A stretch of 36,114 bases of DNA, taken from contig JAABRX010000030.1 of assembly GCA_011390675.1 (NCBI GenBank), positions 1 to 36,114 of the forward strand. The letters run 5' to 3'. The notes under the pieces were generated by a model. That model had not been told where the DNA came from and did no database searches. It worked only from the letters and a program-made list of their open reading frames with translations. Below are positions 1 to 36,114 of this stretch, in pieces. Every line of letters starts with the position of its first letter. The stretch's first letter is position 1. The translations under genes and the position numbers were made by a program. The DNA is from Trueperaceae bacterium. GTDB lineage: Bacteria; Deinococcota; Deinococci; Deinococcales; Trueperaceae.

Positions 1-55
1 GCGCTGCGCGCGGCGTTGCGCTGCGCGCGGCGTTGCGCTGCGCGCGGCGTTGCGC
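1..55. repeat. 17-bp tandem repeat (gcgctgcgcgcggcgtt), 3 full copies plus partial, cut by window edge
   Basis: Three exact consecutive copies read directly from bases 1-51, followed by gcgct; abuts the SulP stop codon. Confidence 0.95.
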
Positions 56-1549
56 TCAGTGCGCGCCGAGGCGCGCGCCGGGGCGGTCGTGTACGGCGAG
101 CTTGGCGAGGAGCTCCGCGCCGCCCGCGTCGACGTTCTGGAGCACGACTTGGGTCCCGTTCGCGCGGAAGCGTAGCACGACCTTGTCGACGGCGGCGACG
201 GCGCTGGCGTCCCACAGCTGGGCGTGGCGCAGGTCGAGCACCACCGCGTCGAGGTCCTCGGCGGTGTCGAACGCGGCGATGAAGTCCTCGGTGGCGACGA
301 AGAACACCTGGCCGGCGACGGTGTAGGTGCGGGTGCGGCCGGTCTCGTCGAGCGCGCTCGTGACGTGGGTAGTCTTGGCGATCTTGCGGCTGAAGAAAAT
401 CGCGCTCAGCACCACGCCGACGGCGACGCCCACCGCTAGGTTGTGCGTCACGAGCACCGTGGCGACGGTGGCGACCATGACGATGGTCTCGCTCTTGGGA
501 TGCGCGAGCATGCCCGGGAGGCTGCGCCAGTCGAAGGTGTTGAGGGCGACCATGAACATCACGGCCACCAGCGCCGCCATCGGGATGGCGCTCACCAGCG
601 GCCCGGCGAGCAGCACCATCGCCAGCAGGAAGACGCCGGAGGCGAGCGTGCTCAGCCGGGTACGCCCGCCGCTGCTCACGTTGATGATCGACTGACCGAT
701 CATGGCGCAGCCCGCCATGCCGCCGAAGCAGCCGGAGACCACGTTGGCGATCCCCTGTCCGCGCGACTCGCGGTTCTTGTCGCTCTCGGTGTCGGTCAGG
801 TCGTCGACGATGGTAGCCGTGAGCAGCGATTCGATCAGGCCGACCAGCGCCAGCGAGACCGCGTACGGGAAGACGATCGCGAGCGTCTCGAAGGTGAAGG
901 GCACCATCGGCAGCCCGAAGAAGGGGAGCGCGGACGGGAGCGCGCCCAGGTCGCCCACGGTGGTCAGCGGGGCGTTGGTCGCGACCGCGAAGGCGGTGAT
1001 CGCGACGATCGCGACGAGCGGCGCCGGGATCGCGCGCGTCAGGCGCGGCAGCAGGTAGATGATCGCCAGGCCGGCCAGCACCATCGCGTACATGATCGGT
1101 CCGACGCCGACGAACTGCTCGAGCTGCGCCAGGAAGATCAGGATCGCGAGCGCGTTGACGAAGCCCACCATCACCGGCTTGGGCACGAAGCGCATGTAGC
1201 GCCCGAGCTTGGCGACCCCGAAGGCGATCTGCAGCACGCCGGTGAGGACGGTGGCCGCGAGCAGGTACTCGAGGCCGTGGTCGGCGACCAGCGTGACCAT
1301 CAGCAGCGCCATCGCGCCGGTCGCGGCGCTGATCATGGCGGGGCGACCGCCGGCGAAGGCGGTGACGAGGGCGATGCAGAAGCTGGCGTAGAGGCCGACC
1401 TGGGGGTCGACGCCGGCGACGATGCTGAAGCCGATCGCTTCGGGGATGAGGGCGAGCGCGACGACGACGCCGGCGACCAGGTCGCCGCGCACGTTGCCGA
1501 ACCACTCGGCGCGGACGCGCGCGAGCGCGGCGGGGTGGACCTTGAGCAT
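56..1549 (-). CDS. SulP family inorganic anion transporter with C-terminal STAS domain
   Basis: ORF protein [57 protein letters not shown] is typical SulP; C-terminus [22 protein letters not shown] is STAS-like. Start chosen at 1549 (AGGAG just upstream) rather than the longer ORF start. Confidence 0.93.
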
Positions 1550-1654
1550 GGGACTCCTGAGCGGGGAAGAGGAAGGCGGTCGGGCCAGGACGGGAGGGAG
1601 ACGACGGGAAGGGGACGGTCGAGCCACGTAGTGGCGCGAAGCCGCTATCCTAAC

Positions 1655-1691
1655 CGGGACATTCGTCCCTGTCCGCGGGACGGATGTCCCG
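1655..1691. promoter_or_regulatory. Large inverted repeat composed of two 14-bp palindromes; putative operator or terminator
   Basis: CGGGACATTCGTCCC-tgtccgc-GGGACGGATGTCCCG; 15-nt arms with 14/15 complementarity; lies between the permease stop (1766) and sulP start, next to TAGGAT (1647-1652, minus strand). Confidence 0.6.
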
Positions 1692-1765
1692 ACCGACCGC
1701 CGACCAGGCTTCGTGCGCTCGGGTCGGCGGGGTGCCGGCCGCGCGCCGGCACCCCGCCGCCGGCG

Positions 1766-2842
1766 TTACCCCTTGACCCCCGTGCTCGCGATCCCCGTGG
1801 TGATGAAGCGCTGCAGCATCGAGAAGACGATCGTGATGGGCAGCAGCGTCAGCACCGTCATCGCCAGTACGTAGTGCCACTGCACGTTCAGCTCGCCCTG
1901 GAAGGCGTTGAGGCCGACCTGCAGGGTGAAGAACTCGCTGCGGGTCAGGACGATGAGCGGCCACAGGAAGTCGTTCCAACGCCACATCACCGAGAAGATC
2001 GCCAGCACCGCCAGCGCGGGCGCGGACAGCGGCAGCACGATCTGCCAGAAGATGCGCCACTCGGAGGCGCCGTCGATGCGCCCCGAGTCGAGCAGCTCGT
2101 CCGGGATGGTGAGCATGTACTGGCGCAAGAGGAAGACGCCGGTGGGGGTGGCCGCGCCAGGGATGATCACGCCCCAGAGGCTGTTGATCCAGCCCACCTG
2201 GGTGATGACCAGGTAGACGGGCACCAGGATCACGCTGATGGGGATCATGAGCGTGGCGATGATGACCAGGAAGATCGCGTTGCGGCCGCGGAAGCGGTAC
2301 TTGGAGAGCGCGAAGGCCGCCATGCTGTTGATGATCAGCGTGATCAGGGTGGCGCCGACCGTGACGATCACGCTGTTGCGCAGGTACGTGCCGAAGTTGA
2401 AGCGACCGAACGACTCGGTGTAGTTCTCGGTGGCCAAGCGGAAGCTGCGCACGGCGGTGCGGCGTTCGATCGGCACCTGCAGCACCTCGCCCGGCGCCGC
2501 CGGGTCGACCATCTGCGCCACCAGCCCGATGCGCCGGATCTGCGCCAAGCGCACCGTGCTGCCGTCGTCCTGGGCGACGTCGTAGAGCGGCAGCGGCTCG
2601 GGGTAGCCGTCGACGACGGCGGTGTCCTGCGCCAACGGCAGCAGGGTGGGGGGGAACTCGAGCAGGTTGCTCTGGGTCTTGAACGACGACAGCACCAGCC
2701 AGGCGACCGGGCCGAACATGATGAGCACGCCGGCGATCAGGTAGCCGTAGGTCAGCACGTCCGCGACGCTCCAGCGGCGCGCGCGGCCGTTGCCGGCACC
2801 GTCGTGCTGGCGGCGGGTGAGGAAGCGGCCGAGGGCCGTCAC
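1766..2842 (-). CDS. Carbohydrate ABC transporter permease (MalG-like)
   Basis: MSAL-type binding-protein-dependent permease; EAA-like loop DSGRIDGASEWRIFWQIVLPLSAPALA; GTG start overlaps upstream permease stop (GTGA). Confidence 0.9.
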   Translation of the reverse strand: MTALGRFLTRRQHDGAGNGRARRWSVADVLTYGYLIAGVLIMFGPVAWLVLSSFKTQSNLLEFPPTLLPLAQDTAVVDGYPEPLPLYDVAQDDGSTVRLAQIRRIGLVAQMVDPAAPGEVLQVPIERRTAVRSFRLATENYTESFGRFNFGTYLRNSVIVTVGATLITLIINSMAAFALSKYRFRGRNAIFLVIIATLMIPISVILVPVYLVITQVGWINSLWGVIIPGAATPTGVFLLRQYMLTIPDELLDSGRIDGASEWRIFWQIVLPLSAPALAVLAIFSVMWRWNDFLWPLIVLTRSEFFTLQVGLNAFQGELNVQWHYVLAMTVLTLLPITIVFSMLQRFITTGIASTGVKG

Positions 2843-3867
2843 GCGAGGTGCCTCTCGCTGCCCCGGCCCAGCCGCAGCTGGACCAGGGTGGCCACCAGCA
2901 GCACGGCGCCGAGCGTGACGCTGGCGGCGGCGGCCATGCCGAAGCGCGGGTTCTGGGTCCCGAAGCCGGTGGCGTAGATGTACTGCACCATGAGCATGGT
3001 GGCGCTCCCAGGGCCGCCGCCGGTGAGGACGAAGACCTCGTCGAACATCTGCACCGCACGGATGAGCGACAGCACCAACACGACCATCATCGTCGGCATC
3101 AGCAGCGGCATCGTGATGTGGCGGAAGGCCTGCATGGTCGACGTGCCGTCGATCGCGCCGGCGTCGTAGAGCTCGTTCGGGATGCTCTGCAGTCCGGCGA
3201 GCAGGATCAACGTGTAGAAGCCCATGTGCGCCCAGATGCTCACCAGGATGACCCAGGTCATCGCCCACGTGCCGTCGAGCATGAAGTTGATCGGGTCGAG
3301 CCCGAGCGCGACCAGGATCGCGTTCAGCACGCCGTCGCGCTGCAAGATCCACTTCCAGATGAGCGCGACCACCACCGGCGACAGGAGCACGGGATAGAAG
3401 AACACGCTTCGGAAGAAGCCGCGCGCGACGATCTTGCGGTTGAGCACCATCGACGTCACCAGCGAAATGAGGACCATGCCGCTCACCTGGAAGAACACGA
3501 ACACGCCGGTGTTGCGTGCGGCGCGCCAGAAGCGGTCCTCGAGGCAGGTGTTGGGGTCGCCGTAGTCGGTGCAGGTGTAGAGGCGCTCGAAGTTGGCGGT
3601 GCCGACGAAGGGGCGGTCCTGCGGGTAGAGGTTGCCCCCTTCGGTCATCGCGTAATAGACGTTCAGCAGCATCGGGAAGAGGATGAAGATACCGAACACG
3701 AGCAGGTTCGGGAGCACGAACAGGTACGCCATGCGGCGCACGCCCAGCAGCTTCTGGGCAGGTTCCATGACCAAGCCCAAGGCGTTCATCGTCAGCGCGT
3801 AGACGCGTTGCGCGCCCTGTCCGGCGAGCGCGTTCGCGCGCTGGAATGCGTTCGGTGTGCCGGCCAT
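2839..3867 (-). CDS. Sugar ABC transporter permease (MalF/UgpA-like)
   Basis: 342 aa; YDAGAIDGTSTMQAFRHITMPLLMPTMMVVLVLSLI EAA loop; GGAGG SD before ATG. Confidence 0.92.
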   Translation of the reverse strand: MAGTPNAFQRANALAGQGAQRVYALTMNALGLVMEPAQKLLGVRRMAYLFVLPNLLVFGIFILFPMLLNVYYAMTEGGNLYPQDRPFVGTANFERLYTCTDYGDPNTCLEDRFWRAARNTGVFVFFQVSGMVLISLVTSMVLNRKIVARGFFRSVFFYPVLLSPVVVALIWKWILQRDGVLNAILVALGLDPINFMLDGTWAMTWVILVSIWAHMGFYTLILLAGLQSIPNELYDAGAIDGTSTMQAFRHITMPLLMPTMMVVLVLSLIRAVQMFDEVFVLTGGGPGSATMLMVQYIYATGFGTQNPRFGMAAAASVTLGAVLLVATLVQLRLGRGSERHLA

Positions 3868-3912
3868 GGGCCTCCGACGGGCGACGGCGCCCGTGAAGAC
3901 GCCCTAGGAGCC

Positions 3913-3948
3913 GCGGGCGTCGTCGATCGTGCGACCGACGACGCCCGC
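3913..3948. terminator. Strong hairpin between SBP and permease genes (attenuator / mRNA stabiliser candidate)
   Basis: Perfect 13-bp arms GCGGGCGTCGTCG / CGACGACGCCCGC, 10-nt loop; no T-tract. Confidence 0.6.
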
Positions 3949-3954
3949 TGGGAG

Positions 3955-3983
3955 CACGTGGCGCCCCATCGGGGCGCCACGTG
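3955..3983. terminator. Second strong hairpin just 3' of SBP gene
   Basis: Perfect 13-bp arms CACGTGGCGCCCC / GGGGCGCCACGTG, 3-nt loop; no T-tract. Confidence 0.6.
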
Positions 3984-3995
3984 TCTAGCCGTACG

Positions 3996-5267
3996 TCAGT
4001 TGGCGCCCGCTTCGCGAAGCGCCTCGTCGATGTCGGCCTGGATGCGCTCCAGCGCCTGATCGAGGGTCAGCTCGCCGACGAACACCTGCGTGAGGCGGTC
4101 GCGGATCGCGTTGAACACCACGAAGTTGTACGGGTACGCCTGCATCGCGTACGCGGTCGGGTGGAGGTTCGGTACCTGCTGGGCGAAGGTCGTCAGCGCG
4201 GCCGCGGCCAGCGGGTTCTCGGTGTCGAAGGTCACGCCGGACGACGCGAGGCCGAGGTGGCCGGGGATGAAGAGGGTGCGGCCGTAGAACTCGGCCAGGT
4301 TCTCTTCTTGGGCCAGGAACTCCATGACCCGCGCGACCTCTTCCGGGTGCTCGGTGTCGGCGATCGCGACGACGCCGGCGCCGCCGGGCATCCCGGTGCA
4401 CGCGGCCGGGCCGCAGGGGTTGGGCACGGCGACCCAATCGAAGGCGTCGCCGATCAGGTTGGTGAACTGGCCGATCTGCCAGCTGCCCGACATGTACAGC
4501 ACGACCTGGCCGTTGACGAAGAACTCGTTGCCGGCCGCGTAGCTGCCGGCCGAACCGATCCACACGTCCGGGGTCATCGTGCCGTCGGCGTGCCAGTCGA
4601 TCATCAGCTGCATCATCGAGCGCATGCCGGGGTCGTCGACGACGATGTTGCCGTCGGCGTCGAGGAACTGCGCGCCTTGGCTGATGGCGGGGCCGGCGAG
4701 GCGGTGGCCGGTGCGATCCATGACCATCGCGTACGGCGTGCCGGTCGCTTCGGCGACCTCGCGGGTGACGGCCGCCCACTCTTCCCAGGTGCCGCCCTCG
4801 GGCACGGCGATGCCGGCCTGGTCGAACAGCGTCTTGTTGACGTACGGACCGGTGACGGTCAGCTGCGTCATGAAGCCTGGGATGGCGTCGGAGCCGGCGG
4901 GGCGCATCCAGTCGAGGAAGGGACCGAAGTTGGTGTCCCAGTAGGCGGGGTCGTCGAGGTACGGGCGCAGGTCGAGGAAGTACTCGGACAGGCCGCCCAG
5001 GTTGGTGACGCGGGAGATGTCGGGGCCCTGCCCCGAGGCGAGCTGCAGCGGCAGCGACTCGAGGATGCCCGAGGAGTAGGGGACGGTATCCATGACGACG
5101 GTGACGTCCGGGTTGGCGGCCTCGAAGCGGTCGAGCAGCTCGCGCATCACGACGCCTTCGCTGCCGTCGTCGTACCAGGTCATGCGCAGTTCCACCTGCG
5201 CGAACGCGCTGCCGAGGAGCAATCCGAGGGTGATGAGGAGGAGGGGAAGACGGAACCGAGTTGACAT
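3996..5267 (-). CDS. Extracellular sugar-binding protein of ABC transporter
   Basis: MSTRFRLPLLLITLGLLLGSAFAQVELRMTWYDDGSEG signal peptide and SBP family 1 pattern; AGGAGGTT SD upstream. ORF upstream of 5267 is an antisense extension. Confidence 0.92.
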   Translation of the reverse strand: MSTRFRLPLLLITLGLLLGSAFAQVELRMTWYDDGSEGVVMRELLDRFEAANPDVTVVMDTVPYSSGILESLPLQLASGQGPDISRVTNLGGLSEYFLDLRPYLDDPAYWDTNFGPFLDWMRPAGSDAIPGFMTQLTVTGPYVNKTLFDQAGIAVPEGGTWEEWAAVTREVAEATGTPYAMVMDRTGHRLAGPAISQGAQFLDADGNIVVDDPGMRSMMQLMIDWHADGTMTPDVWIGSAGSYAAGNEFFVNGQVVLYMSGSWQIGQFTNLIGDAFDWVAVPNPCGPAACTGMPGGAGVVAIADTEHPEEVARVMEFLAQEENLAEFYGRTLFIPGHLGLASSGVTFDTENPLAAAALTTFAQQVPNLHPTAYAMQAYPYNFVVFNAIRDRLTQVFVGELTLDQALERIQADIDEALREAGAN

Positions 5268-5435
5268 GCGAACCTCCTGAACGGTCCAACGGACGTCGCA
5301 CGTCGTGTCCTCGAGGGTCGAGGAACGCCGCCGACGCACCGGGGCGGCAGCCCATCGGGGCGACGCCGGACGTCGAGTCCGCGGGAACCGCGGGCCGAAC
5401 GCGCCGGTGGGGCGCCTTGCGATGGGAAGCACCCG

Positions 5436-5464
5436 AGTATACGGTGGGGCGCGCATGGCGTCAA
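5436..5464 (-). promoter_or_regulatory. Sigma70-type promoter for the SBP/permease operon
   Basis: Minus strand TTGACG - 17 nt - TATACT; about 160-nt 5'UTR to the SBP ATG. Confidence 0.7.
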
Positions 5465-5501
5465 AGCGATCGGGTGGGACAATGCGTGTCAGGGGCGCGT
5501 C

Positions 5502-7457
5502 ATGAGCGCCCTCGAGCGGGCGTCGCTCGAGGCGGTCGGCGGAGCGGTGCTCGCCGGGGAGGGCCCGGTGTCGCTGCCGCTGACCGGCGCGCGGCTCCAG
5601 GCCTCTGCCGGGCCCGCCGGGGTGGAGCGGATCCTCGTGTGGGGCAGTGGTCCGGTGGGCGCCGTGCGCTTCGAACCACCGCTCCCCGCCGCCGCTCGGG
5701 TGCGGGTGACCCCCAACCGCCTCGAGTTCGCGTGGGGTTCGGGGCGGATGAGCGTGTCGGCGCTGCCGACGACGCCGGCCGTGGTGCTGCGCGGCACGGG
5801 CGACCTCCCCGATCTGCACGTCGCACCGCCGCGCACGGTGCCGGCGGGCTTCGTGGACCGAGCCGCGCTGCGCCGGTTGGACGACGGTTGGGGGGTCGCG
5901 AGCGACTGGGGCGAGCTGGTCGCGCGGGCGTCGGGCGCCGAGGTCGCGGGGCGGGGGCGCGTGTCGTGGCGGCGCGCGGGGCTGGCGGTGGTGGCCGTCG
6001 GGGCCGACCGCGCCGAGGCCGAGGGCGCGGCTGCGGCGCTGCTCGCGTGCGGCGACCCCGTGGCCGAGCTCGAAGCCCACCACGCCGAGCTCGCCGACGT
6101 GCTGCACGTCGCTGGCGACGACGTCCTGCAGAGCCTGTTCGTGCACGGCCTGCACGCCGCGCGCACGGCGCGCAAGGAGCTGCCCGGCGCGCGCTTCGCC
6201 GGCTTCGCGGCGGGGGTGGGGTACGCGATGCCGCCGCGCACGTACTACCGCGACGGCTACTGGACGCTGCAGGCGCTGCTGCCGCGCTGGCCCGAGCTCG
6301 CGCGCGAGCAGCTCTTCCTGCTCGCACGGGAGCTCCCGACCACCGGCTCCGAGGCCGGGAGCGCCCCGAGCGGGGTGGTGGTGGCCTCGCCCGCGGGCGA
6401 GCGCGTCTGGCGCGCGCGCCGCGCGGCCGACCCGGCGCTGGCTGCCGACCACCCGCGCGACGGCGTCTGGTGGGCCGACCACACCGACGCGCCGCTCTTC
6501 TTCGCGCTGCTGGCGTGCGACGTGGCGACGTGGACCGGCGACCCCGGGCTGTTCGCCACCCGCGTCCACGGCGCGACGATCGGCGCGCGCGTCGATGCCG
6601 CGCTCGAGCGCGCCCACGCGACGTGCGACGCCTCGGGGCTGCCGGTGAAGCCGCCCCACGACCGCGACTGGGCCGACAACGTCTTCCGGGGTGGGTACGT
6701 GACCTACGACGTCGGGCTGTACCACGGCGCGCTGGTGCGCGTCGCCGACGTGATCGAGCGCGAGCGACCGGCGGTCGCGGCGCGGTACCGGGCGCGGGCG
6801 AAGGCGGTCCGTGCGGCCGCCCGCCGCCACCTCTGGGACGAGGCGCGTGGCCACTTCGTCGACTTCCGCACCGAGGACGGGCGCGCCGAAGCGCACCTGG
6901 CGATCGACACGCTCACGGCGCTGCGCTTCGGCCTCGCCGACGACGCCCAGGCCCAGCGCGTGCTCGCGGCGATGCGCGCGCGCCTCGAGACCCGCCACAA
7001 CGGTGATCAGCCGTGGGGCGACTGGGGGGTGATGAACGTCTTCCCGCCGTACGCGTCGTGGGTGCGCCGGCGCGGCAAGAGCCGCTTCGCCTTCCGGTAC
7101 CACGACGGCGCCGACTGGCCCTACTGGGACGGCGTCTACGCCGAGGAGCGGCTGCGGCGCGGCCTGGGCGGCTGGCGCTACCCGCTCACGCGCTGGTGGA
7201 CGTACGGTCTGTCGCAGGGGCGGGCGGCGCCCGTCGAGTACGCCTCGCCGCCGTTCGCGGCCGGTTCGGCCTCGTGCGGGTGGAGCGCGATGCCGGCCGC
7301 CGCGATGCTCCTCGGCGGCTACGGCCTGACGCCCGCCGGCGCCACGCGCTGCCCCCCTTGGGGGCCGGCCACGCTGCGCACCCGAACCGCCGACGGACGC
7401 CACCTCGTCGTCCGGCACGAGGCACCCGACCATCCTTTGGAGGCCGACGATGGCTGA
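5502..7457 (+). CDS. Six-hairpin ((alpha/alpha)6-toroid) glycoside hydrolase-like protein
   Basis: 651 aa; YAMPPRTYYRDGYWTLQALLP, WWADHTDAPLFFALL, PVEYASPPFAAGSASCGWSAMPAAAMLLGG resemble debranching/GH63-like toroid hydrolases; next to GH31. Confidence 0.6.
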   Translation: MSALERASLEAVGGAVLAGEGPVSLPLTGARLQASAGPAGVERILVWGSGPVGAVRFEPPLPAAARVRVTPNRLEFAWGSGRMSVSALPTTPAVVLRGTGDLPDLHVAPPRTVPAGFVDRAALRRLDDGWGVASDWGELVARASGAEVAGRGRVSWRRAGLAVVAVGADRAEAEGAAAALLACGDPVAELEAHHAELADVLHVAGDDVLQSLFVHGLHAARTARKELPGARFAGFAAGVGYAMPPRTYYRDGYWTLQALLPRWPELAREQLFLLARELPTTGSEAGSAPSGVVVASPAGERVWRARRAADPALAADHPRDGVWWADHTDAPLFFALLACDVATWTGDPGLFATRVHGATIGARVDAALERAHATCDASGLPVKPPHDRDWADNVFRGGYVTYDVGLYHGALVRVADVIERERPAVAARYRARAKAVRAAARRHLWDEARGHFVDFRTEDGRAEAHLAIDTLTALRFGLADDAQAQRVLAAMRARLETRHNGDQPWGDWGVMNVFPPYASWVRRRGKSRFAFRYHDGADWPYWDGVYAEERLRRGLGGWRYPLTRWWTYGLSQGRAAPVEYASPPFAAGSASCGWSAMPAAAMLLGGYGLTPAGATRCPPWGPATLRTRTADGRHLVVRHEAPDHPLEADDG

Positions 7458-7462
7458 CCGCC

Positions 7463-9895
7463 GTGGCTGACCCCTGGCAGACGCTCCCCCCGCTCCGGTA
7501 CGCCGGTCGCGAGGGCCCGCGCTTCGTGTTCACCGCCGCCGAGGCGGCCGCCGGTGCGCCCGCGCCGCGCGTGGTCCTGACGGTCGTCGAGGAGGACGTC
7601 GTGCGCGTGCAGGTCCAGCCGCACGGCGCGGCCCAGGTCGGGCGCACCTGGGCGGTCGTCGGCCGCGCGGGCGACGTCGGGCCCGAGGGGCGCGATCGCG
7701 AGGACCTTTCGGTCTTCGCCTGCCCGGAGCCGCAGGTGGACGAGCGTCCGGATGGATTGCGCGTGCGCACCGGGCGCGTCACGGTCGACGTGGCGCTGGC
7801 GCCGTTCGCGCTCCGCTGGTCGCTGCCCGACGGGGCGCCGCTCTTCGAGGACCACCCGGAGCTCGGCTACCGGAGCGCGCGCGGCAGCGCGCGCGGCGTG
7901 CGCCATACGCTGCGCCGCGACGTCGACGAGGTGGTGTTGGGGTTGGGTGAGGTGAGCGGTTCGCTCGACCGCCACGCGCGCCGCTACCGGCTGCGGCCGG
8001 GCGACGCGCTGGGGTACGACGCCGAGCGCGCCGACCCGCTCTACAAGCACCTGCCCGTGGCGCTCACCCTGGGGCGCGCCGGGCACGCGACGGGGCTCCT
8101 CTACGACACCGGTGCCGAGGCGACCTTCGACTTCGGCAGCGAGGTCGACCACTACCTGGGCCCGTACCGCTACGCCGAGTTCCAGGCCAGCGAGCTCGAC
8201 GCCTACGTGCTGATCGGCCCCGCCCTCGCCGACGTGGTGCAGCGCGTGCAGGACCTGACCGGCTACGCCCCGCTGCCGCCGCGCTGGTCGCTCGGGTACC
8301 TCGGCTCCACCATGCGCTACACCGACGCCGACGACCCGACCGCCGAGCTCGCAGGCTTCGTGCGCGCGTTGCGCGCGCACCGCCTCGGCTGCAGCGGCTT
8401 CCACCTCTCGAGCGGCTATTCGATGGGCGACGACGGGCTGCGCTACGTCTTCGAGTGGAACCGGCGCCGCGTCCCGGAGCCCGCTGCGATGGTGCGCGCG
8501 CTGTCGGACTCGGGCGTACGCACGCTGGCGAACGTGAAGCCGGCGCTGCTCACGAGCCATCCCGACCACGAGCGGCTCGGTTCGGCCGGTGCGTTCGTGC
8601 GTGCGGCCTCCGACGACCCCACGCCGCTCGCCCACGGCGCCTATCGGGCACGCTTCTGGGGTGGCGACGCCGGCTACGTCGACTTCACCCACCCCGAGGG
8701 CTACGCCTGGTGGCGCTCGCGCGTGCGCGAGCGGATCCTGGACGTCGGCATCGACGCCACCTGGAACGACAACAACGAGTACCGCATCGAGGACGACGCC
8801 GCGCGATGCGTGGCCGGCGAGGCCGGCGATCTGCGCCCAACGCTGACGCTGCTGATGAACCACGCCAGCCGCGCCGCTCAGCGCGATGCCCACCCCGACC
8901 GGCGCGACTACCAGATCACCCGCTCGGGTGGCCTGGGGATGCAGCGCTACGCCCAGACCTGGTCGGGCGACAACCGCACCAGCTGGCACACGCTCGCGTT
9001 CAACCTGCCGATGGGGCTCTCGATGTCGCTCGTCGGCTGGGCGAACCACGGCCACGACGTCGGCGGCTTCGCCGGCCCGACCCCCGACGCCGAGCTGCTG
9101 GTGCGCTGGATCGAGGCGGGGATCACCCAGCCGCGCTTCTCCATCCACTCGTGGAACGACGACGGCAGCGCCACCGAGCCGTGGACGCACCCCGAGGCGC
9201 TCCCCGCCGTGCGCCGGCTGATGGCGCTGCGCACGGCGCTGGTGCCCTACCTGGCGACGCTGATGTGGAGCGCCGTGCACGACGGGGCGCCGCTCACGCG
9301 GCCGCTCGTCTACGCCTTCCAGGACTGGCGTCCGGGGTGGCGCGAGTCGTTCGTGCACCTGTTGGGCGACGCGCTGCTCGTCGCGCCGGTGCTCGAGCCG
9401 GGGGCGACGACGCGGCGGGCGCACCTGCCGCCGGGGCGCTGGTTGGAGCTCGGTACCGGACGCGTGCATGCCGGGGACGCCTGGGCCGACCTCGACGCGC
9501 CGCTGGGTCGGCCGGTGTGGCTGCTGCGCGAGGGGCACGCCCTGCCGCTCGCCGACGTGGCGGTCGACGCGGACGAGGTGGTGCCCGCCTGGCTCGCCGG
9601 CGGCGCCGACGCCGCGCCGCCGGCCGTCCGCTGGCTCTGCTTCCCCGACGCGTCGGGCGCCGTCCGCGGGCGCCTCACGTGGGAGGACGGCTGGACGCGC
9701 GGCTTCGAACGGGGGGCCGTGGACGTGTTCGAGCTCGACGGGGTGGACGGTGCGGTGCCCCGGCTGAAGCGCGCCACGGCGGGCAGCGGCATCGCCCCCG
9801 GAGCGCACGAGGCGTGGTCGCCGGCGGCGGCTGGCGGCGCTCGGTTGCCCTGGTTCGACGCCACCTGGACGCGAGCGGCGCTGACCGTGGAGTGA
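7463..9895 (+). CDS. Glycoside hydrolase family 31 (alpha-glucosidase/alpha-xylosidase)
   Basis: LGLGEVSGSLDRHARRYRLRPGDALGYDAERADPLYKHLP, nucleophile motif TWNDNNEY, acid motif WSGDNRTSW; GTG start inferred just after the preceding stop. Confidence 0.9.
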   Translation: MADPWQTLPPLRYAGREGPRFVFTAAEAAAGAPAPRVVLTVVEEDVVRVQVQPHGAAQVGRTWAVVGRAGDVGPEGRDREDLSVFACPEPQVDERPDGLRVRTGRVTVDVALAPFALRWSLPDGAPLFEDHPELGYRSARGSARGVRHTLRRDVDEVVLGLGEVSGSLDRHARRYRLRPGDALGYDAERADPLYKHLPVALTLGRAGHATGLLYDTGAEATFDFGSEVDHYLGPYRYAEFQASELDAYVLIGPALADVVQRVQDLTGYAPLPPRWSLGYLGSTMRYTDADDPTAELAGFVRALRAHRLGCSGFHLSSGYSMGDDGLRYVFEWNRRRVPEPAAMVRALSDSGVRTLANVKPALLTSHPDHERLGSAGAFVRAASDDPTPLAHGAYRARFWGGDAGYVDFTHPEGYAWWRSRVRERILDVGIDATWNDNNEYRIEDDAARCVAGEAGDLRPTLTLLMNHASRAAQRDAHPDRRDYQITRSGGLGMQRYAQTWSGDNRTSWHTLAFNLPMGLSMSLVGWANHGHDVGGFAGPTPDAELLVRWIEAGITQPRFSIHSWNDDGSATEPWTHPEALPAVRRLMALRTALVPYLATLMWSAVHDGAPLTRPLVYAFQDWRPGWRESFVHLLGDALLVAPVLEPGATTRRAHLPPGRWLELGTGRVHAGDAWADLDAPLGRPVWLLREGHALPLADVAVDADEVVPAWLAGGADAAPPAVRWLCFPDASGAVRGRLTWEDGWTRGFERGAVDVFELDGVDGAVPRLKRATAGSGIAPGAHEAWSPAAAGGARLPWFDATWTRAALTVE

Positions 9896-9900
9896 CCGCG

Positions 9901-9921
9901 CGCGGCGGACCTTCCGCCGCG
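9901..9921. terminator. Hairpin 3' of GH31 gene, followed by GGGGCGCGCCCC palindrome
   Basis: CGCGGCGGA-cct-TCCGCCGCG, 9-bp perfect stem beginning 6 nt after the stop codon; no T-tract. Confidence 0.5.
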
Positions 9922-9976
9922 TCCCGGGGCGCGCCCCCTACGCTGGAGGGTACGGAACCCGATCCGCGGAGGGGCC

Positions 9977-12199
9977 ATGGCCACGAGCCGCTTGCTGCAG
10001 CACCCGATCCTGCCGGTCGCGCCGCGCGCCGACGTGCCGTTCACCTGGGACGGCCGCCCATGCACGGCGAAGGCCGGCGAGCCCATCGCCTCGGCCGTCA
10101 TGGCGCACGGCGTGCGCGTCTTCGGCCACCACCCCAAGGACGGCAGCCCGCAGGGGCTCTGGTGCGCCAACGGACAGTGCGCGCAGTGCCTGGTGTTGGC
10201 CGATGGACGTCCGGTCAAGGCCTGCACGACGCCGGTGGTGGCGGGGATGGACGTGCGCCCGCTCGACGGCCTGCCGCCGCTGGCGGCGGAGGGTGCCCGG
10301 CCGACGCTCGGCGACGTCGAGCGCCGCGAGGTGCCGGTGCTCATCGTCGGCGGTGGCCCCGCGGGGCTCGCCGCAGCGGCGGAGCTGGGCGCCCACGGCG
10401 TCCCGGTGCTGCTGATCGACGACAAGGACCGCTTGGGCGGCAAGCTCGTGCTGCAGACGCACCGCTTCTTCGGCTCGGTCGAGGCGGTCCACGCGGGCAC
10501 CCGCGGCACCCACATCGGGGAGCGGCTGGCGCGCGAGGCGCTCGCCTTCGACACCACCGAGGTCTGGCCTGAATCGACGGCGTTGGCGGCGTTCGCCGAC
10601 GGCTGGGTGGGGGTGTGGCGAGGCGGCGCGCGCTACGTGCTCGTGCGCCCGCAGGTGCTGCTCGTCGCCGCCGGTTCGCGCGAGCGCGCGCTCCCGTTCC
10701 GTGGGAACACGCGACCCGGGGTGTTGGGGGCCGGCGCCTTCCAGACGCTCCTCAACCGCGACCTGGTGCGCGTCGCCGAGCGCCTGTTCGTCGTCGGCGG
10801 CGGCAACGTCGGCCTGATCACCGCGTACCACGCGCTGCAGGCGGGCGTGGAGGTCGTGGGGCTCGCCGAGGCGGCGACCGAGTGCGGCGGCTATCGCGTC
10901 CACCGGGACAAGCTCGCGCGCCTGGGGGTCCCGATCTTCACGGCGCACACGGTGCTCGCGGCGCACGGGCGAGCCGACGCCGATCCGTCGACCGCGATCG
11001 ACCGCGGCGGCCCGGACGCCGCCGACGACGGCCGCGTGGCCGCCGTGACGATCGCGCGCGTCGACGAGGGCTTCCGGCCGGTGCCGGGGACCGAGCGCAC
11101 GTTCGCGTGCGACGCCGTTCTGGTGGCGGTGGGGCTCGACCCGGTCGACGAGCTGACGCTGCAGGCGCGCGCGGCCGGCATTCAGGTGGTCGCGGCCGGC
11201 GACGCCGAGCGCATCGCCGAGGCCTCGGCCGCGATGATGGCCGGCCGCATCCGCGGGCGCGAGATCGCGCACGCGCTCGGCGCTCCGGTCGATCCCGTCC
11301 CCGCCGACTGGGCGCGCACCGCCGACCTCCTGCGTTCGAAGCCGGGCCCGGGGGTCGCCGAGGCGCCACCGCCGCCCGCGGTCGGCGTGCACCCGGTGTT
11401 CCACTGCACCCAGGAGATCCCGTGCAACCCGTGCACGTCGGTCTGCCCGCAGGAGCTGATCCACATCGACCCGGACGACCTGCGGCAGGTGCCGACGCTC
11501 CTGGAGGGCGCGTGCCTGGGCTGCGAGCGCTGCGTGCGCGTCTGCCCCGGGTTGGCGATCACCCTCGTCGACCATCGCGAGGACCCCGAGCGGCCGCTGG
11601 TCACCGTCCCCTTCGAGTTCGTCGCCGACGCGGTGCACGCGGGCGACGCGGTGACGCTGCTCGACACCGTCGGCGGGGTGCTGGGCGAGGCCGAGGTGGT
11701 GCGGGTGCGCGGCGCACCGCGCGCTCGGCGCGCCGACGCGGCCGCGCTGGGCGACGCCGCGGCGCCGGCCGGCGACCGCCCACCGCGCGCGGCCGGTGGC
11801 GTCGACGGCACGCTGCTCGTGCAGGTGCGCGCGCCGGCCGCCGTCGCGGCGCGGGTCGCCGGGGTGCGCCCGCGCGGGCTCGCGGCGTTCGAAGGCGGCA
11901 GCTGGTCGGACGTGGCGAGCGCGCAGGCCGTGGCCGACGACGAGGTCGTCTGCCGCTGCGAGCGCGTCACCGCCGGCGAGCTGCGCGCGCTCATCCGTGC
12001 GGGCCACCGCGACGTGAACGACCTCAAGGCGCGCACGCGCGCCGAGATGGGCGCGTGTGGGGCCAAGACGTGCGCGCCGCTCATCGCGCGCCTGTTCCGC
12101 GAAGAGGGGGTGGCGGCGGCCGACGTCACCCCCGGCGTGCGCCGGCCCCCCTTCGTCGAGGTTCCGCTGGGCGTGTTCGCCGGAGCCGAGGAACCGTGA
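9977..12199 (+). CDS. Multidomain FAD/iron-sulfur oxidoreductase (Fer2_4-like, FAD/NAD(P)-binding, 2x4Fe-4S, BFD-like)
   Basis: GLWCANGQCAQCLVLADGRPVKAC (2Fe-2S); VPVLIVGGGPAGLAAAAELGAHGV (FAD); CNPCTSVCPQELI and CLGCERCVRVCP (4Fe-4S); VVCRCERVTAGELRALIRAGHRDVNDLKARTRAEMGACGAKTC (BFD-like). Confidence 0.9.
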   Translation: MATSRLLQHPILPVAPRADVPFTWDGRPCTAKAGEPIASAVMAHGVRVFGHHPKDGSPQGLWCANGQCAQCLVLADGRPVKACTTPVVAGMDVRPLDGLPPLAAEGARPTLGDVERREVPVLIVGGGPAGLAAAAELGAHGVPVLLIDDKDRLGGKLVLQTHRFFGSVEAVHAGTRGTHIGERLAREALAFDTTEVWPESTALAAFADGWVGVWRGGARYVLVRPQVLLVAAGSRERALPFRGNTRPGVLGAGAFQTLLNRDLVRVAERLFVVGGGNVGLITAYHALQAGVEVVGLAEAATECGGYRVHRDKLARLGVPIFTAHTVLAAHGRADADPSTAIDRGGPDAADDGRVAAVTIARVDEGFRPVPGTERTFACDAVLVAVGLDPVDELTLQARAAGIQVVAAGDAERIAEASAAMMAGRIRGREIAHALGAPVDPVPADWARTADLLRSKPGPGVAEAPPPPAVGVHPVFHCTQEIPCNPCTSVCPQELIHIDPDDLRQVPTLLEGACLGCERCVRVCPGLAITLVDHREDPERPLVTVPFEFVADAVHAGDAVTLLDTVGGVLGEAEVVRVRGAPRARRADAAALGDAAAPAGDRPPRAAGGVDGTLLVQVRAPAAVAARVAGVRPRGLAAFEGGSWSDVASAQAVADDEVVCRCERVTAGELRALIRAGHRDVNDLKARTRAEMGACGAKTCAPLIARLFREEGVAAADVTPGVRRPPFVEVPLGVFAGAEEP

Positions 12200-13353
12200 G
12201 CGCTCCGCATCCCGACGTCGTGGTCGTGGGCGCCGGCAGCGTCGGCGTGCCGATCGCCCTGGCGCTCGCGCGCAGCGGCGTGCGCGTGACCGTCGTCGAC
12301 GCCGCCGCGAGCGCAGGGCAGGGGGCGAACAAGGCGGCGATCGGTGGCGTGCGCGCCACCCACGCCGACCCCGCCAAGATCCGCGTCGGAAGCGAGAGCC
12401 TGCGCACCTTCGCGACCTGGGAGGCCGAGCACGGCGACGACCTCGAGTGGGTCACCGGCGGCTACGCCTTCGTCGCGTACCGAGAGCAGGAGGAGGCGAC
12501 CTTCCACGCCCTGCTGGACGTACAGCGCCGCCACGGGCTCGACATCGACTGGCTGGATCGCGATGCGTTGCTGGAGCGCGCCCCCGACCTCGAGCGCGAG
12601 GAGCTGCGCGGCGGCACCTTCTCGCCCGGCGACGGCCACTGCTCGACGCTCCTCGCCAGCCATGCGCTCTACGACGCGGCGCGGCGCGCGGGCGCGACGT
12701 TCCGCTTCGGCGAACGAGCGACGGACGTGACGGTCGCGGGCGGACGGGTGCGCGGGCTGGTCACCGATCGGGGCACCTACGCCGCGGACGTGGTGGTGAA
12801 CGCGGCGGGGGGCTCGGCCGCGGCGATCGCGGCGCTCGCCGAGGAGCGGCTCGACGTGCGCGCCGACCTGCACGAGGCGGCGATCACCGAACCGGTCGCG
12901 CCCTTCCTGAACCCGATGGTGGTCGACGTGCGGCCGGGTCCGGGGTCGGCGAACGTGTACTTCTATCAATCGAAGCGCGGCCAGGTGATCTTCTGCCTCA
13001 CGCCCGATCCGCCCCTTTGGGGCGAGGACCGGCGCGCCACCAGCGTCTTCCTGCCGCAGGTCGCGCGGCGCATGGTGGCGCTCATGCCGCGCCTGCGCCA
13101 CCTGCGCGTCCGCCGCACCTGGCGCGGCGTCTACCCGATGACGCCCGACGGCTCGCCGTTGGTCGGCTGGTCCGAGGGGACCCAGGGGCTGCTGCACGCA
13201 GCGGGCACGTGCGGGCAGGGCTTCATGCTCGGCCCCGGCATCGGCACGCTCGTCGCGCGGATGGTGCAGGGGTCCACGACCGACGAGGACGCGGCGACGC
13301 TGGCGGCGTGGGCACCGCACCGCGCGTTCGCGGGCCAAGAGGCGCTTCGCTGA
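12196..13353 (+). CDS. FAD-dependent oxidoreductase, DAO / sarcosine oxidase beta-like
   Basis: PDVVVVGAGSVGVPIALALARSGVRVTVVDA Rossmann; GGVRATHADPAKIRVG; GTG start overlaps previous stop by 4 nt (GTGA). Confidence 0.88.
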   Translation: MSAPHPDVVVVGAGSVGVPIALALARSGVRVTVVDAAASAGQGANKAAIGGVRATHADPAKIRVGSESLRTFATWEAEHGDDLEWVTGGYAFVAYREQEEATFHALLDVQRRHGLDIDWLDRDALLERAPDLEREELRGGTFSPGDGHCSTLLASHALYDAARRAGATFRFGERATDVTVAGGRVRGLVTDRGTYAADVVVNAAGGSAAAIAALAEERLDVRADLHEAAITEPVAPFLNPMVVDVRPGPGSANVYFYQSKRGQVIFCLTPDPPLWGEDRRATSVFLPQVARRMVALMPRLRHLRVRRTWRGVYPMTPDGSPLVGWSEGTQGLLHAAGTCGQGFMLGPGIGTLVARMVQGSTTDEDAATLAAWAPHRAFAGQEALR

Positions 13354-13380
13354 CGGCGATGCCCTTCGGCTGGACGCGGC

Positions 13381-14328
13381 CTACAGCGACTGCACGACCA
13401 CCTTGCGGTAGAGACGCTCCACGTCGTCCAGCCGGCACAGCTGGGTGCCCTCGGTGAGCACGGTGGCGGTGCCGGTGGCCACGCCCCAGCGCACCGCTTC
13501 GTCGAGCGCGTCGCCGCGCGCCAGCGCGACCACCAGGGCGGCCACCATGCTGTCGCCCGCACCGACCGCGCTGCGCACCCGGACCGGCGGCGCGTGCGCG
13601 AGCCAGTCGCCCTCGGCGTTGCTCGCGATGACGCCGCCGGCGCCCAGCGAGGTGACGACCACGGCGACGCCGTGCTCGTCGATGAGCCGCCGGGCGGCCG
13701 CGCGCACGTCGTCGTCGTCCTCGACCGGGGCGTCCGTCAGGGCACCCAGCTCGCGGCGGTTGGGCTTGACCAGGTACGGGCCCGCCTTCACGCCTTCGGC
13801 CAGCGCCGCGTTGCTCGTGTCGAGCACCACCCGGCATCCGGCCGGTGCGGCGCGGACGAGCCGCCCGTAGAGGTCGTCGGCCACCGCGTCGGGGAGGCTG
13901 CCGCTCAGGACCAGGAACGCCGGGGTGGGGTCGAGCGCCGCGACGGCCGCGACGCAGGCCTGCACCTCGGTGTCCGTGAGCACCGGGCCGGGCATGCCGA
14001 AGCGGAACTGGCGACCGGTGCTGCGCTCGTAGACGATCAGGTGCTCGCGCGTCTCGCCCGCGACCGGCAGCGGTCGGTGCTCGAGGCCGAGCTCGTCGAG
14101 CAGCGCTTCGAGGCGCGTGCCGGCGGTACCGCCCCGCGTCCACAGCGCGGTGGCGTCGTGGCCGAGCTCACGGACGACGCGCGCGACGTTGATCCCGCCG
14201 CCTCCGGGTTCGGGGAGGGGTGCGTCGCAGCGCAGCTTGCGCTCGGCGACCACCTGGTCGACGGAGGTGCTCACGTCGACCGCCGGGTTGAGCGTCACCG
14301 TGACGATCGGGGCGGAGGTGCGGGGCAC
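13381..14328 (-). CDS. 1-phosphofructokinase/PfkB family hexose kinase
   Basis: VTVTLNPAVDVSTSVDQV, GGGGINVARVVRELGHDATALW, SAVGAGDSMVAALVVALARG. Confidence 0.92.
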   Translation of the reverse strand: MPRTSAPIVTVTLNPAVDVSTSVDQVVAERKLRCDAPLPEPGGGGINVARVVRELGHDATALWTRGGTAGTRLEALLDELGLEHRPLPVAGETREHLIVYERSTGRQFRFGMPGPVLTDTEVQACVAAVAALDPTPAFLVLSGSLPDAVADDLYGRLVRAAPAGCRVVLDTSNAALAEGVKAGPYLVKPNRRELGALTDAPVEDDDDVRAAARRLIDEHGVAVVVTSLGAGGVIASNAEGDWLAHAPPVRVRSAVGAGDSMVAALVVALARGDALDEAVRWGVATGTATVLTEGTQLCRLDDVERLYRKVVVQSL

Positions 14329-14329
14329 G

Positions 14330-14527
14330 TCAGGCGGGCGGACGGTCGTCGTCCTCTTCGAGCGCTCGCAGTTGTTCGAGGACGTCGGGGTGGGCGTGGG
14401 TCCAGGGCTCGTCGGCGTCGATCGCCAACTTGCAGACGTGGCACACGAGCCCGAAGACCTCGGCGGGTCGTTCCGAGCAGATCGCGCAGGGGCCTTCGTC
14501 GACGGGGAACGCGCGGGCGTCGCTCAT
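14330..14527 (-). CDS. Small CxxC...CxxC protein (possible zinc ribbon), uncharacterised
   Basis: 65 aa, CAIC and CHVC motifs, GAGGAGG SD, 1 nt upstream of the PfkB gene start. Confidence 0.75.
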   Translation of the reverse strand: MSDARAFPVDEGPCAICSERPAEVFGLVCHVCKLAIDADEPWTHAHPDVLEQLRALEEDDDRPPA

Positions 14528-14549
14528 GGTGGCCTCCTCGCCCTCCAGC

Positions 14550-15761
14550 CTAAGGGCTCACCGCGCGCGCGATCGAGGATGCGCCACCGGCCGCGTCGAC
14601 CCCGCGCACCAGCGCCTCGACGAAATCGGTCGTGCGCGCGAGCACGCCTTCGTCGACGCGCTCGACGACGTCGCCGACGGTGTGCCAGTCGGGGATGACG
14701 CCCTCGGGCGTCAGCCCCACGAACGAGAGCGACGGCACCCCGGCGGCCATGAAGGTGGTCGCGTCGGTATGGAGCGTGGTGTACGGGCGCTCGTAGCCGC
14801 CCAGGTCGGGGCGCTCGGCGGCGAGGGCGAGCGCTCGAGCGCGCAGGTCGGGGTCGGGGCGCAGCGGGAAGACCATCCCCTCGACCGTGGTCCAGCACGG
14901 TCCGGCGCCGCGTCCGGCGACGTTGTCCACCGAGATCGCGCGGGCGCCGCGCAGCGCGTCGCGGTGGCGGGCCAGGTACGCCTGCGCCCCGTAGGACCCC
15001 ACCTCCTCGGCGCCGGTGACGAGCACGGTGACCTCGGTGCGCGCGAGCGGCGCCCGCACGAGCCGTTCGGCGACCTCCAGGACGACGCCCACGCCACTCG
15101 CGTTGTCGTTCGCGCCGGCGGTGTGCGGGGTGGCGTCGGGCTGCAGCGTCAGTCCGAGCATCCACGCGTAGACGGGCGCGAGCAGGAGCAACCAGGCGCG
15201 AGCGGCGCCGGGGTCGACCACCGCGACCGCCGCGAACGCGACGGTTCCCAGCACGAAGGCGGCCACGCCCGCGCTCGTCGAAGCCTTGAACAGCGTCAGC
15301 CGCGCCGGTGAGGTGAAGGCCCACGGGGTGCGGTGCGTGTCGACGTGCGCGACGAGGATCAGCCGCTCCGCCACGGGCCCGGTCGGGGCGAGCGCTGCGT
15401 GCACGTTCGTGCTCTCGCCACGGCGGACGAGCGCGCGCAGCGGGTTGGGTCGGAAGTACATCTCGAGGAAGACCGACGCGGTGGCGATCGCGAGCAGCAC
15501 GGCCCCGGCGGCGGCGCCACCGCGACCGCCCCACACCGCGAGCACGCTCGCGACGAGCGCCATCGCCGACGCCAGCGCGAACGGGCGCCAGCCGCTCACC
15601 GGGGCGGGGAAGGGCTCGACGTGCGGCGCCAGACCGAGCGCCTCGAGCCGTGCGGCCGCGTAGGCGGCGCCGGCGCGTTCGCCGTCGGTGGTGGTACCGC
15701 GCGGCCCGATCGTTCCCGCGAGGTGGCGGACGTGGTCGAGGGCGCTGTGGGCGTCGGGCAT
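14550..15761 (-). CDS. M28 family zinc peptidase with internal transmembrane segments
   Basis: AHVDTHRTPW, DNASGVGVVLEVAERL, EEVGSYGAQAYL, PDWHTVGDVVE metallopeptidase motifs; two hydrophobic blocks. Confidence 0.85.
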   Translation of the reverse strand: MPDAHSALDHVRHLAGTIGPRGTTTDGERAGAAYAAARLEALGLAPHVEPFPAPVSGWRPFALASAMALVASVLAVWGGRGGAAAGAVLLAIATASVFLEMYFRPNPLRALVRRGESTNVHAALAPTGPVAERLILVAHVDTHRTPWAFTSPARLTLFKASTSAGVAAFVLGTVAFAAVAVVDPGAARAWLLLLAPVYAWMLGLTLQPDATPHTAGANDNASGVGVVLEVAERLVRAPLARTEVTVLVTGAEEVGSYGAQAYLARHRDALRGARAISVDNVAGRGAGPCWTTVEGMVFPLRPDPDLRARALALAAERPDLGGYERPYTTLHTDATTFMAAGVPSLSFVGLTPEGVIPDWHTVGDVVERVDEGVLARTTDFVEALVRGVDAAGGASSIARAVSP

Positions 15762-15769
15762 GACCGATG

Positions 15770-16348
15770 CTACGGCGCCGGCTGCCGCGCCTCGAAGGCG
15801 TCGAACTCCTCGCGGGTGAGGCCGAAGCAGAGCTCGTCCTCGAAGGTGCCGCGGGTGTAGGTGTGGCGGCGCAGCCGCCCCTCCTGGACCGCGCCGAGGC
15901 GCGCCATGTGGCGCACCATCGCGTCGTTGTGCTCGCTGCAGCGCACCTCGTACTTCTGGAAGCGCAGCTCATGGAAGGCGTAGCGCAGCAGCAGGTGCTT
16001 GGCCTCGAGGCCGTAGCCGCGCCCGCGGAAGGCGCGGTAAACGCGCGACCCCGTCTGGAAGGTGCCGTTCTTGCGGTCCATCGAGTGCAGGTTCATGCCG
16101 CCGATCAGCGTGCCGTCGAGCGTCTCGATCGAGAACATCAGCCGCTCCTCGGACGACCCGAACTCCGCGTACTTGGACGCGAAGGCGTCGGCGTCGTGGC
16201 GCGACTTGGGCAGCGGGGTGCCGGCGTTGAGGAAGTGCGTGGCCTCGCCGTCCTCCTGCTCCTCGACGAGCCACAGGTCGACGTCGTCGCGGTGCATGGG
16301 TCGGAGGCGGATGCGCGGGCCTTGCCAGTACGGGGAGGACGTGGTCAT
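15770..16348 (-). CDS. GNAT family N-acetyltransferase (RimJ/RimL-like)
   Basis: PRIRLRPMHRDDVDLW ... GSRVYRAFRGRGYGLEAKHLLLRYAFHELRFQKYEVRCSEHNDAMVRHMARLGA. Confidence 0.9.
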   Translation of the reverse strand: MTTSSPYWQGPRIRLRPMHRDDVDLWLVEEQEDGEATHFLNAGTPLPKSRHDADAFASKYAEFGSSEERLMFSIETLDGTLIGGMNLHSMDRKNGTFQTGSRVYRAFRGRGYGLEAKHLLLRYAFHELRFQKYEVRCSEHNDAMVRHMARLGAVQEGRLRRHTYTRGTFEDELCFGLTREEFDAFEARQPAP

Positions 16349-16440
16349 GAGGGCTCCGATGGCGCGGGCGGGCGGCGCCCGGGCGCATCGAGGCTAGCGC
16401 GCGAGGCGCTCGGGCGGCATGGACGGCTGCCCCGATGCGG

Positions 16441-16650
16441 TCAGGGGCGCGGGTCGGGACTCGGTGCCGCACCGGCGCGGCGGGCGGCGGCCCGCAGGCG
16501 CGTGGCGGCGCGGCGGCAGGCGTCGGAGCAGTAGCGGACGTCGGCGAAGACCCCGCGCCGCCGCCACTTGCCGCGGTCGGCGAAGGGGCGGCCGCAGGCG
16601 GTGCAGGTCTTGGTGGCGGCCGGGCGGGCGCCGGCGGTCCGGCGGGGCAT
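16441..16650 (-). CDS. DUF2256-like small cysteine-rich protein
   Basis: KTCTACGRPFADRGKWRRRGVFADVRYCSDACRR resembles the DUF2256 pattern; 69 aa from ATG at 16650. Confidence 0.65.
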   Translation of the reverse strand: MPRRTAGARPAATKTCTACGRPFADRGKWRRRGVFADVRYCSDACRRAATRLRAAARRAGAAPSPDPRP

Positions 16651-16710
16651 GCCGAAGCCTAGGCGGTCGCGGCGGTCGACACCGAACGCGCGACCACGGT
16701 GCCGAAGGGC

Positions 16711-16763
16711 TTGACGGGAAGGGGGCCTCGTGCAATCATTCAGACACAAAATCAATGAACGAT
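16711..16763 (+). promoter_or_regulatory. ROK gene promoter with overlapping imperfect dyad
   Basis: TTGACG-17 nt-AATCAT (16711-16739); dyad ATCATTCA-13 nt-TGAACGAT (16735-16763), arms 7/8 complementary. Confidence 0.6.
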
Positions 16764-16777
16764 GAGGAGGTGACCCC

Positions 16778-17968
16778 ATGACCCGCGCACCCCGAGCGAC
16801 CGGCAAGGACGACGTCCGCAGGCTCAATCAGGACGCGGTGTTCCAAGTGGTGCACCGCCACGGGCCGGTCTCCCGGATCGACATCGCGACCCACCTGAGG
16901 CTGAGCCCTGCGACGGTGACGAACATCACCTCCGACCTCATCGGGCGCGGGCTGGTGTTCGAGGCGCGCAAGGGCGACGCCCTGGGCGTAGGACGCAAGC
17001 CGATCCTGCTCGAGGTCGACTACGACGCCGGCACCGTCATGGGCGTCAAGGTCAGCAACGTCGGCCTGACGTGTGCCCTCACGAACCTGAACGCCGAAGT
17101 GGCGCATGCGGCCACCTTCCCGTTGTCCGAGACGCACCCCGAGGCGGTCGTGGACGCCATCGCCGCGGCGTTCGAGAGCCTCGCCCCGCACGCCGCGCTC
17201 CCGATCGCGGCCGTGGGGGTCGACCTCCCGGGCCTCGTGGATGCCGACCGTCGCGGCGTGCGCCACTCACCGCTCCTCGGTTGGGACCAAGTGCCGCTGG
17301 CCGAACTGCTCGAAGCGCGCTTGGGTGTGCCCGTGGTGGTCGAGAACGACGTGAACGCGCTGGCGCTCGCCGAGGCCTGGTACGGCATCGGGCGGGCGCA
17401 CGACAGCTTCCTGGTGCTGACCCTCGGTCGCGGCGTCGGACTCGGCCTGGTGCTCGGGGGCGAGGTCTATCGCGGCCCCTTCGGCGGCGCCGGCGAGGTC
17501 GGTCACGTGCTGATCGACCCCGACGGCCCCACGACGCGGTACTCGTCCCCAGGCACCCTCGAGGCCTACCTCTCCGATGACGCGTTGGTGCGCGAGGCGC
17601 GGGCGCGGGTGCCTGCGTTCGCCGCGAGCGATCCGGTCGAGCGCCTTGCGGCGCTCGCCGCCGAGGGCGACGCCGACGCGTGCGCGGTGTTCGCCGACGC
17701 CGGTCGAATGCTGGGGCGCGCGCTCGCGATGCTCGTCAACCTCCTCGCACCCGGCCTCGTCGTCCTGAGCGGCGAGGGCTTGCGCGCCGCCCCCTTCCTC
17801 CTCCCCTCCGCCGAAGCCGAACTGCGCCGGCTCGCCTTCGGTGACCTTGCGGACCACGTCCAGCTCGTCGTCGAGCCCTGGGGCGACGACGCTTGGGCGC
17901 GCGGCGCAGCCGCGCTCGCCGCGAGCCGCTACCTGGTCGAATCCGCCACGGCGCCGAGAGGAGACTGA
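16778..17968 (+). CDS. ROK family transcriptional regulator (XylR/NagC-like)
   Basis: N-terminal wHTH NQDAVFQVVHRHGPVSRIDIATHLRLSPATVTNITSDLIGRGLV; ROK domain VGVDLPGLVD, VENDVNALALAEAWYG, GRGVGLGLVLGGEVYRGPFGGAGEVGHVLID. Confidence 0.93.
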   Translation: MTRAPRATGKDDVRRLNQDAVFQVVHRHGPVSRIDIATHLRLSPATVTNITSDLIGRGLVFEARKGDALGVGRKPILLEVDYDAGTVMGVKVSNVGLTCALTNLNAEVAHAATFPLSETHPEAVVDAIAAAFESLAPHAALPIAAVGVDLPGLVDADRRGVRHSPLLGWDQVPLAELLEARLGVPVVVENDVNALALAEAWYGIGRAHDSFLVLTLGRGVGLGLVLGGEVYRGPFGGAGEVGHVLIDPDGPTTRYSSPGTLEAYLSDDALVREARARVPAFAASDPVERLAALAAEGDADACAVFADAGRMLGRALAMLVNLLAPGLVVLSGEGLRAAPFLLPSAEAELRRLAFGDLADHVQLVVEPWGDDAWARGAAALAASRYLVESATAPRGD

Positions 17969-18035
17969 GCCCGCCCGAACCGTTCACCCCATCGCGATCG
18001 GCTCCGCCGAGCGCGCCCTTCCCTGGAGGACCCGT

Positions 18036-19247
18036 ATGAAGCTCGTCCGCACGCTCGCCGCGCTCGTCCTGGTCGCCGGCCTCGCCTTCGCGCAGACCGT
18101 CGACTACTTCTCGTTCACCACCGACCAGGCCCACGTCGACGAACTCGAGGCGCTCATCGAGGTCTTCGAGGCGCAGAACCCGGGCATCACGATCGAGTAC
18201 ACGACCGCCCCCTTCGGCGACTACTTCACCCGCCTGCAGACCGACTTCGCCGCCGGCAGCCCCCCCGACGTGTTCGAGCTGAACTTCGAGAACCTCGCGA
18301 CCTTCGCATCGCGCGGCGTGCTCGCGCCCCTCGACGACCTGCTCGGCGCAGGTGGCCGCGACGTCTTCTACCCGGCGGCGCTCGATGCCTTCGCGTACGA
18401 CGGCGTTCAGTACGCGTTGCCCATCACCTTCTCGACCGTGGTGCTGTTCTACAACCAGGACCTGTTCGATGCCGCCGGCGTCGCCTACCCCACCGACACG
18501 TGGACGTGGGACGACGTGATGGCGGCCGCCGAGGCGATCAGCGCCCCGGCCGACCGCGTCTGGGGCATCTACCAGCCGGTCCAGTTCTGGGAGTTCTACA
18601 AGGTCGCGCAGGCCGCGGGCGGCGGGCTGCAGGTCGCGCCGACGGTCGCGATCGACACCCCCGAGAACCTCGCCGCGCTCGAGTACCTGGTCGGCAAGAT
18701 CCAAGCGGGCGTGATGCCCACCGACGCGCAGCTGTCCGGCATCGCCAACGAAGACCTGTTCGCCAACGGCCAGTTGGGGATGCTCGTCTCGGGCATCTGG
18801 ATGTTCGACCGCTTCGCCCAATCGTCGTTCGATTGGGACATCGTGGTCGAGCCGGGCGGCGCCCGGCAGGCCACCCACTTCTTCTCCAACGCCGCCGCCA
18901 TCGCGGACGCCAGCCCCAACCGTGAGGCCGCGTGGAAGTGGGTCGAGTTCCTCGCCGCCAGCCCCGAGGTCGCGGCGACGCGCATCGAGAGCGCCTGGGA
19001 ACTGCCGGCGCTCTCGCTCGAGAACGCCGACACGCTCGCGCCGTACCTGGCCCGACCGCAGCCGGCCAACCGCGAAGCGGTCTTCGCCTCGCTGGCCTTC
19101 GCGGTGAACCCGCCGGTCGTCGATCGCCAGCCTGAGTTGCAGGACATCGTCAACCAGGAACTCGAGGCCGCGCGCCTTGGCAGCAAGACCCCGGCACAGG
19201 CGCTCGCCGACGCGCAACGCCGCGTCGAGGCGCTGCTGGCCGACTGA
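18036..19247 (+). CDS. Extracellular sugar-binding protein of ABC transporter
   Basis: Signal peptide MKLVRTLAALVLVAGLAFAQ; VDYFSFTTDQAHVDELEALIEVFEAQNPGITIEY; SD GGAGGA. Confidence 0.93.
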   Translation: MKLVRTLAALVLVAGLAFAQTVDYFSFTTDQAHVDELEALIEVFEAQNPGITIEYTTAPFGDYFTRLQTDFAAGSPPDVFELNFENLATFASRGVLAPLDDLLGAGGRDVFYPAALDAFAYDGVQYALPITFSTVVLFYNQDLFDAAGVAYPTDTWTWDDVMAAAEAISAPADRVWGIYQPVQFWEFYKVAQAAGGGLQVAPTVAIDTPENLAALEYLVGKIQAGVMPTDAQLSGIANEDLFANGQLGMLVSGIWMFDRFAQSSFDWDIVVEPGGARQATHFFSNAAAIADASPNREAAWKWVEFLAASPEVAATRIESAWELPALSLENADTLAPYLARPQPANREAVFASLAFAVNPPVVDRQPELQDIVNQELEAARLGSKTPAQALADAQRRVEALLAD

Positions 19248-19254
19248 GGCCCCA

Positions 19255-19291
19255 TGGGGCGCCGCGCCGCGCCGCGCGGTGCGGCGCCCCA
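19255..19291 (+). terminator. Very stable hairpin 3' of SBP gene followed by CCTATCTT
   Basis: TGGGGCGCCGCGCCGCG-CCG-CGCGGTGCGGCGCCCCA, 17-bp stem with one G-T pair. Confidence 0.65.
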
Positions 19292-19353
19292 CCTATCTTG
19301 CGATCGGTTCATGCACCTCACCCCCTCCAGCCCCCGGAACCGCGAGGTCCCCC

Positions 19354-21738
19354 GTGATCGACCACCGCCCGTTCGGCATCGATGACCCGTACAAGCCGCT
19401 CCCCGTCGAGCGCTTCCCGCGCGACCCGATCGCCGGCGACGCCGTGCGGATCGGCTTCTCCGCTCCCGAGGCCACCTCGGCCCACGTCGAGCTGCACGGT
19501 CCCGACGGCGCGAGCGTTCATCCTGCGCAGGCCCTCGTCGGCGGCCTCTGGACAGCGGACCTGCCTCCGCTTCCCGCCGGCGCTTGGCGCTACGCGATCC
19601 ACGCTCGCGACGCGGGCGGCGGAGCGTCCGTCGCCGCCTTCGATCTGCCGGTCGTACGGGTGCGCACCGTCGACCGGATCGAGCGCGCCGAGGCCCACGC
19701 CGGCGGGTTTCGGCTCCACCTGGCCGGCGCGGACGGCGCAGCGGCCACCCTCGACCTGAGCTCGAGCACCGAGGGGTCGTTGCGCGTCGCCTTCCGCGTC
19801 GGTGCCGCCCCGAGCGAGCCGGCGGGCGACCGACCGGTGCGGGTCGCCGCCGACGCCGACGGTTGGACGCTCCACGGTGACGGCTTCGAGGCGCGCTTGG
19901 AGCGCGCCAGCGTAGCGCTGACCGTCGTGCGGCCGGGCCGGCCGGCCGCACGCGTCCGCACCGGTGCCGCGCCCGCGTGGCTCGAGCGCCCCGATGGTGC
20001 CGTCGTCGGCTTCCGCACCCGTTTCGATACCGAGCCGGGCGAACCGCTGCACGGCCTGGGCGAGCGCTTCGACACCCCCGGACTCAACGGTCGGACGTGG
20101 GACACGCGCGTGTACGAGGAGTACAAGGAGCAGGGGCGGCGCACGTACCTACCGGTGCCCTTCTTCGTGAGCGCGCGTGCGTGGGGGGCGTGGCTCGAGA
20201 CCGACGCCCCGTGCCGGGTCGACGCCCGCGACGCCGGCATCGCCTTCGAGGCGGAGGCGACCCCACGCCCGGACGCGGAGCTGGTGCGCCATCTGATCGT
20301 CGCCGACGAGCCGTACGCCGTCACCGCCGCCTTCGTGCGCCTGACCGGTCCGATCGCGCTGCCGCCGCGCTGGGCGTTCGGCCCGTGGATGAGCGCCAAC
20401 CCCTGGAACGACCAACCCAAGACGATGCGCGAGGTGCGCCGCACCCTGGACGAGGGGGTACCGGCGACCGTGCTCGTGATCGAGGCGTGGAGCGACGAGA
20501 GCACGTTCTACGTGTGGAACGACGCCGAGTTCGAGCCCGTGCCCGGCGACGCGCGGTTGCGGGCGGCCGATTTCCGCTTCGGCGGCCGCTGGCCCGACCC
20601 CAAGGCGATGATCGACGAATGCCACGACGAGGGCATCCGCGTCCTGCTGTGGCAGATCCCGGTGCTCAAGCAGCTCGACGCCCCGCATCCGCAGCACGAC
20701 GCCGACGTCGCGCACGCGCTCGAGCACGGCTACGTGATCGCGAACGGCGATGGCACCCCCTACCGCAACCAGGGCTGGTGGTTCACCGACGCGCACGTCT
20801 TCGACGCGACGAACCCCGAGGCGCGCGCCTGGTGGTTCGACAAGCGTCGCTACCTGTTCGAAGACCTGGGCATCGACGGCATGAAGACCGATGGGGGCGA
20901 GCACCTGTGGGGGCGCGACCTGCGCGCCCACGACGGCTCGCGCGGCACCGAGCTGGTCAACCGCTACGCGCAGGCCTACGTCGACGCCTACCACGGCTTC
21001 GTGCAGTCGGCGACCGGCGGCGACGGCCTCACCTTCTCGCGCGCCGGCTACACCGGTGCCCACCGCAGCCCCGCGCACTGGGCGGGCGACGAGAACAGCA
21101 CCTGGAGCGCCTTCCGCGCCAGCATCCAAGCCGGCGTCACGGCCGGCCTGGCGGGCGTGTCGATCTGGGGCTGGGACATCGGCGGCTTCAGCGGCGAGAT
21201 CCCCACCGTCGAGCTCTACGTCCGCTCGGCGCAGATGGCGGCCTTCTGCCCGGTGATGCAGTACCACTCCGAGCTCCACCCCGCGACCGAGAACCGCGAC
21301 CGCACCCCCTGGAACGTCGCCGAGCGCCACGGCGATCCGCGCGCGCTGACGATCTACCGCGCCTACGCCCGGCTGCGCATGGCGATGCTCGACCTGATCG
21401 AGGCCGACGCCGCCGCCCTGGCCGCCGAGGGACGGCCCCTGATGCGCTCGCCGGCGCTGACCTGGCCCGGTCGCCACGACGCGTTGCTCCAGGACCCGGA
21501 CACGTACCTCTTCGGGCGCGACCTGCTGGTGGCGCCCGTCTTGGAGAAGGGCGCGCAGGCGCGCGCGGTGCGGCTGCCGCCCGGCGCCTGGATCGACCTG
21601 TGGAGCGGCGTGCGTTTCGAGGGCGACCGCACGGTGCTGGTGCCGGCGCCGCTCGAGCGCATCCCGGTGTTCGTCGCCGCCGACTCGCCGCGGCTCGAGG
21701 CGTGGCGCGCGGCCGCCCGGAGCTTCGAGGTGGCGTGA
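19354..21738 (+). CDS. Glycoside hydrolase family 31 (alpha-xylosidase/alpha-glucosidase-like)
   Basis: GLGERFDTPGLNGRTWDTRVYEEYKEQGRRTYLPVPFFVS; nucleophile region GIDGMKTDGGEHLWG; GDENSTW acid region; GTG start with GAGG upstream. Confidence 0.9.
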   Translation: MIDHRPFGIDDPYKPLPVERFPRDPIAGDAVRIGFSAPEATSAHVELHGPDGASVHPAQALVGGLWTADLPPLPAGAWRYAIHARDAGGGASVAAFDLPVVRVRTVDRIERAEAHAGGFRLHLAGADGAAATLDLSSSTEGSLRVAFRVGAAPSEPAGDRPVRVAADADGWTLHGDGFEARLERASVALTVVRPGRPAARVRTGAAPAWLERPDGAVVGFRTRFDTEPGEPLHGLGERFDTPGLNGRTWDTRVYEEYKEQGRRTYLPVPFFVSARAWGAWLETDAPCRVDARDAGIAFEAEATPRPDAELVRHLIVADEPYAVTAAFVRLTGPIALPPRWAFGPWMSANPWNDQPKTMREVRRTLDEGVPATVLVIEAWSDESTFYVWNDAEFEPVPGDARLRAADFRFGGRWPDPKAMIDECHDEGIRVLLWQIPVLKQLDAPHPQHDADVAHALEHGYVIANGDGTPYRNQGWWFTDAHVFDATNPEARAWWFDKRRYLFEDLGIDGMKTDGGEHLWGRDLRAHDGSRGTELVNRYAQAYVDAYHGFVQSATGGDGLTFSRAGYTGAHRSPAHWAGDENSTWSAFRASIQAGVTAGLAGVSIWGWDIGGFSGEIPTVELYVRSAQMAAFCPVMQYHSELHPATENRDRTPWNVAERHGDPRALTIYRAYARLRMAMLDLIEADAAALAAEGRPLMRSPALTWPGRHDALLQDPDTYLFGRDLLVAPVLEKGAQARAVRLPPGAWIDLWSGVRFEGDRTVLVPAPLERIPVFVAADSPRLEAWRAAARSFEVA

Positions 21739-22607
21739 TGTACGAGCGCGGCGCGCGCCGCTGGCTGACCCTAGCCCTCTTCCTCGGCCCCAGCCTCCTC
21801 GGGCTCGCGCTGTTCCTGGTCGGGCCGATCGTGGCGTCGCTGGTGCTCGCGTTCACCTCGTGGGACCTGCTCACCCCGCCGAGCTGGGTGGGCACGCGCA
21901 ACTTCGTGCGCCTCGCGGACGACCCGGAGTTCTGGACCGCGCTGCGCCACACGCTGCAGTTCCTCGCCGGCTACATCCCGCTGGTGATGACCGCGGGGCT
22001 GTTGGTGGCGGTGGCGCTCAACGGGCGCATCGTCGGGCGCGCCTTCTTCCGCGCGGTCTACTTCCTGCCGGTGGTCGCCTCTTGGGTAGCGGTCGCCCTC
22101 GTGTGGAAGTGGCTGCTGAACCCGGCCTTCGGGCTCGTCAACTTCCTGCTCGCCCAGGTGGGCGTCGCCGGGCCGGCCTGGCTGTTCGACCCCAGCTGGG
22201 CGATGTTCTCGGTGGTGCTCACCAGCGTGTGGAAGGACACCGGCTTCGTGATGGTGGTGCTGCTCGCGGGGCTGCAGGGCATCCCGCGGGAGTACTACGA
22301 GGCGTCGTCGATCGACGGCGCCGGTCCGGCGCAGCAACTGCGCTACGTCACGGTGCCGCTGCTGATGCCGGCGCTGTTCTTCGCGCTGTCGATCAGCTTG
22401 ATCAACTCGTTCCAGGTCTTCGACCAGGTGTTCGTGATGACCGGCGGCGGCCCGGCGGGCGCGACCACCGTGTTGGTGGAGCGGATCGTGCGGCAGGCGT
22501 TCTCCTTCAGCCGCATGGGTTACGCCGCGGCGATGTCGTGGGTGCTGTTCGTGTTCATCTTCGTCGTCACGATCGCGTTCTCGAGGCTTCAGAGGCGGTT
22601 CGCGTGA
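21738..22607 (+). CDS. Sugar ABC transporter permease (MalF/UgpA-like)
   Basis: YYEASSIDGAGPAQQLRYVTVPLLMPALFFALSISLINSFQVFDQVFVMTGGGP; ATG overlaps previous stop (TGATG). Confidence 0.93.
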   Translation: MYERGARRWLTLALFLGPSLLGLALFLVGPIVASLVLAFTSWDLLTPPSWVGTRNFVRLADDPEFWTALRHTLQFLAGYIPLVMTAGLLVAVALNGRIVGRAFFRAVYFLPVVASWVAVALVWKWLLNPAFGLVNFLLAQVGVAGPAWLFDPSWAMFSVVLTSVWKDTGFVMVVLLAGLQGIPREYYEASSIDGAGPAQQLRYVTVPLLMPALFFALSISLINSFQVFDQVFVMTGGGPAGATTVLVERIVRQAFSFSRMGYAAAMSWVLFVFIFVVTIAFSRLQRRFA

Positions 22608-23464
22608 GGGCGCTCGGGCGGGGCTCCAGCGCCCGCTCCGGGCCGCGCTGGGTGGGGGTGCTCGCGCTGGTCGGCGTGGTGCTCGGGGCGCTCGTGATGC
22701 TCGTGCCGTTCGTCTGGATGTTCACGACGAGCATCAAGCCCGGTCAGGCGCTCTTGGCGTTGCCGCCGCAACTGATCCCCCAGGAGCCGACCCTGGAGCC
22801 CTACCGGCGGGTGATGAACGCCTTCCCGATGGCGCGCGTCTTCGGCAACTCCGTGCTGGTCGCGGTGGCGACCACCGCGGGGCAGTTGGTGCTGGCGTCG
22901 ATGAGCGGGTACGCCTTCGCGCGCTTCCGCTTCCGGGGACGCAACGTGCTGTTCGCGGTGTACCTCGCGACCCTGATGGTGCCGTTCGCGGTGACCATCA
23001 CGCCGCTCTTCATCATCGTGCGGCAGCTCGACTGGATCGACACCTACTGGGCGCTGGTGGTGCCGCCGATGTTCTCGGCCTTCGGTACCTTCCTCATGCG
23101 GCAGTTCTTTCAGAGCGTGCCGCGCGAGCTGGAGGAGGCCGCCACGCTGGATGGCGCCAGCACGCTCGGCACCTTCGTGCGGGTGATCGTGCCGATCTCG
23201 GGTCCGGCCTTCGCCACGCTGGGCGTCTTCGCCTTCATGGCCTCGTGGAACGCCTTCCTGTGGCCGCTGCTGGTCGTCCGTGACCGCGACTTCATGACCC
23301 TGCCGCTGGCGCTCGCCACGCTGCAGGGGCTGTACCCCGGCCAGACCGAGTGGAACCTCGTGATGGCCGGCACCGTGATCAGCGTCGTTCCCATGATCGT
23401 CGTGTTCCTCTTCGCCCAACGCTGGGTGATCGAGGGCGTGACCACCTCCGGCCTGAAGGGCTGA
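22604..23464 (+). CDS. Carbohydrate ABC transporter permease (MalG/UgpE-like)
   Basis: LEEAATLDGASTLGTFVRVIVPISGPAFATLGVFAFMASWNAFLWPL; GTG overlaps previous stop (GTGA). Confidence 0.93.
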   Translation: MRALGRGSSARSGPRWVGVLALVGVVLGALVMLVPFVWMFTTSIKPGQALLALPPQLIPQEPTLEPYRRVMNAFPMARVFGNSVLVAVATTAGQLVLASMSGYAFARFRFRGRNVLFAVYLATLMVPFAVTITPLFIIVRQLDWIDTYWALVVPPMFSAFGTFLMRQFFQSVPRELEEAATLDGASTLGTFVRVIVPISGPAFATLGVFAFMASWNAFLWPLLVVRDRDFMTLPLALATLQGLYPGQTEWNLVMAGTVISVVPMIVVFLFAQRWVIEGVTTSGLKG

Positions 23465-23477
23465 TCAGGAGACCCCC

Positions 23478-24560
23478 GTGACCCACCCTCCCGTCGCCCA
23501 CGACGCCGACGTCCGCTTCCTGCTCGACCATCAGCACCCGGACGGCGCCTACGTGGCGAGCCCCGACTTCTCGCAGTACCCCTACGGCTGGGTGCGCGAC
23601 GGTGCCTTCGTCGCGCACGCGCTCGACGCGGTGGGCGAGCGCACCAGCGCCGCGCGCTTCCACGCCTGGATGGCCGAGGCGGTCCTGGGGATGGAGGGCG
23701 ACGTGCGCGCGCAGCTCGCCGCTCGAGCCGGTGGACGTCCGATCGACCACGCCCGGATGCTGCCCGCGCGGTACCGGCTCGACGGCGGCGTCGAGGCTGG
23801 CGACTGGCCAGACTTCCAGGTCGACGGCTACGGCCAATGGCTGTGGTCGCTCGGCGCGCACGTGGACGGGCCGCTGCCGGCCGGGCGGCTGCGCGACGCG
23901 GCCGTCTTGGTGGCGGAGTACCTGGCCGCCTTCTGGGACGAGCCCTGTTACGACGCGTGGGAGGAGGGGCGCACGCAGCAGCACACGAGCACGCTGGCGT
24001 CCGCGGCGGCGGGGCTGCGTGCCGCCGTGCGGCTGCTGGGCGCGGAGTACGACGCGGCCGCCGAGGTCGCGTGGGCTGGCGTCCGGACCCGCTGCGTCGC
24101 CGACGGCGCGTTCGTGAAGGGCTTCGGGCGCCACGACGTCGACGCCTCGCTGGTATGGCTCGCGACGCCGTTCGACCTGGTCGCCGACGAGGACCCGGTC
24201 TTCCGGCGGACGCTGGCGCGGATCGAGGACGAGTTGCTGGTCGACGGCGGGCTCCTGCGCTACCGCGCCGACACCTTCTACGGCGGCGGCGCCTGGACGT
24301 TGCTGACCGCTGGGCTCGCGTGGCACCACGCGCGCGTCGGGCGCACCGAGCGGGCGCGCGCTCTGCTCGCGTGGGTCGACGCCCAGCGGCGCGCCGACGG
24401 TGGGCTGCCGGAGCAGGTACCGATCGCGACCACCGATCCGTGGTTCCTCGACTGGTGGACGCGCCGGTGGGGGCCTTCGGCGGTGCCTCTGCTGTGGTCG
24501 CACGCGATGGTCGTGTTGGCGCGGTCGGCGTTCGCGTCGGGCGTGCCCGTCGCTCGCTAG
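23478..24560 (+). CDS. GH15/glucoamylase-like six-hairpin glycosidase
   Basis: FSQYPYGWVRDGAFVAHALDAVGE, FQVDGYGQWLWSLGAHV; GTG with AGGAG SD. Confidence 0.75.
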   Translation: MTHPPVAHDADVRFLLDHQHPDGAYVASPDFSQYPYGWVRDGAFVAHALDAVGERTSAARFHAWMAEAVLGMEGDVRAQLAARAGGRPIDHARMLPARYRLDGGVEAGDWPDFQVDGYGQWLWSLGAHVDGPLPAGRLRDAAVLVAEYLAAFWDEPCYDAWEEGRTQQHTSTLASAAAGLRAAVRLLGAEYDAAAEVAWAGVRTRCVADGAFVKGFGRHDVDASLVWLATPFDLVADEDPVFRRTLARIEDELLVDGGLLRYRADTFYGGGAWTLLTAGLAWHHARVGRTERARALLAWVDAQRRADGGLPEQVPIATTDPWFLDWWTRRWGPSAVPLLWSHAMVVLARSAFASGVPVAR

Positions 24561-24570
24561 GCTGGGCTCC

Positions 24571-25176
24571 ATGGCTTCCCATCGCTTGATCCTGGTCAAG
24601 CACGCCTGGCCCGACGTCGACCCGCGCCGCCCGGCCGCCGACTGGCCGCTGTCGGCGCGCGGCCGCGCCGACGCCGCCGCGCTCGCGGACGCGCTCGCGC
24701 CCTACGCTCCGGGCCGGGTGGTCGCGAGCGAGGAGCCGAAGGCGCGCGACACCGGACGCGCGTTGGCCGGCGCGCTCGGGGTCCCGTTCGGGACCCGCCC
24801 CGGGCTCCACGAGCACGAGCGCCGGACCACGCCGTACCTGCCGAGGGCCGAGTTCCAAGCGGCGGTGGCGCGCTTCTTCGCCGAACCCGAGGCCCTCGTG
24901 CTCGGGGAGGAGACGGCGAGCGCGGCGCGGGCGCGCTTCGCGGCCGCGGTCGACGCGGTGGCCGCCGAGGGAGGCGGCACCCCGGTGGTGGTCGCCCACG
25001 GGACCGTGATCGCCCTGTACCTGGCCGAGTGCGTCGGGATCGACCCGTTCGCGACCTGGAAGGCGCTCGGGCTGCCGGCCTACGCGGTCGTGGGCGGAGC
25101 GCCGCCGCGGCTCGAGGCGCTGGTGGGAGCGCCGGTGGACGGAGGCGCTGGCCGATCGACCCTCGACGGCCTCTAG
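24571..25176 (+). CDS. Histidine phosphatase (phosphoglycerate mutase-like) family protein
   Basis: LILVKHAWPDVDP, PLSARGRADAAALADAL, VVVAHGTVIALYLAE. Confidence 0.85.
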   Translation: MASHRLILVKHAWPDVDPRRPAADWPLSARGRADAAALADALAPYAPGRVVASEEPKARDTGRALAGALGVPFGTRPGLHEHERRTTPYLPRAEFQAAVARFFAEPEALVLGEETASAARARFAAAVDAVAAEGGGTPVVVAHGTVIALYLAECVGIDPFATWKALGLPAYAVVGGAPPRLEALVGAPVDGGAGRSTLDGL

Positions 25177-25952
25177 AAGCCGCCCATCAGATCGAGGCCC
25201 ATCAGATCGAGCACGCCTTCGATCATGAGGGCGCGCTGCTCCGCCGCGGCGATCGTGGGTCGGCGATCCATCGGCTGGAACCCGTACCAACCGAACTGCG
25301 AGTGGTTGCCGCCCTCCACCCAAATCCAGCGCGTGTGCGGGGGCAGGAGCCCGGCGTTGCCTTCCACTTCGGCGGGCGATGCGAGCCCGTCGCGTGTACC
25401 GACGATCTTGGTGACGGGGATCTCGAGTCCGCCGAGGTCGACGTCGCGCGGGTGGGACGTGCCGATCAAGACGAGTCCCGCCAGGCCGCGGACGCGCGCG
25501 GCCGTCTCGGAGGCGACCACGCCGCCACGCGAATGTCCACCGAGGACCACGGACTCAGCCGCGCCCAGCGATGCCAACGTCCGGTCGATGCGGGTCCGGA
25601 GTTCGGCGGCGTCGGCTCCTCCGAACGCCCCGCGCCACGGGAGCTCGACCAGAACGACGCGGTGGCCTTCCGCCGCGACGGCGCGGGCGAGCGGCGCGTA
25701 CGCGCGGGGATCGACGAGCGCGCCCGGGAAGAACACGAGCGTCGTGCCGCTCGCGACGACGGCCGGCTCGAACCGCCACGTGCCCGCCTCGTGCGCGACC
25801 GCGACGGCGGCGTCGGACACGGCGGCCAGGTTCGCCTCCGGGCTCGATCGGTAGGCCACGAGCGACCAGATCACGAAGACCGCCGTCGCGCCCAGGCCCA
25901 GCGTGATCCACACCGCGCGCACCACCGACCAGGTCGTCCGTTTGCCCGCCAT
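25173..25952 (-). CDS. Alpha/beta hydrolase, N-terminally membrane-anchored
   Basis: TLVFFPGALVDPRAYAPLARAVA, VVLGGHSRGGVVASE (nucleophile elbow GHSRG), VEGGNHSQFGWYG; N-terminal TM helix. Confidence 0.88.
   Translation of the reverse strand: MAGKRTTWSVVRAVWITLGLGATAVFVIWSLVAYRSSPEANLAAVSDAAVAVAHEAGTWRFEPAVVASGTTLVFFPGALVDPRAYAPLARAVAAEGHRVVLVELPWRGAFGGADAAELRTRIDRTLASLGAAESVVLGGHSRGGVVASETAARVRGLAGLVLIGTSHPRDVDLGGLEIPVTKIVGTRDGLASPAEVEGNAGLLPPHTRWIWVEGGNHSQFGWYGFQPMDRRPTIAAAEQRALMIEGVLDLMGLDLMGGF
25182..25211. repeat. 15-bp tandem duplication inside hydrolase C-terminus
   Basis: gcccatcagatcgag x2 exact; duplicates residues at the C-terminal end (LDLMGLDLMG). Confidence 0.9.
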
Positions 25953-25973
25953 CGATGCTGCGTATCCTAGACC

Positions 25974-26987
25974 ATGCCCACCGAACCGGAGCGCGTCCGC
26001 TGGGGCGTCCTGTCCACCGCCAACATCGGCCGCAAGGTCGTCGTCCCCTCGATCGTCGCGTCGTCGAACGGCGTCCTCACTGCGGTCGCGTCGCGCGAGG
26101 CGGCGCGCGCCGAGGCCTACGCGGCCGAGTTCGGCGGCGTCCGCGCGCACGCCTCGTACGAGGCGCTCCTCGCCGACCCGGAGGTCGACGCCCTGTACGT
26201 CCCGCTCCCCAACGCGCTGCACGAGGCGTGGACGGTGCGCGCGCTCGAGGCGGGCAAGCACGTGCTGTGCGAGAAGCCGCTCGCGCCGACCGCCGCCGCG
26301 TGCCGGCGCATGGGCGACGCCGCGGCCGCCCACGGGCGGCTGTTGATGGAGGCCTTCATGTACCGCTTCCACCCGCGCACGCGGGCGGTGGCGCGGCTCG
26401 TGGCCGAGGGCGCGATCGGCCGCGCCCGTCGCCTCGAGGCCGCGTTCACCTTCGCGGTGCGGCGCGACGACGACGTGCGGCTGTCGGCCGAGCTCGCCGG
26501 AGGCGCGCTCCTGGACGTGGGCTGCTACACCGTCGACGCCGCCCGGCGGACGCTCGGCGAGGAGCCGGTGGAGGCGGTCGCGTTCGCGACGTACGGCGAC
26601 TCCGGGGTGGACGTCGAGACCGTCGGGCTGCTGCGCTTCCCGTCGGGCGCGGTCGCGAGCGTCGCGTGCGCGCTCACCCTGCCCCGGTGCGAGCACCTGG
26701 CCGTGCACGGCGACGCGGGGCGCGTCGAGGTGGACCGCGCCTTCGTCGCGAGCCACGAGGCGCTCGGGTACGACGTGGTGGACGCCGCCGGCGCGGCGAC
26801 GCGGCAACCGGTGGACGGCGTCGACCAGTACCGGCTGATGGTCGAGGCGTTCGCGGATCGGGTGCTCGGGCGCGCCGTCGACGCGCCGGCCTCGGACGCG
26901 GCCGAGGCGGCGCGGACGGTGGCGGCGGTCGAGGCGCTGGCGGCGTCGGCGCGGCGTGGTGGGGCGCCGGTGGCGGTCGGCCGTTGA
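25974..26987 (+). CDS. Gfo/Idh/MocA family oxidoreductase
   Basis: RVRWGVLSTANIGRKVVVPSI, DALYVPLPNALHEAWTVRALEAGKHVLCEKPLAPT, EAFMYRFHPRT. Confidence 0.95.
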   Translation: MPTEPERVRWGVLSTANIGRKVVVPSIVASSNGVLTAVASREAARAEAYAAEFGGVRAHASYEALLADPEVDALYVPLPNALHEAWTVRALEAGKHVLCEKPLAPTAAACRRMGDAAAAHGRLLMEAFMYRFHPRTRAVARLVAEGAIGRARRLEAAFTFAVRRDDDVRLSAELAGGALLDVGCYTVDAARRTLGEEPVEAVAFATYGDSGVDVETVGLLRFPSGAVASVACALTLPRCEHLAVHGDAGRVEVDRAFVASHEALGYDVVDAAGAATRQPVDGVDQYRLMVEAFADRVLGRAVDAPASDAAEAARTVAAVEALAASARRGGAPVAVGR

Positions 26988-27694
26988 CGGGCTCCACGCC
27001 CTGGGCCGTCGCGGCGCTCGTGGCGATCAACCTGTTCCCGCTGGTCGGCGTCGCCTTCCTCGGGTGGTCGACGTACGACCTGATGCTGCTCTACTGGTTC
27101 GAGAACGGCGTCATCGGCGTCTACGCGGCGCTCAAGATGCTCCTCACGCGCGGACCGGACGGCGAGGCGGGCGGCCTGGGCGGGCTGTTGGGCAAGCTGT
27201 TCCTCACGGGCTTCTTCGCGCTCCACTACGGAGCGTTCTGGTCGGTCCACGGGTTCTTCGTGGTGACGCTGTTCGGGCCCGGCGGCGTGCTCGCGGGCCC
27301 GGCGGACCCGTTCCTCTCGGGCGCGGTGATGGCCGGGCCGACCGGTTTCTTCGCCGGAGGGCTCTCGATCGCCGCGCACACCCTGAGCGGCGGCCTGCTC
27401 CTCACCGCCGCCGGGCTGTTCGTGAGCCACGGGATCTCGTTCGTGGGCAACGTGCTGCAGCGCGGCGAGGACCTGCGGACCGCGCCGAACGCGCTCATGG
27501 CGCGCCCGTACGCGCGCGTGGTCGTCCTGCACGTCACGTTGGTCCTGGGTGCGTTCCTGATCATGGCGCTCGGGGAGACCATGGCCGCCCTCGCCCTGTT
27601 CGTCCTGCTCAAGACCGGCGTCGACTTGGGGGCGCACCTGCGCGCGCACCGGTCGCGGCCGGCCACCCGCGTCCCCGCTGGAAGCGGCGCGTGA
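26984..27694 (+). CDS. DUF6498-like integral membrane protein
   Basis: TTG start overlaps the previous stop; STYDLMLLYWFENGVIGVYAALKMLL and FFALHYGAFWSVHGFFV resemble the DUF6498 family; multiple TM segments. Confidence 0.7.
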   Translation: MTGSTPWAVAALVAINLFPLVGVAFLGWSTYDLMLLYWFENGVIGVYAALKMLLTRGPDGEAGGLGGLLGKLFLTGFFALHYGAFWSVHGFFVVTLFGPGGVLAGPADPFLSGAVMAGPTGFFAGGLSIAAHTLSGGLLLTAAGLFVSHGISFVGNVLQRGEDLRTAPNALMARPYARVVVLHVTLVLGAFLIMALGETMAALALFVLLKTGVDLGAHLRAHRSRPATRVPAGSGA

Positions 27695-27712
27695 GCGGCG
27701 TCGACCCGCAAA

Positions 27713-28171
27713 TCAAGACGCGGTGGGATGCGCGTCGGCCGCGCGGCGCGCGACGCGCTCCATCCGCACCAGCAGCGTCGAGGACGGCGCCACCCTGCCG
27801 TTGAGGTAGGTCGAGAGGCGCGAGGCGGACGTGCCGATCGCTTCGGCGAAGGCGGCGCGGCCGAGCCCCGATGCATCCAAGTGCGCCCGCACCCGCCGCG
27901 CCACCTCGGCGCGTTCGGCGGCCTCGGCGTCGAGCCGCGCATGCGCGAGGACGCGCTCCATGAGCGGCGCCGCGCCGTAGGGACGGCTCGCGGCCAGCGC
28001 GTCCTCGAGCCGGCGCGCGACCGGTCCCCACGGGTCGGCGCGCACCGCCATCGCCAGGCGTCGCCAGTCGCTCAGACCGCCGCGCTCCAGGGCGGCCAAC
28101 ACGCCTTCCGTCGGCCAGGCTTCGACCGGTGCGTCCGGTCCCACGTCCAGATGGCGGAACCGCAGCGTCAT
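27713..28171 (-). CDS. XRE/Cro-type HTH protein, candidate antitoxin
   Basis: RVRAHLDASGLGRAAFAEAIGTSASRLSTYLNGRVAPSSTLLVRMERVA HTH; start ATG overlaps nucleotidyltransferase stop (ATGA). Confidence 0.8.
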   Translation of the reverse strand: MTLRFRHLDVGPDAPVEAWPTEGVLAALERGGLSDWRRLAMAVRADPWGPVARRLEDALAASRPYGAAPLMERVLAHARLDAEAAERAEVARRVRAHLDASGLGRAAFAEAIGTSASRLSTYLNGRVAPSSTLLVRMERVARRAADAHPTAS

Positions 28172-28845
28172 GGGGGCACCACCATCGACTCGGCGACGGC
28201 CGCGCACGTGGCCACCACCGCCTTCCAGTCGTGCCAGCGCGGGTCGAGGCGCTTGTAGCGGTGCAGCTCGCGGGTGGTGCGGGCATCCGCCGGTCGCGGC
28301 TCGGCCAGCTGCCGCGCCACCTGGCTCGCGACCCCGTCGCCGTAGCCTCGCTGGTCGGCGTAGAACGCGTCCATGTCGGCCAGCACGCGGGCCGCGTGGC
28401 CCAGGCCCGCTCGGTCGGCGAGAGCCGCGACGTCGAGGAAGTCGCGCGTCTGGTTGCGCCGCACGATGAGGAACGCCTTCACCCGCACGATCTCGTCGAA
28501 GGTCGGCACGCGGAGCCGGCGGCCCGTCGGCAGCTCGACCTCAGCGACCTCGAGCGGGCGCCGCCGGATCAACTGGCGCACGCCGGCCTCGATGTCGCCG
28601 AGCTCGCCCAGGATGATCTTGCCGGGCGTGACGCGGTTGGTCACCCACCCGTCGGTGCGTTCGATCGCTTCCAAGACCAGGTCGAAGCGCTCACGCAGGT
28701 CGGCGAGCACGTGGTCGTGGTCGAAGCTATCGCGGTGGTGCGCGTACCATGCTGCCGCGGAGCCGCCTACCAGGATGGCGTCGGGCACGACCTCCTGGAG
28801 ACGTGCAGCGGACTCCAGGACGTCGGCGAGCGTAGGGGCGTCCAT
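28168..28845 (-). CDS. Nucleotidyltransferase-like protein (AbiEii-like), candidate toxin
   Basis: AILVGGSAAAWYAHHRDSFDHDHVL (GS...DxD-type NTase signature), VKAFLIVRRNQTRDFLDVAAL; first gene of a two-gene operon with an HTH gene. Confidence 0.75.
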   Translation of the reverse strand: MDAPTLADVLESAARLQEVVPDAILVGGSAAAWYAHHRDSFDHDHVLADLRERFDLVLEAIERTDGWVTNRVTPGKIILGELGDIEAGVRQLIRRRPLEVAEVELPTGRRLRVPTFDEIVRVKAFLIVRRNQTRDFLDVAALADRAGLGHAARVLADMDAFYADQRGYGDGVASQVARQLAEPRPADARTTRELHRYKRLDPRWHDWKAVVATCAAVAESMVVPP

Positions 28846-28903
28846 GGCATCAAGATATCACATCCGATAACAACACGGTACCCGCCGAACCTGCGTCCGG
28901 GGC

Positions 28904-29950
28904 TCAGCTCGCGGTGGCGACCGCCCGCCGCACCCGCGGCGCCACCTCGGTGCCGAGCAGCTCGATCGCCCGCAGCACCTCGCGGTGCGGCAGCGTCCCC
29001 AAGCCCATCTGGAACATCGCCCGCTGGTGGCCGAACAGCGCGTGCTGGGCGATCAGCTTCTCGGCCACCTCGTCCGGGTCGCCGACGAACAGCGAACCGC
29101 GCGGTTCGCGCATCGCGTCGAACTGCGCGCGGCTCATCGGCGGCCAACCGCGCTCACGGCCGATGCGGCTCATCACCGCCGCGTACGGCGGGAACGCGAC
29201 GTCGGCCGCGCGCTGCGCGTCCTCGGCGACGAAGGCGTGGCCGGTGACGGCCAGCGGCTGGGGTCCGTGCCCCGCCGCCGCGAGCGCTTCGCGGTGGATG
29301 CGGGCGAACGGGGCGAAGCGCTCCGGCAGCCCGCCGATGATCGCGAGCGCCATCGGCAGCCCGAGCGTGCCCGCGCGCCACGCCGACTCGGGGGTGCCGC
29401 CGACGCCGACCCACACGGGCAGCGGGTCCTGGACCGGCCGCGGGTGGACCTCCTGGCCGGCGAGCGGCGCGCGCGTGGTGCCGCGCCACGTCACCGCCGT
29501 GCGGTCGCGGACCTTCAGCAGCAGCTCGAGCTTCTCGGAGAACAACCGTTCGTAGTCCTGGAGCTCGTACCCGAACAGCGGGAACGACTCCGTGAAGGAT
29601 CCGCGCCCGGCGAGCACCTCGGCGCGGCCGCCGGAGAGCAGGTCGAGCGTCGCGAAGCGCTGGAAGACGCGCACCGGGTCGTCGGAACTGAGCACCGTGA
29701 CCGCCGACGTCAGCCGGATCCGCTCGGTGCGCTCGGCGATCGCCGCGAGGACGACCTCGGGGGCGCTGATCAGGAAGTCGGCGCGGTGGTGCTCGCCCAC
29801 GCCGAAGACGTCGAGCCCTACCTGCTCGGCCAGCACCGCCTCCTCCACGACCTGCCGCAGGCGCTCGGCGGGGGTGGGCGTGCGGCCGGTGACCGGGTCG
29901 GGGCCGTGGTCGCCGAAGGTGAAGACGCCGATCTCGAAGGGGGTGCTCAT
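28904..29950 (-). CDS. LLM class flavin-dependent oxidoreductase
   Basis: [78 protein letters not shown]. Confidence 0.95.
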
Positions 29951-30130
29951 GGGGGCGACGCTACGTCGGCGGGGCCTCGGGGCGGGCGACGGAGGCCACC
30001 GTGGGCATCCTTCGCCGCCGAATCGTATGAAATGCTACACTCGCGCTCCAAGCGCGCCTAGAGGACCCGACGCCGCCGCCGATCCGCGGCCCCGACGCCC
30101 CGTCCCGGTGCGCGGACCCCGGAGGTACCC

Positions 30131-31693
30131 ATGAAGCGAACGCTCCTCGCGCTCATCCTGGTCGCGTCGCTCGGCCTAGCGGCCGCTCAGACGCTCGTGT
30201 ACGGCGTGTCCGGCCAGCCCTCGAGCCTCGACTCGGTCGACTCGCAGGACGGCAACTCGCTCGTCGTCAGCAACCAGGTCACCGAGACCCTCGTCGGCTT
30301 CGCGTCCGGCGACACCGCGCTCGTCCCGCGCCTCGCCACCTCGTGGTCGGCCAACGACGACGCCACCGTGTGGACCTTCGAGCTGCGTTCCGGCGTGACG
30401 TTCCACGACGGCACGGCGTTCGACGCCGAAGCGGTCAAGTTCAACGTCGACCGTTGGAACCTGCTCGACCACCCGAACAGCTACCGCGACGCGGGCAAGA
30501 CCTTCGTCCCGTGGGGCTGGGTCTTCGGCGGTCCCAAGGCCGAGGGCGGCATCGTGGACGAGATCGTCGTCGTCGACGCCGACACCGTCGAGTTCCACCT
30601 GACGCAGTCGACGCCCTTCCTGCCCGCGCTGCTCGCGGCCGTGTACTTCCAGTTCGACAGCCCCGCGGCCGTCATGGCCGCCGGCGCCGACTACGGCACC
30701 CCGGGCGTCGGCTCGGTGGGCACCGGCCCCTTCACCTTCGTCGAGTGGGTCGAGGGCCAGCAGGTTCGCCTCGCTGCCAACCCGGACTACTGGGGCGGCG
30801 CGCCGCTGGTCGACGAGGTCGTGTTCCGCGCGATCAGCGAACCGACCGCCCGCCTGGCCGAACTGCAGGCCGGCACGATCGACATCGCCGTGCTGCTCGC
30901 CGCGGACGACCTCGCCGCCGTCGAGAGCAACGCCGACCTGACCGTCGCCAGCGCGCCCGTCGAGCTGAACGTCGGCTACCTGGCCATGCACCAGGCCAAC
31001 CCGCCGCTCGACAACGTGCTCGTGCGCCAGGCGATCGCCCACGCGATCGACCGCACCGCGATCGTCGACGCCTTCTACGCCGGCCTCGGCGTCGTGGCCG
31101 ACTACCACATGCCACCCGCCTTCGGCGACTACATGGACTGGCCCTACGACTACGACCCGGAGCGCGCGCGCGAGCTGCTCGCCGAGGCCGGGTACCCCGA
31201 CGGCTTCGCCACCGAACTCTGGTACATGCCCGTCAGCCGCCCCTACTACCCGGCCCCGCAGCCGATCGCCGAAGTCATGGCCACCTACCTGGCCGACGTG
31301 GGCATCGAGGCCGAACTGCTCACCGAAGACTGGACGACGTACCTCGCCGACTACAGCACCGGCAAGTTCCCGATGTACATGCTGGGTTGGAACGCCGACT
31401 ACGCCGACCCGGACAACTTCCTGACGACGTTCTTCGGCCCCAGCGCCACCAACGACCTCGGTTGGGACGCTCCGGAAGTGGTCGAGGCGCTGAACGACGC
31501 GCGCCAGACGGCCGACCAGGACGAGCGCGCCCGCCTCTACGCCTTCGTGATCGACGCCGTGGCCGGCCAGGCCGCCTCGATCCCGATGGCCCACAACCGC
31601 ACGCTCAACGCCACCCGCAGCAACATCGAGGGCTTCGTCATGAGCCCGCTGGGCTACAGCTCGGTGTCGCTCGTCGGCGTCACCAAGAACTAG
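30131..31693 (+). CDS. ABC transporter substrate-binding protein, peptide/nickel (Opp/Dpp) type
   Basis: MKRTLLALILVASLGLAAAQTLVYGVSGQPSSLDSVDSQDGNS; FELRSGVTFHDGTAFDAEAVKFNVDRW; SD GGAGG. Confidence 0.95.
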   Translation: MKRTLLALILVASLGLAAAQTLVYGVSGQPSSLDSVDSQDGNSLVVSNQVTETLVGFASGDTALVPRLATSWSANDDATVWTFELRSGVTFHDGTAFDAEAVKFNVDRWNLLDHPNSYRDAGKTFVPWGWVFGGPKAEGGIVDEIVVVDADTVEFHLTQSTPFLPALLAAVYFQFDSPAAVMAAGADYGTPGVGSVGTGPFTFVEWVEGQQVRLAANPDYWGGAPLVDEVVFRAISEPTARLAELQAGTIDIAVLLAADDLAAVESNADLTVASAPVELNVGYLAMHQANPPLDNVLVRQAIAHAIDRTAIVDAFYAGLGVVADYHMPPAFGDYMDWPYDYDPERARELLAEAGYPDGFATELWYMPVSRPYYPAPQPIAEVMATYLADVGIEAELLTEDWTTYLADYSTGKFPMYMLGWNADYADPDNFLTTFFGPSATNDLGWDAPEVVEALNDARQTADQDERARLYAFVIDAVAGQAASIPMAHNRTLNATRSNIEGFVMSPLGYSSVSLVGVTKN

Positions 31694-31702
31694 TCCGACC
31701 CC

Positions 31703-31724
31703 CCGGGCGCCTTCGGGCGCCCGG
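31703..31724 (+). terminator. UUCG-tetraloop hairpin followed by CTATCTT, 3' of peptide SBP gene
   Basis: CCGGGCGCC-TTCG-GGCGCCCGG, perfect 9-bp stem beginning 10 nt after the stop codon. Confidence 0.7.
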
Positions 31725-31825
31725 CTATCTTCGACCGCCGGGGCTCGCCCGGCAGCCAGCGACCGCGCGCGCCGCACCGGACCGGACCCGACCCGACTGC
31801 GGGGAGCGCTCGATGGGAGCACGAC

Positions 31826-32878
31826 TTGACCACCTACCTGCTCCGACGCGTCCTCGGTCTGATCCCGGTCCTGTTCGGCGTGTCGCTCCTGGTCTTCGCC
31901 ATCACCCGCCTGATCCCGGGCGACCCCGCGGTGGCCCTTCTCGGCCAGCGGGCGTCACCCGCGGCGCTCGAGCAGTTGCGCCAGGACCTGGGCCTCAACC
32001 AACCCGTCTGGCTCAACTTCGAGGCCGTCGGTGAGCGCGGGGTGGAGGGCTTGTTCGACGCCCAGTACCCGCAGTACATGGGGAGCCTCCTGCGCGGCGA
32101 CCTCGGTCGCTCGATCTTCAGCCGCATCGAGGTCACCGACAGCCTGATCGCGCGCTTCCCGGCGACCTTGGAGCTCAGCCTCTTCGCGATGGCGTTCGCG
32201 TTGGGGGTCGGCATCCCGGCCGGCGTGTGGGCGTCGCTCAACCGCGGTAAGGCCGCCGACACGATCGTCATGGCCATCGCCGTGTCGGGCGTGTCGCTGC
32301 CCGTGTTCTGGTTGGCGATCATCTTCATCTACGTGTTCGCGGTGACGCTGGGCTGGTTTCCGCCGTCCGCGCGCTTGGGGGTCGGGGTCAGCTTCGAGCC
32401 CATCACCAACCTCTACGTGCTCGACGCGCTGCTGCGCGGCAACTGGGTGGCCCTCTGGGACGCGCTGCGCCATCTGGTGCTGCCCGCGGTCGCGCTCGGC
32501 ACCATCCCGCTCGCGATCATCGTGCGCATGACGCGTTCGGCCATGCTCGAGGTGCTGGGACTGGACTACGTGCGCACCGCCCGCAGCAAGGGCGTCGTCG
32601 AAGCCCGCGTGGTGCGCAAGCACGCGCTGCGCAACGCGCTGCTGCCCGTGGTCACCGTCGTCGGCCTCTCGTTCGGCGCGCTGCTCTCGGGCGCCATCCT
32701 TACCGAGACGGTCTTCAGCTGGCCCGGCATCGGGCGCTGGATCTACGACGCCATCTCGGCGCGCGACTACCCGATCATCCAGGGCGGCATCCTGTTCGTC
32801 GCCTTCGTGGTCGCGAGCATCAACCTGCTCGTCGACCTTCTCTACGCGGCGATCGACCCGCGCATCCAGTACGCGTGA
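31826..32878 (+). CDS. ABC transporter permease (DppB/OppB-like)
   Basis: TYLLRRVLGLIPVLFGVSLLVFAITRLIPGDPAVALLG; TARSKGVVEARVVRKHALRNALLPVVTVVG; TTG start. Confidence 0.95.
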   Translation: MTTYLLRRVLGLIPVLFGVSLLVFAITRLIPGDPAVALLGQRASPAALEQLRQDLGLNQPVWLNFEAVGERGVEGLFDAQYPQYMGSLLRGDLGRSIFSRIEVTDSLIARFPATLELSLFAMAFALGVGIPAGVWASLNRGKAADTIVMAIAVSGVSLPVFWLAIIFIYVFAVTLGWFPPSARLGVGVSFEPITNLYVLDALLRGNWVALWDALRHLVLPAVALGTIPLAIIVRMTRSAMLEVLGLDYVRTARSKGVVEARVVRKHALRNALLPVVTVVGLSFGALLSGAILTETVFSWPGIGRWIYDAISARDYPIIQGGILFVAFVVASINLLVDLLYAAIDPRIQYA

Positions 32879-32888
32879 CGGAGGCCCC

Positions 32889-33776
32889 GTGACCGTTCCG
32901 ACCGCCCTCGCCGACGACTCGCTCCTCGCCACCGGTTCCCGGGCAGGCCCGGTCCGCCGCTTCTTCCGCCACCCCACCGGCGTGGCGGGGTTGGCGATCG
33001 TCGTCTTCTTCGTCACCCTGTCGCTGCTCGCCCCCGTGCTGAGCCCGTACGACGCGGCGCGCGACCGCGACCTCTCCTCGCGCCTCGCTCCGCCGTCGGC
33101 CGAGCACTGGTTCGGCGCCGACGAGTTGGGGCGCGACCTGTTCACGCGCGTCTGGCACGGCGGCCGCATCAGCCTCCGCGTCGGCCTGATCGCGGTGGCC
33201 GTCGCCGTGGTCATCGGCACCTTCCTCGGCCTGGTCGCCGGATACGTGGGCGGTTGGCTCGATACGGGGGTGGTGTGGCTGCTCGACATCCTGCTCGCCT
33301 TCCCCGGCATCCTCCTCGCGATCGCGATCGTGGCGACGCTCGGCCCCTCGATCGTCAACGCGATGATCGCGATCAGCGTCACGCAGATCCCCATCTACGC
33401 GCGCATCGTGCGCTCGGTGGTGCTGTCGCTGCGCGAATCGGAGTACGTCCAGGCCGCGCGCGCGCTCGGATCGAACCCGGTGCGCATCATCTTCAGGCAC
33501 GTGCTGCCCAACAGCCTCAGCCCGCTGGTGGTGCAGCTGACGCTGTCGATCGGCGTCGCGATCCTCGACGTCGCCGCGCTCGGTTTCCTCGGCCTGGGCG
33601 CGCAGCCGCCCAACCCCGAGTGGGGGCTGATGATCCGCGACGGCTTCGCGCAGTTCCTGCGCGCGCCGTGGATGTCGATCTTCCCGGGCCTGGCGATCTA
33701 CGCCTCGGTGGTCGGCTTCAACCTGCTCGGCGACGCGATCCGCGACGTGCTCGACCCACGGCTCACCAACACCTGA
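32889..33776 (+). CDS. ABC transporter permease (DppC/OppC-like)
   Basis: EHWFGADELGRDLFTRVWHGGRISLRVGLIAV; YVQAARALGSNPVRIIFRHVLPNSLSPLVVQ; GTG start. Confidence 0.95.
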   Translation: MTVPTALADDSLLATGSRAGPVRRFFRHPTGVAGLAIVVFFVTLSLLAPVLSPYDAARDRDLSSRLAPPSAEHWFGADELGRDLFTRVWHGGRISLRVGLIAVAVAVVIGTFLGLVAGYVGGWLDTGVVWLLDILLAFPGILLAIAIVATLGPSIVNAMIAISVTQIPIYARIVRSVVLSLRESEYVQAARALGSNPVRIIFRHVLPNSLSPLVVQLTLSIGVAILDVAALGFLGLGAQPPNPEWGLMIRDGFAQFLRAPWMSIFPGLAIYASVVGFNLLGDAIRDVLDPRLTNT

Positions 33777-33805
33777 GGCGCGCCGATCGCATCCGGATCC
33801 AGGGT

Positions 33806-33824
33806 CCCGAGCCGCGCGCTCGGG
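33806..33824 (+). terminator. Hairpin after DppC-like gene, abutting TACCGT box of next gene
   Basis: CCCGAGC-cgcgc-GCTCGGG, perfect 7-bp stem. Confidence 0.45.
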
Positions 33825-33838
33825 TACCGTGATCGCCG

Positions 33839-34360
33839 ATGGCGTTCTTGGTCCTGCTTCTCCTCGGTGCGTTCGTCTGGTGGGCGCTCGGCGGCCTGCG
33901 CCTCCCGGCGCCCGGCCGCGGCGACCCCGTGCGTGGACGCGCTGGCGACGAGGCGCCGCGCGGCGCCGCCGCGCGCGACGGCGCTCCGTTGGCCGACCTC
34001 CGCGCCGCTCGCGCGGCGGGCGCTCGGGAGGGCTTCCAAGCCGGCCTGAAGCAGGGGCGCGCGGAGGGGTACACCGAAGCGATGCGGCAAGCCCAAGCGC
34101 AGGCCCAAGCGCCGGGCCGAGGCCGCGCACCCGAGGCCAGCGCGTCGACCGCGCGCCCGCGCACCCGGGCCGAGGCGCTGCGGGTCCTCGACCTCCCCGA
34201 CGCGGCGACGATCGAGCAGGTCGAGGAGCGCTACCGGCAACTGCGGCGCTCCGCGCACCCCGACAACTTCCCGCGCACGAAGTACCCGCGCGCCTTCACG
34301 GAGCTGGCCGAAGCGGAGTTCAAGCGACTCGGGGAGGCACGCGACCTGTTGGTTCGGTGA
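33839..34360 (+). CDS. Membrane-anchored protein with C-terminal J-domain
   Basis: N-terminal TM MAFLVLLLLGAFVWWALG; C-terminal EALRVLDLPDAATIEQVEERYRQLRRSAHPDNFPRTKY...FTELAEAEFKRLGEARDLL with HPD motif. Confidence 0.8.
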   Translation: MAFLVLLLLGAFVWWALGGLRLPAPGRGDPVRGRAGDEAPRGAAARDGAPLADLRAARAAGAREGFQAGLKQGRAEGYTEAMRQAQAQAQAPGRGRAPEASASTARPRTRAEALRVLDLPDAATIEQVEERYRQLRRSAHPDNFPRTKYPRAFTELAEAEFKRLGEARDLLVR

Positions 34361-35198
34361 CCCGTTCGGCCCCCGCGTACACCGTGCAGCCGCCGCCGCG
34401 CACGAAGCCGGCGAGCGTCACCCCGAAGCGGCGCGCCACGGCGATCGCCAGGCTCGAGGGCGCCGAGACCGCCGCGAACACCGTGAAGCGCCCCGCCACC
34501 GCCTTCTGGAGCAGTTCGTACGAGGCGCGACCGCTCACGCAGGCGAGGGCGCCCTCCAGGTCGACGCCCCCCAACAGCGCCCAGCCGAGCAGCTTGTCGA
34601 AGGCGTTGTGGCGGCCGACGTCCTCGCGGACGGCCAGGGCACGGCCGTCGGGGGCGAACGCACCGGCGGCGTGCAGCCCGCCCGTGGCGTCGAAGAGCGC
34701 CTGACCGGCGCGCAGCCCGTCGGGGAGGCCGAGGAGCACCGGCAACGGCACCTGCGGACCGGCCGGCAGCGGGCCGTCGCAGCGCACCTCGAGCGCGTCC
34801 AGGTGCGCTTTGCCGCACACGCCGCAGGCCGAGTGGACGGTGAAGTGGCGCTCGAGCTTCGCCAGGTCGGGGAGCGCGTCGCCGCGCACGTGCACGTGGA
34901 CCACGTTGTAGCGCTGCTCGGCGGGCACCTCGGTGCAGTAGCGGATGGCGATCAGATCGTCGCGGGCGCGCAGCAGACCCTCCGCGAAGAGGAAGCCGGC
35001 GGCCAGCTCGAAGTCGTGCCCAGGGGTGCGCAGCGTGATGGCGACGTCGGCGCGCGGGCCGTCGGCGCCGGGTGGGCCGGCGACCAGCCGGATCTGCAGC
35101 GGCTCTTCGCCGACCACCCGGTCGCGGCGGCCGGCTCCGGCCCGGTCGCCGAAGCGCACGACCGGCACCCGCACCGTCGGGCCCGGGCGTCGCGTCAC
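34320..35198 (-). CDS. fdhD: Formate dehydrogenase accessory sulfurtransferase FdhD
   Basis: HSACGVCGKAHLDAL (CxxC), VREDVGRHNAFDKLLGWALL, VSGRASYELLQKAVAG; directly downstream of a molybdopterin oxidoreductase. Confidence 0.95.
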   Translation of the reverse strand: MTRRPGPTVRVPVVRFGDRAGAGRRDRVVGEEPLQIRLVAGPPGADGPRADVAITLRTPGHDFELAAGFLFAEGLLRARDDLIAIRYCTEVPAEQRYNVVHVHVRGDALPDLAKLERHFTVHSACGVCGKAHLDALEVRCDGPLPAGPQVPLPVLLGLPDGLRAGQALFDATGGLHAAGAFAPDGRALAVREDVGRHNAFDKLLGWALLGGVDLEGALACVSGRASYELLQKAVAGRFTVFAAVSAPSSLAIAVARRFGVTLAGFVRGGGCTVYAGAERVTEPTGRVPPRVA

Positions 35199-35205
35199 GT
35201 GCGCG

Positions 35206-36114
35206 TCACGGGCGCGGCGTGGCCGCTTCGGGGGCGTCGTCGGCGGTGGCGCGGCGCACCCGCGCGTGGCCCCCCTTGTAGGCGGGGATGCCGGATTCCG
35301 GCGAGCGGTCGGCGGGGTCGAGCAACACGTTCGCCTCGGGCCAGTGCACCTGTACCGCGCCCGCGCTCATCGCGACCGGCGCGGCGCGGCCGAGCAGCCG
35401 ACCGCGCTCGTTCTCGACCACCACCCGGTCGCCGAGCGCGAGGCCGAGGCGCGCCGCGTCGGCGTGCGCGAGCAGCACCGCGTCGCGGGCGAAGCCGCCC
35501 AGCGGGTCGACGTCCTCGTGCACCATCGAGTTGAACTGCTTGCCGCGGCGGGTGACGACGGTGAACACGTCGGGGTCGCGGGCGGGGGTGCGCACCGGCG
35601 GCCCCTCCGCGTGGAAGCGGGCGCGGCCGTCGGCGGTGGGGAAGACGCCGCCGGCGCACAGGTGCGGGCCGCCGTACTGCACCTGGTCGCCCTTGGCGGC
35701 CAGCCCTTCGATGCCGGCGTACATCGGCACGACCCGTGCGATCTCGGCGCGGATCGCACCGGTGTCGCGCCAGGCGAGGTCGGCCGCGCGCTCGGGGCGG
35801 GCGCGCGCGACCACGTCGGCCAGCACGCGCCACTCCGGGCGCGCCTCCGGGACCCGCGGCCCCGGGATCTCGGGGCTGAAGACGATGCGGCGTTCGGTGG
35901 TGGTCTCGGTGACGCCGCCGGGTACCTCGTAGCGGGTGGTGGCCGGCAGGAGCAGCACGGCGTCGGCGGGGTCGACGAGCATCTGGCTGCTCGCGGTGAT
36001 GTCGAAGTGCACCCGCAGCGGGATGCGGCCGAGGGTGGCGTCGACGCCGCGCGGGTCGGGCATCACCTCGCGAAAGTTGCCGCCGACCGCCAGCAACACG
36101 TCGATCGCGCCGTC
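35206..36114 (-). CDS. Molybdopterin-dependent oxidoreductase (FdhF/YdeP-like), C-terminal part, truncated by window edge
   Basis: VLLAVGGNFREVMPDP, FTVVTRRGKQFNSMVHEDVDPLGGFARDAVLLAHADAARLGLALGDRVVVENERG; reading frame open to window end. Confidence 0.88.
   Translation of the reverse strand, partial: DGAIDVLLAVGGNFREVMPDPRGVDATLGRIPLRVHFDITASSQMLVDPADAVLLLPATTRYEVPGGVTETTTERRIVFSPEIPGPRVPEARPEWRVLADVVARARPERAADLAWRDTGAIRAEIARVVPMYAGIEGLAAKGDQVQYGGPHLCAGGVFPTADGRARFHAEGPPVRTPARDPDVFTVVTRRGKQFNSMVHEDVDPLGGFARDAVLLAHADAARLGLALGDRVVVENERGRLLGRAAPVAMSAGAVQVHWPEANVLLDPADRSPESGIPAYKGGHARVRRATADDAPEAATPRP

Follow-up and report, generated by a model that had tools for sequence, protein, structure and literature searches.

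The genes of a probable toxin-first pair

Two overlapping genes on the minus strand of a Trueperaceae contig raise the question of what a nucleotidyltransferase (NTase) does when it is encoded ahead of a helix-turn-helix (HTH) protein. The window, i.e. the whole 36,114-nucleotide stretch of DNA that was analyzed, is contig C107 of a MAG of 3.49 Mb (79% complete, 5% contaminated), and its named close relatives belong to the Trueperaceae (Deinococcota). An earlier note on this DNA had described a 225-aa NTase overlapping a 152-aa partner by 4 nt (ATGA) and had proposed a toxin-antitoxin (TA) or small defence pair; all the coordinates were confirmed, and the proposal finds support in predicted fold, motifs and cross-phylum pairing. 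On the evidence given below, the locus is probably a two-gene, autoregulated, toxin-first TA module, in which an RNA-modifying NTase toxin would be paired with an antitoxin N-terminal domain (N-domain) and an XRE repressor domain. The genes are the following:

28168..28845, minus strand: NTase gene encoding 225 aa, a putative toxin that belongs to the AbiEii/MenT (DUF1814) superfamily (ORF, fold and motifs)
27713..28171, minus strand: partner gene, 152 aa from its ATG, putative antitoxin and autorepressor (ORF, XRE match and model)
28168..28171, minus strand: the NTase stop overlaps the partner start by 4 nt (ATGA), with translation probably coupled

The pair was searched for in genome contigs (genome_contigs search), and NTase and partner matched together at 38 of 40 loci, the two without a partner match being L047, where the contig ends inside the NTase, and L044, a proteobacterial locus with the partner upstream. 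The partner start falls between -4 and +9 nt from the NTase stop at 33/40 loci, while those outside this spacing are mostly cut or decayed copies. As both figures are this high, the pairing is not due to chance. Whether the two genes stay together in other genomes had been raised in the earlier note; they do so across phyla, and the NTase-first order is conserved with the pair across Actinomycetota (the main hosts), Trueperaceae and Myxococcota. No conserved third gene was found near the pair, the few clusters being mostly antisense frames or ordinary genes. No clean empty site could be shown either: relatives possess the LLM gene without the adjoining pair, but their other neighbours differ too.

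A further allele occurs on contig C102 of the same MAG (L108). Its interpretation as a paralogue produced by duplication was rejected, as the flanks align at 77.8-91% identity and represent the same locus; L108 is the window locus of a second, ~90% identical strain, and the MAG is a strain mixture. Comparison with this allele returned dN/dS values of 0.15 for the NTase and 0.16 for the partner, and both genes are under purifying selection.

The NTase has a MenT-like fold and a complete set of motifs

The motifs of the NTase, located by alignment and named according to the definition of DUF1814 motifs I-IV (PMC3985639), lie as follows:

28714..28767, minus strand: motifs I-II, residues 27-44, GGSAAAWYAHHRDSFDHD (G27, G28, R38, S40, D42, D44)
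28432..28479, minus strand: motifs III-IV, residues 123-138, K123...R130...R134-D135-x-x-D138 (K-x6-R and +DxxD), all invariant

The PF08843 signature (hG[G/S]...D-x-D, the motif II Arg, the motif III Lys and the motif IV +DxxD) is complete in the window NTase. The earlier note had left room for an NTase fold lacking catalytic residues; these are present, and R38, S40, D42, D44, K123, R130, R134, D135 and D138 were invariant in an alignment of 39 homologues. The MenT-type catalytic S/T-x-D, K and D correspond to the invariant S40, D42, K123 and D138, S40 standing where MenT has its phosphoacceptor residue (PMC11375011), and the spacing of 15 from K123 to D138 is the same as in MenT1 and MenT4. 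Mutations in DUF1814 motifs I-IV destroy AbiEii toxicity (PMC3985639), and the catalytic residues of MenT1 are T39, D41, K137 and D152 (PMC10435456). According to the alignment, most of the invariant NTase residues match positions whose mutation kills AbiEii or MenT1 toxicity (PMC3985639, PMC10435456).

The NTase structure was predicted with AF2 (pLDDT 95.5, pTM 0.91) and compared with the PDB. The best fold match was MenT1 in the MenAT1 complex (8an5, E 3.7e-5), and 8an5, 4ok0 (JHP933), 8an4 and 6y56 (MenT4) were all retrieved at E<=2.7e-4 with a probability of 1.00. When the PDB was searched by sequence, neither the NTase nor its profile retrieved anything relevant, and the family was reached by fold alone. 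The Pfam AbiEii model gave the window NTase a sub-threshold score of 18.4 bits (cutoff 22.5); it matched 32 of the 39 homologues at E<=1, and distant members from P. putida (31.8 bits) and Deferribacter (29.7 bits) exceeded the cutoff. Judged by modelled fold and motifs, the window NTase belongs to the AbiEii/MenT (DUF1814) type, which bears out the NTase-like signature reported earlier: motifs I-IV are present on a MenT-like fold.

The fold search also retrieved ANT(2'')-Ia and LnuA, which would suit a small-molecule or housekeeping enzyme, e.g. an antibiotic-modifying one, with its own XRE regulator and no toxic function; an NTase-first order with a separate regulator would likewise fit an inducible resistance gene. 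However, the best fold matches are MenT1 and JHP933, ANT(2'')-Ia standing further down than MenT1, JHP933 and MenT4, and the DUF1814-specific motifs III (K123...R130) and IV (RDxxD) are invariant. With the properties of the partner described below also taken into account, we regard this explanation as improbable.

The partner combines an XRE domain with a shared N-domain

The partner protein is divided into two regions:

27920..28171, minus strand: N-domain, residues 1-84, all-helical, with an 'RG..DW' pattern, putatively toxin-neutralising, the constant partner domain of the NTase clade
27749..27904, minus strand: XRE-type HTH at the C-terminus, residues 90-141 (HTH_31 and HTH_3 both score over their cutoffs)

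The C-terminal XRE HTH pointed out earlier was recovered by Pfam as HTH_31 at 31.1 bits against a cutoff of 27. Structure prediction of both proteins, which had been suggested as a check, gave a MenT-like NTase and a confident, all-helical partner model (pLDDT 94.2), the PDB fold search with the partner returning no matches outside the XRE domain. Pfam contains no family for the N-terminal ~84 aa. The partner showed no match to the AbiEi family (COG5340), its sole HTH being C-terminal and of XRE type, and outside the XRE domain no MenA1-like or COG5340-like match was found by sequence or fold.

In HEPN-MNT systems some NTases are antitoxins that inactivate their partner by nucleotidylation, and the roles might be reversed here in the same manner, with the partner as the toxin. 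We consider this very unlikely, since the partner shows no HEPN or other catalytic signature and ends in a DNA-binding domain, and its mycobacterial homologue survives beside an NTase lacking motifs I-II, where a toxin would be left uncontrolled.

The N-domain recurs in several architectures. In Proteobacteria (P. putida pKF715A, Acidiphilium plasmids, L044, L138 and L140) a protein of ~75-97 aa without an HTH is encoded upstream of the NTase, while Deferribacter pDF308 encodes a 112-aa protein downstream of the NTase that matches the N-domain alone. At L141 (1528-2701, G645:C27) the upstream partner begins with the XRE domain and ends with the N-domain; this locus is a partner-first relative with the domain order swapped with respect to the window partner. 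An IMG/VR contig (L049:4986-5879) carries a 297-aa ORF in which an NTase without motif I is fused to the N-domain. Direct hhalign comparison of the N-domain with three of the proteobacterial small proteins was not significant; these proteins are tied to the N-domain family because the iterative profile search runs through the intermediates L139 (9e-6) and L141 (6e-4), found in round 0, and in round 2 took in the proteobacterial small proteins, with values from 1e-8 to 3e-3.

The XRE domain may stand at either end or be absent, and the partner may precede or follow the NTase, so that the N-domain is the only constant element of the partner. For this reason the N-domain is most likely the actual antitoxin, which would neutralise the NTase, and the HTH is most likely an add-on. 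NTase distances correlated with those of the N-domain at r=0.91 and with those of the HTH at r=0.66; the closer tracking would be expected of an interface, although part of it comes from common ancestry and from the length of the domains. A constant partner domain that has no enzymatic signature and is found also without an HTH would not be explained if the partner were the mere regulator of a small-molecule enzyme, nor would the retention of the partner by some decayed copies that lack motifs I-II.

A palindrome in front of the NTase is a candidate operator

The region upstream of the NTase gene contains the following elements:

28846..28903: A+T-rich putative promoter/operator region of 58 bp, from the LLM-type gene to the NTase gene
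28855..28870: candidate operator palindrome, read on the minus strand as TTATCGGATGTGATAT and located 9 bp upstream of the NTase start; the consensus is TTATCn6GATAA

The 58-bp region had been described as short, AT-rich and unlike its surroundings, and indeed it is 41% A+T against 27% for the window, a content this high occurring in only 1.8% of the 58-mers of the window. The regions upstream of the NTase have in common a 16-bp palindrome, TTATCn6GATAA, which lies just before the NTase start at 34 of 40 loci (16 without a mismatch, 13 with one and 5 with two), whereas shuffled sequences would be expected to show it at <=2 mismatches in ~0.5 of 40 loci. The copy at 28855-28870 is the sole match with <=2 mismatches in the 36-kb window; since shuffles of the window give 0.54, the argument lies in the conservation and place of the palindrome and not in its mere presence. 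The perfect palindromes occur once per fetched locus, and the examined ones are all in front of the NTase. A pattern search for TATCN5TGATA in the 3.49-Mb genome retrieved the two alleles of the module and one other place. This third site (G000:C11:5836-5849, L142) lies ~28 bp before the ATG of a 191-aa ORF and is possibly a second target or a chance occurrence. The simplest reading of the sequence data is that the palindrome serves the partner XRE domain as a dedicated operator, which is very probable.

A scan for sigma-70 promoters found no consensus. At many loci a -10-like TATGATAA lies within the palindrome, and 4-15 bp separate the palindrome from the start; given this short distance, a leaderless transcript with the operator lying over the -10 element is plausible.

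Taking the TA module as the preferred reading, free NTase would add nucleotides to RNA, most likely to tRNA 3' ends, and this addition would stop growth. The N-terminal ~84-aa helical domain of the partner would neutralise the NTase, probably via binding, and the C-terminal XRE domain would bind TTATCn6GATAA before the NTase start and repress the operon. We infer toxicity, RNA target, neutralisation and repression from the family.

A probable variant of the AbiE/MenAT kind

AbiE (AbiEi/AbiEii, COG5340-COG2253) is a type IV TA and abortive infection system, whose toxin and antitoxin do not interact. The window pair resembles it in its DUF1814 NTase with motifs I-IV, in its bicistronic operon, and in the DNA-binding partner and the inverted repeat ahead of the operon. 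In AbiE, however, the regulator gene lies ahead of the NTase gene (PMC3985639), so that the toxin-first order and the XRE-type partner depart from that system, as had been noted earlier. Furthermore, the partner here joins a C-terminal XRE HTH to an unrelated N-domain, while that of AbiE is a COG5340 protein with an N-terminal wHTH, and there is one 16-bp palindrome in place of the two spaced inverted repeats of the operon promoter through which AbiE regulates itself. The AbiE order does appear among the proteobacterial relatives of the window NTase, which are partner-first. By partner family and gene order the module thus falls outside AbiE, and yet by analogy it probably works like it.

MenAT NTases transfer nucleotides to tRNA 3' CCA ends and arrest growth. 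Among MenAT1-4 of Mycobacterium tuberculosis, MenT1 and MenT4 are the closest solved structures and the catalytic residues are in place, but the partner matches neither the short helical MenA1 nor the COG5340-type MenA3/MenA4, and the NTase gene comes first. NTase toxins are known with wHTH partners (AbiEi, MenA3/4) or with MenA1-type partners. HigBA and MqsRA are toxin-first type II modules with an XRE antitoxin (the HTH of MqsA being C-terminal) and an operator beside the promoter, all features that the window pair would share; their toxin is an RNase where here the putative toxin is an NTase, and the antitoxin N-domain is unrelated. The module is probably a toxin-first variant of the AbiE/MenAT kind with an undescribed arrangement and is not AbiE itself.

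Distribution, mobility and a possible role in phage defence

The NTase was found in 6/101 genomes searched of its own group. As its occurrence there is so sparse and the Trueperaceae rows of the NTase tree are placed among actinobacterial ones, the module was likely transferred between bacterial phyla. Plasmids bear the pair or its proteobacterial form. A phage origin was rejected: 50,697 phage records contained no match, and the single viral contig, L049, carries the decayed fusion; this contig appears actinobacterial and is not clearly phage. Several other copies are decaying: the NTase is split over two frames at L045, L043 has an internal deletion, at L048 the NTase start is fused to the HTH end, L087 and L107 are fragments, and L136 has no motif region.

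The patchy, mobile distribution is also consistent with an AbiE-type phage defence, in which the pair would stay silent until the partner is lost upon phage infection, whereupon the NTase would halt translation. AbiEii relatives work as Abi systems (PMC3985639), and two more distant plasmid-borne relatives, L133 and L134, adjoin CRISPR genes (cas3 in Acidiphilium, cas6 in Deferribacter). In the main clade, however, defence genes are not conserved beside the pair, the window NTase is not recognised by PADLOC, and AbiEii models of the defence-model search match only a few homologues, weakly. Nothing found here speaks directly for a role in defence against phages as opposed to simple TA activity. 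Such a role, which we consider rather unlikely although clearly less so than the small-molecule enzyme, would complement the TA module and not replace it.

A disarmed copy of the pair in mycobacterial MmpL11

Finally, among 297 actinomycete genomes there were 19 in which the NTase profile (positions ~94-226) matched the C-terminus of an MmpL transporter. The E-values reached 1e-31 for this C-terminal half of the NTase and 2e-45 for a partner homologue, which is encoded by the overlapping next gene at all 19 loci. Motifs I-II are missing from every MmpL copy (19/19), while K123 is retained in 15/19. For the D2 domain of one MmpL examined, the only solved match was MmpL11 (4y0l). At these mycobacterial loci (L088-L106, e.g. 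G383:C1:5036650-5037033) the gene following MmpL11 encodes the partner homologue with a diverged HTH recognition helix; in M. tuberculosis, going by gene order, it would presumably be Rv0201c. Among the papers searched, none brings together MmpL11, C-terminal domain and nucleotidyltransferase. The sequence matches indicate that the C-terminal cytoplasmic domain of MmpL11, a lipid transporter of the RND type, is an exapted, disarmed NTase of the clade of the window.

A wider reading, which we find quite possible but a little short of likely, is that the N-domain represents an undescribed antitoxin family shuffled round one NTase clade, and that mycobacteria captured a disarmed pair as the C-terminal domain of MmpL11 and the next gene, where the old contact may regulate the transporter. 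To what had been noticed before we add the candidate operator, the assignment of the partner's N-terminal part to a shared, antitoxin-like domain, and the copy exapted in mycobacteria. The same enzyme family occurs in this locus with a different antitoxin, a reversed order and a clear candidate operator, which makes neutralisation and autoregulation directly testable, and a stand-alone antitoxin domain freely combined with HTH domains would show how TA modules get rebuilt. The link to MmpL11 would provide a function-orphan mycobacterial transporter domain with a testable origin and a partner.
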